Below, piece by piece: positions 1 to 64,000 of a DNA stretch of 64,000 nucleotides. The first letter of the stretch is position 1. Every line of letters starts with the position of its first letter. Source of the stretch: Marinitoga sp. 38H-ov. Its GTDB lineage: Bacteria > Thermotogota > Thermotogae > Petrotogales > Petrotogaceae. The stretch covers positions 62,001-126,000 of the forward strand of contig NZ_LNGH01000008.1 of NCBI RefSeq assembly GCF_011057715.1, written 5' to 3'. Both the position numbers and the translations under genes were made by a program. The notes below the pieces were generated by a model. The model worked only from the letters and a program-made list of their open reading frames with translations. It searched no databases and was not told the DNA's origin.

Positions 1-856
1 GATAATTATAGTTATTTAGAAATAAATAACTTTTTAAATATTCTAAAGAAAAGCCAGGAAAATTATAATATCCCTCAAGTGTAATGTTCAGATTCCCAAT
101 ATTTAATTCATTTCTAATGCTATTGGAAAAACTATCAGGTAAATAATCTTTTTTATAACCAAAAGATAAATATTTTAAGTAAAAAGCATTATTAATATTA
201 TTGAAAATAATTCTATTACCTAAAAATACTAAATAATTATTATCTAAATACTTTTCTCCTTTATCATATGAATATCCAAATTCTCCAAAAAATTGTGTAT
301 TATCTAAATTTAAATTGAAATCAAATAATCTCCAATCATAATATATATATTTTGTAAAATATTCTCTGGAATATATATAACTATAATAGAAATTTCCCAA
401 AGGTATTCCTCTTAAATGAGAAATAAAAAGTGATGAAGACGAATCATCTTTTTTTACTAAAAAATTTTCCGCACGAAATATGGGCAGATCGACCTTAAAT
501 ATAAATCCATTTACTGCACCTATTTTTTCATTATTAAATGCATTTAACCAATCTGTTGTGTTGACACTTTTCTTTTTCAAAAGTGTTCTGAAAATATTTG
601 AATCAAATTTAAACTCAAATTCTCCATCTGTTATATAATATTTATCATCACTACCTTTATTTAAATTTAATTCACCAGAAAAATTTGAATCATTTGGCTT
701 AATATACAAATCTAATTTTAGACCATTATAATAGAATTGTGCAGGAGATGATTCTAAGGTATATGTCCATGATGATTCTAAATTTCCATTAATTTGAACA
801 TCAGAAAAAACTATTATTGAACTTAATAACAAAAAAATTATATATATTTTTTTCAT
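1..856 (-). CDS. Exported beta-rich protein, 3' end cut by window edge
   Basis: This frame starts with ATG at 854-856 and stays open to the left edge (about 285 codons), so the C-terminus is missing. Residues 1-18 form a signal peptide (MKKIYIIFLLLSSIIVFS) without a lipobox cysteine, so the product is probably released to the periplasm or inserted in the outer envelope. The rest is rich in Asn, Tyr and Phe with alternating polar and hydrophobic residues, as in beta-sheet or beta-barrel proteins. The start overlaps the stop of the upstream lipoprotein (ATGA), so the two are probably translationally coupled. I recognise no family. An outer-membrane barrel or a surface glycan-binding protein is possible but unproven. 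Confidence 0.7.
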   Translation of the reverse strand, partial: MKKIYIIFLLLSSIIVFSDVQINGNLESSWTYTLESSPAQFYYNGLKLDLYIKPNDSNFSGELNLNKGSDDKYYITDGEFEFKFDSNIFRTLLKKKSVNTTDWLNAFNNEKIGAVNGFIFKVDLPIFRAENFLVKKDDSSSSLFISHLRGIPLGNFYYSYIYSREYFTKYIYYDWRLFDFNLNLDNTQFFGEFGYSYDKGEKYLDNNYLVFLGNRIIFNNINNAFYLKYLSFGYKKDYLPDSFSNSIRNELNIGNLNITLEGYYNFPGFSLEYLKSYLFLNNYNY

Positions 857-1584
857 TGTGAATCACCAACTTTCAACTCTTCAATTTCTACATAACTTAT
901 CAACGGAAAAAACTTTATTATAAACCCTGTCACATCATTTTTAAAAGTATATATTTGATTTTGTGATGAATCCGAATATACTTCTCCATTAAATATCATT
1001 TGCCATGGTTTCCAGGTTGTAGAAGCAGGAATTTTATATTCAATATTTTCTCCTTTTTTATATTCTTTATTTATTTCAATTTCAAAATGATTAGAAACTT
1101 TATTCATTTGTTCTGGTGTCCAATTATTAAAGCTACCAGCTACATACCAATTCATGTTTAACTTTGTATCATCGCCAACTCCTACACCTTTACCATTAGA
1201 TAATTTATCAACATCTAAATAAATATTTATTTGATTATCTAATAAACCGGATTTTAAAACAGGAATAGAATCAGAAACAATATTCCCATCATTTTTTACA
1301 TAAAATACCTTATAATATCCTATATAAAATTTGTTTCCATCATTATCTACTTCATTAAAATTTATTTTAGAAGCATCTATAGTAACTTTATATAATTTTA
1401 AATTTTCATCATATATAAATTTGCTATTTTCTACAATATTTTTATTATCTGTTTGCAACCAATTATTTCCGTCATAACCTACATATATACCTTCTGGAAT
1501 AGACAAATTCAATAATTTCATCATACATCCTGAAAAAATTAACATCAAAGAAATTATTAAAATTAATAATACAATCTTTTTCAA
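853..1584 (-). CDS. Lipoprotein with starch-binding-like module
   Basis: I place the start at the TTG at 1582-1584: GGAGGTGA ends five bases before it, whereas the two in-frame ATGs further upstream lie inside or against that Shine-Dalgarno sequence. The product is about 243 residues with a lipoprotein signal ending IFSGC (Cys about 20), so it is lipid-anchored. The second half contains a segment like glycogen/starch-binding modules (W-Y-V-A-G-S-F-N-N-W followed by a K-W-P-W-type strand), related to CBM20/CBM48-type folds. It is followed by the exported protein with a 4-base overlap and preceded by a lipoprotein that also carries putative carbohydrate-binding domains. A role in binding alpha-glucans at the cell surface is inferred. 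Confidence 0.72.
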   Translation of the reverse strand: MKKIVLLILIISLMLIFSGCMMKLLNLSIPEGIYVGYDGNNWLQTDNKNIVENSKFIYDENLKLYKVTIDASKINFNEVDNDGNKFYIGYYKVFYVKNDGNIVSDSIPVLKSGLLDNQINIYLDVDKLSNGKGVGVGDDTKLNMNWYVAGSFNNWTPEQMNKVSNHFEIEINKEYKKGENIEYKIPASTTWKPWQMIFNGEVYSDSSQNQIYTFKNDVTGFIIKFFPLISYVEIEELKVGDSQ

Positions 1585-1605
1585 AAACATCACCTCCATT
1601 CTTTT

Positions 1606-1634
1606 AAAAATCCCACCTCAAAAGAGGTGGGGAG
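1606..1634 (-). terminator. Rho-independent terminator after the 630-residue lipoprotein gene
   Basis: Inverted repeat CCCACCTC / GAGGTGGG with an AAAA loop (1612-1631). On the minus strand it is followed by a run of five T. It lies directly after the stop at 1638-1640, so the upstream lipoprotein is terminated before the next gene. Confidence 0.85.
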
Positions 1635-1637
1635 TTT

Positions 1638-3530
1638 TTATTGAATAATATGTTCTGACATATTTATTATTGTCAATGGAATATTCCAATCCCAATTATC
1701 CGGATATGTATTATCTGGTATAGTATCTGGTGATGATGATCCATCACCTCCAACTATAGTTCCAACAAATTTAATTTTGTCTCCAATACTTAATCCTAAA
1801 TCTGATAATTTTATTTTAACTTCCATTATAGGATCTGTATTATTCTTTAATATCATATAATCATCATGTTTTGTCTTGGTTGTAGTGCTATCAACAGTCC
1901 ATAATTCTGGATCATTATGTTCCCATGCAGCTACAAAGAAATGAATTGGTGTTCCGTCTTGAGTTTGTATCACTCTATTCCAAGCTCCAAAATTCATATC
2001 AGTAGCTCCACCAGTTTCTCCTACTTTAGAGAAATAAATTATAAATCCATTATTTGATGCTTTATAATTTGCTCCAATATATAAATATTCATCATCATTA
2101 GCTACACCTACCCAATTTACATCATTTGCCTCTCCCCATTTACTATCATCAGTTGCATCTTCTGTAATAGTTTTAGTAGCATAATCTGTCCAATCGCTTA
2201 AATCTCCATCTATAATTATTTGACCTGGTGCAGCAATATCATTTTCATCTCTTGGTACTACTTTTAATTGATCATAATTATACATTATTACACCAGTAAT
2301 ATTATATTCTGCTCCTATTTCAAATGTTGTTGATGTATAATTTTTTACAACTATTGTAGCGCCATTTGATAAGAATGATGCATTGCCAAAACCATCATCA
2401 GAAATTGTACATATTCCTTTAAAGGTTACTAATTTCCCATAATAATCCCACTTATCTTTAATTTCCATTCCTGTAATCTCTTCAGGTTTCAATTCAATAT
2501 CTCTTTTTAATACTGTTACTGAAGCTGAATTGTTTATATTATATTCGTAAACTTTTGTAGATGAATTTTCATAATATTTTGCTTCTCCTTCTACATATAC
2601 TAAATCTCCTATTTTTAAATCAGCTATATTAAATGGTTTATAAACTTCTATACCTTTAGTATCATCTTGAATAAATACGTATGAACTAAATACATAATTT
2701 ACAATACCAACAGAAGAAGCTTCTATTGTTTGATTAGCATCTATATCTGATATTACTTCAGATATATATGGAATTTCTTCTATAGGCTCTACTGTTACTT
2801 TTGAAAAGTGTGGATCGAATGTAACCTTTGCACCCATAGTATATTTTCCTTCTTCAAATGCTTTTGAATTATTACCTGTTCCATAATAATGATTCTCTGC
2901 AAATAAAAATGGATTTTCTTCTGCGTTATTTGGCCAATGATTTAGACCAATTCCTATTTTAAACTCCAATGGATTTTTAGGACCAAATATTGTTTTTGTA
3001 GATAATTCTGTTTCATATATCCCATTTGTCATTTCAACAAAACTCCATTCTGTAGGAGATCCTACAAAATATATTGGAGATGCATCTTTTGTATTATCAC
3101 CCATTACACCTGCTATAGTTTTATGATCTGTTGTAGTATCAGCTGAAGGATCAAAATAGAAAATTACTTTATCCATATTTTCTACAACATCTGGATCTAT
3201 AGGAACACTAGGATCAAATTCTCCAAATCCTCCATATGCGATTGAACTATCTCCAGTAATTTGAACAACTTTCCACCACCAAACTTTTTCATTATTTGTT
3301 GGTGCTGGTACATTTTCAACTAAATCTGATGCAGGAATTTCCAGCTTATATGTACCATCATCTTGTTGAACAAATTTCCACTCTGGTATTAAGTCAAAAT
3401 CCCATTCACTATTAGAAAAATATAAATAATAACCATCTTCAAGAGTAGTAGTTTCCTGAGGTTTTGGCAAACAACTTACTAATAAAAAGGATAATAAAAT
3501 AAAACCAACAATTAAAATACTCTTTTTCAT
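1638..3530 (-). CDS. Multidomain surface lipoprotein with OB-fold and CBM9-like domains
   Basis: The start is the ATG at 3528-3530, preceded by GGAGGGGTG; an in-frame ATG further upstream would put the signal peptide inside the protein. The product is 630 residues with a lipobox LVSC (Cys 20). The middle has an immunoglobulin-like/starch-binding-like stretch (Y-F-V-G-S-P-T-E-W) and then an OB-like domain of the type found in DUF5689/YhcR-like surface proteins (FIQDDTKGIEVY, GDLVYVEG). The C-terminal ~190 residues start with IDGDLSDW, typical of CBM9-like/DOMON-type sugar-binding domains. No catalytic motif is visible. It is probably a glycan-binding protein at the cell surface; the actual ligand cannot be read from the sequence. 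Confidence 0.75.
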   Translation of the reverse strand: MKKSILIVGFILLSFLLVSCLPKPQETTTLEDGYYLYFSNSEWDFDLIPEWKFVQQDDGTYKLEIPASDLVENVPAPTNNEKVWWWKVVQITGDSSIAYGGFGEFDPSVPIDPDVVENMDKVIFYFDPSADTTTDHKTIAGVMGDNTKDASPIYFVGSPTEWSFVEMTNGIYETELSTKTIFGPKNPLEFKIGIGLNHWPNNAEENPFLFAENHYYGTGNNSKAFEEGKYTMGAKVTFDPHFSKVTVEPIEEIPYISEVISDIDANQTIEASSVGIVNYVFSSYVFIQDDTKGIEVYKPFNIADLKIGDLVYVEGEAKYYENSSTKVYEYNINNSASVTVLKRDIELKPEEITGMEIKDKWDYYGKLVTFKGICTISDDGFGNASFLSNGATIVVKNYTSTTFEIGAEYNITGVIMYNYDQLKVVPRDENDIAAPGQIIIDGDLSDWTDYATKTITEDATDDSKWGEANDVNWVGVANDDEYLYIGANYKASNNGFIIYFSKVGETGGATDMNFGAWNRVIQTQDGTPIHFFVAAWEHNDPELWTVDSTTTKTKHDDYMILKNNTDPIMEVKIKLSDLGLSIGDKIKFVGTIVGGDGSSSPDTIPDNTYPDNWDWNIPLTIINMSEHIIQ

Positions 3531-3674
3531 AATCACCCCTCCTAATATAAATGTAATAGTTTTGTTGCAATACAATTATACAACATTACATTAAATCAAA
3601 AAATTTTATATATTATTTTTAATGTTAATTATTACTAATTATTAATTATTATATAAATTTATTAATAAAAATCC

Positions 3675-3708
3675 GCAAAAAAATAAGGAATCCTCAAGAT
3701 TCCTTATT
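3675..3708 (-). terminator. Terminator after the enolase-superfamily gene
   Basis: An 11-bp perfect stem AATAAGGAATC / GATTCCTTATT (3682-3708) with a five-base loop. On the minus strand it is followed by TTTTTTT. It directly follows the stop at 3717-3719. Confidence 0.9.
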
Positions 3709-3716
3709 TATGTTAT

Positions 3717-4649
3717 TTATTTAGATGTTTTAATTATATAATGACTATAATCAAGATCAGCGTAATTAAAAGAATTCATTATTTTTTTTGCCCAATTTAA
3801 AGTAATAGGATGTTCTATTCTAGAGGATATTACAGTTTCTAAACCAATATCTCTTGCTAAATTCAAATATTCCGATGTTTTTATTAATCCTCCAAATTTC
3901 GTTATTTCAAATATAAGCCCTGTTGAATAATCTTTTAACCTTAGGATATCATTTAAATTTTTAAATGATTCATCCCAAAAAATAGGATATTTATACATTA
4001 TATCTTTTACCGCTAATTCATTTCCAACTGGCAAAGGCTGTTCTAAGGCTACTATTTTTAAATCTTTTAATAAATTCAATACCCTCCTCATTTCATAATG
4101 ATCAAACAAGCCTTTAAAATCTATCCATATATTATATCCTTTTATTTTTTCTTTTAATTCATTTAATTCCTTAATATCAACTTTTTCTAAAAATTCTATT
4201 TTTAAAATACTGCCACATTCTACTTCATTAAACACATTAAAATCCATATTACTATACACATATACTTTTATCATATTTTCATTCATTAATCTTTTTGAAA
4301 ATAATATCTTTGCCAAATCTATATTTTTTGATTTTAATATATAATCAGCTATCGCTATTTCCACAGCTGTTTTTGAAGACATATCAAATTTAACGATATT
4401 ATTCATTTCTTTTTCAAACTCAGCATATTCATTTAAATCTTCCCAATTCTCTGTTAATTTACGCATTTTCTCTATAATTGCCATTGTTGTTTTATAAGTT
4501 TCGCCATAATCAGGATTTGGAGTGCCCGCTCCTATACCTTCAATACCTTGTGAATTAATTTTAAAAACAGCATGCTCAACCCATTCATTTTTTAAATATT
4601 TTGTAACACTTCTTTCTTGCCAATAATACACATCTCTTTTTCTATTCAT
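3717..4649 (-). CDS. Enolase-superfamily protein (dipeptide epimerase / OSBS-like), atypical active site
   Basis: A 310-residue protein with a GGAGGAGAGA ribosome binding site before its ATG. The C-terminal barrel shows the metal ligands of the muconate-lactonizing-enzyme subgroup: Asp177 (WIDFKG), Glu203 (ALEQPL), Asp226 (WDES), and the catalytic lysine of the ITKFGG strand (Lys251). The first catalytic lysine pair is normally K-x-K; here it reads Lys150-Ile-Glu152, so the second lysine is replaced. The family includes dipeptide epimerases, N-acylamino acid racemases and o-succinylbenzoate synthases. It is a single-gene unit with its own terminator, divergent from the signalling operon, and no menaquinone gene is nearby, so epimerase/racemase ancestry is more likely than OSBS. 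Whether it is still active is uncertain. Confidence 0.72.
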   Translation of the reverse strand: MNRKRDVYYWQERSVTKYLKNEWVEHAVFKINSQGIEGIGAGTPNPDYGETYKTTMAIIEKMRKLTENWEDLNEYAEFEKEMNNIVKFDMSSKTAVEIAIADYILKSKNIDLAKILFSKRLMNENMIKVYVYSNMDFNVFNEVECGSILKIEFLEKVDIKELNELKEKIKGYNIWIDFKGLFDHYEMRRVLNLLKDLKIVALEQPLPVGNELAVKDIMYKYPIFWDESFKNLNDILRLKDYSTGLIFEITKFGGLIKTSEYLNLARDIGLETVISSRIEHPITLNWAKKIMNSFNYADLDYSHYIIKTSK

Positions 4650-4678
4650 TATCTCTCCTCCAAAATTTCATGTTTTTT

Positions 4679-4687
4679 TGTTATAAT
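4679..4687 (+). promoter_or_regulatory. Extended -10 promoter of the Sia-type operon
   Basis: TGTTATAAT (TG, one base, TATAAT) lies 34 bases upstream of the ATG at 4721. I see no good -35, which is usual for extended -10 promoters. Confidence 0.6.
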
Positions 4688-4720
4688 ATATTTAAATAGT
4701 AATAACATGTGAGGTGAATT

Positions 4721-6418
4721 ATGAAAAAAAATAAGCTTCTAAACTACGCTTTGATTATATCTTTTATATTTGTTATATATATTAGTGTTAATTCTATTAT
4801 ATACTATTATAATACAAATTTAACAAAATCTCAAGATTATATTAAAAGCGAAAACTCTGTAATTGCAACATTTATAAATGATTACTTCACAGAATTAATT
4901 AATATAGCTGAAACGTTTTCAAAAGATTCTGATTTTTTAAATGCATATATATCTAAGGAAAGCGAAAAAAAAGTATTAGAAATATTAAAAAATTATCGGG
5001 AATCAAATGAAAATATTGAGTTTATATATCCTGGGTATAAAAATAAAAAAATTATTATTGATAATTGGGAAGTTCCTGAAGAATACGATCCAACTATTAG
5101 ACCTTGGTATCTAGAAGGCATTAAAAACCCTAATTCCGTATATATTGGCACACCATATAGAGAATATACTAGCAAACAATGGTTAATATCAACAGGAAAA
5201 GCACTTATAAAAGATGGGGAAGTTATAGGTGTTCTTTCTATTGATTGCTCAATAAAAGATTTTGTAAATTTAATTAACGACGAGATAAATTATAAAACTG
5301 GTCAATCTTTTGTAATTAACAAAGAAGGTATTGTTATACTTCATAAGAATTTAGATTACATAAATAAAAAGTTTTTTAATGATTTAAGTATTTTGAAAAA
5401 AAATAATGGAATTACAAAATTTAAATACAACGATAAAGATTATTATATCGCTTATACAAAATTACCATCTACTGGCTGGTATGTTATAACAATGGTTGAA
5501 AAATGGGAAATAAATTCTCCAGTTATAAAAGGAGCAATTTCAAACTCGATAATTCTGTTAATATTGTTAATAGCATTCTTACATATTCAAAGTATAGTAT
5601 ATACAAATTTAAATCTAAAAAAAGTTATTGAAGAAAGAAATATAGAATTAGAAATTAAAAATAAAAAGATTATGGATAGTCTATATTACGCCAAGCATAT
5701 TCAAGACTCTATTTTACCTTCAGATAAGCTGCTTAAAAGGAAATTAAAAGATTTTTTTGTATATTGGAAACCTGCAAATATTGTTGGTGGAGACTTTTAT
5801 TGGTTCAAAGAATTAGATGATGGATCTTATTATATTTCTGTTATAGATTGTACAGGTCACGGAGTGCCCGGAGCTTTAATGACCATGACTGTTAATTCAT
5901 TGTTAAACAGAATAACAGACAATAAAGATATTAGAAAACCTTCTGAAATCTTAAAAGAGTTAAATATTTTATTTAAAAAAACTTTAAACTCAAAAATTGA
6001 AGATTACAGAGTAGATGATGGGCTAGAAATAGGAATTTGTTATATAAATAAAAATAAGTTAATATATAGCGGTGCTGGAATATCATTATATTTTACAAAT
6101 AAAAATTATGAAATAACAAGAATAAAAGGTAATGTTCAAGGAATAGGATATAAACGTTCAAAAATAGATTATGACTATATAGATCATATTATTGAATTAG
6201 AGGAAGATATGTCATTTTACTTAGCAACAGATGGTTATGAAGATCAAAATAACACTGAAAATAAAAGATTTGGAAGAAAGAATTTTTTGAAAATCATATC
6301 AAATGTTCATAATAAACCTATGGATATACAAAAAAAGATTTTCAAAGAAAAAATAGAGCAATATATGAGCGGTGAAGAGCAAAGAGATGATATAACTGTT
6401 TTAGGATTTAAAATATGA
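4721..6418 (+). CDS. siaA: Membrane dCache sensor with PP2C/SpoIIE phosphatase domain (SiaA-like)
   Basis: A 565-residue sensor phosphatase. Membrane helix 1 is at about 9-30, then an extracellular double-Cache region (about 35-260) with the typical RPWYLEG motif (127-133). Helix 2 is at 271-293, followed by a short coiled coil and a PPM/SpoIIE serine/threonine phosphatase domain (about 340-565). Metal-binding aspartates are visible in VGGDFYW (Asp358), DCTGHGVPGA (Asp376), LATDGYEDQ and the final QRDDITVLG. The next two genes encode SiaB- and SiaC-family proteins. In the Pseudomonas SiaABCD system the phosphatase dephosphorylates SiaC and the kinase SiaB phosphorylates it, so this protein is inferred to be the ligand-controlled phosphatase. 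The ligand is unknown. RBS GAGGTGA precedes the ATG. Confidence 0.88.
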   Translation: MKKNKLLNYALIISFIFVIYISVNSIIYYYNTNLTKSQDYIKSENSVIATFINDYFTELINIAETFSKDSDFLNAYISKESEKKVLEILKNYRESNENIEFIYPGYKNKKIIIDNWEVPEEYDPTIRPWYLEGIKNPNSVYIGTPYREYTSKQWLISTGKALIKDGEVIGVLSIDCSIKDFVNLINDEINYKTGQSFVINKEGIVILHKNLDYINKKFFNDLSILKKNNGITKFKYNDKDYYIAYTKLPSTGWYVITMVEKWEINSPVIKGAISNSIILLILLIAFLHIQSIVYTNLNLKKVIEERNIELEIKNKKIMDSLYYAKHIQDSILPSDKLLKRKLKDFFVYWKPANIVGGDFYWFKELDDGSYYISVIDCTGHGVPGALMTMTVNSLLNRITDNKDIRKPSEILKELNILFKKTLNSKIEDYRVDDGLEIGICYINKNKLIYSGAGISLYFTNKNYEITRIKGNVQGIGYKRSKIDYDYIDHIIELEEDMSFYLATDGYEDQNNTENKRFGRKNFLKIISNVHNKPMDIQKKIFKEKIEQYMSGEEQRDDITVLGFKI

Positions 6419-6430
6419 GAGGTGATAAAA

Positions 6431-6970
6431 TTGAACCCAAATGTTATTTTAGATTTGAAAAATCATATTAAGGGAAATGATATTTTAATAAGTTTTATTG
6501 GTCCTTTTTCACAGGGAATTATTGAGGAAATAGGAAATGCTTTAAGGGAGCATTTAAAAAAAGATGAGAATATGGACTTTAGCGCGAATAGCGTTTTTTC
6601 AGTTTTTATAGAACAAAGTCAAAATATTAAAAATTATGAAAAAGTATTGTCAGATGTTGAAAAAAATATATCTGATTCTATAATACTAATAGGAAAAGAT
6701 AATAATAATTATTTCATTTGCTCCGGAAATACAATAAAAAAAGAACATATGTTAGAATTAAAAAATAAACTAGAAAAAATAAATTCTCTCAACAAAAATG
6801 AAATAAAAAAAATATATAAAGAAAAATTGAAAAATCATATATACAATGAAAACGGTAGCGCTGGACTTGGGTTATTGGAAATGGCAAAACGTTCTTGTGA
6901 TAAATTTAAATATGATTTCATTAAACTTAATGAAAAATACTATTATTTTGTATTAATAGTAAAAGTATAA
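6431..6970 (+). CDS. siaB: SiaB-family protein kinase (DUF6272)
   Basis: I choose the TTG at 6431 as start because AGAGGTGAT ends five bases upstream; an in-frame GTG at 6422 sits inside that ribosome binding site. The product is about 179 residues. Features resembling the SiaB/DUF6272 family include the N-terminal ISFIGPFSQGIIEEIG stretch and the NGSAGLGLLEMAKRS motif near the C-terminus, which resembles a GHKL-like nucleotide-binding glycine motif. It is expected to phosphorylate the SiaC-like protein encoded next. It follows the phosphatase gene with the RBS overlapping the stop codon, so the two are coupled. The family call rests on motif memory and on the A-B-C gene order. Confidence 0.8.
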   Translation: MNPNVILDLKNHIKGNDILISFIGPFSQGIIEEIGNALREHLKKDENMDFSANSVFSVFIEQSQNIKNYEKVLSDVEKNISDSIILIGKDNNNYFICSGNTIKKEHMLELKNKLEKINSLNKNEIKKIYKEKLKNHIYNENGSAGLGLLEMAKRSCDKFKYDFIKLNEKYYYFVLIVKV

Positions 6971-6983
6971 GGGAGGATAGAAT

Positions 6984-7361
6984 ATGGAGAAATTATACAT
7001 AAAACCATCCAAATCAACACCTGAAATAAATTTTGATCCCGATAAAAGAATATTATCTTTAAAAGGAGATTCTTATCCGGAAAATTCCTTTGAATTTTAT
7101 AAACCAATATTTGAATGGTTGGAAAATTTTTTTAAAAAAAATCACGATGATGAAATCGTTTTTGAATTTGATGTAAATTATTTAAATACTAGCAGTACAA
7201 AGTCTATAATGTTTATTTTAGATCTTTTAGAAGAAGCATATAAAAATAATAAAAATGTCAAAATAATTTGGTATTATGATGAAGATGATGAATTTTCATA
7301 CGAAATAGCAGAAAATTTTATGGAAGATTTAAGTATCCCATTTAATTTAATTAAAAAATAA
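6984..7361 (+). CDS. siaC: SiaC-family regulatory phosphoprotein (DUF1987)
   Basis: A 125-residue protein with the SiaC/DUF1987 signature: an N-terminal TPEINFDPD, then LKGDSYPENSFEFYKPIFEWL, then the YLNTSSTKSI segment (residues 66-75) that corresponds to the phosphorylated loop of this STAS-like fold; Thr69 is the likely site. In Pseudomonas aeruginosa the dephosphorylated form binds and activates a diguanylate cyclase. Here no cyclase follows; a CheA-like kinase and response regulator do. A diguanylate cyclase is encoded 53 kb away at 60888-62279. RBS GGGAGGA precedes the ATG. The partner of this protein is unknown. Confidence 0.88.
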   Translation: MEKLYIKPSKSTPEINFDPDKRILSLKGDSYPENSFEFYKPIFEWLENFFKKNHDDEIVFEFDVNYLNTSSTKSIMFILDLLEEAYKNNKNVKIIWYYDEDDEFSYEIAENFMEDLSIPFNLIKK

Positions 7362-7380
7362 AATATTAATCGGGGGATTA

Positions 7381-8979
7381 ATGATGGATATATATGAAAA
7401 TCTTTTTTCTAATGAAATGAATATATTGAATTATCATGAGAAATTCTCTCAAAAAGATAATTTATCTTTCAATGAGTTATATATAGAATATATTTCATTA
7501 ATTAAAAGTTATAAATCATTATTAAAACAAACAAAAAAAATTGGAAAAATAAGCGATATTAATTATAAGCTTTTAAATGAAACAAAAAAACAATTAAAAA
7601 TATTATTAGATAGCTCAGACGAAGGTTTTTTAACCTTTGGAAAAGATTTTTTAATTGATAGTGAATATAGTCAAGAATGTTTAAATATTTTTAATACTAA
7701 TAACATTGAAAAATTAAATATTTTAGAATTACTTTTTGAATCAAACTATGATATCGAAAAAAGAATATTAGAGCATATTTTTTCAGATTCTGAAAAAGAT
7801 GATATTTATTTAGAACTTTTACCGCAAGAAATCAAAAAAGATAATAGAATATTAAAAATAAAATACAAAATAATAAATATAAAAAATGAGAAAAAAATAA
7901 TGTGTATTATTAATGATATTACAGAAAAAAAACAATTAGAAAAGCAATTAGAAGAAGAAAAAAATAATACAAAAATGCTTTTAAATGTATTATTAAATAG
8001 AGATTTAATAAAAAAATATATAGATGATTATATAAATTATGTAAATAAAGATGTTTTTTTAGATATTGAAAAATATACTATAGAAGATTTTATTTCTATT
8101 TTTTATAAAAAAATACATACTTACAAAGGTATCTTTCTACAATGGCATATGATTAAATTTTCTCAAAAATTAAATAAATTAGAGGATGATCTTGATATTT
8201 TAAAACAATCTAATATTGAAGATAAAGAAGTTTTAAAAAAATTCATAAAAAAAAGAAATTTAGAATCTTACTTAAATTATGAAATAGAAATAATATCAAA
8301 TACATTAGGAAATGAGTTTTTAAACAATGATATGATTTGGATAGATAAAAACAAATTAATCAAATTAGAAAATTTAATTAAAAATAATATTCAGAATGAG
8401 TTTTCGGATATATTGATTTACGAAATAAAAAAAATGTATTATATGGATTTTAAAAATATTTTTAATATGTATAAAAAATATACTATAGAGCTTGCTGAAA
8501 AATTCGATAAAAAAATTGATAATTTTAATATAAATATTAATTCAAATATTATTTTTGATCCAGATTATTTATACACCTTCAGTAAATCTCTTATTCATAT
8601 TTTTAGAAATATTGTAGTTCATGGTATAGAACCACCAAGTGAAAGATTAAAATTAAATAAAAGTTTTGGTGGAAATATAAACATCGATATCTTTGAGGAT
8701 AAGAAATATGTTCATATAAAGATATGTGATGATGGTAAGGGAATTGAGTCCAACTATGATTCATTAGATTTTATTTTAGAAGATGGTTTCACTACATCTA
8801 AATATTCTGATGAATTCTCGGGAAGAGGCATTGGTTTAGCTGCGGTAAAATGTATTATAGAAAAAATTAATGGGAAAATTCTAATTCATTCTAAAATAAA
8901 TAAGGGGACTTGTTTTGAATTTTTAATACCTAAAACTTACTCTATCGGAGGAATTTATGGGAAAAATATTGATAGTTGA
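7381..8979 (+). CDS. CheA-like hybrid kinase with PAS-like, Hpt and HATPase domains
   Basis: A 532-residue soluble kinase with no membrane helix. A divergent PAS-like domain lies at about 70-180, ending IINDITEKKQLEKQLEEE, and leads into a coiled coil. An Hpt domain follows with phosphoacceptor His246 (HTYKG). The GHKL ATPase domain (about 390-525) has a CheA-type N-box (Asn410, His414 in IFRNIVVHGIE), a G1 box DDGKGI (450-455) and a G2 box GRGIGLAAVK. The CheA P2 and CheW-like domains are absent, so it is not the chemotaxis kinase. The last 23 bases overlap the response regulator gene, its obvious partner. Two adjacent ATGs (7381, 7384) are possible starts. It may read the Sia-type switch encoded just upstream; that is inference. 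Confidence 0.82.
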   Translation: MMDIYENLFSNEMNILNYHEKFSQKDNLSFNELYIEYISLIKSYKSLLKQTKKIGKISDINYKLLNETKKQLKILLDSSDEGFLTFGKDFLIDSEYSQECLNIFNTNNIEKLNILELLFESNYDIEKRILEHIFSDSEKDDIYLELLPQEIKKDNRILKIKYKIINIKNEKKIMCIINDITEKKQLEKQLEEEKNNTKMLLNVLLNRDLIKKYIDDYINYVNKDVFLDIEKYTIEDFISIFYKKIHTYKGIFLQWHMIKFSQKLNKLEDDLDILKQSNIEDKEVLKKFIKKRNLESYLNYEIEIISNTLGNEFLNNDMIWIDKNKLIKLENLIKNNIQNEFSDILIYEIKKMYYMDFKNIFNMYKKYTIELAEKFDKKIDNFNININSNIIFDPDYLYTFSKSLIHIFRNIVVHGIEPPSERLKLNKSFGGNINIDIFEDKKYVHIKICDDGKGIESNYDSLDFILEDGFTTSKYSDEFSGRGIGLAAVKCIIEKINGKILIHSKINKGTCFEFLIPKTYSIGGIYGKNIDS

Positions 8980-9628
8980 AGATAATTTAATAATAAGGGA
9001 TAATTTAAAAAAAATATTTTTTAATTTGGGACATGAAGTTGTTGGAGAATTAGAAGATATATTTAATATTGTTGATATATATCAGGAATTACAACCTGAT
9101 ATTGTGACATTAGATTTAATGTTAAAAAAAACCGATGGATTACAAGCTTTAAAGGTTTTAAAAAAAAGATTTCCAAATTCAAAAATTATTATTATAAGCG
9201 TTGTAAATAATAAAAAAGATATATTTAATGCATTAACACTTGGTGCTGATTATTTCATCATTAAACCAATTAACCAAGAAAAAGTCGAAAATGCTTTAAA
9301 AAAATTAAGTAATAGTCAAATAAAAATATCAAAAATAAGAAATCTATATAATCAATCTGTAAAAAAAGATACAAATAAATATATTGAAGATATAATAGAT
9401 GTGCAAAATATAAATGGAGTTTTCAAAATTAATATAAAAAAACCTTTAAATGGCAATACTATAGAAATTCTAGATAGAGTAATTGATAATTTTCTAATAA
9501 TTAAACCTTTGAATATAATCTTTACATATTTTGATGAGAATGAAAGTATACAAGTTATAAAAAAAGCATTAAATGACATAATGATAAAAATTAAAAATAA
9601 AGGCGGAGAATGTGATATTGAGTTTTGA
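8957..9628 (+). CDS. Response regulator, REC plus C-terminal STAS-like domain
   Basis: A 223-residue protein. Residues 1-118 form a receiver domain: acidic pair Glu8-Asp9, phosphoacceptor Asp53 (TLDLM), Ser81 and Lys103 (IIKPI). The C-terminal ~75 residues (from about 150) have no helix-turn-helix; their strand/helix pattern and length look like a STAS/anti-sigma-antagonist-type fold, though the similarity is weak. Such an output would fit with the STAS-like SiaC protein three genes upstream. RBS GGAGGA precedes the ATG, inside the end of the kinase gene. It is expected to be phosphorylated by that kinase. Confidence 0.82.
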   Translation: MGKILIVEDNLIIRDNLKKIFFNLGHEVVGELEDIFNIVDIYQELQPDIVTLDLMLKKTDGLQALKVLKKRFPNSKIIIISVVNNKKDIFNALTLGADYFIIKPINQEKVENALKKLSNSQIKISKIRNLYNQSVKKDTNKYIEDIIDVQNINGVFKINIKKPLNGNTIEILDRVIDNFLIIKPLNIIFTYFDENESIQVIKKALNDIMIKIKNKGGECDIEF

Positions 9629-9644
9629 AAGGAGATAAATTATT

Positions 9645-10067
9645 GTGAGTGAGCTTGATAGTTTAGGTAAATTATTTGAAAGTAATATTAAAGATTTACG
9701 AGAAGTACCTGTTGATACATTTGCATATATAGGAGATGCTGTTTTAAATTTATACTTTATTAATTACATAATAGATAACGGAAAAAAGAAAGCTGGAAAA
9801 TTGCATAATGAAAGCAAAAATTATATTAGTGCTAATTCTCAATCAAAAATAGTTGATATAATTTTTGAAAATTTTTCAGAAGAAGAGAAAGATATATACA
9901 AAAGAGGTTTAAACTCTAAGGGTGCAAAAAAAAGAGGAAATGATATTAATTACAGAAAATCAACTGCTTTTGAAACTGTAATTGGATATTTATTTCTAAA
10001 AAAAGATTATTATAGATTAAATGAAATTTTAGAAATTTCAAAAGAAGCATTAAAGGAGAGAAAATAA
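9645..10067 (+). CDS. mrnC: Mini-ribonuclease III
   Basis: A 140-residue stand-alone RNase III catalytic domain with no dsRNA-binding domain. The signature PVDTFAYIGDAVLNLYF contains the catalytic acidic residues, followed by KAGKLHNESKNYISANSQ and the second acidic motif KSTAFETVIGYLFL. In Bacillus this enzyme matures 23S rRNA ends. Start is GTG at 9645 with AAAGGAGAT upstream. The stop overlaps the start of rlmB (TAATG), a common neighbour, and both act on 23S rRNA. Confidence 0.92.
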   Translation: MSELDSLGKLFESNIKDLREVPVDTFAYIGDAVLNLYFINYIIDNGKKKAGKLHNESKNYISANSQSKIVDIIFENFSEEEKDIYKRGLNSKGAKKRGNDINYRKSTAFETVIGYLFLKKDYYRLNEILEISKEALKERK

Positions 10068-10786
10068 TGTATGTATATGGAAGAAATGTTTTAAAAGAAA
10101 TTATAAATGCTAAATATCCTATAAAAAATATTTTCTTTACAGATAGTAAGAATGTTGATAATACTCTAAATGAGTTGGTAGAATTAGCTCAAAAAAACAA
10201 TTATCCATATTCTTTTGCCCCAGATAAGGTTTTACAAAAAATGGTTAATTTATCAAAACATCAAGGTGTTGTTATAGACATTGGAAAAGAATTTAAATAT
10301 GCCAACGAAGAAATTTTAGATAATTTAGGAGATAATTCCACAATAGTTATTCTAGATCAAATTCAAGATCCTCATAACTTTGGTGCAATTATTAGATCTG
10401 CTTTAGCAGCAAATGCTGATTTAATAGTTATTCCAAAAGATAATTCTGTCGAGGTTAATTCCACTGTAATTAAGGTATCTGTTGGCTTAGCATTTAGAAT
10501 ACCTATTTTAAAAGTTACTAATTTATCTAGGTTTATTGAAAATATAAAGGAAAGAGGCTTTTGGGTATATGGAGCAGATATGAGCCATAACATATATTAT
10601 GAAATGGATTTAACAGGAAATATAGCTTTAGTAATGGGAAATGAAGGAAGCGGTATTAGAAATAATGTTAAGAACAAATGCGATGCTTTAATATCGATAC
10701 CAATGGCAAATAATGTTGAATCTTTAAATGTATCCGTAAGTGCTGGAATTTTATTATTTGAAATTTATAGGCAAAAAAGCAGGTGA
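10067..10786 (+). CDS. rlmB: 23S rRNA (guanosine-2'-O)-methyltransferase RlmB (TrmH family)
   Basis: A 239-residue SPOUT methyltransferase. The N-terminal domain starts YGRNVLKEII (substrate-binding L30e-like domain). The catalytic domain carries motif 1 ILDQIQDPHNFGAIIRSA, motif 2 ALVMGNEGSGI and motif 3 ISIPMANNVESLNVSVSAGILLFE, the knotted S-adenosylmethionine site. It is expected to methylate the 2'-OH of a guanosine in 23S rRNA. Translation is coupled to mrnC by a one-base overlap, and the mutL start follows at 10791. Confidence 0.92.
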   Translation: MYVYGRNVLKEIINAKYPIKNIFFTDSKNVDNTLNELVELAQKNNYPYSFAPDKVLQKMVNLSKHQGVVIDIGKEFKYANEEILDNLGDNSTIVILDQIQDPHNFGAIIRSALAANADLIVIPKDNSVEVNSTVIKVSVGLAFRIPILKVTNLSRFIENIKERGFWVYGADMSHNIYYEMDLTGNIALVMGNEGSGIRNNVKNKCDALISIPMANNVESLNVSVSAGILLFEIYRQKSR

Positions 10787-10790
10787 GTTT

Positions 10791-12587
10791 ATGGCTATTG
10801 TTAAATTACCAGAATCGGTAATAATGAAAATAGCTGCAGGTGAAGTTGTAACTGGAACTTTTGCTGTAGTAAAAGAATTATTTGAGAATTCTATTGATGC
10901 TAAATCCGATAAAATTGTTGTTGAAATAATAGATGGTGGAAAAACATATATTAAAATATCTGATAATGGCGTAGGAATGTCTGAAGAAGATATTTTATTA
11001 TCTGTTCAACCACATACTACAAGTAAAATCAAAGAAGTCGAAGATCTATATGATATACATACTTATGGATTTAGAGGAGAAGCACTGGCTGCAATTTCTA
11101 GAGTTTCTAGAATGAAAATAACCTCTAAAAGAGCAGAAGATGATTTAGCTACAAGTATTGAATTTATAGGATCAGAGCCTATAAATATAAAAAAAGTGAA
11201 TGCTCCTGTAGGCACTACTATAGAAGTAAAAGATTTATTTTTTAATGTCCCTGCAAGAAGAAAATTTTTAAAATCTGCAGCTGTGGAAGGTAGAATGATA
11301 ACAGAAATAATAGAAAAATTCATATTATCTTCTAATTTATCTATTGATTATATAAAAGATGGAAATTTAGTTTATTCTATATCAAAAAATATGAATTTAC
11401 TAGAAAAAATAAATATTATTTTTCCAGAAACAAAAAAAGAAGATTTTTTTGAAATAAACTTCAATGAATCTTGGTTTAAAATTTATGGATTTATTTCACA
11501 CCCTAGAATTACAAGAAATAATAGAACTGCACAAATATTTTTTGTTAATAATAGGTATATAAAATCCGGAGATTTATTTGCAGTTTTTGAATCAGGATAT
11601 GGTGAAATGTTAGAATCTAGAAAACATCCATATGGAATTATTTTTTTTGATATTAATCCTAAAGAAGTTGATGTTAATGTTCATCCGCAAAAATTAGAAG
11701 TTAAAATTTCAGAATCAAGAATAATATATAATAAATTCAAAAGGTTAATTAGAGAGACTTTAATTAATAGTACTAAATTTAAGATAACTATTAATAATGA
11801 AAACCAGTATAATAATAATAATTACGAAAAAAATAATATAACTTATGAAATACCTATAAAATCCAATAAAATAATTGTAGTTTCAGAAAATGTTAATTCA
11901 TACAAAACAAATGAAACTTTGAAAAATACTATTCCTATAAAAATCAATAAAGAAAAATATATTAAAACAGCAAATTTTGAAAAAATATCAAATAATAATG
12001 ATAATAATAAACCAGAACCATATATATATTATAAATTTTTAGGGTTAGTTGCTAATAGATATATTGTTTTAGAGCTAAAGGATTCCATACAATTTATCGA
12101 CTTTCATGCAGCACATGAAAGAGTAATATATGAAGATTTAAAAAAAGAATTTTTTGAAAATGGCAATATCACAACTCAAATACTTATGTTGCCTATTAAA
12201 TTGAATATTGATAACTCTCGAAAAGAAATTTTAGAAAACAATATGGAAAAAATTAGAACTTTGGGTTTTGAAATAAACAAAGAAAATAACGAATATTACA
12301 TCATCGGAACCCCATCCAATATAAGAATAAGCAATCCTCATAATACAGTTATAGAAATATTAGATGAATTAAGACTTGAGGGTATAGAATCACCTGAAAG
12401 AGTTTTTGATAATGTAATTGCTACAATGTCTTGTAGAGCTGCTGTAAAAACCGGAGATTCACCTGTTGGTTTAGATATACTAATAAAAAAAATTATTGAC
12501 TATGATATTCTCACATGCCCACATGGAAGACCTATTTCAATGGAATTGCCATTAAAAAAATTAGATGATTTTTTTGAACGCACTTGA
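10791..12587 (+). CDS. mutL: DNA mismatch repair protein MutL with endonuclease motif
   Basis: Start at ATG 10791 with AGGTGA upstream; an in-frame ATG at 10740 lies inside rlmB and would add a non-homologous tail. About 598 residues. The GHKL ATPase part shows IAAGEVV, ELFENSIDA, DNGVGM and TYGFRGEALAAISRVS. A low-complexity Asn-rich linker follows (around codons 340-420). The C-terminal domain holds IDFHAAHERVIYE, the DxHA(x)2E(x)4E metal-endonuclease motif (with Phe in place of the usual Gln), SCRAAVKTGD and CPHGRPI. It therefore looks like a nicking MutL, as in bacteria without MutH. No mutS is in the window. The stop TGA lies inside the -35 box of the downstream asparagine promoter. Confidence 0.95.
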   Translation: MAIVKLPESVIMKIAAGEVVTGTFAVVKELFENSIDAKSDKIVVEIIDGGKTYIKISDNGVGMSEEDILLSVQPHTTSKIKEVEDLYDIHTYGFRGEALAAISRVSRMKITSKRAEDDLATSIEFIGSEPINIKKVNAPVGTTIEVKDLFFNVPARRKFLKSAAVEGRMITEIIEKFILSSNLSIDYIKDGNLVYSISKNMNLLEKINIIFPETKKEDFFEINFNESWFKIYGFISHPRITRNNRTAQIFFVNNRYIKSGDLFAVFESGYGEMLESRKHPYGIIFFDINPKEVDVNVHPQKLEVKISESRIIYNKFKRLIRETLINSTKFKITINNENQYNNNNYEKNNITYEIPIKSNKIIVVSENVNSYKTNETLKNTIPIKINKEKYIKTANFEKISNNNDNNKPEPYIYYKFLGLVANRYIVLELKDSIQFIDFHAAHERVIYEDLKKEFFENGNITTQILMLPIKLNIDNSRKEILENNMEKIRTLGFEINKENNEYYIIGTPSNIRISNPHNTVIEILDELRLEGIESPERVFDNVIATMSCRAAVKTGDSPVGLDILIKKIIDYDILTCPHGRPISMELPLKKLDDFFERT

Positions 12588-12612
12588 CAATGTAATTATT
12601 TTGTTGTATAAT
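12584..12612 (+). promoter_or_regulatory. Consensus sigma-A promoter of the asparagine synthetase attenuator
   Basis: TTGACA (12584-12589), a 17-base spacer and TATAAT (12607-12612): a perfect consensus promoter, the best in the window. The -35 box overlaps the mutL stop codon. Transcription should start near 12619 and give a leader RNA of about 185 bases before asnA. Confidence 0.92.
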
Positions 12613-12642
12613 AAGAAAAAAATTTTATAGGTGGTGTTACAT

Positions 12643-12711
12643 ATGTTAATTTTTGTCATAAATAATAATAATAATAATAATATAAAACAGCGTTGGTGTA
12701 ACGCGAGGTAA
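12643..12711 (+). CDS. Asparagine leader peptide (22 codons, seven consecutive Asn)
   Basis: A short open frame with a strong ribosome binding site AGGTGGTG six bases before its ATG. It encodes 22 residues: MLIFVI, then seven consecutive AAT (Asn) codons (12661-12681), then a tail with Gln, Arg, Trp, Cys, an eighth Asn (AAC), Ala and Arg, and TAA at 12709-12711. The next gene makes asparagine, so a run of Asn codons is exactly what a ribosome-mediated attenuator needs: low Asn-tRNA would stall the ribosome here. Codons 16-19 form the left arm of the antiterminator. I know of no described Asn leader of this type, but I cannot search. Confidence 0.88.
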   Translation: MLIFVINNNNNNNIKQRWCNAR

Positions 12712-12737
12712 CTCGTTATATACAATCACCGACGCTG
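12688..12737 (+). promoter_or_regulatory. Antiterminator helix of the Asn attenuator
   Basis: CAGCGTTGGTG (12688-12698, inside the leader peptide) pairs with CACCGACGCTG (12727-12737) over 11 bp with a single G-U pair. The right arm is shared with the terminator's left arm, so the two helices exclude each other. A small hairpin CGAG-GTAA-CTCG (12704-12715) sits in the intervening loop. Confidence 0.88.
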
Positions 12738-12764
12738 AATATAATCTATCAGCGTCGGTTTTTT
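12729..12764 (+). terminator. Attenuator terminator before asparagine synthetase
   Basis: Perfect 9-bp stem CCGACGCTG (12729-12737) / CAGCGTCGG (12750-12758), 12-base loop, then TTTTTT (12759-12764). It would end transcription before asnA unless the antiterminator helix captures the left arm. Confidence 0.92.
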
Positions 12765-12803
12765 ATTTATTATATCTTATTATATATGAAGGGAGAGGGA
12801 ATT

Positions 12804-13757
12804 ATGATGCATTCAGAAAGCAGAAAAGTAGACACTGTAGAGTTAGTCAAGGATTATTTAAAAAATCCTATTTTTAGAGATGCAACTCTAATACAATCAG
12901 AAATTTTAAAATGTATTAGAAAAGTTTTAGATGAAAAAGGATTTGTAGAATTATTACCAGTAACAGTTTCACCAATTACTGATCCATTAAACCATCCTCA
13001 TTTTGAGACAGAATTTGAATATTATGGGCAAAAGTATTCTATAACAAAATCTATGATATTGCATAAACAAGTAGCGGTTTTGGTTCATAAAAAGATTTAT
13101 ATTGTATCTCCTAATGTTAGGCTAGAAACAGAAGATAAAATGGAAAGCGGACGTCATTTATTTGATTTTGTACAAATTGATATGGAAATGCTAAACGCAT
13201 CCAGAGAAGATGTATTTGAGGTTATGGAAGATGCTATAATTTATACAATTGAAAAAATAAAAGAAAAATATCCTGATATTATAAAAAAATATCACCCAGA
13301 TCTAAAGACACCTAAAAAACCATTTAAAAGGTATACTGTTAAAGAATTAAAAGAAAAATATGGAGATAATTACGAAAAATTAGCTTCGTTAAATGCAACT
13401 GAACCATTTTGGATGATAGATATTCCACTATTAGAAAGAGAATTCTATGATAAACAAGATCCAAATAGACCAGATGTATTATTGGATTTTGATTTAATTT
13501 ATCCAGAAGGATTTGAGGAAGCTATATCAGGCGGGGAAAGAGAACATGAATATGAACAAATATTAAAAAGAATGAAATTAAAAAATACTCCTTTTGAACA
13601 ATTTGAAGAGTATTTAAAAGTTGCAAAGGAAGGATTACTAGAACATTCTGCAGGTTGCGGTATTGGTATAGAAAGATTTACTAGATGGTTGTTAGCGTTG
13701 GATCATGTTGAAAAAACTCGTTTATTCGCTAAAACTCCCGGAAAGCACTCTATATAA
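12804..13757 (+). CDS. asnA: Archaeal-type asparagine synthetase A (AsnRS-like catalytic core)
   Basis: I start at ATG 12804, eight bases after GGAG of GGGAGAGGG; an ATG at 12786 precedes that site, and ATG 12807 is also possible. About 317 residues. The protein is the class II aminoacyl-tRNA synthetase core of AsnRS/AspRS without the N-terminal OB-fold anticodon domain. Motif 2 is visible in VRLETEDKMESGRHLFDFVQID and motif 3 in GCGIGIERFTRWLLAL. Such paralogues (AS-AR of Pyrococcus) make asparagine from aspartate, ammonia and ATP via aspartyl-adenylate. A true AsnRS is encoded separately at 42785-44083, supporting the biosynthetic role, and the poly-Asn leader upstream supports it independently. 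Confidence 0.88.
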   Translation: MMHSESRKVDTVELVKDYLKNPIFRDATLIQSEILKCIRKVLDEKGFVELLPVTVSPITDPLNHPHFETEFEYYGQKYSITKSMILHKQVAVLVHKKIYIVSPNVRLETEDKMESGRHLFDFVQIDMEMLNASREDVFEVMEDAIIYTIEKIKEKYPDIIKKYHPDLKTPKKPFKRYTVKELKEKYGDNYEKLASLNATEPFWMIDIPLLEREFYDKQDPNRPDVLLDFDLIYPEGFEEAISGGEREHEYEQILKRMKLKNTPFEQFEEYLKVAKEGLLEHSAGCGIGIERFTRWLLALDHVEKTRLFAKTPGKHSI

Positions 13758-13769
13758 AGCACTCTATAT
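13742..13769 (+). repeat. 14-bp tandem duplication at the asnA 3' end
   Basis: AAAGCACTCTATAT occurs twice in direct succession (13742-13755 and 13756-13769). The first copy contains the last codons of asnA and the second lies in the 3' untranslated region. Confidence 0.9.
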
Positions 13770-13792
13770 AATAATATTATCATAATAATATT

Positions 13793-13827
13793 ATCCCCAT
13801 CCAAAAATAATGATGGATGGGGATTTT
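13793..13827 (+). terminator. Terminator after asnA
   Basis: 10-bp perfect stem ATCCCCATCC (13793-13802) / GGATGGGGAT (13815-13824), followed by TTTTATA. No T run on the minus strand, so it serves asnA rather than the convergent receptor gene. Confidence 0.85.
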
Positions 13828-13871
13828 ATAAATTTTATTCTTAATGAATTACAATATTTATACTTTTTTCA

Positions 13872-15959
13872 TTATATTTTGAATTTTTTTATTAATTCCG
13901 TTAATGATTGAGAAAGATTATTACCCTCTTCAGCTGAGCTGCTTACTTGTTTTGAGCTTTCATTTTGTTGTTCAATAGCACTTACCATATATTTTACTTG
14001 TTCAGAAATTTCATCAATTACCTTTGAAATCCTATCCATAGCTGTAGCCATTTCCTCTGTTGATGCACTTTGTTCTTCTGATGCGGAGGATAATTCATGA
14101 ACCTTAGATACAATATCTTCAATTCTACTATTAATATTTCTAAATTGTGAAACTATCTTTTCTGATTCTTTATCTATATCTCTAATTATATTTACAATTT
14201 TATTTGTTGCACCTGTTGCATCAATTGCACCTTCTTTTACCGATAATAATATCTTGGATATTTCTTCTGTAGAATTTTTACTTTGTTCTGCTAATTTTCT
14301 AATTTCATCTGCAACAACTGCAAATCCCTTTCCAGCTTCACCGGCTCTTGCAGCTTCTATAGCAGCATTTAATGCAAGTAAATTTGTTTGTTCAGTAATT
14401 TTATTTATTGTATCAACTATATCTCCTATATTTTGAACTTTCTCAGATAGTTCATTAACAACATTTTGAGTATAATCTGATTCTTTTACAGCAACTTCAA
14501 CTATATTAGCTATTTCATTTACATATTTCTCACCATCAACAGCTGCTTCAGCTGCTTCCGTTGCCTTATTATTTAGCTCATCTGCGTTGTTAGATATCAT
14601 TTGGGCAGAACTAGCTATTTCTTCAACACCTGATAAAACCTCTTCTATTGAGGCAGATGCATCAATAGTATTTGTTTCAATTGTTTTTGATTGGTTCGTT
14701 AATTCTTCAGATATAGCATTTTGCTCTTCTGATACAGATGCCAAAGTACTAGATGTAATAGATAAATTATTTGATGCATTATATATTAATTTCATAGAAT
14801 CTCTTAATTCTTTGGCCATATCTTCTAATACATTTGACATTTTTGCTATTTCATCTTTACCTTTAATTCTAAAGTTAACTGTCAAATCCCCTTTTCCAAA
14901 AGCTTGTATTTTAGTCATTAACAAGTTTATAGAACCAATTATACTTCTTATGGTTAATGTTACAAATATTACAGCTAAAATTATTCCAACACCTATAACC
15001 ATTGTAATAGTTATAATAGCATCTTTAACTTTTTGTATAGTATTTTTAGCTTTTTGATTTGCTTGATTTTTATTATACTCTACAATTGTTTTTAAAACAC
15101 TAACGCTTTCTTCAAAAAGACTCAAATTAATATTTAAACTTTGTTCTAACATTTTATTTTGTAATTGCAAAGATTCATCAGCTATTTGATTAATTGTTTC
15201 AAATGTATCAAAAATGTTTTCCAAATTTGGAATTATTGAATTATTATATATTCTTTGCATAAGCTGTATTTGTTTTTCATTTTTACTCTTAACTACAGTA
15301 TTTATTGTTTTTGCTGTTTTCAAAAAATTTTCGTTATATTTCTTCATTTCATTTATCATATCTGCAAGATAATCATTTCCCGTTTGGTAATTTTCAAGCC
15401 ATTTACCAAAAGGACTATTCCTAGGATTCAAATCTTCTTCAAAAGGTTCTTTATCTAATATAGCTTTTTCTATTAACCAGGCTAATCTATATAATTCACT
15501 TTCATATGTTTTTATATCTAATTTTAAAGATTTTGGATCTAGTATTTTTGTTTCATCTAATTTTTTAGATAATTCCATAAAACTTGCATGACCAGTTTCC
15601 CACATTTTTAATTTATTTTTATAATCTTCCCAATATTTTAATTCCTCTCCATTTAAATCAAATAATTCATACTCGTTTATTAACTTGTTTATTGATTCCC
15701 AAGAAGAGTCTATTCTTTGGTATTCTTCATTTCTCAAATCTTCACTAATCAAACCTAATAATGCCATTTCAGATTTTTCTATTGCTGTTTGTAATTGATA
15801 TATAGTTAATATTTTTTGAACTTTCGGTAAATTTTCGTCTGATATTTCTATAATATACGACTTCAGTTTATTAGTATTAGTAACTCCAAATATCCCTATA
15901 ATTATAGCTATTATCAAAATAATGATAAATCCAAAAAATATTTTCATTTTTAAGCTCAT
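13872..15959 (-). CDS. Methyl-accepting chemotaxis protein
   Basis: A 695-residue transmembrane chemoreceptor. Helix 1 at about 6-27, a long helical periplasmic sensor (about 28-310) rich in Glu/Lys/Asn, helix 2 at about 313-337, HAMP at about 338-390, then a long signalling coiled coil. The highly conserved hairpin tip is intact (about 521-560: [21 protein letters not shown] onwards, then [15 protein letters not shown]). Ligand unknown; the helical sensor resembles four-helix-bundle or helical-bimodular types. RBS GGAGGTG precedes the ATG, and a TATAAT-like -10 lies just upstream. It is convergent with asnA and transcribed alone. Confidence 0.95.
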
Positions 15960-16072
15960 TCTTTCACCTCCATTTTTATATAATTATACACCATTTTATT
16001 TAAAAATGTATTTAGGATTTTCTTTATTTTTAAAGAATGATAAATTGAAAGTTTATTCCATGGAGGGATTTT

Positions 16073-18184
16073 ATGAAAAAAATTCTATATACAATTCTCA
16101 TAATAATCTTTTTATTATCATCTTGTCTTAAACCACAAGAGTCTAAGTATCAAATAAAAGTAAATATTTCTTTTTCCTCTGAAACAAAGGGAGAATTAAA
16201 TAAAGATATTAACGAAGCTAATGGAACTGTAATTTTAAGAATAGATTCTCCTTTAGGAAATTTTGGACAAGCATACTTAAAAATGGTTGATACTGAAGAT
16301 AAAAATAATATAAAAACTATTGAATTAAATAGAATAAATGAAACATTATTTTCTGGATCATTTCAATTAAATGAATCTGGAAGATTCGAGATAATTGGAG
16401 TATTTATATTAGGTGGAATTGAATATGAAAGCGAAAATAAATTATATATAAATGTTTATGATTATAAGAAAGAATTAGAACCTTCATTAAAGTTTAAAAA
16501 CTTAATAGATAATAAAATTGTCGAAAATAATATGTATGAACCATATAGAAATCATTCTATATTAGTAAATATTGACTCAAGCATTATATATAATAGTGAT
16601 TTCTCATACAAAATTTATATAAATAATAACTTACTTGAAGAGGGAAATATTCAAAATAAATCTTTTGAATCAACGCCTGTATTTTTAGAAAATAAAAAAT
16701 ATATTATTTCTGTAGAAGTTTTTGATAATGCCAATAATGGTTTTGGAAGAACTACAGTCGAATTAAATCCAAAAAATATTGATACATCATTTAATTTGAG
16801 TTCTGAATTAAGACTTAATTCTTACGAAGGCACGATATTAACTAATAATTCATCTTTAACTACTATTGATCCTATTTATATTAATATGGAAGTAATAGAA
16901 AAATATTCATTACCTGCTTCTTATATGTATACAATATCAAATGGTGATGAGATTATTAAAGAAATTACAACTGATAAGAAAGAGTTTAAATATAATTCTA
17001 TTTTTTTAAAAGAAGGAATAAATAAATTATCCTTAATCGCAAAAAATCTTATTACTAATTATTCTACAAATACAAATATAATTTTAAATGTTGAGAAATT
17101 TACTGAATTTACTGTAGATTTAGATATATACAAAAAAGATTATTTAGATAATAACATAAAAATTAACAATACCTCAGAAATAACTAATAGAGATCCTTTG
17201 TTCTTTAAAATAATTGTAGATAAAAAATATGATTTTTCAACTAATTTAAATTATGAGATTTTAATAAAAAAAGACGGTATTGATTATAAAAAAATAAATA
17301 TTTCAAGTAATAGCATGATATTAGAAACTGATACTATGTATTTAGAAGAAGGAAATTATGAATTAATAGCTACCGTATTAAAGAATGATACTAATTTTTC
17401 AGAAAAAATATATAGAACATTTAAAATTTATAAAGCCATAAATAATTTTAATTTAGATTTTTCATTAATACAAAAAAATTCAGATCAAAGTACAAAATTA
17501 TATTATTTACCAGAAAAAATCAATGTAGATCCAGAATCTACTTCTTTGAATGATTTTGATATTGTTTTTGATATTAAATCAAATTATTCATATCCTGCAA
17601 CCTATGTATATTCTATTAACATTAACGGAAATAATCTATTTTCATCTAATCCAGTTCAATCTCGTTTATTTAAATATACTTCTTATGAGTTTCCAATTGG
17701 TCATAATTATATTGAAATTTATGCAAAAGATTTAGATACAAATTACGAGATAAAAAAATCATTTGAAGTTCTAGTTAAAGAAAATAATCCACCAATATTA
17801 TATAAGGTGTCTATAGAAGGCACTAATGTATATTATGAAGAAGAGAATAATGAATATTATGATTTACCAATTACATCACCTATTGAAAATCCAAGAATAG
17901 TAATAGAATTTAGAGATGAATCTGAGTTTATTAAAAAAGATTATATTAACATCAATATTAAAATCATTGAAAATAATACAAATATAATAACACCTATATT
18001 ATTACATCCTTCTCAAAAAAACAAATATATAAAATATTGGGGTACATTAGAAGGAATAACTTTGGATTCAAGTCAAACTTGGGAAATAAAAATAGACCCT
18101 TCTCAAATATTAGATGAATTTGGAAATTCTTTTTCTGATGAATTTGAAAATATAAATTATACAATTAATTTTAAAACCAAATAA
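16073..18184 (+). CDS. Lipoprotein with tandem Ig-like repeats, next to flagellin
   Basis: A 703-residue protein with a lipoprotein signal (MKKILYTILIIIFLLSSC, Cys18) and RBS GGAGGG. The body contains about four loosely similar units of roughly 100 residues (around 140-240, 245-345, 350-450, 460-565). Each holds a 'Y-x-Y-x-I ... F-x-Y-x-S/T ... L-x-E-G-x-N-x-L/I-x-A' pattern, as expected for beta-sandwich (Ig/Big-like) repeats. The C-terminal ~130 residues resemble another beta-sandwich (Ig-like, SbsA-type). It ends 21 bases before flagellin and may be co-transcribed with it. Its function is not recognised; a surface or envelope structural role is a guess. Confidence 0.7.
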   Translation: MKKILYTILIIIFLLSSCLKPQESKYQIKVNISFSSETKGELNKDINEANGTVILRIDSPLGNFGQAYLKMVDTEDKNNIKTIELNRINETLFSGSFQLNESGRFEIIGVFILGGIEYESENKLYINVYDYKKELEPSLKFKNLIDNKIVENNMYEPYRNHSILVNIDSSIIYNSDFSYKIYINNNLLEEGNIQNKSFESTPVFLENKKYIISVEVFDNANNGFGRTTVELNPKNIDTSFNLSSELRLNSYEGTILTNNSSLTTIDPIYINMEVIEKYSLPASYMYTISNGDEIIKEITTDKKEFKYNSIFLKEGINKLSLIAKNLITNYSTNTNIILNVEKFTEFTVDLDIYKKDYLDNNIKINNTSEITNRDPLFFKIIVDKKYDFSTNLNYEILIKKDGIDYKKINISSNSMILETDTMYLEEGNYELIATVLKNDTNFSEKIYRTFKIYKAINNFNLDFSLIQKNSDQSTKLYYLPEKINVDPESTSLNDFDIVFDIKSNYSYPATYVYSININGNNLFSSNPVQSRLFKYTSYEFPIGHNYIEIYAKDLDTNYEIKKSFEVLVKENNPPILYKVSIEGTNVYYEEENNEYYDLPITSPIENPRIVIEFRDESEFIKKDYININIKIIENNTNIITPILLHPSQKNKYIKYWGTLEGITLDSSQTWEIKIDPSQILDEFGNSFSDEFENINYTINFKTK

Positions 18185-18205
18185 CACATACACGGAGGTG
18201 TTTTT

Positions 18206-19387
18206 ATGCGAATTTACCATAACATGGAAGCCTTAAATGCTTGGCGAACTTTAAGTAACGTAAAAGGAAGCATGGGTAAAACTTTGGAAAAATTATCTTC
18301 AGGTTTAAGAATCAACAGAGCTGCTGATGATGCTGCTGGATTAGCAATCTCTGAAAAAATGAGAAACCAAATAAAAGGTTTAGAAACAGCTATAAGAAAC
18401 GCTCAAGATGCAGTATCAATGATACAAACAGCAGAAGGTGGATTGGATGAAGTTCATTCAATATTAAAACGTATGAGAGAATTGGCTGTACAATCCACTA
18501 CTGATTCAAACACTGATGCTGATAGGGCACAATTACAAAATGAATTTTCAGAATTAAGAGATGAAATTAATAGAATTGCAAAAACTACTCAATTTAATAC
18601 AAAAAATCTTTTAGATGGATCAATAAGAGGACCAAGAAAGCAAGACGCTAAAATAGTTGCTCCTGGTATTGCCCATTTTGAAGTTACCGGAACTGCTCAT
18701 ACTATAACTCAAGATGCTAATGTTATTATAGAAGTAGGTCAATTCCAAGGAAGCGCAACATCCCCTATAGAAGTAAAAATAACAGCTGTAACAGCTGGAG
18801 GTTTGGGAGCTGCTATTTATACAGCCGCTTCACAAGGCGGAGTTACTGTTTCTGTTGGCGGGGGATCCATAAATATTTCTTGGGATACTACACAAATAGC
18901 TAATATCAATGACTTTGGTGGAACATTAGCCTCAGGCACTAAAGTTGATGGTGCTGCTATTGCTGTATATGGAAATGTTACAACAACTGTAAACCCTTTA
19001 AATTTCCATATTGGTGCAAATGAAGGACAAGTCATCTCTATGGGATTTGAAAGTATGAAAGCTGCCGATATAGGATTACATACTTCTATAAATATAGAAA
19101 CATCTTCTGATGCTGAATTTGCAATTAGTGCTATTGACGCTGCTATTTATAAAGTATCTGCATTTAGAGCAAAACTTGGTGCTGCTCAAAATAGGCTTGA
19201 ACATACAATCAAAAACCTAGGAGTTGCACAAGAAAACTTAACTGCTGCTGAATCACGTATTAGAGATGCTGACATGGCTAAAGAAATGGCAGAATTTACA
19301 AAACAACAAATTTTAATGCAATCTGGTACAGCAATGCTTGCACAAGCTAATCAATTACCTCAACAAATTACTCAATTGTTTAGATAA
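18206..19387 (+). CDS. fliC: Flagellin
   Basis: A 393-residue flagellin. The conserved D0/D1 N-terminus (NMEALNAWRTL, LSSGLRINRAADDAAGLAIS, QNAQDAVSMIQTAEGG-like) and C-terminus (NRLEHTIKNL, then AAESRIRDADMAKEMAEF and the final LPQQITQLFR) form the filament core. The shorter central part (about 150-300), rich in Ala, Thr and Gly, is the variable surface region. RBS GGAGGTG. Codon use is less AT-skewed than its neighbours, as in highly expressed genes. I did not see a clear sigma-28 promoter; the gene follows the Ig-repeat lipoprotein closely. Confidence 0.97.
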   Translation: MRIYHNMEALNAWRTLSNVKGSMGKTLEKLSSGLRINRAADDAAGLAISEKMRNQIKGLETAIRNAQDAVSMIQTAEGGLDEVHSILKRMRELAVQSTTDSNTDADRAQLQNEFSELRDEINRIAKTTQFNTKNLLDGSIRGPRKQDAKIVAPGIAHFEVTGTAHTITQDANVIIEVGQFQGSATSPIEVKITAVTAGGLGAAIYTAASQGGVTVSVGGGSINISWDTTQIANINDFGGTLASGTKVDGAAIAVYGNVTTTVNPLNFHIGANEGQVISMGFESMKAADIGLHTSINIETSSDAEFAISAIDAAIYKVSAFRAKLGAAQNRLEHTIKNLGVAQENLTAAESRIRDADMAKEMAEFTKQQILMQSGTAMLAQANQLPQQITQLFR

Positions 19388-19390
19388 TAA

Positions 19391-19428
19391 AAAGAAACCA
19401 ACGATTAATAGTCGTTGGTTTCTTTTTT
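19391..19428 (+). terminator. Bidirectional terminator between flagellin and CheW
   Basis: 14-bp perfect stem (19391-19404 / 19412-19425) around GAAACCAACGA / TCGTTGGTTTC, seven-base loop, T run on both strands. The CheW stop codon at 19405-19407 lies in the loop, so one arm also encodes the last CheW residues. Confidence 0.93.
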
Positions 19429-19878
19429 AAAAATTTTTTCAATATTTATTACAAAAACAATATTCCCTTCATATGAAAATGTTTTATCTACAAAAAAATA
19501 TTCTTTAAATTCTTCTCCTTTATCTATTATATTATATTGTTCAACAGAAACAATATCTATAACTTCTTTAGTAAAAAACGCATAATTATTATTTTCATAA
19601 AAAAAATTTATAACAAACATTTTATTTGTATAATCTTGATATTCCTTCTTTAATAAGTATTTTAAGTCTATCAATGTTATGGGGTTATTACTGTTTATTA
19701 TTCCTACAATATAATCTGGTGTATTTGGCAATTCTTTTTTTTCTTTTGAACTAATTATTTCTTTTATAAATTTCGTATTTAGAGCATAAAAGACATTATC
19801 TATTTTAAATATAACATAATGAATAATTTTTTCTTTTAAAAGAATTAATTTCTTTAAATTTTCAAAAGGATTCTTCAT
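19405..19878 (-). CDS. CheW-like coupling protein
   Basis: About 157 residues starting at the ATG at 19876-19878, six bases after AGGAAGTG; the in-frame GTG at 19887 lies within that ribosome binding site. The fold is a single CheW domain: YVIFKIDNVFYALNTKFIKEII, LPNTPDYIVGIINSNNPITLIDLKYLL and a third beta-barrel part (FFVDKTFSYEGNIVFVINIEKIF). Its gene overlaps the 3' end of a divergent receptor gene by 17 bases, so it probably serves that receptor specifically rather than the main chemotaxis array. Confidence 0.85.
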   Translation of the reverse strand: MKNPFENLKKLILLKEKIIHYVIFKIDNVFYALNTKFIKEIISSKEKKELPNTPDYIVGIINSNNPITLIDLKYLLKKEYQDYTNKMFVINFFYENNNYAFFTKEVIDIVSVEQYNIIDKGEEFKEYFFVDKTFSYEGNIVFVINIEKIFKKETNDY

Positions 19879-21745
19879 TTGATTCACTTCCTATATTTTC
19901 ATCCTTACTTTCTAATTCATCTAATTTTTTAAATATTTCTTCAAGATTTTTTGGAGATTTTTTAGATATAAATATTTTTTTCAAATCTTCATAATTTTTC
20001 TTGATTTCACTAAAGTTTTCAACTATATTATCCATTATACTTTTATTTTTATTAATTATTAATTTTAAAATATTCAAAGCATTTTTTACTTGAGTTGATG
20101 AAATTGAATATTCTTTTATAAAATTCTCTAAATCTTGATAATTTGATGTTACTTTTCTTATTTCTGATATATTTAAATCAATAGTTTTAAATAATTCATC
20201 TAAATCATCCTTATATTCATCCAAATTTTCTGTAATATGTTTTACTTGAGAAGCGGTTTTTATATTATAATCTTTTAAAACATATGACATATCTCTCATA
20301 TCAGATGCAATCACAGCAAATGATAAATTCCCATTTTCTTTTGATGCTTCTAACGCGGCGTTTAAGGATAATATTTCAGCTCTAAAGGACAAATCACTAA
20401 CCTTTTCGGATATATCTGTAACTTTAGACGTAATTTCATTTAAAAAAGAAATTTTAGATTTAGACTTTATTACACTATGTCTTAGTTTTTCAAGTTCTGA
20501 ATCATATAAATTTAGTTTATTTTTAAAGTTTTCTGAAAGATTTTGTGAATCATTAACAGATTTTGTTATTGCTTCAAAAGTTTTGGATAACTTTTCCATT
20601 GTATCATTTTCTTCATTAATTCTATTTATCTCTTCATTTATTAAAATTTCAGTTTTTTGAATATTATCTTCTAATGTATATAATTTACTTGAAAAATTAT
20701 TAAATGATTCTCTTAAATTCATTGCAGTTAATTGCAAATTATCAGATATATCTATTAATAATGGTTCTTTTATTTCTATATTAACCTCTTTAAATCTTAA
20801 TTCATTAAACTTTTTCAATTCGAATTTCATTTTATCTAATGGGATTATTAAACGTTTTTTGAATATTGAATAATTTACAATAACACTTATAATTATAATT
20901 ATAATTAAATATAATATCCCGTAAATATAATATCTTATAAAACTTGGAAATATATAACTTTTTTCAATAAAAAAGCCTATCTTCCAATCTATAAAATCTA
21001 TTGAACTTAAAAATACATAATAATTCTTTTTATTAAATTTTATTTCTAAATATTCTTTAGTTTTATCTGAATTTCTAATAATACTATCTCTAAAATTTTT
21101 TGCTATTGTTCCAGAATTAATTGTACCATCATTATTTACTCCAAAATAACTTCCAAGATTATCTATATAAAAGATTTCACCAACTTCATTAAATTTAAAA
21201 GAATTATTTTCTAAAAATAGATTTTTTAAATTTAATGCTCCGCCAAATATATATTTATTATTTCCATAATAATAAGATACGGCTAAAATTATTGAAGTAT
21301 CACCTGAAATTTTCGATGTGAAAATATCGCTAATTGCCCATTCCTTATTATCAGTAAAAATTTCTTTAAAATACCTATACCTTGAAATATTAGTAAAAAT
21401 GTTAGAACTAGAAATACTTTCTCCATCAGAATTTGCTACAAAAAACTCTTCAAATTCAGGATATTTTTTTAATTGATCCTTTAAAACTTGCAATATTTCA
21501 CCGGTGTCTGTAGCACTATATGAAAAATTTTTTGGTAATAATTTTAATCTATCTATTTCGCTTTCAAAATATAGTGAAATATATTTCCCTTTTTCATTTA
21601 ATCCTGTTATTATATTTTCAGAAATAGGATTAAAGTAACTATCATCCATACTAATATCAATAAAATATATTGATAAAAAAATAGATAAAGATAAAAATAT
21701 TATTGAAAATATATTAATTAATCCTCTCATGGATATTTTTGACAT
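19862..21745 (-). CDS. Divergent chemoreceptor-like protein
   Basis: A 627-residue membrane protein. Helix 1 at about 10-30, an extracellular Cache-like sensor (about 40-265) and helix 2 at about 270-292. The cytoplasmic coiled coil carries a shortened, degenerate version of the MCP tip: AEILSLNAALEASKENG with FAVIASDMRDMS (about 455-487), matching the usual [11 protein letters not shown]...[12 protein letters not shown]. No clear methylation-helix sequences are visible. It follows panC by four bases, and its 3' end overlaps cheW. I infer a dedicated receptor-CheW pair; whether it acts in chemotaxis or another pathway is not clear. Confidence 0.82.
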   Translation of the reverse strand: MSKISMRGLINIFSIIFLSLSIFLSIYFIDISMDDSYFNPISENIITGLNEKGKYISLYFESEIDRLKLLPKNFSYSATDTGEILQVLKDQLKKYPEFEEFFVANSDGESISSSNIFTNISRYRYFKEIFTDNKEWAISDIFTSKISGDTSIILAVSYYYGNNKYIFGGALNLKNLFLENNSFKFNEVGEIFYIDNLGSYFGVNNDGTINSGTIAKNFRDSIIRNSDKTKEYLEIKFNKKNYYVFLSSIDFIDWKIGFFIEKSYIFPSFIRYYIYGILYLIIIIIISVIVNYSIFKKRLIIPLDKMKFELKKFNELRFKEVNIEIKEPLLIDISDNLQLTAMNLRESFNNFSSKLYTLEDNIQKTEILINEEINRINEENDTMEKLSKTFEAITKSVNDSQNLSENFKNKLNLYDSELEKLRHSVIKSKSKISFLNEITSKVTDISEKVSDLSFRAEILSLNAALEASKENGNLSFAVIASDMRDMSYVLKDYNIKTASQVKHITENLDEYKDDLDELFKTIDLNISEIRKVTSNYQDLENFIKEYSISSTQVKNALNILKLIINKNKSIMDNIVENFSEIKKNYEDLKKIFISKKSPKNLEEIFKKLDELESKDENIGSESNEESF

Positions 21746-21749
21746 AATA

Positions 21750-22592
21750 TCACCCTAATATTATATTATCTATTAATCGTGCCTTACCAACAAAAGCGGC
21801 TACTGCTACTAAAACCTTTTTTTCAATAATATCTACATTTTCTAAATTATATTCATCAACTATTTCTATATAATCAATCTTAACAAGTGGATTTTTATCA
21901 AATACTCTTTTCATTTCTTCTTTTATCTTTTTGGTATCTCTTTCACCATTTTCATATAGTTCTTTGGCTTTTTTAAGAGACTTACTTAAAGCTAAAGCTT
22001 GTTTTCTTTCTTCGGAATTTAAATATATATTTCTAGAACTCATTGCTAAACCGTCTTCCTCACGAATTATAGGCATTTCTATCATTTCAACATCCATGTT
22101 TAAATCATCAACCATTTTTCTTAATACTCTAAATTGTTGTGCATCTTTTTGACCAAAATATGCTTTTGTTGGTCTTACTATATTAAATAATTTATTTACT
22201 ATTGTTGTAACGCCTTTAAAATGACCCGGTCTAGATTTACCACATAACACTTTTGTTAATTTTGTTTCTTCTACATAAGTAGAATAATTTTTTGCATATA
22301 TTTCTTCCACTTCAGGATTAAAAATATAATCAACATTATATGGTTTTAATAATTCTAAATCTCTATTTAAATCTCTTGGATATCTATCAAAATCCTCATT
22401 AGGACCAAATTGTGTTGGATTAACAAATATACTTACTACGACAATATCATTATCTTTTCTAGCTTGTTCAACTAAAGATAAATGTCCCTTATGTAAATAG
22501 CCCATAGTTGGTACAAAACCTATAGTTTTACCTTCTCTAATAAATTTATTTCTAATTTCCTTCATTTCAGAAATTGTTTTTATTACTTCCAT
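21750..22592 (-). CDS. panC: Pantothenate synthetase
   Basis: 280 residues from the ATG at 22590-22592, preceded by GGAGGG; an upstream in-frame ATG overlaps poorly with any binding site. The enzyme joins pantoate and beta-alanine using ATP. The HIGH-like motif [36 protein letters not shown] and the KMSKS-like SSRNIYL are present. It leads the minus operon panC, receptor, cheW, an unusual combination. No panB or panD lies in the window. Confidence 0.96.
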
Positions 22593-22624
22593 GTTTTTCC
22601 CTCCATTTCTCATTTTCTAAATGA

Positions 22625-22652
22625 ATTTTATCATATTATTTATTCTTTTCAA
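22625..22652 (-). promoter_or_regulatory. Promoter of the panC operon
   Basis: TTGAAA (22647-22652 on the minus strand), 16-base spacer, TAAAAT (22625-22630) with an upstream TG (extended -10). Confidence 0.65.
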
Positions 22653-22702
22653 AATATATCCATTTAATATTAAATATGACTAAAAATTTTTTAGTTAAAA
22701 AC

Positions 22703-22732
22703 TTGAAATTTTATATAATAATGATGTATAAT
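22703..22732 (+). promoter_or_regulatory. Promoter of the GH57 lipoprotein gene
   Basis: TTGAAA (22703-22708), 18-base spacer, TATAAT (22727-22732). The remaining untranslated leader is about 65 bases of AT-rich sequence. Confidence 0.65.
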
Positions 22733-22802
22733 TAAATGCATTTAAATTTAATATATAATAAATACATAAATATCAAATTTTTAAAAGGGGGTTACAAAAA
22801 GT

Positions 22803-25800
22803 ATGCGAAAACTTGTGTTTATTGTATTAACCGCGCTCTTATCAATCCTTTTTATTAGTTGTGGTGCTCAACAAACAACTTCAACAAATGAAATTCCTGC
22901 TGTTTCAGAAAATTTAAATGAAACATCATTAATAACATTAACATTTAAAGTAAATTTACCTTCAAACACACCTAAAGATGAAAACATATACATAGTTGGT
23001 TCATTCAATGATTGGAATCCTGGAGACGAAAAATATATTCTTACTAGAAATGGAAATATAGGAGAAATAACGTTATCAGTAGAAAAAGATGCTGAAATAG
23101 AATATAAATATACAAGAGGTAATTGGGGAACTGTTGAAAAGGATGAAAACGGTGGAGAAATAAATAATAGAAAAGTTATTGCAGATGAAAATAAAATTAT
23201 TGCAGATGAAGTAAAAAGCTGGGCAGATATTCCTGCCGAAATAAAAACAAAAGCTCAACCTGGAGAAAAAGCTATTGTTACTTTTATAGTTACATTACCT
23301 ACAAATACCCCATCTTCTGATGACATATATATTGTAGGGAATTTTAATGACTGGGATCCTGGACAACTTGTTATGGAAAGATCAGGAAACAAAGCAACTT
23401 TTAAACTAGAAACAGAAGTTGGAAAACGATTAGAATATAAATACACAAGAGGCAATTGGGATACAGTAGAAAAAGATGAAAAAGGTGAAGAATTATCTAA
23501 TAGAGTTGTAATAGTAGAAGATATTGATCAAACTCAAGAGGATAATGTCGCTTCATGGAGAGATATTCCTCCTCAATCTTCTACAGAAGATACTGCAGAA
23601 ATTGAAAATATTACAGAAAATTCTGTAGAAAATTTTTTGTCAAAAATACCTAAAGGCGATGATAATAAAGAACCTTTAAAGGTTGCTATAGTATGGCATC
23701 ATCATCAACCTTCATATAAAATACCTGGAGATTTAAATGCTGAAATGCCTTGGGTTAGAGCTCATGCTATAAATGATTATCCATATATGGCAGATTTAGT
23801 TGATAAATATTTAACTTCAGGAAGTGTAACTTTCAATATAACACCTGTATTATTAATTCAATTAATGGATTATGTAAATAATAATGCAAAAGATAAATAT
23901 TTAGAATTATCTCTAAAAGATAATTTAACTGATGAAGAAAAAGAATTTGTAAAATGGCATTTCTTTGATATAAACTCTCAGTTTATTGATTCTCATCCAA
24001 GATATGCTGAATTGAGAGAAAAAAGAGATAAAAATATTGAGTTTACTGAACAAGATTGGTTAGATTTAAAGGTTGCTTGGAATCTATACTGGATTAATAA
24101 TGAATATATTAATAGTGATCTAAAATTAAAATCCTTAGTTGAAAAGGATAAAAATTATACAAAAGAAGATTTAGAATATGTTATTTCTGTTCACTATAAG
24201 CTTATGTCAGAAATAGTAGAAAAATATAAAAAATTGTGGGATGAAGGAAAAATAGAATTAACTACAACACCTTATTATCATCCAATTTTACCATTATTAG
24301 TTGATATGGGTTGGCCAGAAGATGCTGAAGCACAAATTAGAAGAGGGCTTGAATATTTTACCTCTATTTTTGAAAGAAAACCATTAGGTATGTGGCCTTC
24401 AGAACAAGCAGTAAGTACTCCTTTAGTTCCGATGTTTACTGATAATGATATAAAATGGATAATTACAGACAAACAAATACTTCAAAAAGCTGGAGTAAAT
24501 ACTGGAGATCCTCATCAATTATACAAACCATATAGAGTTACTGTAGATGGAAAAAGTTTAGTTGTATTTTTTAGAGATACAGATTTATCAGATAGGATAG
24601 GATTTAAATATTCTACTATGTCAAAAGAAAATGCTGTTAAAGACTTTTTATCTACATTGCATAATATTCAAAAAATGAATGATGAAGGAAATATGGTAGT
24701 AACCGTTGCTTTAGATGGAGAAAACGCATGGGAACATTACCCTAATAATGGAAATGATTTTAGAAAATTATTTTACCAAGCATTATCAAATGATCCATAT
24801 ATTGAATTAGTTACTCCAAATGAATACATTGAAAGCTATGGCGTTTCTAATGAGATAAACCAATTACCAAAAGGTTCATGGGTAGGCGGTAGTTTAGATA
24901 CTTGGTATGGGGAAAAAGAAGAAAATGAAGGTTGGGAAAGATTATCTCAAGCAAGAAAAGCATTAATGGATAATAAGGATAAAATGACTGAGGAAGAATT
25001 CAAAAAAGCATTGGATATATTATATGCTGCAGAAGGTAGCGACTGGTTCTGGTGGTACGGTTCAGATCAAGATGCAGGAAATAATGAAGTTTTATTTGAC
25101 ATGCACTTTAAAAAATTATTGGTTCAATTATATAGAAAAGCAGGAATTTCTGAAGATAAAATACCTGGCTACTTGTTTATAGCAAATAAAAAACCTTCTG
25201 TTGCTTCTAAAGGAAATATTGGAAAGGTTGAAATTACATTAGATGGTATCGTTGATAATATAGAAATGGAAAAAAGCGGTTATTATTTAGATGATGATTC
25301 TGGCGTAATGTATAAAGAAGGAGATTTAATTGCAGGTTTTTATGTAGGAAGAGACAATTCTAATATATATGTTGCAGTTGAACTTAAAAAATCTATCGAT
25401 GAATTAGCTGGAAAACCATATAAATTGGAACTTTATACAGATATGCCTGGAGCAAATAAACTAAATACAAGAACAGCTTATTCAAAAACTGGCGAAGAAA
25501 TTACTGATCTTGGTTTTGCATTAGCTAAAAGATTTAGTTTTAACATAGGAAAATATCCTGATAGTAAAGATTTATACTATTACAATGCAAGTGGTACTGA
25601 ACGATGGATGATTGCTGGTAAATCCTCTGAATATATTGCAATTAATGGAAATATAGTTGAATTTAAAATACCTTATGATTTAATTGGAATTAAGAGTGGT
25701 AACGAATTTAATTTAGCAGTTGTTATGGCTTATACAGAAAAAAATAATTCTAGCGATGTTGATTTTGCACCTAATGCTGGTCCAGTACACATAATGATTC

Positions 25801-26516
25801 CTAAAGAAATTGGAGGAAAATTAGTAAAAACATTTGAAGATCCTATAGGAGATGAAGATGGCCCTGGTGGTTATAAATATCCAAAAGATGGTGCTTTTGA
25901 ACCATATAAAGGATTATGGGATATTGAATGGGTAAAAGTATTTGATGCTGATGATTCATTTGTGTTTAAATTTAAATTTGGTGAAGTGACAAACCCATGG
26001 GGAGCACCTAAAGGTTTTTCACATCAATTAATAAATATTTATTTAGATACTAAAGATGGTGGTTTAACAAAAACATATAAAGATGGTGCCAGAGTGCAAT
26101 TTGATAATAATCATCCTTGGGATTATTTTATAAAAGTTGCTGGATGGCCAAGCTATGGTCAATTATTAGCAACATCTGATGAACAAGAATTACCTGAAGG
26201 TGTTCAAGTAGAAGCTGATCCAGGAGAAAAAATAATAACTGTTATTGTTATGAAGAAATTTATTGATTTAAGTAGTAATAAGATTTATGCATATTTCATG
26301 GTAGGTTCTCAAGATGGATATGGTGCTGATAACTTTAGAGCAGTAACTCCAGAAGAAACACAATGGACACTTGGCGGATATCCTGAAGATGCTGGAGATT
26401 TTGGACCTTATGTTTTAGATATTGTTGTACCAGAAGGTTATAATCAATATGATGTTTTATCTTCTTATAATAATACTGAATACGCAACATTGGTTCCTGT
26501 AGAGATTGAATTTTAA
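22803..26516 (+). CDS. GH57 alpha-glucan hydrolase lipoprotein (amylopullulanase-like)
   Basis: A 1237-residue lipoprotein (lipobox FISC, Cys20). Two tandem starch-binding-like modules at about 44-128 and 156-238 share YIVGxFNDW and EYKYTRGNW motifs and look like a recent duplication. The GH57 domain follows (about 292-790): HHHQP (299-303), GMWPSEQ with nucleophile Glu534, and ALDGEN with the general acid Asp638. The C-terminal part (about 830-1237) contains a DOMON-like module and a glucodextranase C-terminal-like domain (IGDEDGPGGYKYP, WDYFIKVAGWPSYGQ). It should cut alpha-1,4 and/or alpha-1,6 glucans at the cell surface. The exact specificity (amylopullulanase versus alpha-amylase) is inferred from the architecture. 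Confidence 0.9.
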   Translation: MRKLVFIVLTALLSILFISCGAQQTTSTNEIPAVSENLNETSLITLTFKVNLPSNTPKDENIYIVGSFNDWNPGDEKYILTRNGNIGEITLSVEKDAEIEYKYTRGNWGTVEKDENGGEINNRKVIADENKIIADEVKSWADIPAEIKTKAQPGEKAIVTFIVTLPTNTPSSDDIYIVGNFNDWDPGQLVMERSGNKATFKLETEVGKRLEYKYTRGNWDTVEKDEKGEELSNRVVIVEDIDQTQEDNVASWRDIPPQSSTEDTAEIENITENSVENFLSKIPKGDDNKEPLKVAIVWHHHQPSYKIPGDLNAEMPWVRAHAINDYPYMADLVDKYLTSGSVTFNITPVLLIQLMDYVNNNAKDKYLELSLKDNLTDEEKEFVKWHFFDINSQFIDSHPRYAELREKRDKNIEFTEQDWLDLKVAWNLYWINNEYINSDLKLKSLVEKDKNYTKEDLEYVISVHYKLMSEIVEKYKKLWDEGKIELTTTPYYHPILPLLVDMGWPEDAEAQIRRGLEYFTSIFERKPLGMWPSEQAVSTPLVPMFTDNDIKWIITDKQILQKAGVNTGDPHQLYKPYRVTVDGKSLVVFFRDTDLSDRIGFKYSTMSKENAVKDFLSTLHNIQKMNDEGNMVVTVALDGENAWEHYPNNGNDFRKLFYQALSNDPYIELVTPNEYIESYGVSNEINQLPKGSWVGGSLDTWYGEKEENEGWERLSQARKALMDNKDKMTEEEFKKALDILYAAEGSDWFWWYGSDQDAGNNEVLFDMHFKKLLVQLYRKAGISEDKIPGYLFIANKKPSVASKGNIGKVEITLDGIVDNIEMEKSGYYLDDDSGVMYKEGDLIAGFYVGRDNSNIYVAVELKKSIDELAGKPYKLELYTDMPGANKLNTRTAYSKTGEEITDLGFALAKRFSFNIGKYPDSKDLYYYNASGTERWMIAGKSSEYIAINGNIVEFKIPYDLIGIKSGNEFNLAVVMAYTEKNNSSDVDFAPNAGPVHIMIPKEIGGKLVKTFEDPIGDEDGPGGYKYPKDGAFEPYKGLWDIEWVKVFDADDSFVFKFKFGEVTNPWGAPKGFSHQLINIYLDTKDGGLTKTYKDGARVQFDNNHPWDYFIKVAGWPSYGQLLATSDEQELPEGVQVEADPGEKIITVIVMKKFIDLSSNKIYAYFMVGSQDGYGADNFRAVTPEETQWTLGGYPEDAGDFGPYVLDIVVPEGYNQYDVLSSYNNTEYATLVPVEIEF

Positions 26517-26539
26517 TCCCCTTCTTAAAGAAGGGGATT
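26515..26539 (+). terminator. Hairpin between GH57 and DUF362 genes
   Basis: 9-bp stem AATCCCCTT (26515-26523) / AAGGGGATT (26531-26539), seven-base loop, spanning both convergent stop codons. The T tract is weak on both strands (TTTATATTT on plus). Confidence 0.65.
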
Positions 26540-27651
26540 TATATTTCTATTAATTCATATTCTTTTGTTCCAAGACCTATTTTTTCTGCATGATTTAATC
26601 CTGCTTCCCAATCAGCATTTGGATGTACAAATTTAAATTTATCTTCACCAACAAAATCATGTGAATGATCTTTGTATATCTTACTTCCTGGTAAAGCTGG
26701 AGCATTTTTTATTAAATCAACACTTGCCATATCAAGAGCAACAGGATCAAATGATGCAGCAATACCAATATCAGGAACTAGTGGATAATCGTTATTTGAC
26801 CAACAATCACAATCAGGTGATACATTCATTATAAAATTAATATAAAATGCTGGTTTATCTTTAACAATTGCATATGTATATTCTGCTATTTTTTTATTCA
26901 TTATTTCAGATGATTCATCCCATATTACTTGAGCTGCATTATATTGACAAACAGCTACACATTGTCCGCATCCTACACATTTATCATAATCTATATATGC
27001 AATTTTTTCCTCATTTAAATGAATAGCATCATGAGCACAGTTTTTTACACAAATTCCGCATCCCACACAGTTTTTTTCTACAATTTTAGGTTGAGATGTT
27101 GAATGTAATTCTAATTTTCCTCCTCTAGATGCTGCTCCCATTCCTAAATTCTTTAAAGTTCCACCAAAACCAGCTTGTTCATGACCTTTAAAATGTGTCA
27201 TAGCTATAATTATGTCACTATCTGCAACCGCATTCCCTATTTTTGCAGTTTTACAATATTCCAAATTAATTGGTATTTCAGTATAATCTGTACCTTTTAA
27301 ACCATCAGCAATTATAACATGACAACCTGTTGTTAACGGATTAAACCCATTTTCATACGCACTTTGTAAATGATCAATTGCATTATGTCTTCTTCCTGAA
27401 TATAATGTATTGGCATCAGTTAAAAATGGTTTCCCACCTAATTCCTTTATTATTTTTACTATTCTTGCTGCATAATTCGGCCTGATATATGCTAAATTCC
27501 CAGGTTCTCCAAAATGAATTTTTATCGCTACGTACTTATTATTAAAATCTATGCTTTCAATTCCCGCTTTTTTTACTAATCTTTCTAACTTGTCTAACAA
27601 ATTCATACCAGGTTTTGTCCTTAAATTAGTAAAATAAACTTTTGATGGCAT
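26539..27651 (-). CDS. DUF362 iron-sulfur protein with two [4Fe-4S] motifs
   Basis: A 370-residue DUF362-family protein. The N-terminal half has the family pattern (VAIKIHFGEPGN, LTDANTLYSGRR, MTHFKGHEQAGFGGTLKNLGMG). Two ferredoxin motifs follow: CVGCGICVKNC and CVGCGQCVAVC, each with a downstream Cys-Pro-like site, for two [4Fe-4S] clusters. The C-terminal region contains SPDCDCW and ends with HAEKIGLG. It is probably a soluble electron-transfer protein. The function of the family is not established. RBS AAGGAGGAG; transcribed alone, divergent from the DMT exporter. Confidence 0.88.
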   Translation of the reverse strand: MPSKVYFTNLRTKPGMNLLDKLERLVKKAGIESIDFNNKYVAIKIHFGEPGNLAYIRPNYAARIVKIIKELGGKPFLTDANTLYSGRRHNAIDHLQSAYENGFNPLTTGCHVIIADGLKGTDYTEIPINLEYCKTAKIGNAVADSDIIIAMTHFKGHEQAGFGGTLKNLGMGAASRGGKLELHSTSQPKIVEKNCVGCGICVKNCAHDAIHLNEEKIAYIDYDKCVGCGQCVAVCQYNAAQVIWDESSEIMNKKIAEYTYAIVKDKPAFYINFIMNVSPDCDCWSNNDYPLVPDIGIAASFDPVALDMASVDLIKNAPALPGSKIYKDHSHDFVGEDKFKFVHPNADWEAGLNHAEKIGLGTKEYELIEI

Positions 27652-27684
27652 AAAAACTCCTCCTTAAAAAAGTTCTTTTTACTA

Positions 27685-27693
27685 ATTATATCA
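27685..27693 (-). promoter_or_regulatory. Extended -10 of the DUF362 gene
   Basis: TGATATAAT on the minus strand, 34 bases upstream of the ATG at 27651. It abuts the -35 of the divergent DMT gene. Confidence 0.55.
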
Positions 27694-27695
27694 TA

Positions 27696-27724
27696 TTTAC
27701 TAATAAAAAAAAATGTGATAAAAT
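27696..27724 (+). promoter_or_regulatory. Promoter of the DMT exporter gene
   Basis: TTTACT (27696-27701), 17-base spacer, TAAAAT (27719-27724) preceded by TG (extended -10). Confidence 0.6.
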
Positions 27725-27756
27725 AATCAAGAATGAAAATTGATAGGGGGGATTAA

Positions 27757-28587
27757 ATGTTAAGAGCATATTTTTTTCTAATACTAGTAACATTTATATG
27801 GGGTAGCACTTTCCCACTAGTTAAAGTGACTGTTGGTGGTGATGATGTTTATATATTTCTTGCATTAAGATTTGCAATTGCATCATTATTATCTTTTATT
27901 ATTTGGAAAAAACAAAACTTTAAATATGGTGTAATTATAGGTTTATTCATAGCACTAGGGTTTATTACACAAACTATAGGTTTAACATTAACTACAGCAT
28001 CTAAAAGTGGTTTTATTACTTCTTTATATATTATATTAACTCCATTATTTTCATTTTTAGTAGAAAAAGAAAAGCCTCATATAAACCATATAATAGCATT
28101 ACCTCTAGCTGCAATAGGTTCATATTTCTTGTCTGGTGGCATTAATGGTATTAATTTAGGAGATATTTTAACCTTTATCTGTGCTATAGCATTTGCATTA
28201 TCAATGGTATATATTACAAAATATTCTAAAATTGTAGAAGAAACTTCATTATTAGGTTATCAATTTTTAATTGTTGCTTTATTAAATGGCGCATTGGCTT
28301 TTACAAAACCAATTAATATTACGCTTCCAATGGTTGGAACTGCAATATTTACTGCAGTATTTGCTTCAACATTAGCAACATTAATTCAACTAAAATATCA
28401 AAAGGTTGTTTCTACAAATACAACAGCATTTATTTTTGTGGGAGAACCTATATTTGCAATGTTATCCGCATATATTTTTCTAAAAGAAACTATGACTACT
28501 CAACAAATAATTGGTGCTTTAATACTACTGTCTGCATTAATAATTGCATCGGTTCGATTTGGAATTAAAGAATTTAGAGAAATGTAA
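27757..28587 (+). CDS. EamA/DMT-family transporter
   Basis: 276 residues with about ten membrane helices in two EamA repeats. The first starts YFFLILVTFIWGSTFPLVK; the second contains ATLIQLKYQKVVSTNTTAFIFVGEPIFAMLSAYIFLKET, a typical EamA signature. The family exports amino acids, metabolites or drugs; no substrate can be read from the sequence. RBS GGGGGGA. Single-gene unit with its own promoter and terminator. Confidence 0.92.
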   Translation: MLRAYFFLILVTFIWGSTFPLVKVTVGGDDVYIFLALRFAIASLLSFIIWKKQNFKYGVIIGLFIALGFITQTIGLTLTTASKSGFITSLYIILTPLFSFLVEKEKPHINHIIALPLAAIGSYFLSGGINGINLGDILTFICAIAFALSMVYITKYSKIVEETSLLGYQFLIVALLNGALAFTKPINITLPMVGTAIFTAVFASTLATLIQLKYQKVVSTNTTAFIFVGEPIFAMLSAYIFLKETMTTQQIIGALILLSALIIASVRFGIKEFREM

Positions 28588-28591
28588 AATC

Positions 28592-28615
28592 GAGACCTCA
28601 AAAGGTCTCAATTTT
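28592..28615 (+). terminator. Terminator after the DMT exporter gene
   Basis: 7-bp stem GAGACCT / AGGTCTC with loop CAAA (28592-28609), then AATTTTCT. Confidence 0.8.
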
Positions 28616-28667
28616 CTATAAATATGCATAAATTATTATCATAATAATTAATATAAAAGGATAAATT

Positions 28668-29219
28668 TTATAATCTCATAATGTTTTTTTGATATTTTTC
28701 AATATTAAGTATCTTTGCATTTTTGTTTTCATCATAATTTATTTCTATATAATATATTCCTTCTTTTTCATATAAATAAGGTATAATCTGTTTATCAATA
28801 TTTGTCAAGTTTTCTTCTAAAAGCTTATCTTTTTTAACCCATTTTAAAATTCCTTCATTACAATAATTTAATTTTTGTTTATTTATTTTTCCAAGAAAAA
28901 TAAATAAAATCCAGTTATAATGCTCTGGCCCTTCTTCAGATGTAAAAACTTTTAAAGTTAAATCATTTAGTATAAACCCTGTTTCTTCCAAAAATTCTCT
29001 TTTAATTGCTTGAATAATATCTTCATTTTTTTCTACTTTCCCACCTGGCGGAACTAATTTACCTGCAAATGGTTCTTTTATTCTTTCAAGCATTAGAATT
29101 TCATTTTCTTCATTTTCAGCATAACACATTACAGCTATTTTTTGATTATAATTTTTAAATAATCTACTTATATCAAAACTTATTTTTTCTTTTTCAAAAA
29201 AACTTTTTATATTTTCCAT
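28668..29219 (-). CDS. Nudix hydrolase
   Basis: About 183 residues; start at the ATG at 29217-29219 after AAAGGCGG. The Nudix box is complete (GGKVEKNEDIIQAIKREF then LEETGF, matching Gx5Ex7REUxEExGU). The segment before it, MLERIKEPFAGKLVPPGGK, resembles the 8-oxo-dGTP diphosphatase (MutT-like) subgroup. About 30 N-terminal residues precede the fold. Substrate uncertain. An extended -10 in front suggests its own promoter. Confidence 0.9.
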   Translation of the reverse strand: MENIKSFFEKEKISFDISRLFKNYNQKIAVMCYAENEENEILMLERIKEPFAGKLVPPGGKVEKNEDIIQAIKREFLEETGFILNDLTLKVFTSEEGPEHYNWILFIFLGKINKQKLNYCNEGILKWVKKDKLLEENLTNIDKQIIPYLYEKEGIYYIEINYDENKNAKILNIEKYQKNIMRL

Positions 29220-29240
29220 TTCAACACCGCCTTTCATTAT

Positions 29241-29249
29241 ATTTTATCA
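29241..29249 (-). promoter_or_regulatory. Extended -10 of the Nudix gene
   Basis: TGATAAAAT on the minus strand, directly after the ABC ATPase stop; the 5' untranslated region would be only about 15 bases. Confidence 0.5.
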
Positions 29250-29251
29250 TA

Positions 29252-29923
29252 TTAGGCGGCTATACATCCATTTTCTATTCTTATTATTTTTTGAGAAAAT
29301 TTAGAAACTACTAATGTATTATGAGATATCATTAATGTTGTAATATTAAACTCCTTATTTATTCTTATTGTTAATTCCATAATCTTTTCTGTAGCTTTTG
29401 GATCTAATGCCGCAGTGTGTTCGTCTAATAATAACAATTTAGGTTTTGATATTGTAGCTAATATCAATGCCAATGCTTGTTTTTGCCCTCCTGATAACTC
29501 TTTTACTTTAGTATTTAATCTATTTTCTAATCCCATATTTAATGAAGATAATAGTTCTAAAGTAGGCAATTTACCAAATTTTAGAAATCTCATACCCTTT
29601 TTTGCTCCAAGAATTAGATTTTCTCTTATTGTTAAATCTGGGAAAACTCCCATATCTGGGTTTTGATATACAATACTAATTAACTTAGATAATTGAAAAG
29701 GCGTCTTATTTGTTACATCAACATTATTTATATAATATTTCCCGCTATTTGGTTTTACCAAACCCATTAATACTTTAAACAATGTTGTTTTTCCTGCACC
29801 GTTTGACCCTATTATAGTAACAAAATCTCCTTCATTTATTTTTAAACTAAAATTATTTAAGCCAATTTTTTCATTACTTTCTCCTTTGTTGTAAATGACA
29901 GTGATATTTTCGAGTTCAACCAT
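29252..29923 (-). CDS. ABC transporter ATPase (aromatic amino acid importer-like)
   Basis: 223 residues: Walker A GSNGAGKTT, Q-loop VYQNPDMG, signature LSGGQKQ, Walker B LLLLDEHTAALDP, H-loop SHN. It belongs to the subgroup paired with PF04392 binding proteins and LivH-like permeases (the TrpZ position). RBS GGAGGTG. Its first 67 bases overlap the 3' end of the permease gene, an unusually long overlap. Confidence 0.92.
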   Translation of the reverse strand: MVELENITVIYNKGESNEKIGLNNFSLKINEGDFVTIIGSNGAGKTTLFKVLMGLVKPNSGKYYINNVDVTNKTPFQLSKLISIVYQNPDMGVFPDLTIRENLILGAKKGMRFLKFGKLPTLELLSSLNMGLENRLNTKVKELSGGQKQALALILATISKPKLLLLDEHTAALDPKATEKIMELTIRINKEFNITTLMISHNTLVVSKFSQKIIRIENGCIAA

Positions 29924-30849
29924 TTTTTCACCTCCATATTTCTCGTAGCTATAACGATGATAATAAATAATGCTGTTGCCATCTTTAAATCACTTGCTTT
30001 AAATCCTATATTATATCCATACTTAATAACCAAACTAATAACAATTTGATATAATATTCCACCAATTAATGGTGCTGGTATTTTAAAAAGAAAATCTTTT
30101 TTGAAAATTATTTCACCTAATATTACTGCAGCTAATCCTGTTACTAACATACCTTGCCCCATATTTACATCAACAAATCCTGCATACATAGAAAATAATC
30201 CACCACTAATTCCAGACAAAAAATTTCCTATAGTTAACCCTAAAACACTTAATATATTAGGGTTTACACCAAGAGATAATACGCCATGTTTATTTGTTCC
30301 AAATGCTCTTAATAATGTACCTAACTCTGTTTTTAAAAACAAATAATATAATAAAAAAATAATAAATACAAAAATTGATAATTTTAATAATGCATTTTCA
30401 GCAAAAGGATTTATAAAAATATTTTTGGATTTTTCTCCTAAAAGAATGTTATTTTCATTATTATCTAGCAAAAAATCCAATTTTGTTCCTGATAAACTTA
30501 TAGAAGATTCTTCAGAAACCTTTGGCAAAGACATATTAGGCCCATTCATAATTCTGATATTTATGGAATATAACATTATCATTACTAAAATACTAGCAAG
30601 TAAAGGATTAATCCTAGTTTTTGTATGGATTAATCCTGTTATAAACCCAGAAAAACCTGCTATTAAACCACCTATAATCAATGCTATTAGCCAATATATA
30701 TTATTATGCAATAGTAACACTGTAATAGCTCCACCAATTACATACGATCCATCTGTTGTTAAATCGGGAATATCGATAATTTTAAATGATGTAAAAACAC
30801 CTAAAGATAATATTGATAAAATCAATCCTTGTTTTATTATTTCTTCCAT
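29857..30849 (-). CDS. ABC transporter permease (LivH/TrpY-like)
   Basis: 330 residues with about eight membrane helices, of the BPD_transp_2 (branched-chain amino acid/ribose-type) permease family. Signature regions are IPDLTTDGSYVIGGAIT near the N-terminus and LGLTIGNFLSGISGGLFSMYAGFVDVNMGQGMLVTGLAAVILGE. About 65 extra residues with a polar segment lie around 115-165. RBS GAGGTGA overlaps the stop of the binding-protein gene. The C-terminal tail (about 22 residues) is coded in the overlap with the ATPase gene. Confidence 0.9.
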   Translation of the reverse strand: MEEIIKQGLILSILSLGVFTSFKIIDIPDLTTDGSYVIGGAITVLLLHNNIYWLIALIIGGLIAGFSGFITGLIHTKTRINPLLASILVMIMLYSINIRIMNGPNMSLPKVSEESSISLSGTKLDFLLDNNENNILLGEKSKNIFINPFAENALLKLSIFVFIIFLLYYLFLKTELGTLLRAFGTNKHGVLSLGVNPNILSVLGLTIGNFLSGISGGLFSMYAGFVDVNMGQGMLVTGLAAVILGEIIFKKDFLFKIPAPLIGGILYQIVISLVIKYGYNIGFKASDLKMATALFIIIVIATRNMEVKKWLNSKISLSFTTKEKVMKKLA

Positions 30850-30853
30850 AATA

Positions 30854-31789
30854 TCACCTCAACACTAAATCAGCAATTTCCAATAATGATTCAGGTATCT
30901 CTATGTTAAATTTTTTCGCAGATTTAATATTAATTAATAAATTTAATGCATTCATATCCATGGTTTTTGATTCTAATTCAGATATTTTTTTACCTTTGAT
31001 TATTTCATTTACAATTTTTCCTGTTTCAAGTCCTAAAGAGTAATAATCAAAACCAAAACCTATAACACTTTTTGCTTGTTTAGCTAATGCAATATCTCCT
31101 GAAATTGAAGGTATAGAATTACTATTTAATATGTCTGACACACTTTCTATTGTAGAAGCTAATAAGTTATCTGTAAAAATATACACAACATCAATATTTT
31201 TTATTTTTGTATTTAAAGAAGTTATCATCTCAGAAGAAGTTGTTCCAGGAATTTCTATAATATTTAATTTTAGATCTTTAGCAAATTTTTTAGATAATTC
31301 CAACAAAGTAATAGAATTTTGCTCTCCTGGATTAAATATTATCCCAACATTTTTAGCATTTGGATATACTTTTTTTAATAATGATAAATGTACATTAACA
31401 GGTAATAAATCACTTAATCCAACAACATTTCCTTCATTTTTACCAAATTTTTTTATTAACCCAGCACTAATTGGATCAGTGACAGCAGAAAACACAACTG
31501 GTTTATCTTTTATGGTATTTACAGCTGCTTGGGCACTTGGCGTTGTTATTGCAACAATAATATCTACTGAATTTTTAAATTCTTGTGCAATAGAAACAGC
31601 ATTTTGATATGAACCCTGTGCATTTTGAAAAACTATTTCGACATTAGAATTTTCCTCTTTAATAGTTTTTATAATCGCATCCTTAACCTGATTTAAAGCC
31701 GGATGATCCACAATTTGTGTAATACCAACTGTTAAAGAAAACCCTAAAGATACAAATAATACAAATAATGATAATAATGCCTTTTTCAT
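30854..31789 (-). CDS. ABC substrate-binding protein (TrpX-like, PF04392)
   Basis: 311 residues from the ATG at 31787-31789 with GGAGGTG upstream; a longer in-frame ORF would run back through the terminator and is not credible. A signal peptide (about 1-18) precedes VGITQIVDHPALNQVKDAI. Other family motifs are ITTPSAQAAVNTIKDKPVVFSAVTDPISAGLI and IGFGFDYYSLGLETGKIV. In Firmicutes such proteins bind tryptophan or tyrosine (TrpXYZ). The leader peptide upstream, with Tyr-Tyr-Trp-Tyr, supports an aromatic amino acid substrate. It starts an operon with the permease and ATPase genes. Confidence 0.88.
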   Translation of the reverse strand: MKKALLSLFVLFVSLGFSLTVGITQIVDHPALNQVKDAIIKTIKEENSNVEIVFQNAQGSYQNAVSIAQEFKNSVDIIVAITTPSAQAAVNTIKDKPVVFSAVTDPISAGLIKKFGKNEGNVVGLSDLLPVNVHLSLLKKVYPNAKNVGIIFNPGEQNSITLLELSKKFAKDLKLNIIEIPGTTSSEMITSLNTKIKNIDVVYIFTDNLLASTIESVSDILNSNSIPSISGDIALAKQAKSVIGFGFDYYSLGLETGKIVNEIIKGKKISELESKTMDMNALNLLINIKSAKKFNIEIPESLLEIADLVLR

Positions 31790-31847
31790 AATAACACCTC
31801 CAAATATATATTTTAAATATAGTTTTTTTAATATAATTTTTTGATAT

Positions 31848-31880
31848 AAAAAAAGTGGATGCCTAATTGGCATCCACTTT
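31848..31880 (-). terminator. Attenuator terminator before the aromatic ABC importer
   Basis: Minus-strand stem AAAGTGGATGCC (31880-31869) / GGCATCCACTTT (31863-31852), five-base loop, seven T (31854-31848). It lies about 60 bases before the binding-protein start, so it must be bypassed for expression. Confidence 0.93.
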
Positions 31881-31950
31881 AATTGACTTCCTTACCTATA
31901 AAATAACAAAAAAGGTATGGAGGTCATCTTGTGGATGCCCTTTCCATACC
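31869..31950 (-). promoter_or_regulatory. Alternative hairpins (anti-terminator and competitor) of the aromatic attenuator
   Basis: On the minus strand, GGCATCCAC at 31939-31931 is an exact second copy of the terminator's 3' arm and can pair with GTGGATGCC at 31877-31869 (9 bp), blocking the terminator. A competing hairpin GGTATGGA (31950-31943) / TCCATACC (31921-31914) holds that copy in its 21-base loop. Its left arm is made of the Trp-Tyr-Gly codons. Confidence 0.85.
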
Positions 31951-31999
31951 AATAATAGTTATTTAAATTTATATTTGATATTAATTTTTGTGTTACCAT
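31892..31999 (-). CDS. Aromatic leader peptide (35 codons, Tyr-Tyr-Trp-Tyr)
   Basis: A short frame with RBS GAGGTG six bases before its ATG (31999-31997) and TAA at 31894-31892. It encodes 35 residues. Codons 15-18 (31957-31946) are Tyr-Tyr-Trp-Tyr, preceded by Asn-Asn; the tail has two Phe and one more Tyr. The Trp-Tyr-Gly codons form the left arm of a hairpin that competes with the antiterminator. Ribosome stalling at uncharged Tyr or Trp tRNA would free the antiterminator arm. The regulated genes look like an aromatic amino acid importer, so control matches function. Confidence 0.85.
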   Translation of the reverse strand: MVTQKLISNINLNNYYWYGKGIHKMTSIPFLLFYR

Positions 32000-32027
32000 A
32001 TTAAACACCTCGTAATATTTTTTATTT

Positions 32028-32056
32028 ATTTTATCATATTAATTTTGAAAAGTCAA
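32028..32056 (-). promoter_or_regulatory. Promoter of the aromatic attenuator
   Basis: TTGACT (minus strand 32056-32051), 17-base spacer, TAAAAT (32033-32028) with TG one base before (extended -10). The -35 box contains the gltS stop codon TGA. Confidence 0.85.
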
Positions 32057-33378
32057 GTATTTTTTGGTTTTCTAAAGAAAATTAAGAATAACAAAAAATT
32101 ATAGGCTATCATTAATCCTAATCCATAGAAATTATAAATTATTTTTCCAGATGTTAAATATAATGCTGGTAAATTTAAAATTGCTATTAATGGAAATCCT
32201 ATCATTAATGAAATTCCGCTTCCAAATATTAAATTTTCAGCAGCACCAGATTCTAAAGCAGGATCAACTTCTCTTAATAATGCCATAGCTGTAGATATGG
32301 TTCCTGTGAGCATTCCAAAAAATGCTATTCTATTTTCTATTTCATTTTTTATTATTATTTTCTTAGTTAAAAGCATTACATAAAAATATGTTGATATTCC
32401 TGCAAATAGAGTAACAAAGAATATTGGCCAAAAGTATTCTCTAATTCTTGCTAATGATACCGCGCTAATTGATGCAGCAACCATAAAATCAAAAACAGCT
32501 CCTGAAATTCTTTGTAATAAAAAGTTGTTTATGTAATTTTCTTTAGCTATTTCTTTTTCTCTTAATTTTACATATATATTTCTAAATATCATAGCTATAA
32601 TAGCCCCAAATACAAAATGAAATCCCCATAAAACTGTGCCAAAAGTATGCCCAAGACTCCCTAATGTATTTAAATATTCAGTCGATATTTTAATTAAAAA
32701 ATAAGTAATTGAATAAACTATTCCTATTAAAACAAATTGTATAGTTAATCCGTCCATATCTGAAAATTCATAATCTTTTACAACTAATTCTTTCTTATGA
32801 ACAATTATCTTTGATTTATCTTTTTTCCATTTAGCTAATAATATATTTAAAATTATCAGTCCACCTATTGTTGCCCAACCAAACCCCGCAGCAGCCACGG
32901 ATAAACCGACTGCACTTCCATTATTTAAACCTAATAATTGCCATTGAGAACCTATTGAAAATGCTTGGCCTGGTCCTTGACCAAAACCTAGCGGAACAAT
33001 AAACCCAATTGGAATAGGTGTGGTTTTGTCAAATAAGTAAAACAAGCTGGCAATTGATACTCCTAATATACCTTGAAATAAATATGTGGAAACTATTATA
33101 AACCCTGCTTTACCATATTTACCTTTACTTTCAACATTTCTAAGAGCTAAAGCTATAAATCCAATAGCCATCAAATGATATATAATTCTTCCCAATCCAT
33201 CAATATCCAAATCTATCAAATGAAGCAAATTTGGTCCCATTAAAAAACCTATAAATCCTGCAAGGATAGAATTTGGAATAATAAATTTTTGCAATGCTGG
33301 TATAAATCTTTTTAATAATATAGCAATTCCAAAGAAAATGGAAATCCAAAAAAAATCATCAACCATCGATATGTACAT
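32053..33378 (-). CDS. gltS: GltS-family sodium/glutamate symporter
   Basis: 441 residues from the ATG at 33376-33378, eight bases after AGGAG; a further ATG nine bases upstream is less well placed. About ten membrane helices with the family motifs FIGFLMGPNLL, IPIGFIVPLGFGQGPGQAFSIG (first re-entrant loop) and FGMLTGTISTAMALLREVDP with GAAENLIFGSG (second). Likely a Na+-coupled glutamate transporter. Its first 20 bases overlap the upstream acyltransferase gene. Confidence 0.9.
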   Translation of the reverse strand: MYISMVDDFFWISIFFGIAILLKRFIPALQKFIIPNSILAGFIGFLMGPNLLHLIDLDIDGLGRIIYHLMAIGFIALALRNVESKGKYGKAGFIIVSTYLFQGILGVSIASLFYLFDKTTPIPIGFIVPLGFGQGPGQAFSIGSQWQLLGLNNGSAVGLSVAAAGFGWATIGGLIILNILLAKWKKDKSKIIVHKKELVVKDYEFSDMDGLTIQFVLIGIVYSITYFLIKISTEYLNTLGSLGHTFGTVLWGFHFVFGAIIAMIFRNIYVKLREKEIAKENYINNFLLQRISGAVFDFMVAASISAVSLARIREYFWPIFFVTLFAGISTYFYVMLLTKKIIIKNEIENRIAFFGMLTGTISTAMALLREVDPALESGAAENLIFGSGISLMIGFPLIAILNLPALYLTSGKIIYNFYGLGLMIAYNFLLFLIFFRKPKNT

Positions 33379-34453
33379 TATTTCCACTCCTTATTTTATA
33401 TATATTATACAATAAATAACTATAATTTTCCGATTTTATCCTGTACACTTTATCTTCATATATAAACTCAAATACCGTTGATACAAAGCACACACCATTT
33501 TTTATTTTATCAAATTCAAATATATTTTTATTAAATTTTATACCGTAATCAAAGATCTCTATAATTCCCTTTTCTTTATTTATCAATTTAGGCTTAAACA
33601 ATTCTCTTTCTTCTAAAATTCCTATACCTAATACTATATATTTATTTAAATAATTAATCATATAATTTTTCAATTTTTCTTTTTGTGTATAAATAATATC
33701 ATCTATTCTTTTTCCATTTATATATCCATAATCATCAACTTTATATTCAAAAGAACAATTAGTACATTTTGCAATATTATCTTTAGCTTCTATTGTATTA
33801 AATGAATTGCATTTATCACAAAACCAAAAAATTCTTTCTAAGCCTTCTGCTTTTTTATTACCAATAAACTTAACTTTATTTTTTTCTTGCCAATCCCATT
33901 CATTATATTTTATATATTCTAAAGCAGAAGAATCATTAAAAGTATTTAATTCAACAATTATACTTCCTTTTCGTTCATGTTTTGCCCACCTTGGTTTAGA
34001 CAAATATCCTCCATGTACTTTAGCTGCTAAAATTGGAACTTTTATTTTATCTAACAATTTATCAGTCCCTGGAGGTACTTGTTGATAATTTCCTGTCCAT
34101 GTTGTAGAGCCTTCTGGAAAAAGCCCAACTACTCCTCCATTTTTTAGAACTTTAAAAATATTCCTCACTGTTTTTATATCAGGTACACCTTTTTGTTTGG
34201 GAATAAACTTAAAATGTTTAAAAATTGGATTAACCAGTTTATGATAATATGTCCCTCCAGCCATTACAAAACTTATTGGATAGGGTATTATAGATTGCAC
34301 AAAAAAACCATCTAATATATGCGTATGATTTGCAATTAACAAAAATGGAGGTTTAGGTATTTCACCTATAACTTTAATATTATATTTTTTTCTAATATAT
34401 GAAGCTATGATAAGTTTTAAAAATTTTCTCAACAAACTATCTCCATAGTACAT
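33359..34453 (-). CDS. PlsC-like acyltransferase with C-terminal zinc ribbon
   Basis: 364 residues. The N-terminal ~200 residues are a lysophosphatidate acyltransferase-type domain: His43-x4-Asp48 in ANHTHILDG, GTYYHKL, and FPEGSTTW (112-119). The C-terminal part carries two CxxC pairs (Cys212/215 and Cys230/233), as in zinc ribbons, followed by a ~110-residue region without recognised similarity; standard PlsC proteins end near 240 residues. RBS AAAGGATG. An extended -10 lies in front, and its 3' end overlaps gltS. Confidence 0.82.
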   Translation of the reverse strand: MYYGDSLLRKFLKLIIASYIRKKYNIKVIGEIPKPPFLLIANHTHILDGFFVQSIIPYPISFVMAGGTYYHKLVNPIFKHFKFIPKQKGVPDIKTVRNIFKVLKNGGVVGLFPEGSTTWTGNYQQVPPGTDKLLDKIKVPILAAKVHGGYLSKPRWAKHERKGSIIVELNTFNDSSALEYIKYNEWDWQEKNKVKFIGNKKAEGLERIFWFCDKCNSFNTIEAKDNIAKCTNCSFEYKVDDYGYINGKRIDDIIYTQKEKLKNYMINYLNKYIVLGIGILEERELFKPKLINKEKGIIEIFDYGIKFNKNIFEFDKIKNGVCFVSTVFEFIYEDKVYRIKSENYSYLLYNIYKIRSGNNVHIDG

Positions 34454-34503
34454 ATAAACATCCTTTCATTTTTATATCACTTGATTATCTTATCTTTTGA
34501 TTA

Positions 34504-34512
34504 TTTTATCAT
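34504..34512 (-). promoter_or_regulatory. Extended -10 before the acyltransferase gene
   Basis: TGATAAAAT on the minus strand, with a TTGTAA 16 bases upstream as a possible -35; about 50 bases before the start codon. Confidence 0.5.
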
Positions 34513-34532
34513 ACTTGTTTTAAATTACAAAA

Positions 34533-34550
34533 ATAGCCCTCAAAAGGGCC
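34533..34550 (-). terminator. Weak terminator after the GH13_18 gene
   Basis: 5-bp GC-rich stem GCCCT / AGGGC with four-base loop, followed on the minus strand by TATTTTTG. It directly follows the stop at 34552. Confidence 0.6.
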
Positions 34551-34551
34551 A

Positions 34552-36234
34552 TTATATTATCCACATAGTTTCGTATGGTTTTAATTTAATTTTTAAAATA
34601 TCATTTTCTACATTTATTTTTTTATTTGATAATAAATCTTTTGGCTTTTCAGAAAATTCGTTTTTTAATTTTAAATTTATTTCATTATCAGATACATTTG
34701 TTAAAACTAATATTTTTTCATCCTCATATTCTCTAACAAATAAAAATACTCTATTATCTAAAAATAAAACTCGTTGTTCGCCTTTAGGATTAAAAGCCTT
34801 ATGAGACACTCTTATTTTCAACATATTTTTCATAGCATTAAATATTTTATATCTTAAAGATTGAATATCATTTATTTCATTTTCCAATTTATCATAATTT
34901 AACTTCTCCCTATTTATACTCCTATTCATTCCTGTTTTCTCTACACCTTCATAATAATTTCTTGATCCAAGTAAACTATGAATATATATTCCAGGAACAC
35001 CTTTCATAGACGATGCAATTGCATATGCAGAAACAAATTTTCTAATATTTAATTCCATATCTTCATCTTTTTCATATAATGCATCAAAATAATTAATATT
35101 TAGTTCATATGGAGATTTTGATCCGTCTGGATTACTTTTATAAGATACTAAACCTTTATTTTTTAATGTATGTTCAACTAAAAAATCTATTTCTTCATCT
35201 TTTAAAATACCTTTTGCAGGCATTAAACCAATTCCATCATGTGAAGCTAAAAAATTAAAAAATGTAGTTTTTTCACTAGAAGTTTCTAATGTATTTGCCC
35301 AATGAGATATATAATACGCATTTTTTGAAAGAAAAGAGTATAATACTAATGGCGGTAGAGAAAAATTATATACCATTTGCGCTTCATTATATCCATTTCC
35401 AAAATATGAAATATTTTCATGATGTGGAACATTTGTTTCTGTTACTAAAATTACATCCTTTGCAGTTAAGTCTAGTATATCTCTAAATAATTGAATCATC
35501 TTATGTGTTTGTTCTAAATGAATACATGATGTACCTATTTCTTTCCACAAATATCCTATTGCATCTAATCTAATTAATTTTGCTCCCTTTTTTGCATAAA
35601 ATAATAATATTTCTACTATTTCCAAAAACAAATCTGTATTCTTATAATTCAAATCAATTTGATCTTCACTAAAAGTTGTCCATATATGTTTTTTACCTTC
35701 TTTCGTTTCATATATATGCAATAATGGTAAAGCACGTGGCCTAGTTACATATTTTAATTCTTCAACTGGTTCTTGTTCAATAAAATAATTTTTATACTTT
35801 GTATTTCCTTTTAAATATTCTCGAAACCATTCACTTTCTTTTGATATATGATTTATTACAGCATCAAACATTAAATTATAATCTTTTGATAATTTTTCTA
35901 TATCTTCCCAATCTCCTAATTCAGGATTCACTTTCTTATAATCTATCACAGAAAATCCATCATCTGATGAGTATGGAAAAAAAGGTAAAATATGAACTGT
36001 ATTTATTATTCCTTTTACATGTTCATTTAAAAACTTATGCAAAGTATTTAATGGTTTTTCTCCATTTTTTTTTATTGAATCACCATATGTTATTAGAATA
36101 ACATCCTTTTCTGTTAATTCTATATCATTATTAGATATTTTATATTTTTCTATTAATTCCATAAGCTTGTTATATACTTTATCTACTTCATTTGGATATA
36201 AGAACTTCAATTTATCATATATTTTCTCGTTCAT
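34552..36234 (-). CDS. GH13_18 glycoside phosphorylase (sucrose/glucosylglycerate phosphorylase-like)
   Basis: 560 residues from the ATG at 36232-36234 after AGAGGTG. A GH13 barrel with VHILPFFPYSSDDGFSVIDY near the N-terminus (typical of GH13_18), FDAVINH (region I), AKLIRLDAIGYLWKE (region II, nucleophile Asp), VTETNVPHHEN (region III, acid/base Glu) and FLASHDGIGLMP (region IV). The subfamily phosphorolyses sucrose, sucrose-6-phosphate, glucosylglycerol or glucosylglycerate to glucose-1-phosphate. It sits in an operon with a sugar ABC importer and an RpiR regulator, consistent with use of an imported glucoside. Which one cannot be decided here. Confidence 0.88.
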   Translation of the reverse strand: MNEKIYDKLKFLYPNEVDKVYNKLMELIEKYKISNNDIELTEKDVILITYGDSIKKNGEKPLNTLHKFLNEHVKGIINTVHILPFFPYSSDDGFSVIDYKKVNPELGDWEDIEKLSKDYNLMFDAVINHISKESEWFREYLKGNTKYKNYFIEQEPVEELKYVTRPRALPLLHIYETKEGKKHIWTTFSEDQIDLNYKNTDLFLEIVEILLFYAKKGAKLIRLDAIGYLWKEIGTSCIHLEQTHKMIQLFRDILDLTAKDVILVTETNVPHHENISYFGNGYNEAQMVYNFSLPPLVLYSFLSKNAYYISHWANTLETSSEKTTFFNFLASHDGIGLMPAKGILKDEEIDFLVEHTLKNKGLVSYKSNPDGSKSPYELNINYFDALYEKDEDMELNIRKFVSAYAIASSMKGVPGIYIHSLLGSRNYYEGVEKTGMNRSINREKLNYDKLENEINDIQSLRYKIFNAMKNMLKIRVSHKAFNPKGEQRVLFLDNRVFLFVREYEDEKILVLTNVSDNEINLKLKNEFSEKPKDLLSNKKINVENDILKIKLKPYETMWII

Positions 36235-36247
36235 TAAAAACACCTCT

Positions 36248-37051
36248 TTAAAATTTCTTTGGCTCAATAACATCTTTAAGCTTATTAAAATGTTCATCGG
36301 TAAATTTTTTTGAAACTACTAGATTATATAATAATTCAATAATATACATTTCACCTATTCTATCATGAGTAAATTCATTTTCAGATGGATCACTTGGTGT
36401 TGTATAAATAACATCGTGCACAACCATACTTAATGGAGAATCCACTCCAGACGTAATTGCAACAGTATATGCTCCAGCATCTTTTGCAACTTGAGTAGAT
36501 TTAAAAACATCTCTAATATATCCAGAATGACTAATTGATATAACCATATCTTCATTTGACAAATTAGCTCCTACTATAACTTGCATATGAGGGTCTGAAT
36601 ATGCAGCTGCGGACAATCCAAGTGCAGAAAATTTTAAAGAACTATCAAGAGCAACAGGAAATGACCTTCCTACTGCATAAAATATTATTTTTTTAGAGTT
36701 TAATATTTTTTCAGCAACTTTATTTAACAATTCTTTATTTAAACTTTGATATATAACGTTCAAACTATTGCAAATTTTATTATGAATAGTTGAAAATAAA
36801 TCTTCTTCCTCAACTTCTATAACTGGTTCTGATAATTCCTTTGCTAATACTATTTTAAATTCCTGATAACCAGAAAACCCTAATTTTTTTATAACCCTAT
36901 ATACTGTTGTTTCGCTAACTTCTGCCCAATTAGCTAATTCAGTAATACTATAATGTATTACATCAGAAGCTCTTTGAAGAATATAATCAGCTACTTTCTT
37001 TTCTCTTTTAGTTAATGAATTATATATCCCCTTAATTTTGTTAAGTATCAT
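36248..37051 (-). CDS. RpiR/MurR-family transcriptional regulator
   Basis: 267 residues. An N-terminal HTH_6 domain (about 1-77: SLTKREKKVADYIL, ITELANWAEVSETTVYRVIKKLGFSGYQEFK) is followed by a SIS sugar-phosphate-binding domain (about 105-240: IIFYAVGRSFPVALDSSLKFSALG, VISISHSGYIRDVFKSTQVAKDAGAYTVAIT). Such proteins sense a phosphorylated sugar and control a catabolic operon. It lies between the ABC importer and the phosphorylase, so that operon is the likely target. A palindrome at 40262-40281 is a candidate operator. RBS AGAGGTGAT. Confidence 0.93.
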   Translation of the reverse strand: MILNKIKGIYNSLTKREKKVADYILQRASDVIHYSITELANWAEVSETTVYRVIKKLGFSGYQEFKIVLAKELSEPVIEVEEEDLFSTIHNKICNSLNVIYQSLNKELLNKVAEKILNSKKIIFYAVGRSFPVALDSSLKFSALGLSAAAYSDPHMQVIVGANLSNEDMVISISHSGYIRDVFKSTQVAKDAGAYTVAITSGVDSPLSMVVHDVIYTTPSDPSENEFTHDRIGEMYIIELLYNLVVSKKFTDEHFNKLKDVIEPKKF

Positions 37052-37061
37052 AAAATCACCT

Positions 37062-38033
37062 CTACTCTTTTACTCCACCTGCTGTTAAACCACCGGTTAA
37101 ATATTTTTCCATCATCATAAACATAACAACTACTGGAACTGCTGTTACTACTGATGCTGCCATCATTTTTGCCCATATTGCATGTTCTGAATTGAAAATT
37201 TCATTTAGACCTAAAGGTAATGTATAGAATTCAGGAAATGGTCGAACAAATATTGATGCAAATAAAAACTCATTCCATGCTATCATAAATGCATAAATAT
37301 ATACTGTAATTATTGCTGGTAAAGATAGTGGAATAATTATTTTGGTAATAACTCCCATTCTACTTGATCCATCTATTATAGCAGCTTCTTCTATGGATTT
37401 AGGTATTGTTCTAAAATAATTTCCTAACATATACAATGAAACTGGAATTGTTTGAACAATATAAATTATAAACAGTGCAATTGCGGAAGAAAATCCAGTT
37501 GAAGTTAAACCAATTTTCACAAATATTTGATAAAGAGGAACAGCTAAAATTGTACCACCAAAAAGATAAACAATCAATACCCCTCTTTGTATTATCCCTC
37601 TACCTTTAAAATCTATCCTACTAAATGCATATGCACCAAATATTGATAATATTAAACTTACTAAAGCGCTAAGGCCTGCTAAAATTAAACTATTTCTAAA
37701 AAATCTTAAAAACGGGAAGGATTCTTTTTTTCTTTGAGATTCTATTTGTTCTAAAACAGCTTTTTGCTGTTCTTCTGGAAGTGATTTTACTAAATCTAAT
37801 AACTGTTGTTGTTCATTACTAAGTTCCTCTCTAACTGATTTTTTAAAACCTAAAAGTATTGCATATGTATCTAATGTAGGTCTTTCAGGAATTATCCCAG
37901 GCTCAAATGCATCTGTATCATATCTAAAGGATACAGATATCATCCAAGCAAATGGATAGGTTATAAAAACTACTAAGATGGCTATTAATGTCCAAAATAT
38001 AAAAGATCTAATAAATGATTTTTTCTTTACCAT
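37062..38033 (-). CDS. Sugar ABC transporter permease (MalG-like) with helical insertion
   Basis: 323 residues, six predicted helices, with the permease EAA loop near IPKSIEEAAIIDGSSRMGVITKIIIPLSLP. Between helices 1 and 2, residues about 61-104 form a highly charged, Gln/Glu/Lys-rich helical insert absent from typical ~280-residue MalG proteins. It ends VGGLTAGGVKE. It overlaps the partner permease gene by seven bases. It pairs with the MalF-like protein to import the sugar bound by the 38937-40217 protein. Confidence 0.92.
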   Translation of the reverse strand: MVKKKSFIRSFIFWTLIAILVVFITYPFAWMISVSFRYDTDAFEPGIIPERPTLDTYAILLGFKKSVREELSNEQQQLLDLVKSLPEEQQKAVLEQIESQRKKESFPFLRFFRNSLILAGLSALVSLILSIFGAYAFSRIDFKGRGIIQRGVLIVYLFGGTILAVPLYQIFVKIGLTSTGFSSAIALFIIYIVQTIPVSLYMLGNYFRTIPKSIEEAAIIDGSSRMGVITKIIIPLSLPAIITVYIYAFMIAWNEFLFASIFVRPFPEFYTLPLGLNEIFNSEHAIWAKMMAASVVTAVPVVVMFMMMEKYLTGGLTAGGVKE

Positions 38034-38893
38034 TTTAACACCTTCTTTACATACAACCCTATTAATGAAATCATTATTACAAATAATATAGTTGCAATAG
38101 CTGCTGCAACTCCTTGTTCTGGAATCCCTGAAAATGCTTTTTCATATATATATACTGGTAAAGTATTTGCAAATTTAGACATAAGATATACTTCGTCAAA
38201 TTTATAGAAATTCCATATTCCTCTTAATAATGCAACAGATGCAATAACAAAATATAGTTCTGGCAATGTTATATGTAAAAACTTTTGCCAATCGCTTGCT
38301 CCATCAATTTCTGCTGCTTCATAATAATCAGTTGGTATAGATTGTAATCTGGATAAAATCATTAAATATACAAAAGGAAAGTTCCTCCATATATTAAAAA
38401 CAGAAACAACCCAAAATGCATTATTTGGATTATTTACAAAATCATTGCCTGGATTCATACCAAAATTTGCTAAAAATTGCATTAATGGTCCATCGATAGG
38501 CAAAAATATATATCTCCAAGCAAAAACTATTGCTATTAATGGAGTTACATATGGCAATAATAATAAAGCTCTGACAATATTTCTTCCTGGAAATTCTCTA
38601 TTCATTAATAATGCTACCCCTAATCCTAATAAAATACTTCCTAATACTGTTGTAAAAGTAAATAATATTGTAATTCCAAATGATTTCCAAAATGATATAT
38701 CTTTTAATATTTCACTATAGTTTTTTAATCCTACAAACTTATTTGGGGCATCGGAAATTGACACCTCAAAAAAACTTAAATATATATTATAAATTACAGG
38801 GTATAGGATTAACAAAGAAATTAATATTACTGTTGGCAGTACTAACTTCCAACCAAATCTTGCTTCTTTTTCTCTTAAAGATATTACAGACAT
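38027..38893 (-). CDS. Sugar ABC transporter permease (MalF-like)
   Basis: 288 residues from the ATG at 38891-38893, seven bases after GGAGG. Six helices; EAA loop SIPTDYYEAAEIDGASDWQKFLHITLPEL. It is separated from the binding-protein gene by an intra-operon terminator, so its expression should be lower. The family imports oligosaccharides or glycosides together with an MsmK/MalK-type ATPase that is not encoded here and is probably shared. Confidence 0.93.
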   Translation of the reverse strand: MSVISLREKEARFGWKLVLPTVILISLLILYPVIYNIYLSFFEVSISDAPNKFVGLKNYSEILKDISFWKSFGITILFTFTTVLGSILLGLGVALLMNREFPGRNIVRALLLLPYVTPLIAIVFAWRYIFLPIDGPLMQFLANFGMNPGNDFVNNPNNAFWVVSVFNIWRNFPFVYLMILSRLQSIPTDYYEAAEIDGASDWQKFLHITLPELYFVIASVALLRGIWNFYKFDEVYLMSKFANTLPVYIYEKAFSGIPEQGVAAAIATILFVIMISLIGLYVKKVLKW

Positions 38894-38909
38894 CTTCAAA
38901 CCTCCTTTT

Positions 38910-38934
38910 AAAAAAAGGGGGATTCTCCCCCTTT
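38910..38934 (-). terminator. Intra-operon terminator between binding protein and permeases
   Basis: 9-bp perfect stem AAAGGGGGA / TCCCCCTTT (minus strand 38934-38914) with a three-base loop and seven T (38916-38910). It should stop part of the transcripts after the binding-protein gene. Confidence 0.9.
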
Positions 38935-38936
38935 AA

Positions 38937-40217
38937 TTACTTACCTAGAACTTTTTCTGCTTCTTTTTGTGCCCACATAGCTGTTTGTTGTGGTGTCCAA
39001 TCATTTGCAAACATATAGTTTATAGCTTTTCCTATAACAAAGTTTGCACTTAATTTACTCATGTCTGTAATAACTTTTCCATTTAAGAATTCAAATCTTT
39101 CTACAGAATCTAATGCTGCTACAATTTCTGCAATTTTTTCTTTTCCATATCTTTCTAATACTGGATTATCTAAAAACGCTTCACTTTCAGCTACAGATTT
39201 TCTTGTTGGATTCATTCCACCTGGTGCCATATGTACCCAATATACATAGTTTTTATCTGTCATTAAGAATTTAACAAATTTTTCTACTTCTTCTTTATTA
39301 GCATTCTTAGTAATACCTAAAGCTACAACTTGGCCATATGAAGAAGGTCTTACATTAATCATTTTATTAGCAAAACCAGTATTTTTTACTAATTCTGGAT
39401 TAAATTTGTTTATCCTTCCTTTTTGTACTTCTTCTACAGCAATATCATCCATTATATATGTTGAATAGAATATCATTGCTGCTTCTCCATTTAAATATCC
39501 TTTTAATGCATCTAATACAGTTGTAAAACCAGGTTTTGAATATTTTCCTAATTCCTTATAGAACCTAAATGCTTCAATCATTTCTGGTGTGTTGAATGTA
39601 ACATTTCCCATTTCGTCTATAGGTCTTGCTCCATTTGCTAAAGCTATTTCTGTAAAAACTTGTTCTGCATATGCATCAGCTTTTTTAGGTAATATAATAC
39701 CGTATACACCTTTATCTGGATTAGTTAATACTTTAGCAGCTAAAGCAATATTATACCAACTAATAGGATCTCCTAAATCTTGAGAAGCAAACATATCTTT
39801 TCTATACCAAATTCCTTGTACCCATGCGTGGAATGGGATTCCATAATATTTTCCTTCCCCGTTGTTTAACATTCTAGCAGCACCGTTGTATACATCTCCA
39901 AAATCCATAATTATTTTTGTAGCTAAATCTTCATCTAAAAAGTTTTCTGAACCTAATAATAATATTGGTTCAATTCCGCCTTCTAATAAATCTGGTAATG
40001 TTCCAGCATTTTTTGCAATAGGTATTTGTTTTAAAAGATCATTTTCTTCTACAGGAACAACTTCTACTTCAATACCTGTTTGTGCTTTAAAAATAGTTGC
40101 CAATGCTCTAATTCTTTGCATTCTGTTTGATTCAACTTCTGTTGTCCAAAAAGTAATCTTAGCAAAAACTGATGAAACTAAAATAACAGCCAACATCAAT
40201 ACTAATAACTTTTTCAT
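38937..40217 (-). CDS. Sugar ABC transporter substrate-binding protein
   Basis: 426 residues, family 1 extracellular solute-binding protein. A Sec signal peptide (1-18, cleavage near VFA-K) precedes KITFWTTEVESNRMQRIRALATIFKAQTGIEVEVVPV. No lipobox, so it is periplasmic. Family regions YYGIPFHAWVQGIWYRKDMF and LKGYLNGEAAMIFYSTYIMD are present. First gene of the importer operon, with RBS AAGGGGG, its own promoter at 40283-40311 and a palindrome next to the -10. Ligand unknown; glycosides are likely given the linked phosphorylase. Confidence 0.94.
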   Translation of the reverse strand: MKKLLVLMLAVILVSSVFAKITFWTTEVESNRMQRIRALATIFKAQTGIEVEVVPVEENDLLKQIPIAKNAGTLPDLLEGGIEPILLLGSENFLDEDLATKIIMDFGDVYNGAARMLNNGEGKYYGIPFHAWVQGIWYRKDMFASQDLGDPISWYNIALAAKVLTNPDKGVYGIILPKKADAYAEQVFTEIALANGARPIDEMGNVTFNTPEMIEAFRFYKELGKYSKPGFTTVLDALKGYLNGEAAMIFYSTYIMDDIAVEEVQKGRINKFNPELVKNTGFANKMINVRPSSYGQVVALGITKNANKEEVEKFVKFLMTDKNYVYWVHMAPGGMNPTRKSVAESEAFLDNPVLERYGKEKIAEIVAALDSVERFEFLNGKVITDMSKLSANFVIGKAINYMFANDWTPQQTAMWAQKEAEKVLGK

Positions 40218-40261
40218 ATAAATACCCCCTTTTTAAAGAATTAAATCATTTTTTATCAAAT

Positions 40262-40281
40262 AAAAAGAAAATTTTCTTTTT
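40262..40281. promoter_or_regulatory. 20-bp perfect palindrome, candidate RpiR operator
   Basis: AAAAAGAAAA followed by its exact reverse complement TTTTCTTTTT, just downstream of the -10 of the sugar importer operon, where a repressor would block transcription. The operon encodes an RpiR-family regulator. Confidence 0.5.
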
Positions 40282-40282
40282 T

Positions 40283-40311
40283 ATTATATAATAAAAAAAA
40301 TATTTTATCAA
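40283..40311 (-). promoter_or_regulatory. Promoter of the sugar importer operon
   Basis: TTGATA (minus strand 40311-40306), 17-base spacer, TATAAT (40288-40283). Confidence 0.75.
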
Positions 40312-40380
40312 TTCAGAATTCTTGGATTATTTAAAATTATATTTAATAATAAATGAATAATATAGATTAAAGTTTAAAAT

Positions 40381-41691
40381 CTAAAAAATGCCTTTTAATA
40401 TTAAATTTAATGTTTCATATGAATAAAATTTTTTCCCTATTTCAAAGTTTTTTTCTGTAATAATTTCCGCTTTTTTCTTATTTAACAAAATATCCAATAT
40501 TTCTTTAGCACATTTTTCAATTATTTTATTTTCTACTTCATATTTTCCATTTATTTTTTTAGCGTTACTTCCTAAGCTTATTATTTCAAAACCACTTAAT
40601 TTAATATCTTTTTCATATACAGGGTATTCATATACTAAAATTGGCTTTTTTGCAAATATTCCTTCTAAAAGTTGATTTCCAAAACCTTCTAATACACTTG
40701 GATAAGTAATAAAATCACTAATTGTATAAAAATCCCATAACGAAAATGTCCCTTTATTTTCATCTCTAATTTCTTCTAATAATTCATTACAAAAAATCGC
40801 ATTTACTTTTTTTTCTTTAGCATGCTCTATTAATAATTTCTTATATAACGGTTCTTCATCTAAACCAGGTAATAATAATATAATTCTTGTGTCTTCTTTG
40901 ATTTTTTTACCAGAATAAATTTCTTTTCCTATATAATTTTTTATATCTTTTTGTAATTCTGAAATTGTATCTATTGCTAATTCAATAGCTTTTCTTCTAA
41001 CTACTCTAGTAGCTTGCAAAAAAACAATATCATTCTCTTTTATTCCAACTTTTTCTAATATTTTTGAATTATATGAATCTTTTTCCCATAAATGAGCTTC
41101 AAAATCAAATACATTTGGAACAATTAAGCTATCTACTCCTTTAATTTCTTTAATGCTTTCTTGAGCTATGGAATTAATAACAATATGCTTAATATCTCCG
41201 GGCGGCATAATATTTTCTAAAATTTCTTTTACATAATCCGAAGTTGGATTTGAATAAAATTCTCTTTCCCAATAGAAATCATGATGATGGCCTATAACCT
41301 TAATCTTTTTTTCTTTGACAAATTTATTTAAAGCCATTGCTGCTGATAAATTATGAGCTAAAGAAAAAATATTATTAACTACAATAACATCAAAAGTTCC
41401 TATTTTTTCCTTTAAATCAATATATATGTCTTCAGCCAATTTATCAATTTCATTTTTTAATTTTTCTTTTGACCAATCTCCTAAGGATTGAAACGCTTTT
41501 TCTCTTATAATTAAATTCCGTGGCTCTTCATATGCTAACAATGGAATTTTAATCCCTTCTTCTTTTCCTAATGTACCAGCTATAAATTGTACATCATGTT
41601 TTTGTTTCTCTAATGCAATTTTCCACTTTTTCATCTCCAAAGAAACTCCATCGGTTTCTCCTACTCTAAAATGCATTAATCCTATTTTCAT
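40381..41691 (-). CDS. GT4-family glycosyltransferase
   Basis: 436 residues with two Rossmann halves of the GT-B fold. N-terminal MKIGLMHFRVGETDGVSLEMKKW; a central HHHDFYWERE; a nucleotide-sugar-binding half with QATRVVRRKAIELAIDTI, and the family 4 motif YPSVLEGFGNQLLEGIFAKKPILVYEYP. The N-terminal pattern reminds me of mannosylglucosyl-(phospho)glycerate synthases of Petrotoga, which make a compatible solute, but this is from memory and unproven. RBS GGGGAGGA. It lies just upstream of the sugar importer and GH13_18 phosphorylase genes, same direction, with a separate promoter between. Confidence 0.75.
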   Translation of the reverse strand: MKIGLMHFRVGETDGVSLEMKKWKIALEKQKHDVQFIAGTLGKEEGIKIPLLAYEEPRNLIIREKAFQSLGDWSKEKLKNEIDKLAEDIYIDLKEKIGTFDVIVVNNIFSLAHNLSAAMALNKFVKEKKIKVIGHHHDFYWEREFYSNPTSDYVKEILENIMPPGDIKHIVINSIAQESIKEIKGVDSLIVPNVFDFEAHLWEKDSYNSKILEKVGIKENDIVFLQATRVVRRKAIELAIDTISELQKDIKNYIGKEIYSGKKIKEDTRIILLLPGLDEEPLYKKLLIEHAKEKKVNAIFCNELLEEIRDENKGTFSLWDFYTISDFITYPSVLEGFGNQLLEGIFAKKPILVYEYPVYEKDIKLSGFEIISLGSNAKKINGKYEVENKIIEKCAKEILDILLNKKKAEIITEKNFEIGKKFYSYETLNLILKGIF

Positions 41692-41784
41692 ATAATTCCT
41701 CCCCTCATATATAATTACATATATTATATAATAATTTTTCTTTTTTTTATATTACAAAAAAATATTTTTTATTTTTACAGTAAA

Positions 41785-41818
41785 AAAAAAATAAGAACCT
41801 CGATAGAGGTCCTTATTT
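41785..41818 (-). terminator. Terminator after the ADP-ribosylglycohydrolase-like gene
   Basis: Stem AAATAAG-A-ACCTC / GAGGT-C-CTTATTT with loop GATA (41789-41818; one A-C mismatch), then on the minus strand a long T run. Overlaps the stop codon at 41813-41815. Confidence 0.88.
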
Positions 41819-42694
41819 TGATACATTATAAAGATTTTCAATAATATTCATAATCATTTCTCTTTTTACTATTTTCAACGTCCATAATTTTGGAATGTTT
41901 TCAAAGCCATAATATGCACCTGCAACTTGACCTATTATTGCTCCTATTTCATCAGTATTTTCGCCAAAATTAACAGCTGTTAATACTGCATCTTTAAAGT
42001 TATTTGTATTATAAAATGACCAAAGAACTATTTCTAATGTGTCTAATACAGAATTTGAAGAACTCAGTTCATTTTTTGTTTTATAGGGAATATCTACAAT
42101 TTTTAATTTTACATCATATATTAAATCCATATGTTTATGTACTTCGCTTAACAATATTTTCTTATTGGTTCCATTAATCGCTTGCTGAATTAATCCTCCT
42201 AAATATTTACATGCATGAATTGTATATATATTATTATGTGTTGTATATGAACTTTGACCGGAATAATATACTGCATCTTTGAAAGAACTTTTAAAATACA
42301 TCGGAACTGGAGCCAATCTAGCTAATGGTTTATTTGAATCTTTTTCGGTTATATCAACAAATTTATTATTTTTCTCAAAATATATTATAGCTTCTAATGT
42401 TTGATTATCTATACCAAATGATTTTTCTTTAGATGACATATACCCTTCTTCTACCCACTTTACATATTTTTTCATTTGACTATTTAAATCAAACCCATCT
42501 TCTATTAAACTATTTGCTAAACATAATGCCATCGAAGAAACATCTGTCCATTCACCTATATCTAAATTGAAAACCCCCCCACTAGAAAAATCTGTTATTT
42601 CTTTAAATTCAATATTTTTATAGGGAGCACCCAAAGCATTTCCAACAATTAAACCATATAATGCGCCTACAAACCTATCTTTTAATTTTTCCAT
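41813..42694 (-). CDS. ADP-ribosylglycohydrolase-family protein with altered metal motifs
   Basis: About 293 residues from the ATG at 42692-42694 after AAAGGGGG. All-helical DraG/ARH fold: DRFVGALYGLIVGNALGAPY at the start, PLARLAPVPMYF and the C-terminal IGAIIGQVAGAYYGFENIP. The metal motif near residue 51, usually DDTxM, reads Asp51-Val-Ser-Ser-Met55, and the C-terminal motif, usually GGDTDT, reads GENTDE (Asn246, Asp248). Family members remove ADP-ribose from proteins or other substrates using two Mg ions. The replacements suggest changed activity. Single-gene unit, divergent from asnS. Confidence 0.83.
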   Translation of the reverse strand: MEKLKDRFVGALYGLIVGNALGAPYKNIEFKEITDFSSGGVFNLDIGEWTDVSSMALCLANSLIEDGFDLNSQMKKYVKWVEEGYMSSKEKSFGIDNQTLEAIIYFEKNNKFVDITEKDSNKPLARLAPVPMYFKSSFKDAVYYSGQSSYTTHNNIYTIHACKYLGGLIQQAINGTNKKILLSEVHKHMDLIYDVKLKIVDIPYKTKNELSSSNSVLDTLEIVLWSFYNTNNFKDAVLTAVNFGENTDEIGAIIGQVAGAYYGFENIPKLWTLKIVKREMIMNIIENLYNVSK

Positions 42695-42729
42695 ATAATA
42701 GCCCCCTTTCAACGATTATTTAATTTAAT

Positions 42730-42752
42730 TATAACATATTATATGTTATAAT
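42730..42752 (+). promoter_or_regulatory. Extended -10 of asnS within a palindrome
   Basis: TGTTATAAT (42744-42752) is the asnS -10. It overlaps an inverted repeat TATAACATA-TTA-TATGTTATA (42730-42750) that could be a regulatory site for asnS or the divergent gene; it may also be chance in this AT-rich DNA. Confidence 0.5.
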
Positions 42753-42784
42753 ATATAAAAATTGAAAGCTTGGGAGGGAGAAAT

Positions 42785-44083
42785 ATGGAATGGGTATATA
42801 TCAAGGATATGAAAAAATATATTGGTCAAAAAGTTGAGTTCAGAGGATGGTTATGGAATAAGAGAGCTAGTGGAAAAATTGCATTTTTACAATTAAGAGA
42901 TGGGACTGGTTTTGTTCAAGGGGTTGTTGAGAAAACCAATTTGGGAGAAGAAAAATATTCAGAAGTAAAAAAACTAAAGATGGAAAGTTCTTTAATAGTT
43001 AGAGGTACAGTTGTAGAAGATCAAAGATCACCTGTAGGATTTGAATTACATATAGATGATGTTGAAATTATTCATAATCCAAAAGAAGATTACCCTATTT
43101 CAAACAAAGAACATGGTATTGATTTTTTAATGGAACACAGACATTTATGGGTAAGATCAAGAAGACAATTCCATATTTTAAAAGTTAGACATGAAATTTT
43201 AAAAGCTATTAGAGAATTTTATAATAATAATGGATTTACTTTAGTAGATACTCCTATATTTACAGGTTCTATTGGAGAAAGTGCAGGTAATACATTTGAA
43301 ATAGAATACTTTGATTATGGAAAAGTATACTTAGCCCAAACTGGTCAATTATATTTGGAATCTGCAGCTTTGGCATTAGGAAAAGTATACAATTTAGGGC
43401 CAACATTTAGAGCTGAAAAATCTAAAACTAGAAGACATTTAATTGAATTCTGGATGAATGAAGCAGAAGTTGCATATTATACACATGAAGACAATATGAG
43501 ATTACAAGAAGAATTAGTTTCATATATTGTAAAAAAGATATTAGAAAATGCATCAGAAAATTTAATTGCATTAGATAGAGATATCTCTAAATTAGAAAAA
43601 ATAGAAGCGCCATTTCCAAGAATTACATATACTGATGCAATTAAATTATTAAATAAAAAAGGTTCAGATATTAAATGGGGTGAAGATTTAGGTGCTGATG
43701 ATGAAACATTAATATCTGAAGAATTTGATAAACCTGTAATAATAGAAAAATATCCAAGAGCTGTAAAAGCATTTTATATGCAGCCAGATCCAGAAAATCC
43801 AGATGTTGTATTATGTGATGATATGATTGCACCTGAAGGATATGGAGAAATAATTGGTGCTTCTGAAAGAATTTGGGAAGAAGAAGTATTAATTGAAAGA
43901 TTAAAAGAAAATAATTTACCAATTGAAGAGTATCAATGGTATCTTGATTTAAGAAAATTCGGTTCTGTTCCACATAGTGGATTTGGACTTGGAATAGAAA
44001 GAACTGTTGCATGGATTTGTGGATTAAAACATATTAGAGAAGCAATTCCATTTGCAAGAACATTATATAGAGTATATCCATAA
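42785..44083 (+). CDS. asnS: Asparaginyl-tRNA synthetase
   Basis: 432 residues from ATG 42785 after GGGAGGGAG; an in-frame ATG at 42770 precedes that site. The N-terminal OB-fold anticodon-binding domain (VEFRGWLWNKRASGKIAFLQLRDGTGFVQGV) is followed by the class II core. Motif 1 is near EFYNNNGFTLVDTPIFTG, motif 2 in FRAEKSKTRRHLIEFWMNEAE and motif 3 in GFGLGIERTVAWICG. AsnRS-type features (YLAQTGQLYLESA) distinguish it from AspRS. It charges tRNA-Asn directly, so charged tRNA-Asn level depends on asparagine, the signal read by the leader at 12643-12711. No attenuator is visible here. Confidence 0.95.
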   Translation: MEWVYIKDMKKYIGQKVEFRGWLWNKRASGKIAFLQLRDGTGFVQGVVEKTNLGEEKYSEVKKLKMESSLIVRGTVVEDQRSPVGFELHIDDVEIIHNPKEDYPISNKEHGIDFLMEHRHLWVRSRRQFHILKVRHEILKAIREFYNNNGFTLVDTPIFTGSIGESAGNTFEIEYFDYGKVYLAQTGQLYLESAALALGKVYNLGPTFRAEKSKTRRHLIEFWMNEAEVAYYTHEDNMRLQEELVSYIVKKILENASENLIALDRDISKLEKIEAPFPRITYTDAIKLLNKKGSDIKWGEDLGADDETLISEEFDKPVIIEKYPRAVKAFYMQPDPENPDVVLCDDMIAPEGYGEIIGASERIWEEEVLIERLKENNLPIEEYQWYLDLRKFGSVPHSGFGLGIERTVAWICGLKHIREAIPFARTLYRVYP

Positions 44084-44120
44084 TAATATCCCCATCCTAA
44101 AAAGGATGGGGATATTATTA
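44081..44120. terminator. Symmetric bidirectional terminator between asnS and MATE genes
   Basis: 17-bp perfect inverted repeat (44081-44097 / 44104-44120) around ATCCCCATCC / GGATGGGGAT with a six-base loop. Each arm ends in TAA, the stop codons of both genes. There is no clean T tract beyond it; the U-rich part is within the stem. Confidence 0.8.
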
Positions 44121-45488
44121 TATTCCTTCAATTTTTCTTAATTTTTTAATAGTCATTCTTCCCCAAATAAAAGTAATAACAGCAGAAACGGCATTTCCTG
44201 TTACAATCCCCCACCAAACACCCGGAAGTCCTATATTAAATATAAAAATATATAACCAAGAGAATAATATTTGCATTATTATTGTTCTGTTTATTGATAC
44301 AATTAAACTTTTTATCCCATGACCAATGCCTTGAAACATCGAAGATGTGAACATTCCAAAAGGAACACCTGGTAAAAATAAACTCATTACTTTTAATGCT
44401 GTAACTAAATCATCATAAATAACGTATCCATCTTTTGAATATGTAAATATTTTAGCAATTTGTGGTGCAAAAATAAAAATAGAAAACATTACAAAAAAAC
44501 TTATTGTTAAACCAAATTTAATCGCATATAAATGTGCTGTGGATAACTTTTCTCCGTTTTTTTGACCATATGCTGCACCTGTTACAGTTGTAACTGCTGT
44601 AGCTATACCTATCAACGGAACAGTTCCAAAATTAATAATTCTCCAACCACTAGTAAAAACAGCAACACCTATGTCCCCTCCTGCTTTCACAGCAAAAACA
44701 TTTAAAACAAAAATAGCTATTGACATAGAAACTTGAGCTAAAGATGCAGGAATTCCTACTTTTAATATATTTTTTAATATTTTTGAATCATACTTATAAT
44801 CCTTAAAAGTAATAGTTAAGTAAGTGTTTCTTTTGATAAACATCCAATAAATAATTAAAATTGATGATATACTAAAAGAAATAACAGTTGCATATGCCGC
44901 ACCTTTAATTCCAAGTTTAAATCCATATATAAATAAAGGGTCTAAAGCTATATTTAACAATGATCCAACTGCTATAGCATACATAGCTTTTTTAGCGTCG
45001 CCTTCACCTCTTAATATACCATTAGCAGTATTATTAAACATCAATAATGGCGAAAAGATTATTAATATATACGCATAATCCAAAGTTAATTGAAGAGTTT
45101 CTCCGCCTGAACCTATAGATTGTAGTATCGATTTTATTGAAAAGAATAATATTATAGCGGTAATTAACCCTAACCCTATGGCTAATAATATTGAAATTAT
45201 TGCAGCTGTATCGGCACCTGCTTTATTTTTCTCTCCAATTTTTCTAGAAATTTCCGAACTTGCACCAACTCCAAGCCCAGCTGCTAAGGCTATTATTATC
45301 ATAAATATTGGAAAAAATAATCCAATAGCTGCTAATGAGTTTGATCCTAACCCAGCTACCCATATGCCATCTACTAAATTATACATTGTTTGTACTAGCA
45401 TAGCTAAAATCATTGGCAGAGATAATTTTCTAATTGCTATTTTGGGATCACCTTTTAATAATAATGTCCCCTTTGTATCATTTGCCAT
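44118..45488 (-). CDS. MATE-family efflux transporter
   Basis: 456 residues with about twelve membrane helices in two homologous halves: LSLPMILAMLVQTMYNLVDGIWVAGLG in the first, and GIPASLAQVSMSIAIFVLNVFAVKAGG with GTVPLIGIATAVTTVTGAAYGQKNGEK in the second. Cation-coupled drug or metabolite exporter; substrate unknown. RBS AAGGAGGAAG. Convergent with asnS. Confidence 0.94.
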   Translation of the reverse strand: MANDTKGTLLLKGDPKIAIRKLSLPMILAMLVQTMYNLVDGIWVAGLGSNSLAAIGLFFPIFMIIIALAAGLGVGASSEISRKIGEKNKAGADTAAIISILLAIGLGLITAIILFFSIKSILQSIGSGGETLQLTLDYAYILIIFSPLLMFNNTANGILRGEGDAKKAMYAIAVGSLLNIALDPLFIYGFKLGIKGAAYATVISFSISSILIIYWMFIKRNTYLTITFKDYKYDSKILKNILKVGIPASLAQVSMSIAIFVLNVFAVKAGGDIGVAVFTSGWRIINFGTVPLIGIATAVTTVTGAAYGQKNGEKLSTAHLYAIKFGLTISFFVMFSIFIFAPQIAKIFTYSKDGYVIYDDLVTALKVMSLFLPGVPFGMFTSSMFQGIGHGIKSLIVSINRTIIMQILFSWLYIFIFNIGLPGVWWGIVTGNAVSAVITFIWGRMTIKKLRKIEGI

Positions 45489-45918
45489 AAACTTCCTCCT
45501 TTATTTCAATATCTTCAATTTTAAAATCAATTACTGCTTTGTATATACTAAATAAGTATTGATTAAATCAATCTATGTTTATATTATTTACAACATTTTT
45601 GTATTATTTAACAATTTTGTTTAAAATTTATATTTTTTAATGTTTATTAAATTCTGTTTTCTTTTATCTAATTCAAAAGGTTCACATAATATATATGCTT
45701 TATAATTATTTATAACTACTCATTATACTATATCTATTTAACATCAAAATAAATCATTGTATTTATATTTTTCTTAATCTATTTCTCTTGACCATTTTTC
45801 CACCAATTATAATTATTATACATCAATAATTGTTTATTTTTAAACTTTAAATTTTTTGACATTTAATAATTACCTAATAATTATATGTTATAATATATAA
45901 CTAGAATGGAGGTATCAT
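45489..45918. other. 430-bp AT-rich intergenic region
   Basis: Noncoding space between the MATE gene and ruvB, the largest gap in the window. I see no open frame with a ribosome binding site. It holds a short inverted repeat ATTGATT-A-AATCAAT (45558-45572) upstream of the MATE gene and the ruvB promoter at the right end. A TTGACA at 45856-45861 is too far (27 bases) from the ruvB -10 to be its -35. Confidence 0.7.
45886..45894 (+). promoter_or_regulatory. Extended -10 of the ruvB operon
   Basis: TGTTATAAT, 25 bases before the ruvB ATG; identical core to the asnS and sia promoters. Confidence 0.6.
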
Positions 45919-46944
45919 ATGGACGATAGAATATTAGACCCTAACGAAAAAGTCGAAGAAAGCACAATAATTAATTTAAGACCACAATATTTAAATGAAT
46001 ATATCGGTCAAGAAAAAGTAAAAGAAAAGTTAAAAATTACTATTGATGCGGCTAAAAAAAGAAATGAGCCGCTTGATCATATTTTATTAGCAGGTCCTCC
46101 AGGATTAGGAAAAACCACACTTGCAAATGTAATTGCTAATGAAATGGGGGCAAATATTCAAATTACTAGCGGGCCTGTCCTTGAAAGAGCTGGAGACCTG
46201 GCTGCTATTTTAACTAATTTGCAAAATGGTGATGTACTTTTTATAGACGAAATTCATAGAATAAATCGATCAGTTGAAGAAATATTATATTCTGCTATGG
46301 AAGATTTTCAATTAGATATAGTAATTGGAAAAGGACCTGGTGCAAGATCAATTAGAATTGACTTAAATCATTTCACATTAATAGGTGCTACAACTAGAAC
46401 AGGATTAATTGCCGCACCATTAAGAAGCAGATTTGGAATTATTATGGAAATGAATTTTTATCCTCCTCATGAATTGAAAGAAATTATTACAAGAAGTGCT
46501 AAATTACTAAATGTTGAAATTACAGATGATGCTGCATTATTAGTAGCAGAACGTTCAAGAGGAACACCTAGAATTGCAAATAGATTACTAAAAAGAGTAA
46601 GAGATTATGCTCAAATAAATAATGAAGGAATTATAGATATTGATTCTGCAGAAAAAACTATGACATTATTAGAAATTGATCATGAGGGTTTAGATGAAAT
46701 GGATAGAAGAATATTAAAAACTATTATAGATTATTATAATGGTGGTCCTGTTGGTCTAAAAGCTTTAGCTGCTTCTTTAGGCATAGAAGCTGATAGTATA
46801 AGCGAAGTATATGAACCATATTTGCTACAAAAGGGGTTTTTAGTTAGAACTCATAGAGGAAGAATGATTACAGAAAAAGCATTAAAGCATCTAGGTATTT
46901 CAAAAGAAGATAATAAAAAATTATATTCATTATGGGGGAATTAA
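45919..46944 (+). CDS. ruvB: Holliday junction branch-migration ATPase RuvB
   Basis: 341 residues. AAA+ core with Walker [11 protein letters not shown], Walker B LFIDEIHR, sensor 1 LIGATTRTG, arginine finger APLRSRFG, then the winged-helix domain ([34 protein letters not shown]). N-terminal [19 protein letters not shown]. Motor of RuvAB; no ruvA or ruvC nearby. RBS GGAGG. First gene of a plus-strand operon with the PLP protein. Confidence 0.97.
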
Positions 46945-46945
46945 T

Positions 46946-47638
46946 ATGGATTTTATTAAAAAAAATCTTTCTGAAATCCAAAGTAAAATAAAGTTTTATG
47001 CAGAAAAATATAATAGAAATAATATATTATTAATAGCTGTATCAAAAACGTTCCCTATTGAATATATAAAAGAAGTATATAATTATGGAATCAGAGATTT
47101 TGCCGAAAATAAAGCTCAGGAATTAAGAATTAAAGCTCAGGAATTAAAAGATTTAGATATCAATTGGCATTTTATAGGTAGAATACAAACAAATAAGATT
47201 AAATATATTGTACCAGTTGCTAAATATATTCATTCTGTATATAGGGAAAAAGAAATACAAGAAATAGATAGAATAGCAAAAAAATATAATAAGACACAAA
47301 AGATATTAATCGAATTAAATGTATCTGGCGAAGAAACTAAAGGTGGTATTACTGAAAAAGATTTAAAAAATTTATTAGATTTTTCCATGAATTTTGAAAA
47401 TATAGAAGTAGTTGGACTTATGACAATGGCCCCATATACAGATAATGAAGATATAATAAAAAATGTATTTATAAAACTTAAAAACTTAAGAGATGAATAT
47501 AGCAAATATTACCCTAATTTAAAAGAACTTTCTATGGGTATGAGTAATGATTATCATATAGCAATTGAATCTGGTTCTACTATGTTAAGAATTGGTTCTA
47601 GTATTTTTGGAAAAAGATATTATAAGGAGGGTGAATAA
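46946..47638 (+). CDS. YggS-family PLP homeostasis protein
   Basis: 230 residues: LLIAVSKTFPIEYIKEVYNYGIRDFAENKAQE (Schiff-base lysine in VSKTFP), NWHFIGRIQTNK, LIELNVSGEETKGG, VVGLMTMAPYT, ELSMGMSNDYHIAIESGSTMLRIGSSIFG. Binds pyridoxal phosphate and maintains vitamin B6 and amino acid balance; no enzymatic reaction is known. Starts two bases after ruvB stops. Confidence 0.95.
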   Translation: MDFIKKNLSEIQSKIKFYAEKYNRNNILLIAVSKTFPIEYIKEVYNYGIRDFAENKAQELRIKAQELKDLDINWHFIGRIQTNKIKYIVPVAKYIHSVYREKEIQEIDRIAKKYNKTQKILIELNVSGEETKGGITEKDLKNLLDFSMNFENIEVVGLMTMAPYTDNEDIIKNVFIKLKNLRDEYSKYYPNLKELSMGMSNDYHIAIESGSTMLRIGSSIFGKRYYKEGE

Positions 47639-47639
47639 A

Positions 47640-47939
47640 TTGTTTATACTAGCAAATTTGTTTTATTCATTAGCTGTTGTTTTAAGAATTGTTATTAATT
47701 TTTTTGAAATATCAATTATTATATCTGCAATTTTTAGCTTTATTTCTTTTAATTATCATCATCCTATAAGGCATTTCTTTGATTCTGTAGCGGAAATAGT
47801 AGAAAGACCTATAAGAAGATATTTTAATCTAACTTTTGGTATGTTTGACTTTACACCATTTGTTGCTATTTTATTATTAATTTTATTAGATAATTTTTTA
47901 GTTACAACGCTATTTGATTTAGCTAGAATATTGAGGTGA
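47640..47939 (+). CDS. YggT-family membrane protein
   Basis: 99 residues from the TTG at 47640, six bases after AAGGAGGGTG; an in-frame GTG at 47592 lies in the upstream gene. Two hydrophobic segments at each end (ANLFYSLAVVLRIVINFFEISIIISAIF and VAILLLILLDNFLVTTLF) flank the YggT motif HHPIRHFFDSVAEIVERPIRRYF. In many bacteria yggS and yggT are adjacent, as here; the protein may act in membrane or cell-division processes. Function not established. Confidence 0.87.
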   Translation: MFILANLFYSLAVVLRIVINFFEISIIISAIFSFISFNYHHPIRHFFDSVAEIVERPIRRYFNLTFGMFDFTPFVAILLLILLDNFLVTTLFDLARILR

Positions 47940-47945
47940 TTAATT

Positions 47946-48773
47946 TTGAAAACCATTTTATTTTTTAATCCCATAAAAGCTAAAAAAGAAGATATAGAAA
48001 ATCAATTTATTGATATTTTCCAAAAAAACGGAATTGAAATATTAAAAATAATGCCTGCTGGTTCGGCATTAGCTGATAATTCATTGTATAATGAAGCAGA
48101 TATTTTTATTGTTTTAGGTGGCGACGGCACTGTATTAAGAGTAGCTGAATTATCCGCAGAAAATTCGGTTCCTATAATTGGCATTAATTTAGGTACATTG
48201 GGATTTTTAACAGCATATGATAGTACAGAAATTGAACAAGCTGCTATTGATATATCTTCTAATAATCTTCATTATTCAGATAGATTTTTATTAGAATGTT
48301 ATGTTGGTGGCAAAAAGCTAATTTCTTTAAATGATATTACAGTTCAAAAAAGCCAACCAATTGGAACGGTGGATTTAGAAATTTTGATTAAAGGTGAAAG
48401 TATATTAAATTTTTCTGGAGATGGTGTAATTTTATCTACTCCAACAGGTTCTACTGGATATGCCTTATCTATGGGAGGACCAATTATTGATCCTGCTTTA
48501 AATTTAATATCTATAAACCCTTTGGCTTCTCATTCATTAAATATAAGGCCTCTTATTGTTTCGCCAGATAATTATATTGAAATTATTATAAATCACATAG
48601 ACGCTGGAAATGCATATGTCACCGTGGATGGAGATATTGTTCATAGAATTGAGGCTGGAATGGCTGTTGTAGTAACCTCTTCAGATAAAAAGGTTACATT
48701 AGCCCAAAAAAATGATTATTCATTTTATAAGGTATTGAACAATAAATTAGGTTTTGGAAGGAGAATTATATGA
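47946..48773 (+). CDS. nadK: NAD kinase
   Basis: 275 residues starting at TTG 47946 after GAGGTGATT. Motifs: FIVLGGDGTVLRVAE (GGDG, catalytic Asp), IGINLGTLGFL, LNDITVQKS (NE/ND motif), GDGVILSTPTGSTGYALSMGGPI. Phosphorylates NAD to NADP. Its stop overlaps the next start (ATGA). Confidence 0.95.
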   Translation: MKTILFFNPIKAKKEDIENQFIDIFQKNGIEILKIMPAGSALADNSLYNEADIFIVLGGDGTVLRVAELSAENSVPIIGINLGTLGFLTAYDSTEIEQAAIDISSNNLHYSDRFLLECYVGGKKLISLNDITVQKSQPIGTVDLEILIKGESILNFSGDGVILSTPTGSTGYALSMGGPIIDPALNLISINPLASHSLNIRPLIVSPDNYIEIIINHIDAGNAYVTVDGDIVHRIEAGMAVVVTSSDKKVTLAQKNDYSFYKVLNNKLGFGRRII

Positions 48774-49489
48774 TAGATTTATTACCTGAAGAAACCAAGA
48801 AAATAGTATTATCATACCATAATGAAATATTAAAAATGGGGCGCCTTGTACAAGGCATGTTTTTAAAGTTTAAAGATGCTTTTTTTGAAAAAAATGTTAA
48901 TCTTTCAAAAGAAATTATTCAACAAGATATAAGAGTTGACTTTATTGAATCAAGATTAGAATTTAAAGCTATGGAAATATTAGCTATTAATAATTTATAT
49001 GGAGAATCTTTTAAATTAGTTTTTTTAGGAAATAAAATCATCGGTGTTTTAGAAAGCATGGCTGATATGTGTGAAACGATGGCAAAAAATAATATAGATC
49101 TTCTTTCTTATCCAAATTCTATTAATCCTTACCAATTCGAAGATTTATTTGAAATTTCTCAAAATATGTTAGGAGAAGCTTTAAAATTATTCTCATTAAT
49201 TATTGATAATACTTATTCTGAAACGGAATTAATTGATATAGCAAAATGGATATGTAAAACAGATTCTGAAATAGACAATTTATATAAAGCATTTAAAAGA
49301 AATTTAATGTTAAAAGCCTCAAAAGATAATTTTAGATCTATAATGGCTAATATCGAAATTCTTTCTAATATAGAAAAATTCGCAGATCTAACTACAAATA
49401 TTTCTGAATATTCAATATATATAATTACTGGGGATAGGTATAAATGTACTAGAGATGGATTTGAAATTTTTTATTCTATGGAGGAATAA
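48770..49489 (+). CDS. PhoU-like domain protein
   Basis: 239 residues, all helical with two PhoU-type three-helix repeats. Conserved acidic segments of the family appear (DIRVDFIESRLEFKAMEILA, KTDSEIDNLYKAFKRN, NIEILSNIEKFADLTTNISEY), which bind metal clusters in Thermotoga PhoU homologues. No pst genes are in the window, so a phosphate-signalling role is assumed from the family only. Coupled to nadK. Confidence 0.83.
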   Translation: MIDLLPEETKKIVLSYHNEILKMGRLVQGMFLKFKDAFFEKNVNLSKEIIQQDIRVDFIESRLEFKAMEILAINNLYGESFKLVFLGNKIIGVLESMADMCETMAKNNIDLLSYPNSINPYQFEDLFEISQNMLGEALKLFSLIIDNTYSETELIDIAKWICKTDSEIDNLYKAFKRNLMLKASKDNFRSIMANIEILSNIEKFADLTTNISEYSIYIITGDRYKCTRDGFEIFYSMEE

Positions 49490-49492
49490 CTA

Positions 49493-52400
49493 ATGATAAA
49501 GTTGTTAAAATATATATCAAAAGAGTTTATATCTCCATTTTTAATGGGATTAGTTGGATTTATTGTATTTGTTAGTGTGGAGTTACTATATCAATTATCT
49601 GATATAATAGTTCGTAACAAGGTAGGGATAGATAAACTTTTTATTTTAATTTCATATCATATACCTTATTTCTTAGTAATGGGTATTCCAGTTGGAATAC
49701 TTTTTTCTATATTCTGGGTTTTATCGAGATTGTCTAATGATAATGAAATAATTGCATTACAATCTTTAGGAATACCATCAAAAAGAATAATTATTCCTTT
49801 TTTATTTTTGTCCATGATTTTATCTTTAATAACCTTTTCATTATATGATACTATTGTACCAAAAGCAAATATGAAAGCAAAAGAAGCTATTTCTAAATAC
49901 GTATACAAAAATGCTGAGGCTAATATTGAAATGAATAAATTTGTAGAAGTTGAAAAGGATAAAAAATATCTGTATGTTAGAAAAATAGATAAAGATTCTG
50001 GCATGTTATATGGAATATTATTATATGACATTGATTATTCAAAAACTACTGTATTCCATGCAGAAAAAGCCTTTAAAGAAAAAGATACATGGTTTATGGA
50101 AGACGGAAGAATATATAGATTATCTGATGATGGGCTATTAAAGTTGGATATCACCTTCAAAAAACTAAAATTAGATATTTCTAAAGATGTTGAAGAATAT
50201 TTGCGTTTTTCAAAAAGCCCAAATGATATGACAACAAGAGAATTAAAACATAAGATAGAAATAACTCAAAATCTTGGAGGAGATGCATCGGCTCTAATCG
50301 TTGGTTATCAAGAAAAATTTTCTAACTCTGTAGCTCCAATAGTTATTTCATTACTTGGTGTTGCATTATCGCTATTTATAAATCTTAGAAGTAAATCTTG
50401 GAGTGTTATATCTACATTTGTATTAGTGGTATTATACCAAGGATCAGGTGCATGGCTTAGCGCTCTAGGAAAAGAAAAAATATTAAATCCATATTTAGCA
50501 CCTTGGATTCCTAACATTATTTTTAGTTTAATTGGTATAATACTATTTATTTTACTAGATACAAGAGCTGCTTACAAATTAATTGAACCATTAAAAAGAG
50601 TATTAAGCGTTATTGTTATATTAATTATTTTTAGTTCTCAAGGTTTTTCTGAAAAAGTATACATTGATTCTCCAAATATTAGTATTGATGGTACCAAATT
50701 AACCTTTGAAGGAAGCACTACCATTAATTATAAGGACTCTGTAATAAAAGCAGAAAAAGGATTTGGTATTTTAGATGATAATAATAAAATTATAAAAGCT
50801 AATTTATCTGGAAATGTTACATATATTTTTAATAATAGATCAATTGAAGCATCTTCTATGGAAATAAACTTTGAAAGTAAAGATGTTGTATTAAATAATA
50901 CATATTCTATTGAATCATTTAAAAACAAAGATAAAAGGGATGTTAAGGTTCGAGTATGGTCTGATTTATCAGAAAAGAAAACTAATGAAGATGTTGTGTT
51001 TTCCGAAAGAGTTAAAATGACTACATGTAAAGAATGTATAACATATTATTTCAAAGCTTCGCATGTAACTATTTATCCAGAAGAGTTTTTAGTTGCAAGA
51101 GATGTTACTTTAGAATTTTTTGGTATACCTGTTTTTTACTTCCCATTTTATTTTCAAAGTTTATCTGGTGAAAAAGAAGCACCATTTATTGCCGCTTTTG
51201 CTTTTAAAGAGGATGCTGTAACTATTTCAATAAAAATTAATCACACATTTCCAAATAATTCAAAACTATCTTTTTCTCAAGAATATGTTAGAAATGTAAA
51301 AAAAGATATTCTTTCACAAACAATTAATTATACTTATTCTATACCCTTTATATTAGGTACTTTAGCTTTATCTAATAGTATTAAAGATAATAATATTAAC
51401 AATTTAAATTTTACATTATCAAATAAATTGAATAATTTAGATTTTTCATCTTCAATATCTCATAATTTTTCATCAAATACTGATTCTTTATCTATAAAAT
51501 TCAATAATGTAAAAACTGATTTAGGAAATTTCTCTATATCTTCATCTTTTTCTTGGAAAGATAGAAGTTTATTATCTGTAAATTTTTTAAATCTTACAAC
51601 ACCTTCTTTAACAAAAAAATATAAAAAAACATTTTTGAAACTTAATTCAACAAAAATAAGTATAACAGGCCCTGCCACAAAGATTTCTAATTCGTGGGAA
51701 AACAAAAAAATTAATATTTCTACATCTTTTGATTCTAATATTTTTAATGGCGATAAGAAAAATATAATTAAAATAAGTTATTCAGGATTATATGAAAACA
51801 ATGATTTTCAAAACTATAATTTATACATAAAAAATGATATTTCAGATAAATATAATCCTTTAAAGTATAAAAATAATATATTCTCTATTGATACAACTGT
51901 AACCCCTGAACTAAAGTTTGCTTTTAGAAATAATTATCCTAATAACATATATAATTATTATGCATATGGAACAAAAGCTAATTTTAGAACTACATTATCT
52001 GTTTTTCAATACGGTGTTTCTGATTATCAATATTATAGAGTATTGGTAAACGAACCAGCTTGGGTCTCAAATCCGGCTACTCATACAAATAAACTAACTG
52101 ATTTTGCTGGTGTATTTTTTGATTTTAATATTCTAAAATCAAAAAATAGTATAGATTTAAGATATAATAGATCTTTTGATTTTATGAAAGATGAAAAGTT
52201 CATTGGACATTTTTTTACATCTAAATATATTTTTAATTATTCAAAAATATATTTAGAAAACAATACTAAAACTGACTTAAAAAAGGATACATTTGAATTT
52301 GTAAAAACAAATTTTAACGGATACATAAAATATGATTTTATAAAACATAATTATAAGTTTGATTTTGATCACAATAATAGTGATTTACCAATATATGTTA

Positions 52401-52933
52401 TCAATAATAGTGATGAAATAACTTTTAAAAAGAATAAAATAGAAATAAATTATGATTATTATTTAAAAAAAGAAACTTTCAAAGAAACAATTCCTGAAAT
52501 AAAAACAAAATATACAATTTATGATAAAAATAATGGGGAATACGAAGGAAATTTAAACTTATTTAATGAATACAAAAACATTCACTATGATTTAAAATAT
52601 AGATCATCAGGTTCAAAACAATCATTAACTTTAAATTTAGACTATGATATAGAAAATGAATATTTAAAAACAGGTATTGGTTATGATACTTCTCCAAAAT
52701 ATGATTGGGCAAGAGTTTCATTTATTTATGATATAAAAAATAATGTCTGGAACTTTACTCAATTTGAATTAAATAAACAAATAATATGTTGGTCTTTTTA
52801 TTTTAAAGGGGATGTTAAATTGTTACCAAAATTTTCTTTAAAAAGTTTTGAATTAAAGTTTTTTATTACTGATATACCAGAAAAATCATTTGGTTATACA
52901 GAAGAAAAGGGTATAGATATAAGTATTTTCTAA
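49493..52933 (+). CDS. LptF/LptG permease fused to an LptD/OstA-like domain
   Basis: A single uninterrupted 1146-residue frame. Residues 1-360 are a YjgP/YjgQ (LptF/LptG) permease with helices at about 13-36, 53-78, 100-122, 277-297, 303-325 and 336-356, and a periplasmic beta-jellyroll-like segment between helices 3 and 4. Residues 368-387 form a basic-hydrophobic-polar stretch ending GFS-EK that looks like a signal peptide. The rest is an OstA/LptA-like part (about 388-530), then an LptD-like pattern (YYFKASHVTIYPEEFLVARDVTLEFFGIPVFYFPFYF) and about 550 residues of beta-barrel-like sequence. In proteobacteria these activities are on separate proteins in two membranes. The fusion, and possible cleavage at residue 386, are the special points. 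Confidence 0.85.
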   Translation: MIKLLKYISKEFISPFLMGLVGFIVFVSVELLYQLSDIIVRNKVGIDKLFILISYHIPYFLVMGIPVGILFSIFWVLSRLSNDNEIIALQSLGIPSKRIIIPFLFLSMILSLITFSLYDTIVPKANMKAKEAISKYVYKNAEANIEMNKFVEVEKDKKYLYVRKIDKDSGMLYGILLYDIDYSKTTVFHAEKAFKEKDTWFMEDGRIYRLSDDGLLKLDITFKKLKLDISKDVEEYLRFSKSPNDMTTRELKHKIEITQNLGGDASALIVGYQEKFSNSVAPIVISLLGVALSLFINLRSKSWSVISTFVLVVLYQGSGAWLSALGKEKILNPYLAPWIPNIIFSLIGIILFILLDTRAAYKLIEPLKRVLSVIVILIIFSSQGFSEKVYIDSPNISIDGTKLTFEGSTTINYKDSVIKAEKGFGILDDNNKIIKANLSGNVTYIFNNRSIEASSMEINFESKDVVLNNTYSIESFKNKDKRDVKVRVWSDLSEKKTNEDVVFSERVKMTTCKECITYYFKASHVTIYPEEFLVARDVTLEFFGIPVFYFPFYFQSLSGEKEAPFIAAFAFKEDAVTISIKINHTFPNNSKLSFSQEYVRNVKKDILSQTINYTYSIPFILGTLALSNSIKDNNINNLNFTLSNKLNNLDFSSSISHNFSSNTDSLSIKFNNVKTDLGNFSISSSFSWKDRSLLSVNFLNLTTPSLTKKYKKTFLKLNSTKISITGPATKISNSWENKKINISTSFDSNIFNGDKKNIIKISYSGLYENNDFQNYNLYIKNDISDKYNPLKYKNNIFSIDTTVTPELKFAFRNNYPNNIYNYYAYGTKANFRTTLSVFQYGVSDYQYYRVLVNEPAWVSNPATHTNKLTDFAGVFFDFNILKSKNSIDLRYNRSFDFMKDEKFIGHFFTSKYIFNYSKIYLENNTKTDLKKDTFEFVKTNFNGYIKYDFIKHNYKFDFDHNNSDLPIYVINNSDEITFKKNKIEINYDYYLKKETFKETIPEIKTKYTIYDKNNGEYEGNLNLFNEYKNIHYDLKYRSSGSKQSLTLNLDYDIENEYLKTGIGYDTSPKYDWARVSFIYDIKNNVWNFTQFELNKQIICWSFYFKGDVKLLPKFSLKSFELKFFITDIPEKSFGYTEEKGIDISIF

Positions 52934-52944
52934 GGAGGTAAAAT

Positions 52945-53610
52945 ATGTCTAAAATTGAAGATTTAGAGTTAATAGGTAATAAAATTAAGAGATGTGATAG
53001 ATGTTCATTAAGTTTATCAAGAAATAATGTTGTTATTGGAGAAGGTAATACTAATTCTCCAATAATGCTTGTTGGAGAAGGTCCCGGTGCTAATGAAGAT
53101 TTAGAAGGAAGACCTTTTGTCGGCAGAGCTGGAAATTTATTAGATAAACTACTAAAAGATGTTGCTAAAATTGAAAGAGAAAATTTTTATATTACTAATG
53201 TTGTAAAATGCAGACCTCCTAAAAATAGAGTCCCTACAGCAGAAGAAATGGAAAAATGTAGCCATTTTTTATTAGGTCAAATTACTGTTATAAAACCAAA
53301 AATAATTGTTGCTCTTGGTTCAACTGCTTTAAATTTTTTCTTAAAACAAGTAGTTCCTATTACAAAACACAGAGGAAGGTTTAAAGAGTGGTATGGTGGA
53401 ATGTATATATTTCCAACTTTTCATCCAAGTTACCTTTTAAGAAATAGAAGCGATACAGAAGGTTCTCCTTTATTTTATGCAAAATTAGATATGCAAGCAA
53501 TTGGTTATATGTATAAACAATTAATCTCTAATCCAAATATTGATTTAAAAAAATTAATTGAAACAACTGAAAAAGGTATTATAGCAGCTGAAAATAAAAT
53601 AAAAAAATAG
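52945..53610 (+). CDS. udg: Uracil-DNA glycosylase, family 4
   Basis: 221 residues. Cysteine ligands for a [4Fe-4S] cluster: Cys17 and Cys20 in RCDRCSLS, and Cys91 and Cys107 in VKCRPP and KCSHF. Motif A VGEGPGANEDLEGRPFVGRAG (the GEGPG loop of family 4) and motif B in FPTFHPSYLLRN. Removes uracil from DNA, needed at high temperature because of cytosine deamination. RBS AAGGAGG. Ends in a terminator shared with ridA. Confidence 0.95.
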   Translation: MSKIEDLELIGNKIKRCDRCSLSLSRNNVVIGEGNTNSPIMLVGEGPGANEDLEGRPFVGRAGNLLDKLLKDVAKIERENFYITNVVKCRPPKNRVPTAEEMEKCSHFLLGQITVIKPKIIVALGSTALNFFLKQVVPITKHRGRFKEWYGGMYIFPTFHPSYLLRNRSDTEGSPLFYAKLDMQAIGYMYKQLISNPNIDLKKLIETTEKGIIAAENKIKK

Positions 53611-53631
53611 CTCCAAATCGGAGCTATTTTT
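53604..53631. terminator. Bidirectional terminator between udg and ridA
   Basis: 11-bp stem AAAATAGCTCC (53604-53614) / GGAGCTATTTT (53620-53630), five-base loop, T-rich on both strands. It contains the udg TAG and touches the ridA TAA. Confidence 0.9.
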
Positions 53632-54004
53632 ACGCCTCAGCAATTGCTTCTATTTCAATATCAGCATCTTTAGGTAAAGCTGCAACTTGTATAGCTGCTC
53701 TAGCTGGTTTATGTTCACCAAATATTTTTCCATATACCTCATTAAATTCTGAAAACTTTGATAAATCTGTTAAATAAGCATTTACTTTTACTATTTTATC
53801 AATACTACTCCCAGATTCTTCAAGAATATTTTTAATATTATTCAAAATTACCTCTGTAGCTTTTTTTATATCTCCTTTTATAAACTCGCCTGTTTCAGGA
53901 ATAATTGGTAGTTGCCCTGAAATAAATATAAAACCGTTACTTTTTACAGCAATAGAATATGGACCTACTGCTTTTGGTGCATTTTTAGGATTTAATAATT
54001 CCAT
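53630..54004 (-). CDS. ridA: RidA-family enamine/imine deaminase
   Basis: 124 residues: NAPKAVGPYSIAVKSNGFIFISGQLPI, NIKNILEESGSSIDKIVKVNAYLTDLSKF, KPARAAIQVAALPKDADIEIEAIA (catalytic Arg in PARAAIQV). Hydrolyses reactive enamines from PLP enzymes. RBS AAAAGGGGG; an extended -10 overlaps the upstream amylase stop codon. Confidence 0.95.
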   Translation of the reverse strand: MELLNPKNAPKAVGPYSIAVKSNGFIFISGQLPIIPETGEFIKGDIKKATEVILNNIKNILEESGSSIDKIVKVNAYLTDLSKFSEFNEVYGKIFGEHKPARAAIQVAALPKDADIEIEAIAEA

Positions 54005-54034
54005 TTTAATTCCCCCTTTTTATTATCTCAATTA

Positions 54035-54043
54035 ATTATATCA
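54035..54043 (-). promoter_or_regulatory. Extended -10 of ridA overlapping the amylase stop codon
   Basis: TGATATAAT on the minus strand. Its TGA is the stop codon (54041-54043) of the upstream GH13 gene. Confidence 0.55.
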
Positions 54044-55417
54044 TAATCTTTTATATGCCGAATATGTTTTATATTCTTTTTCTTTCATATGAAAAATACC
54101 AAAAGAATTTGGAGGAATTTTTCCTTTTACACTTCCCATTTCAATATATAGTTCATTATCGCTAAAATGATCAAATAAATGCATTGCATCAAGTAACCAT
54201 GATTCTTCAAAATACAATTGAATCTCTTTTTCTTGACTTGTTGGATTAATAACTATTAATTTACCGTCTCTAATGCTACTATACTTCCTATAATATGCTA
54301 AAATTTCATCATCATTTGATATAACCTCATAATATTTACCTTTTTTAAGTGATATAGAATTATTAAATAAATCTATTAATTTCAAATAAAATTTTAATGT
54401 TTCGTTATTTTCATTAACGTTATCCCATTCCATAACTCCTCTACAAAATGGATCATGTTCCCCTTCCATTCCAATTTCTTCACCATAATATATCATAGGA
54501 CTACCTGGTAGAGTGAATTGCATTGCAACGGCTAATTTCCATTTATCTCCAAATATATTTTTTATACGTGCAGAGTCATGTGAAGATAACATATTCCATG
54601 ATTTTAAAATTTTCAAGCCACTATCATATATTGTTTTTTTAAGTATATCTGAAGCTGTTCTTCCCTTAAGCTTATTATTTAAGAGATTAATAATTATTAT
54701 AGTATAATAATAATTCATGATACCATCCATTATTTTAATCCAATCTTTTGGATATGCCCACACTTCTCCTATAATTTCGTGATTTTCTCCTAATGATTTA
54801 ATATTTTTTACAATATCTTCTAATATTTCAAATCCTAAATCATATGCACAATCAAGTCTCCAATGATCCACCCCTAGTTTTGTCCATTTTTTTATTACTG
54901 AATTTTCATCTTTCCACAATATTTTTTGCAACTCTTCATTTTCTAAATTTAATTCAACCAATGATCTATGATCTCTCCAATATGTAAAATCATTATTTTC
55001 ATATCTAAAAAAAGCTTTTTCTTTTTCGCCATTTAAAGCTTTTTTAAACCAATCACTTTCATTACTCATATGATTTAAAGCAATATCTAAGCACAATTCA
55101 ATTTTATTTTCATGCAATTTATTAATTAATGATTTTAAATCCTTAGCATCTCCCAAAACTGGATCTATTTCAAAAAAATCTTTAGCATCATATCTATGAT
55201 TACTATTTGCTTTAAAGATTGGAGTTAAATAAATAAAATCAATATTTAATTTTTTTAAATAGTAAATTTTTTCTTCAATTCCTTTTAAATCTCCTCCGTA
55301 TAATCTTTTTCCAGAATTAAAATCCTTAACTATCGGCATATCCCAAGGTGTATTTCCCCTATTATAATATGAAAAAAATCTATCTGGAAAAATTTGATAT
55401 CCTATCTTAGCTTCCAT
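54041..55417 (-). CDS. GH13 alpha-amylase/neopullulanase-like enzyme
   Basis: 458 residues from the ATG at 55415-55417 after AGAGGTGGG; an in-frame ATG 60 bases upstream precedes the ribosome binding site. GH13 barrel without signal peptide, so cytoplasmic. GYQIFPDRF at the N-terminus and YGGDLKGIEEKIYYLKKLNIDFIYLTPIF are neopullulanase/cyclomaltodextrinase-like. Region I LDIALNHM, II HWRLDCAYD (nucleophile Asp), III IIGEVWAYP (acid/base Glu), IV MLSSHDSARI. It probably acts on maltodextrins produced by the GH57 lipoprotein. The usual N-terminal dimerisation domain of cyclomaltodextrinases is missing. Confidence 0.9.
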   Translation of the reverse strand: MEAKIGYQIFPDRFFSYYNRGNTPWDMPIVKDFNSGKRLYGGDLKGIEEKIYYLKKLNIDFIYLTPIFKANSNHRYDAKDFFEIDPVLGDAKDLKSLINKLHENKIELCLDIALNHMSNESDWFKKALNGEKEKAFFRYENNDFTYWRDHRSLVELNLENEELQKILWKDENSVIKKWTKLGVDHWRLDCAYDLGFEILEDIVKNIKSLGENHEIIGEVWAYPKDWIKIMDGIMNYYYTIIIINLLNNKLKGRTASDILKKTIYDSGLKILKSWNMLSSHDSARIKNIFGDKWKLAVAMQFTLPGSPMIYYGEEIGMEGEHDPFCRGVMEWDNVNENNETLKFYLKLIDLFNNSISLKKGKYYEVISNDDEILAYYRKYSSIRDGKLIVINPTSQEKEIQLYFEESWLLDAMHLFDHFSDNELYIEMGSVKGKIPPNSFGIFHMKEKEYKTYSAYKRL

Positions 55418-55729
55418 AACCCACCTCTTTCTATTATTATCAATACATATTCTACCAAAAAAAGAGATTTTTTGCAATAATAAAATTTAAATAGTTATAA
55501 TAACAATTAAATAGTAATATTTTACATAAACTATTTATTAAAAATACATCATATATTATCGATTAAATATGTTTGTACTTAATTAATCATATTTATTAAG
55601 AAAAAAGGATAAATATCTTTTTAAAACTGATTATTAAAAAAATGAGAAAATAAGGTAAAATTTAAAATAGAATTTAATTTAATTAAATATTTTATTATTG
55701 AAAATTTTAAATATTTATGGGGGGATAGA
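55418..55729. other. 312-bp AT-rich divergent intergenic region
   Basis: Between the amylase and the molybdenum hydroxylase genes. The left end carries the amylase promoter. I see no reading frame with a ribosome binding site and no strong hairpin in the rest. Confidence 0.7.
55449..55477 (-). promoter_or_regulatory. Promoter of the GH13 amylase gene
   Basis: TTGCAA (minus strand 55477-55472), 17-base spacer, TAGAAT (55454-55449), about 32 bases before the start codon. Confidence 0.7.
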
Positions 55730-57985
55730 ATGAAAATAATAGGTAAAAAAACTAAAAGAGTTGAAGCAAAGGAGAAAGCATATGGAGAATCCAAATATAC
55801 TCCTGACCTATATTTAGATAGAATGTTGTATGCTGGTGTAGTATATTCCAATATTGCTCATGGTATATTAAAAAGCATTGATACATCTGAAGCAGAAAAA
55901 ATACCGGGAATAGTTAAAATTGCTACATATAAAGATGTTCCTGGAACAAACAAATTCGGTGTATTAACTAAAGATATGTGGTTTTTGATACCAATTGGAG
56001 AAAAAATACGTTTTGAACATGATGCTATTGCAGTAATTGCAGGCGAAACCAAAGAAGCTGTTGAAGAATCCATAAAAAAAGTAAAGTTTGAAGTCGAAGA
56101 ATTACCTGCAGTTTTAACAATAGATGAAGCTATAAAAGATGAAATAAAAGTTAATAATCCAGACACTAATATTGCTTTTCATAAAAAGATAAGAAGAGGT
56201 AAAGTGGATGAAGCATTTGAAAATGCAGATTTAATAATCGAAAGAGAATTCAAAACTGATTATCAAGAACAAGCTTATTTAGAAACTCAAGGCGCTATTG
56301 CATATTACGATGGGGAAATAATGAAGATCTATGGTTCAATGCAATGTCCATTTTATGTTCAAGAAGACGTTTCAGAAATATTAAATATACCCTTTAATAA
56401 GGTAGATGTAATACAAATGGAAACTGGTGGAGGGTTTGGAGGAAAAGAAGATGTTCCTTCGTATATTGCATCAAAAGCTGCTATATTATCTTATTTAACA
56501 AAAAGGCCTGTTAAATTAATATATGATAGAGAAGATGATATAAAAGAAACAAGTAAAAGGCATCCTTCAAAATCATATTACAAGGTAGCCTTTAAAAAAG
56601 ACGGTACTATTATTGGATTACAAAGCAAAACTTATTTAGATATGGGGGCTTATTCAACATTATCACCTATTGTTATGTATAGAACTTTAACTCATTCAGC
56701 AGGAGCATATAAGATTCCTAATGTATATGTTGATGTATATGGTGTTTATACAAATAAAGTTCCTTGTGGTGCATTTAGAGGATTTGGATCTCCACAAGTA
56801 TTATTTGCAATAGAATCTATAGTAGATGAAGCTGCTGAAAAGCTTGGTATTGATCCTTGGGATATAAGATATAAAAACGCATTAGAAATTGGAGCAGAAA
56901 CTGCTACTGGTCACAAGCTCGAATTTTCTGTTGGTGCAAAAAAAACATTAGAAAATGTTAAAAAATTATCTAATTATGATCAATTAAAAAAAGAAATAGA
57001 AGAGTTTAATAACACAAATAATATTAAAAAAAGAGGATTAGGATGGTCTCACATTATATATGGCGTAAGCTTAGGAGCCGGAGGACAGCATTTAGATGCA
57101 TCAAACTCAGAGGTTCATGTATTTCCTGATGGAACAATAAATGTTATGTTTGGAGGCACTGAAATTGGCCAAGGCTCAAAAACAGCTATATCTATGATAG
57201 TTTCAGAAATTTTAGGTCAAAAACTTGAAAAAATAAACGTATTACAAACAGATACTTTTATCGTGCAAGATAGTGGTCCAACAGTAGCATCTAGAACTAC
57301 AGTGTTTAGCGGCAATGCTGCTAAAGATGCAGCTGAAAAAATTAAGAAAAATATTATGGAATTCTTATGTGATAAGTTTAAAGTTGAACCAGAAGATATA
57401 AAAATAAATTTAGGAGCATATAAAATAAAAGATAAGGAATATACTTTTGATGAAATAGCAAAAATGTGTAATGATGCTAATGTAAAATTGCATGAATCAG
57501 GATGGTTCAAATCACCAAAATTAAACTTCGATATGGAAAACGGTGTTGGTGAAGCTTATGTTACTTATACATATTCCACCCAATTATCTCTAGTCGAAAT
57601 TGATAAATATACAGGCAAGATTGATGTGAAAAAAATGTGGATATCTCATGATATAGGTAAAGCAATAAATTATGATGGTGTAATAGGGCAAATTCAAGGT
57701 GGAGCTGTTCAAGGAATGGGACACGCTATTATGGAAGAAATAAAACAAAAAGACGGAAAGATTATTACAGATAACTTTAATAATTATGTAATTCCAACTA
57801 TTAAAGATATACCTGAAATTATTCCAGATATAGTTGAAGAGGAATTTCCATATGGTCCATTTGGCGCAAAGGGAATAGGAGAACCATCGTTAATGAGTGC
57901 TCCTCCATCAATAGCAAATGCAGTTTCAAATGCTACCAAAAAAAGAATAACAAAAATTCCAATATCCATGGAAGATATTATATAA
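55730..57985 (+). CDS. Xanthine dehydrogenase-family molybdopterin-binding subunit
   Basis: 751 residues with RBS GGGGGGA. The whole protein is the large molybdenum-cofactor subunit of the xanthine dehydrogenase family: N-terminal a/b-hammerhead (KRVEAKEKAYGESKYTPDL), ETGGGFGGKED (Mo-pterin contact), GAFRGFGSPQ (active-site Arg loop), GGTEIGQGSKT, TVASRTTVFSGNAA, and the catalytic Glu in GAKGIGEPSLMSAPPSIANA. The [2Fe-2S] and FAD subunits are not adjacent on either side. It is followed by a PLP enzyme and an SsnA-like hydrolase. The set recalls the xdhD/ygeX/ssnA genes of anaerobic purine breakdown, so a purine-type substrate is inferred. Confidence 0.88.
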   Translation: MKIIGKKTKRVEAKEKAYGESKYTPDLYLDRMLYAGVVYSNIAHGILKSIDTSEAEKIPGIVKIATYKDVPGTNKFGVLTKDMWFLIPIGEKIRFEHDAIAVIAGETKEAVEESIKKVKFEVEELPAVLTIDEAIKDEIKVNNPDTNIAFHKKIRRGKVDEAFENADLIIEREFKTDYQEQAYLETQGAIAYYDGEIMKIYGSMQCPFYVQEDVSEILNIPFNKVDVIQMETGGGFGGKEDVPSYIASKAAILSYLTKRPVKLIYDREDDIKETSKRHPSKSYYKVAFKKDGTIIGLQSKTYLDMGAYSTLSPIVMYRTLTHSAGAYKIPNVYVDVYGVYTNKVPCGAFRGFGSPQVLFAIESIVDEAAEKLGIDPWDIRYKNALEIGAETATGHKLEFSVGAKKTLENVKKLSNYDQLKKEIEEFNNTNNIKKRGLGWSHIIYGVSLGAGGQHLDASNSEVHVFPDGTINVMFGGTEIGQGSKTAISMIVSEILGQKLEKINVLQTDTFIVQDSGPTVASRTTVFSGNAAKDAAEKIKKNIMEFLCDKFKVEPEDIKINLGAYKIKDKEYTFDEIAKMCNDANVKLHESGWFKSPKLNFDMENGVGEAYVTYTYSTQLSLVEIDKYTGKIDVKKMWISHDIGKAINYDGVIGQIQGGAVQGMGHAIMEEIKQKDGKIITDNFNNYVIPTIKDIPEIIPDIVEEEFPYGPFGAKGIGEPSLMSAPPSIANAVSNATKKRITKIPISMEDII

Positions 57986-58007
57986 ATCTATTTAGGGGGG
58001 TAATATA

Positions 58008-59423
58008 GTGAAAAAAATACCTATAGTAGGACCAACATTTGAAGAAATGTTACATCCAGAAAAAATTGATCCAGAAATTAGACAAAGAGCTATTGAAATG
58101 AAAAAGAAAGATCCTTTACATCCTATCAATTTATTTAATATATCTTGGAAGGACGAAAATAATGAAATCAGACATTTTGTTTTACCAAAAGAATTAACAG
58201 GTGTAAATGCAAATATAATTGTATTATATGCAAAAGATTTCCCATCAGGAAGTCACAAAGTAGGTGCAACATATTCTGTATTAATGGAAAAAACAATAAG
58301 ACATGAAGTAGATCCTGAAAAACACAAATTAGTTTGGCCATCAACTGGAAATTATGGTATAGGGGGAGCTTTTGTTAGCTCGAGAATGAATTATGATTCT
58401 TTAGTAATATTACCAGAAGAAATGAGTCAAGAAAGATTTGATATTATTAGAAAATATGGTTCTGATGTTATACCTACACCTGGTTGTGAATCTAATGTTA
58501 AGGAAATATATGATAAGTGTAATGAATTAAAGAGAAATGATCCTGAACATATAAGAGTTCTAAATCAATTTGAAGAATTTGCTAATTATAGATTCCATTA
58601 TTATGTTACAGGAAATACAATGATAGAAACCGTTAGAAGATACCACATTGGTAATGAAAGAGTAGCTGCTATAGTATTAGGCGTTGGTTCTGCAGGTACT
58701 ATTGCTAGTGGCGATAGAGTTAAACAGGAATTTCCTGAAACAAAAATAGTAGCTATGGAACCCGTTCAATGTCCAACAATTGCTTTAAATGGATATGGAG
58801 GACATGATATTCAAGGTATAGGAGATAAACACGTAACTTGGATTCACAATGTTATGAATAATGATGCTGTTGTATTAGTTGATGATGTGGATAGTAAAAA
58901 AATGCTTCAAGTATTATATGAAGAAGAAGGTAAAAAATTCTTAAAAGAATTCATTAACCCCGATATTGTAGATTATATTTCTGATAAATTCGGTATTTCT
59001 GGAATTGCAAATGTAATTGGCGCAATTAAAATTGCTAAATTCTATAATTTTAAAGATGACGAAAATATTTTTGTTGTGGCTACAGATAATATAGATAGAT
59101 ACCACTCTGTTATGAAACAAATGGCAGAAACATATGGAAAATTAGATAGAGCAGAAGCTAAATCAAGAGTTGAAAGAATATTCCTATACCAAGAAGCATC
59201 AGGAATTTTTGAAGGCGATAAATATAACAGAGAAAGATGGCATAATTTAAAATATTACACTTGGGTTGAACAACAAGGTAAAACAGTTGAAGAATTAGAT
59301 GCTCAAAAAGATCAATCATATTGGATTAAACAACAAGAAAAAGTACATGAAACAAATAAATTATTAGAAGAATATAGAAATGAACACATAGAAGAGTTAA
59401 GAAAGGTGTGGTTCGATAAATGA
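58008..59423 (+). CDS. Fold-type II PLP-dependent lyase (YgeX/diaminopropionate ammonia-lyase-like)
   Basis: 471 residues starting at GTG 58008 after GGGGGG. Fold-type II PLP core: Schiff-base lysine in FPSGSHKVGATYSVL, STGNYGIGGAFVSSRM (cofactor phosphate-type asparagine loop), glycine-rich phosphate loop LGVGSAGTIASG, and LPEEMSQERFDIIRKYGSDVIPT typical of the cysteine synthase/threonine deaminase group. About 70 extra N-terminal and 70 extra C-terminal residues compared with simple members. In similar gene sets a 2,3-diaminopropionate ammonia-lyase (YgeX) is present, so a role in cleaving amino acids arising from purine rings is possible. Specific reaction unknown. It overlaps the next gene by ATGA. 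Confidence 0.78.
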   Translation: MKKIPIVGPTFEEMLHPEKIDPEIRQRAIEMKKKDPLHPINLFNISWKDENNEIRHFVLPKELTGVNANIIVLYAKDFPSGSHKVGATYSVLMEKTIRHEVDPEKHKLVWPSTGNYGIGGAFVSSRMNYDSLVILPEEMSQERFDIIRKYGSDVIPTPGCESNVKEIYDKCNELKRNDPEHIRVLNQFEEFANYRFHYYVTGNTMIETVRRYHIGNERVAAIVLGVGSAGTIASGDRVKQEFPETKIVAMEPVQCPTIALNGYGGHDIQGIGDKHVTWIHNVMNNDAVVLVDDVDSKKMLQVLYEEEGKKFLKEFINPDIVDYISDKFGISGIANVIGAIKIAKFYNFKDDENIFVVATDNIDRYHSVMKQMAETYGKLDRAEAKSRVERIFLYQEASGIFEGDKYNRERWHNLKYYTWVEQQGKTVEELDAQKDQSYWIKQQEKVHETNKLLEEYRNEHIEELRKVWFDK

Positions 59424-60778
59424 TAAGAAAATTATTCAAAAATATATCTTATCTAGCTACATTTGATTCTAAAGATAATGAACTTGAAAATGCGTATATA
59501 TATATTGAAGATAATGTAATAAAAGATATTGGAACAGGAAATCCTGATTTTGAAGTTGATGAAATAATAGATTGTAAAGATATGCTAATAATGCCAGGAT
59601 TTGTAAATACACATCACCATTTATATCAATCCCTAACAAGAAATGTTAAAGGGGCACAAAATGCTAAATTATTTGATTGGTTAGTATTTTTATATGAACG
59701 CTGGAAATTTATAGACAGAGAAGGTTTTTATATTAGTTCAATTATTGCAAATTACGAAATGATGAAAACAGGAGTCACAACGACAACAGACCATTTATAT
59801 TTATATCCATATGGTCTAAATGAAGCAATAGATGCAGAAATAGAAGGAGCAATAAGGGCTGGTATTAGATTCCACCCAACGCGTGGCAGCATGTCCATGA
59901 GCAAAAAAGACGGTGGATTACCTCCAGATAGTGTAGTTCAAACAGAAAAAGAAATCATCAAAGAAAGCATTAGAGTAATAGAAAAATATCATAATCCAGA
60001 AAAGTATTCAATGTTAAGAATTGCATTAGCACCATGTTCTCCATTTTCTGTAACTCCTGATCTTATGAAAGAAACTGTAAAAATTGCCGAAGAATATGAT
60101 GTTTTAATGCACACACATGTTGCTGAAACTCTAGATGAAGATGAATATTGCTTAGAAAAGTTTGGAAAAAAACCTGTAGACTATATGGAAGAATTAGGAT
60201 GGCTAAATCCAAGAGCTTGGTTTGCACATCTTGTATGGTTAAGTGATTCAGATATTGAAAAATTAGCTAAAAATGATGTCGGTATGGCTCATTGCCCATC
60301 TTCAAATATGAGATTAGGCTCTGGTATAGCACCTGTAACAAAGATGAAAGATAAAATAAGAATTGGTATTGCTGTAGACGGTAGTGCAAGTAATGATACA
60401 AATAATATGATTGCCGAAATTAGAAATGCATTATTGCTTCAAAGAGTTAAATATGGAGCAGATGCTCTAACGGTAAAAGAAGCATTAAGAATGGGAACTA
60501 TGGGTGGTGCTAGAGTTTTAAGAATGGATGATTATATAGGAAGTATAGAAATAGGAAAAGCTGCTGATTTTATAGGATTTAATTTAAATAGATTAGAATT
60601 TGCCGGAGGACTTGATGATCCACTTGGAGCAGTTTTAATGTGTGATGGTAAACAGGTTGATTTAAATGTAATAAACGGAGAAATTAGAGTTAAAGACGGA
60701 GAAATATTAGACGATGATTTACCTAAATTAATTGAAAAACATAATGAAATTTCCAAACGGGTTATAAACAGTATTTAA
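59420..60778 (+). CDS. SsnA/8-oxoguanine deaminase-like amidohydrolase
   Basis: 452 residues of the ATZ/TRZ/SsnA amidohydrolase family. Metal ligands: FVNTHHHLYQSLTR (HxH), HTHVAETLDED (His and the catalytic Glu), WFAHLVWLS (His), IAVDGSASND (Asp). The N- and C-terminal beta domains are present, and the C-terminal region DPLGAVLMCDG is typical of SsnA/8-oxoguanine deaminases. Likely zinc-dependent deaminase or ring-opening hydrolase of a purine derivative. Translationally coupled to the PLP enzyme, and followed by a strong terminator, so it closes the three-gene unit. Confidence 0.85.
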   Translation: MIRKLFKNISYLATFDSKDNELENAYIYIEDNVIKDIGTGNPDFEVDEIIDCKDMLIMPGFVNTHHHLYQSLTRNVKGAQNAKLFDWLVFLYERWKFIDREGFYISSIIANYEMMKTGVTTTTDHLYLYPYGLNEAIDAEIEGAIRAGIRFHPTRGSMSMSKKDGGLPPDSVVQTEKEIIKESIRVIEKYHNPEKYSMLRIALAPCSPFSVTPDLMKETVKIAEEYDVLMHTHVAETLDEDEYCLEKFGKKPVDYMEELGWLNPRAWFAHLVWLSDSDIEKLAKNDVGMAHCPSSNMRLGSGIAPVTKMKDKIRIGIAVDGSASNDTNNMIAEIRNALLLQRVKYGADALTVKEALRMGTMGGARVLRMDDYIGSIEIGKAADFIGFNLNRLEFAGGLDDPLGAVLMCDGKQVDLNVINGEIRVKDGEILDDDLPKLIEKHNEISKRVINSI

Positions 60779-60790
60779 TAGATTTTTTCT

Positions 60791-60819
60791 TGCGATTGTC
60801 ATTGACAATCGCATTTTTT
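60791..60819 (+). terminator. Terminator after the amidohydrolase gene
   Basis: 10-bp perfect stem TGCGATTGTC / GACAATCGCA with loop ATT, then TTTTTT. Confidence 0.93.
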
Positions 60820-60887
60820 AATATTTTTAATAAAATAGCAACATTAAAAGTATAAAATAAAATGGAATTAATTTTTCAGGGGGAATT

Positions 60888-62279
60888 ATGAAACAAAAAA
60901 TACTAAATAATTTATTCAAAAATTATTTTGAGAATGAAAATATAGGCTTATTAATTCTTTGTAATGGGGAAATTGAATATATAAATAATTCATTTAAATC
61001 TATTTCTAAAATATTAGAAATAGATGGTTATGACATTATTGATTTATTTAATAATTATAATGATTATTTGAAGAAAAATCCTAATTTAATTAATATAAAA
61101 AATCTCATTGATTATATAAATTTATTCCATTTTTCAAATAACAATCTTTCTTTTAAAGACGTAAAAAAGATTAATAATAAGTATATAGAAATAAACTTTG
61201 AAGGATTAATACATGAGAAAAATAAATTTTATTTAATATCATTATATGATGTCTCACAAGATATTAAATTTATTTATTCTAATTATTTAAATATTTTAAA
61301 AAAAATTAGTGAATTAAGTTTCAAATCTTTATCAAGTTCAAATTTTAATGCAGAGAATATATATGAAAAAATTTTTAATATATTAAAAGAGCATAATATA
61401 ATCAATGAAATAGCTATAGCTACTATAAAAAATGATGATATATATATCGAATATGGAATTATTGATAATATAGATATTACAAGAAGATATTTTTCTAGAA
61501 AAAATAAATCTTTACTTTCATATATAATAGATAATAACAGAAAAATATATATATATGATTCTTTAGATTTTCAATTACCAGATGGATATAAAATTATACA
61601 TTTAAATAATCCTAAACCATATAGCGTATATGGAGTACCTTTAAAAGATTATAATGGCAATTCATATGGAGCAATATTATATGAAAGACCAAAATCAAAC
61701 TCATTTACAAAATTGGAATTAACATTATTAGATGAAATAACTTATATGATTCAATCAATTATAGCTTTTCATAACTTATATTTACAGCTTCATAAAGAGA
61801 AAGAGAAATATTATGAATTATCTATAAAAGATCCATTAACCAAAGTATATAATAGAACTTTTTTAAACGAATATTTAAAAATGTCATATGAAAAAATGAA
61901 GCGATATAATGAAAACTTTATTTTAGCATTCATTGATATAGATAACTTTAAACAAATTAATGATAATTTTGGACATGATTATGGGGATATGATCTTAATA
62001 TTATTTACAGAAACAGTAAATAAAATTATTAGAAAATCCGATATTTTTGCTAGATATGGTGGAGATGAATTTATAATTATTTTCCCAAATACGGAAATAG
62101 AAAATTCTAAAATTATTATGGATAGAATAAAAAAACAATTAAAAAATAACAAATATCCTATTTATATCTCATATGGACTTATTGAATTAGATAAACAGCT
62201 ATCGTTAGAAAAAAACTTAAAAAAAGTTGATAAAGAAATGTACAATATGAAATTATATAACAAAAATGAGGCTAAATAA
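60888..62279 (+). CDS. Diguanylate cyclase with PAS-like and GAF domains
   Basis: 463 residues, no membrane helix. An N-terminal PAS-like region (about 10-130) precedes a GAF-like domain (about 150-300; PYSVYGVPLKDYNGNSYGAILYER). A GGDEF domain follows (about 312-460): DPLTKVYNRTFLNEYL, AFIDIDNFKQINDNFGHDYGD, active-site GGDEF (391-395). The inhibitory site RxxD (Arg382, Asp385) lies five residues before it, so product inhibition is expected. It makes cyclic di-GMP. It is the only cyclase in the window and could be a distant partner of the SiaC-like protein. Single-gene unit. Confidence 0.93.
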   Translation: MKQKILNNLFKNYFENENIGLLILCNGEIEYINNSFKSISKILEIDGYDIIDLFNNYNDYLKKNPNLINIKNLIDYINLFHFSNNNLSFKDVKKINNKYIEINFEGLIHEKNKFYLISLYDVSQDIKFIYSNYLNILKKISELSFKSLSSSNFNAENIYEKIFNILKEHNIINEIAIATIKNDDIYIEYGIIDNIDITRRYFSRKNKSLLSYIIDNNRKIYIYDSLDFQLPDGYKIIHLNNPKPYSVYGVPLKDYNGNSYGAILYERPKSNSFTKLELTLLDEITYMIQSIIAFHNLYLQLHKEKEKYYELSIKDPLTKVYNRTFLNEYLKMSYEKMKRYNENFILAFIDIDNFKQINDNFGHDYGDMILILFTETVNKIIRKSDIFARYGGDEFIIIFPNTEIENSKIIMDRIKKQLKNNKYPIYISYGLIELDKQLSLEKNLKKVDKEMYNMKLYNKNEAK

Positions 62280-62290
62280 GCCTCATTTTT
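62265..62290 (+). terminator. Terminator overlapping the cyclase stop codon
   Basis: 9-bp stem AATGAGGCT / AGCCTCATT with loop AAATA, followed by TTT; the TAA stop (62277-62279) is inside. Confidence 0.9.
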
Positions 62291-62342
62291 GTTATATATG
62301 TTGATTTTTATTGATTATCAGCTATTAATCACAATAACTACA

Positions 62343-62368
62343 AGTATGCTTGAGTATGTATGAGTATG
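62343..62368. promoter_or_regulatory. Three helically phased AGTATG repeats upstream of the ord promoter
   Basis: AGTATG occurs at 62343, 62353 and 62363, exactly 10 bases apart, five bases before the -35. Equal spacing of one helical turn and this position suggest an activator site. Confidence 0.6.
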
Positions 62369-62373
62369 CATAT

Positions 62374-62402
62374 TTGACTATATGAAGAAAATTTCATAAA
62401 AT
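62374..62402 (+). promoter_or_regulatory. Promoter of the ornithine fermentation operon
   Basis: TTGACT (62374-62379), 17-base spacer, TAAAAT (62397-62402), giving about 75 bases of untranslated leader before ord. Confidence 0.78.
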
Positions 62403-62484
62403 AAATATGTATATGATTACAGTTTATAATAATAACAATAAAATTAAACATGTTATTAATATCACAATTTAAGGAGGCGTTATT

Positions 62485-63498
62485 ATGTATAGAATAGCAT
62501 TATGGGGTTTTGGTGCAATGGGAAGTGGTATTGCAAAGAACATTTTATCTAAATATGAATTAGAATTAGTAGGTGTACATGATACAAGATATGTTGGAAA
62601 AGATGTTGGTGAATTATTAGATATTGGAGAAATAGGATTAAAAGTATATGATTCTCCAGAAAAAATGTTAGATGAAACTAATCCAGACTTAGTTGTTATT
62701 GCAACTAATTCCTTTGTTGATATTGTAAAAGATCAAATTATTTTAGCTGCAAAAAAACATATTAATGTTATTACCATCGCTGAAGAAATGGCATATCCTT
62801 TCTATACACATCCAGAAGCAGCTGAAGAGATGGATAGTATTGCTAGAAGATACGGTGTATCAATTTTAGGAACAGGTATTAATCCCGGCTTTGTTTTAGA
62901 CACATTAATTTTAGCATTAACAGGAGCTGCTTTGGATGTAGAACAAATAAAAGCTGCTAGAATAAATGATTTATCTCCATTTGGACCAACTGTTATGGAA
63001 ACTCAAGGAGTAGGTACAACAGTTGAAGAGTTTGAAGAAGGATTAAGAACAGGAAAAATAGTTGGACATATAGGCTTTGAACAATCAATATACATGATTG
63101 CTGATGCTTTAGGATGGAATATTGATAAAATTGAACAAACTAGAGAACCAATAATTTCTAAAGTATTAAGAGAAACAAAATATGTAAAGGTTGAACCTGG
63201 AATGGTTGCAGGTTGTAATCACGTTGCAAGAGCATATATGAATGGAAAATTAGTTATAGAACTAAAACATCCTCAACAAGTAAGACCTGAATTAGAAAAT
63301 GTGGATACTGGTGATTACATTGAAATAATTGGAGATCCAAATTTAAATTTAGCTATAAAACCAGAAATTCCTGGTGGAAAAGGTACAATTGCAGTCGCAA
63401 CTAACATGATTCCAGCTGTTATTGAAGCCGAATCAGGACTATTATCTATGGCTGATTTACCTGTACCTAGAGCATTAATTGGAGATCTAACATTATAG
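62485..63498 (+). CDS. ord: 2,4-diaminopentanoate dehydrogenase
   Basis: 337 residues with RBS AAGGAGG. N-terminal Rossmann motif [15 protein letters not shown], DapB-like fold with [26 protein letters not shown], and [20 protein letters not shown] at the C-terminus. It oxidatively deaminates 2,4-diaminopentanoate to 2-amino-4-oxopentanoate with NAD(P), a step of anaerobic ornithine breakdown. The next two genes encode the following enzyme (OrtA/OrtB), which fixes the pathway. oraS/oraE probably lie beyond the right edge. Confidence 0.93.
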
Positions 63499-63509
63499 GA
63501 GATGATTAA

Positions 63510-63815
63510 ATGATCGCTAAAAAAGGAGATTGGGTTCAAATATATTTTATTGGATTAAAACCAGATCAAAGAGCAAATTTTCTTCCAGAGGACACAAAAC
63601 GTGTTCCTCTGGAAATTCGTATAAAAGGTTTCTTGTTAAATGATGAAGCAAATATAGGAGAAAATGTAAAAATAGAAACTCCTGTAGGTAGAATAGTTGA
63701 AGGTAAATTAGAAGAGATTTATCCAGAATATACACATAATTTTGGAAAACCTGTAATTGAATTGCTTCATGTTGGAAAACAATTAAGAGAAATGATCGAA
63801 GGTGATCAAGAATGA
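63510..63815 (+). CDS. ortA: 2-amino-4-oxopentanoate thiolase, alpha subunit
   Basis: 101 residues, the usual size of OrtA. Sequence features: AKKGDWVQIYFIGLKPDQRANFLPEDTKRVPLEIRIKG and GRIVEGKLEEIYPEYTHNFGKPVIELLHVG. With OrtB it splits 2-amino-4-oxopentanoate with CoA into acetyl-CoA and alanine. RBS AGGAGATGA directly after ord; its stop overlaps the ortB start (ATGA). Confidence 0.92.
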   Translation: MIAKKGDWVQIYFIGLKPDQRANFLPEDTKRVPLEIRIKGFLLNDEANIGENVKIETPVGRIVEGKLEEIYPEYTHNFGKPVIELLHVGKQLREMIEGDQE

Positions 63816-64000
63816 AAGATTTAAGTTATGATGCAGTAATGTCTAGAAAAAATGAAATAATGAAAAAATCAGTTGGTGTCGATTATACAAAATATGAAAT
63901 AGAAGGTATAGCTTTTGATTATGAAGAAATGATGAAAGATGCTGGTTATACTATTGATGAAATAAGAAAAATTCAACTCGAAACCGGTGTTGGTAATACT
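63812..64000 (+). CDS. ortB: 2-amino-4-oxopentanoate thiolase, beta subunit (5' part)
   Basis: 63 codons are present before the right edge. The start MKDLSYDAVMSRKNEIMKK and FDYEEMMKDAGYTIDEIRKIQLETGVGNT match the N-terminus of the PLP-containing OrtB subunit. Coupled to ortA by a four-base overlap. Confidence 0.88.
   Translation, partial: MKDLSYDAVMSRKNEIMKKSVGVDYTKYEIEGIAFDYEEMMKDAGYTIDEIRKIQLETGVGNT

Follow-up and report, generated by a model that had tools for sequence, protein, structure and literature searches.

The attenuators of the E. coli trp, his, thr, leu, ilv and pheA operons combine a run of codons for the amino acid that the operon produces with a 1:2 hairpin, a 2:3 antiterminator and a 3:4 terminator, and their stop codon is placed so that a terminating ribosome masks region 2. 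The comparison of genomes has since led to the prediction of leader peptides for hisS/hisZ in bacilli (PMC2965389), for trp, ilv, leuS and cys in Actinobacteria (PMC1262725) and for cysS in Rhodobacterales (PMC8632094); the first of these studies, from 2010, states that up to its own Firmicutes cases it knew of leader-peptide systems in Proteobacteria and Actinobacteria only (PMC2965389). In Firmicutes, asparagine genes can be controlled by the T-box, which also senses tRNA-Asn charging and acts by antitermination, but which recognizes the uncharged tRNA by direct binding, using a large conserved RNA fold and no translation. Here we describe the leader of asnA in a stretch of 64,000 nucleotides from Marinitoga sp. 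38H-ov (Thermotogota), hereafter the window. This leader has the same parts as the E. coli attenuators, and its comparison across genomes indicates that asnA is almost certainly switched on when ribosomes run short of charged Asn tRNA.

Concerning the parts of the locus, the initial annotation had described a promoter, a strong ribosome binding site and a 22-codon ORF containing seven Asn codons and one more, and all of them were found in place (Table 1). The promoter matches the consensus at 12 of 12 positions, and the additional Asn codon is a single AAC at 12700. The proposed 11-bp antiterminator was borne out by folding: its energy is -23.9 kcal/mol against a mean of -10.2 for shuffled sequences (z -5.4), with none of 200 shuffles as good. 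The terminator (-18.8 kcal/mol, z -5.9) is also present, with a TTTTTT tract running to 12764, and because of the shared arm the two helices are mutually exclusive, as had been claimed; only its length had to be corrected, the stem having 11 bp from 12728 instead of 9 bp. All the elements of an attenuator are thus confirmed in this sequence. Among the orthologous leaders, a simple pattern search matched a comparable promoter in many cases, Shine-Dalgarno-like sequences recur before the leader ORF, and counterparts of the protector hairpin are present in most relatives. The initial annotation had listed neither this hairpin nor the leaders before glnA and amtB and the second attenuator of the window, which are described below.

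Table 1. Features of the asnA leader and of related genes in the window
Feature	Position	Strand	Remarks
Sigma-70 type promoter, TTGACA-17-TATAAT	12584-12612	+	TTGACA 12584-12589, 17-nt spacer, TATAAT 12607-12612; overlaps the mutL stop codon (12585-12587)
Shine-Dalgarno AGGTGGTG of the leader ORF	12629-12636	+	strong RBS; read from sequence
Leader peptide ORF, MLIFVINNNNNNNIKQRWCNAR and stop	12643-12711	+	ATG 12643 to TAA 12711; 22 codons
Putative regulatory Asn codons, seven consecutive AAT	12661-12681	+	read from sequence
Antiterminator left arm (region 2)	12688-12698	+	within the leader ORF; folding and covariation
Antiterminator right arm (region 3)	12727-12737	+	overlaps the terminator 5' arm; folding and covariation
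Intrinsic terminator	12728-12764	+	11-bp stem 12728-12738 with 12749-12759, U6; folding and covariation
Protector, local 5-bp hairpin GCGTT-GGTGT-AACGC	12690-12704	+	12690-12694 with 12700-12704; from sequence; would sequester the left arm
asnA, archaeal-type asparagine synthetase A (PRK06462 family)	12804-13757	+	profile and structure matches
Tyr/Trp leader MVTQKLISNINLNNYYWYGKGIHKMTSIPFLLFYR and stop (YYWY)	31999-31892	-	before the trpX-type tryptophan ABC transporter gene
trpX-type tryptophan transporter gene	30854-31789	-	downstream of the Tyr/Trp leader
asnS, asparaginyl-tRNA synthetase	42785-44083	+	NF003037, 572 bits, cut-off 414

We consider with high confidence that this leader acts as a ribosome-mediated transcription attenuator reading tRNA-Asn charging, and the interpretation given in the initial annotation is to this extent supported by sequence comparison and folding models. 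Transcription would start near 12619, with a ribosome trailing the RNA polymerase on the leader ORF. When Asn-tRNA is scarce, the ribosome would stall in the Asn run, and the left arm, left free, would capture the right arm before the 3' arm of the terminator is made, so that the polymerase would read into asnA. When Asn-tRNA is plentiful, the ribosome would reach the stop codon at 12709 and cover the left arm, the terminator stem would pair and transcription would end at the U tract near 12764. Read-through should consequently change with Asn-tRNA charging.

The gene downstream had been taken for an archaeal-type AsnA, and this assignment holds: the protein scores 421 bits against the NCBIfam equivalog model NF005054 (cut-off 309), it consists of a class II synthetase core without an anticodon-binding domain, and its closest PDB relative is the archaeal enzyme 3p8t. 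The best start is at 12804, with GGGAGAGGGA upstream. The AsnRS gene, about 30 kb downstream of asnA in the same window, encodes the enzyme making from free Asn the Asn-tRNA that would be sensed, and no asnB was found in the genome of the organism; since AsnRS is encoded and asnB was not found, Asn-tRNA charging should follow free asparagine in this organism. Positions 13745-13828 comprise a near-tandem repeat, gcactctatata, carried by the 3' end of asnA, and, beyond it, the inverted repeat CCCCATCC..GGATGGGG together with a T run; the latter probably form a terminator that separates asnA from the chemoreceptor gene convergent with it.

To follow the leader across the phylum, 103 Thermotogota genomes were screened; asnA was detected at E <= 1e-60 in 48 of them and the upstream DNA was taken for all, together with that of a further asnA piece at a contig end in genome G102. 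Two loci, in G015 and G054, at which the contig ends within the leader or the gene, were left out of the count; to the 48 assessable loci G030 contributes both of its copies, and the G041 leader is included. All 48 combine a leader ORF containing Asn codons with an intrinsic terminator and an antiterminator. The ORFs contain from 2 to 11 Asn codons, with at least three consecutive ones at 41 of the 48 loci and the longest runs reaching nine; AAT and AAC are mixed and lie in frame with the ORF led by the Shine-Dalgarno sequence. The weakest clusters are found at one Mesoaciditogaceae locus (DNDN) and at several Mesotoga-group loci (DNN), and it should be noted, as a counter-point, that the latter have only two consecutive Asn codons. 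The remainder of the peptide, outside the Asn run and the amino acids specified by the RNA arms, shows no conservation, in keeping with a role for the codons and the RNA only. Taken by itself, the run of Asn codons would be weak evidence, given that (AAY)6 is found at roughly a dozen sites in the AT-rich genome of the window; the conservation of the Asn leader at all the assessable loci, however, excludes chance. The initial annotation had named the absence of the run and of both helices from orthologous leaders as evidence against its reading. We looked for such an absence, and the Asn run, the antiterminator and the terminator proved to be present throughout Petrotogales and in Mesoaciditogaceae, with compensatory changes.

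Genome G041 had appeared as an exception to the conservation, which was rejected when a model based on structure only located its leader about 0.57 kb upstream of asnA; at this locus (L227/L030, G041:C20) an extra stretch of about 0.55 kb, in which no obvious long ORF was noted, separates the leader from the gene. In Marinitoga lauensis (L046, G003) the asnA match is in two overlapping pieces in different frames, an apparent frameshift or sequencing error.

Helix covariation was evaluated in two alignments, A2 with 18 sequences of Petrotogaceae and A3 with 24 sequences of Kosmotogaceae, Mesoaciditogaceae and relatives. For the terminator, compensatory changes affect 5 of 11 pairs and 21 cells in A2, a result reached by none of 500 shuffles, and 3 pairs and 24 cells in A3, where again none of 500 shuffles reached the cell count. 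For the antiterminator, paired cells amount to 93.4% in A2, against at most 56% for slid versions of the helix, and to 99.4% in A3, slid versions giving at most 61% over both alignments. The core sequence of A3 is different (AUCGGUC with GGCCGAU), yet the three helices are the same, and its protector hairpin, which lies right after the Asn codons, is 91% paired and shows 11 compensatory cells. The shared arm and the terminator display the strongest covariation; that of the antiterminator is modest by itself, since its pairs are in many cases invariant or G-U. These counts are to be read as support and not as proof, the aligned sequences being relatives of one another and each structure having been derived from a single member.

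The geometry of the leader was measured at 46 loci, with distances counted to the beginning of the left arm, which was taken to open region 2. At all 46 loci the cluster of Asn codons begins 17-42 nt ahead of this point and its last codon lies 6-18 nt ahead of it, while the position of the stop codon ranges from 3 nt before to 25 nt after it. The same loci were folded with the ribosome footprint blocked out, at 37 C and without considering pseudoknots or growth temperature. A footprint on at least one Asn codon is predicted to allow at least five antiterminator pairs at 46 of 46 loci, and a footprint at the stop codon to remove the antiterminator pairs at 40 of them, the remaining six retaining at least five pairs in the prediction. 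For the window locus the predicted values are 10-14 pairs with the ribosome stalled on Asn codons and 0 with the ribosome at the stop. Without a ribosome, the antiterminator is predicted before the terminator is complete at 35 of 46 loci, so that transcription uncoupled from translation might continue past the terminator. Once the transcript of the window locus is complete and carries no ribosome, the fold with the terminator is the more stable (-35.2 kcal/mol), and therefore the switch must be kinetic and decided during transcription, as in trp.

Taken together, every feature of a ribosome-mediated transcription attenuator that can be checked on sequence is found in these leaders: a promoter followed by a leader ORF with a ribosome binding site, predicted to be translated; a conserved cluster of codons for Asn, the amino acid that the product of the downstream gene makes; an intrinsic terminator upstream of the structural gene; a mutually exclusive antiterminator backed by sequence comparison; and, according to the folding predictions, an antiterminator arm freed by a stall on the Asn codons and masked by a ribosome at the stop.

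Covariance models from which the Asn codons had been left out were run over Thermotogota. They recovered the asnA leaders and also further loci that again carry Asn codons. An NNNNN leader precedes the ammonium transporter gene amtB in five Petrotoga-group genomes (L210-L214, G046-G050), where the P-II gene (glnB) directly follows amtB whenever enough sequence was read. In two Athalassotoga-group genomes, glnA is preceded by NNNNN and NNNNNNNN leaders (L218 in G014 and L221 in G016), and in G100 by an NNN leader (L220); the codons of these three glnA leaders are for Asn and not for Gln. By coordinates, glnA lies directly after asnA in four genomes (G045, G052, G024 and G101). Among the remaining glnA genes with upstream DNA read no such leader was found, so the link to glnA is lineage-specific. 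Less clear relatives, each at a single locus, are a TTTT (Thr) leader before thrS in G054 (L216) and a DDD (Asp) leader before the non-discriminating aspS in G053 (L217), which are possible codon-swapped relatives of the Asn leader. The reading of codons is supported by these two single loci, since the codons are swapped with the gene while the scaffold stays.

The models also matched an NNNNN leader with a terminator about 0.2 kb before a gene weakly similar to phosphoenolpyruvate carboxykinase (L224, G025:C1:791996) and a Tyr/Phe/Trp-rich leader ORF with a terminator before the gene of a branched-chain-type ABC transporter substrate-binding protein (L219, G027:C1:1634619). Five weak matches (L223, L225, L226, L228 and L229) were rejected, as they resemble plain terminators and have no fitting leader ORF.

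From these associations it is possible to hypothesize that Asn-tRNA charging serves Thermotogota as a general nitrogen-status signal, one scaffold with swapped codons (Asn, Thr, Asp) controlling asparagine synthetase, glutamine synthetase and ammonium uptake, and ribosome stalling taking over a share of the role played in other bacteria by proteins of the NtrC or GlnR type. We consider this broader proposal about equally likely to be right or wrong.

Outside Thermotogota, the sample consisted of the best 80 relatives of AsnA in a collection with one genome per species, extended by follow-up searches. Asn leaders are frequent at the bacterial loci among these 80; of the archaeal orthologues in the set, none reaches 4 Asn in 8 codons. 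In Caldisericota, a leader similar to that of Thermotogota is present at five asnA loci and absent at five. In Aminicenantia, an Asn-containing ORF, typically ending with NNNVPF before the stop, precedes asnA at 19 of 19 assessable loci (L260-L263, L268-L282); the stop codon is mostly inside a GUCCCC...GGGGAC hairpin, with no U tract. In Bipolaricaulota, about a dozen asnA loci have NNP...NPNA(P/S)F or NNAP peptides and the rest have none; short ORFs with Asn pairs (NPNAPF, GPANNAP) run into a hairpin of the GCCCC..GGGGC type at L295-L299, L301, L302, L314, L318, L319, L321 and L322. This arrangement is possibly related to that of Aminicenantia, and with their modest Asn content the Bipolaricaulota leaders are suggestive only. 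Since they have no intrinsic terminator, the leaders of these two phyla must use another output, perhaps, as a guess, Rho or translation.

It could be asked whether also in Thermotogota ribosomes do stall on the Asn codons but act mainly through coupling with the translation of asnA, through mRNA stability or by denying access to Rho. The hairpin over the stop codon and the lack of a visible U-tract terminator in Aminicenantia and Bipolaricaulota indicate that Asn-codon sensing can be joined to another output; in Thermotogota, however, the U-tract terminator and the exclusive antiterminator are conserved and covarying, and 92 nt separate the leader stop from the asnA start in the window, so we regard this possibility as very improbable. 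Equally small is the probability that the ORF is incidental and that the leader senses as RNA, in the manner of a T-box or metabolite riboswitch, or is an attenuator bound by a protein: T-boxes and riboswitches also use terminator/antiterminator switches, and clostridial asparagine genes are T-box controlled according to Saad et al. 2012, as cited in PMC4206432, but no Rfam family, the T-box covariance model included, matches anywhere in the window at the gathering threshold, for which reason a T-box or riboswitch was rejected, and instead of a large conserved structure what is conserved are the Asn codons, a small local hairpin and two alternative helices. Finally, there is next to no chance that the run is a neutral AAT repeat, as the other (AAY)6 sites of this AT-rich genome could suggest, and that the terminator only ends stray transcription from the mutL side in a region sitting between mutL and asnA, because this is refuted by the in-frame conservation of the run, with mixed codons in an ORF led by a Shine-Dalgarno sequence, across Thermotogota including the GC-richer Kosmotogaceae, and opposed by the Asn codons that the structure-only model finds at unrelated genes and by the consensus promoter placed between mutL and the terminator.

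The putative attenuator of asnA is accompanied in the window by a second candidate of the same kind. The Tyr/Trp leader ORF before the trpX-type gene is followed by a GGCATCCAC antiterminator arm and then by a GTGGATGCC-AATTA-GGCATCCAC-T7 terminator. With a filter seeking such ORFs, a Trp-containing aromatic leader ORF was found at 30 of 30 Thermotogota trpX loci read, followed by a terminator-like hairpin as judged by eye at these 30 loci. Since the trpX loci also carry aromatic leaders, leader-peptide attenuation looks like a general habit of Thermotogota. An automated scan of the window gave seven further short-ORF candidates beside the asnA and trpX leaders; the two of these seven at 56.7 kb were rejected, being antisense within a coding sequence.

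The initial annotation had known of no earlier Asn leader, and our search of the open-access literature, to which it was limited, likewise found none; asparagine is not mentioned in the surveys PMC2965389, PMC3766115, PMC1262725, PMC4833913, PMC8632094 and PMC1183508. The absence of an earlier report is thus likely rather than proven. If this is correct, asparagine joins the amino acids read by leader-peptide attenuation, and attenuation is placed firmly in Thermotogota, and less fully in three more phyla, at a great distance from the Proteobacteria in which the mechanism was defined. The charging of one amino acid's tRNA would be linked to ammonium uptake and glutamine synthetase, and about 50 orthologous attenuators with apparent codon-swapped paralogues offer a natural series for testing the design rules of attenuation.

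Compared with the systems predicted in bacilli, Actinobacteria and Rhodobacterales (PMC2965389, PMC1262725, PMC8632094), the asnA leader likewise consists of an ORF with an amino-acid run before a synthetase or biosynthesis gene, predicted by comparison; none of those systems, however, reads Asn and none is in Thermotogota. With respect to the E. coli-type attenuators, the asnA leader would read Asn, belongs to Thermotogota and extends to ammonium transport and glutamine synthetase. A further difference concerns the protector, which in Petrotogaceae is formed by the antiterminator arm and the sequence just downstream and not by an arm situated at the control codons. In the f2, f7 and f11 families, on the other hand, the 5' arm of the protector would be occluded by a ribosome standing on the last Asn codon and region 2 would be left free, which is the classical trp arrangement. 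The mechanism would be that of classical ribosome-mediated attenuation; what appears to be new is the amino acid that is read, the phylum in which this occurs and the targets in nitrogen assimilation.
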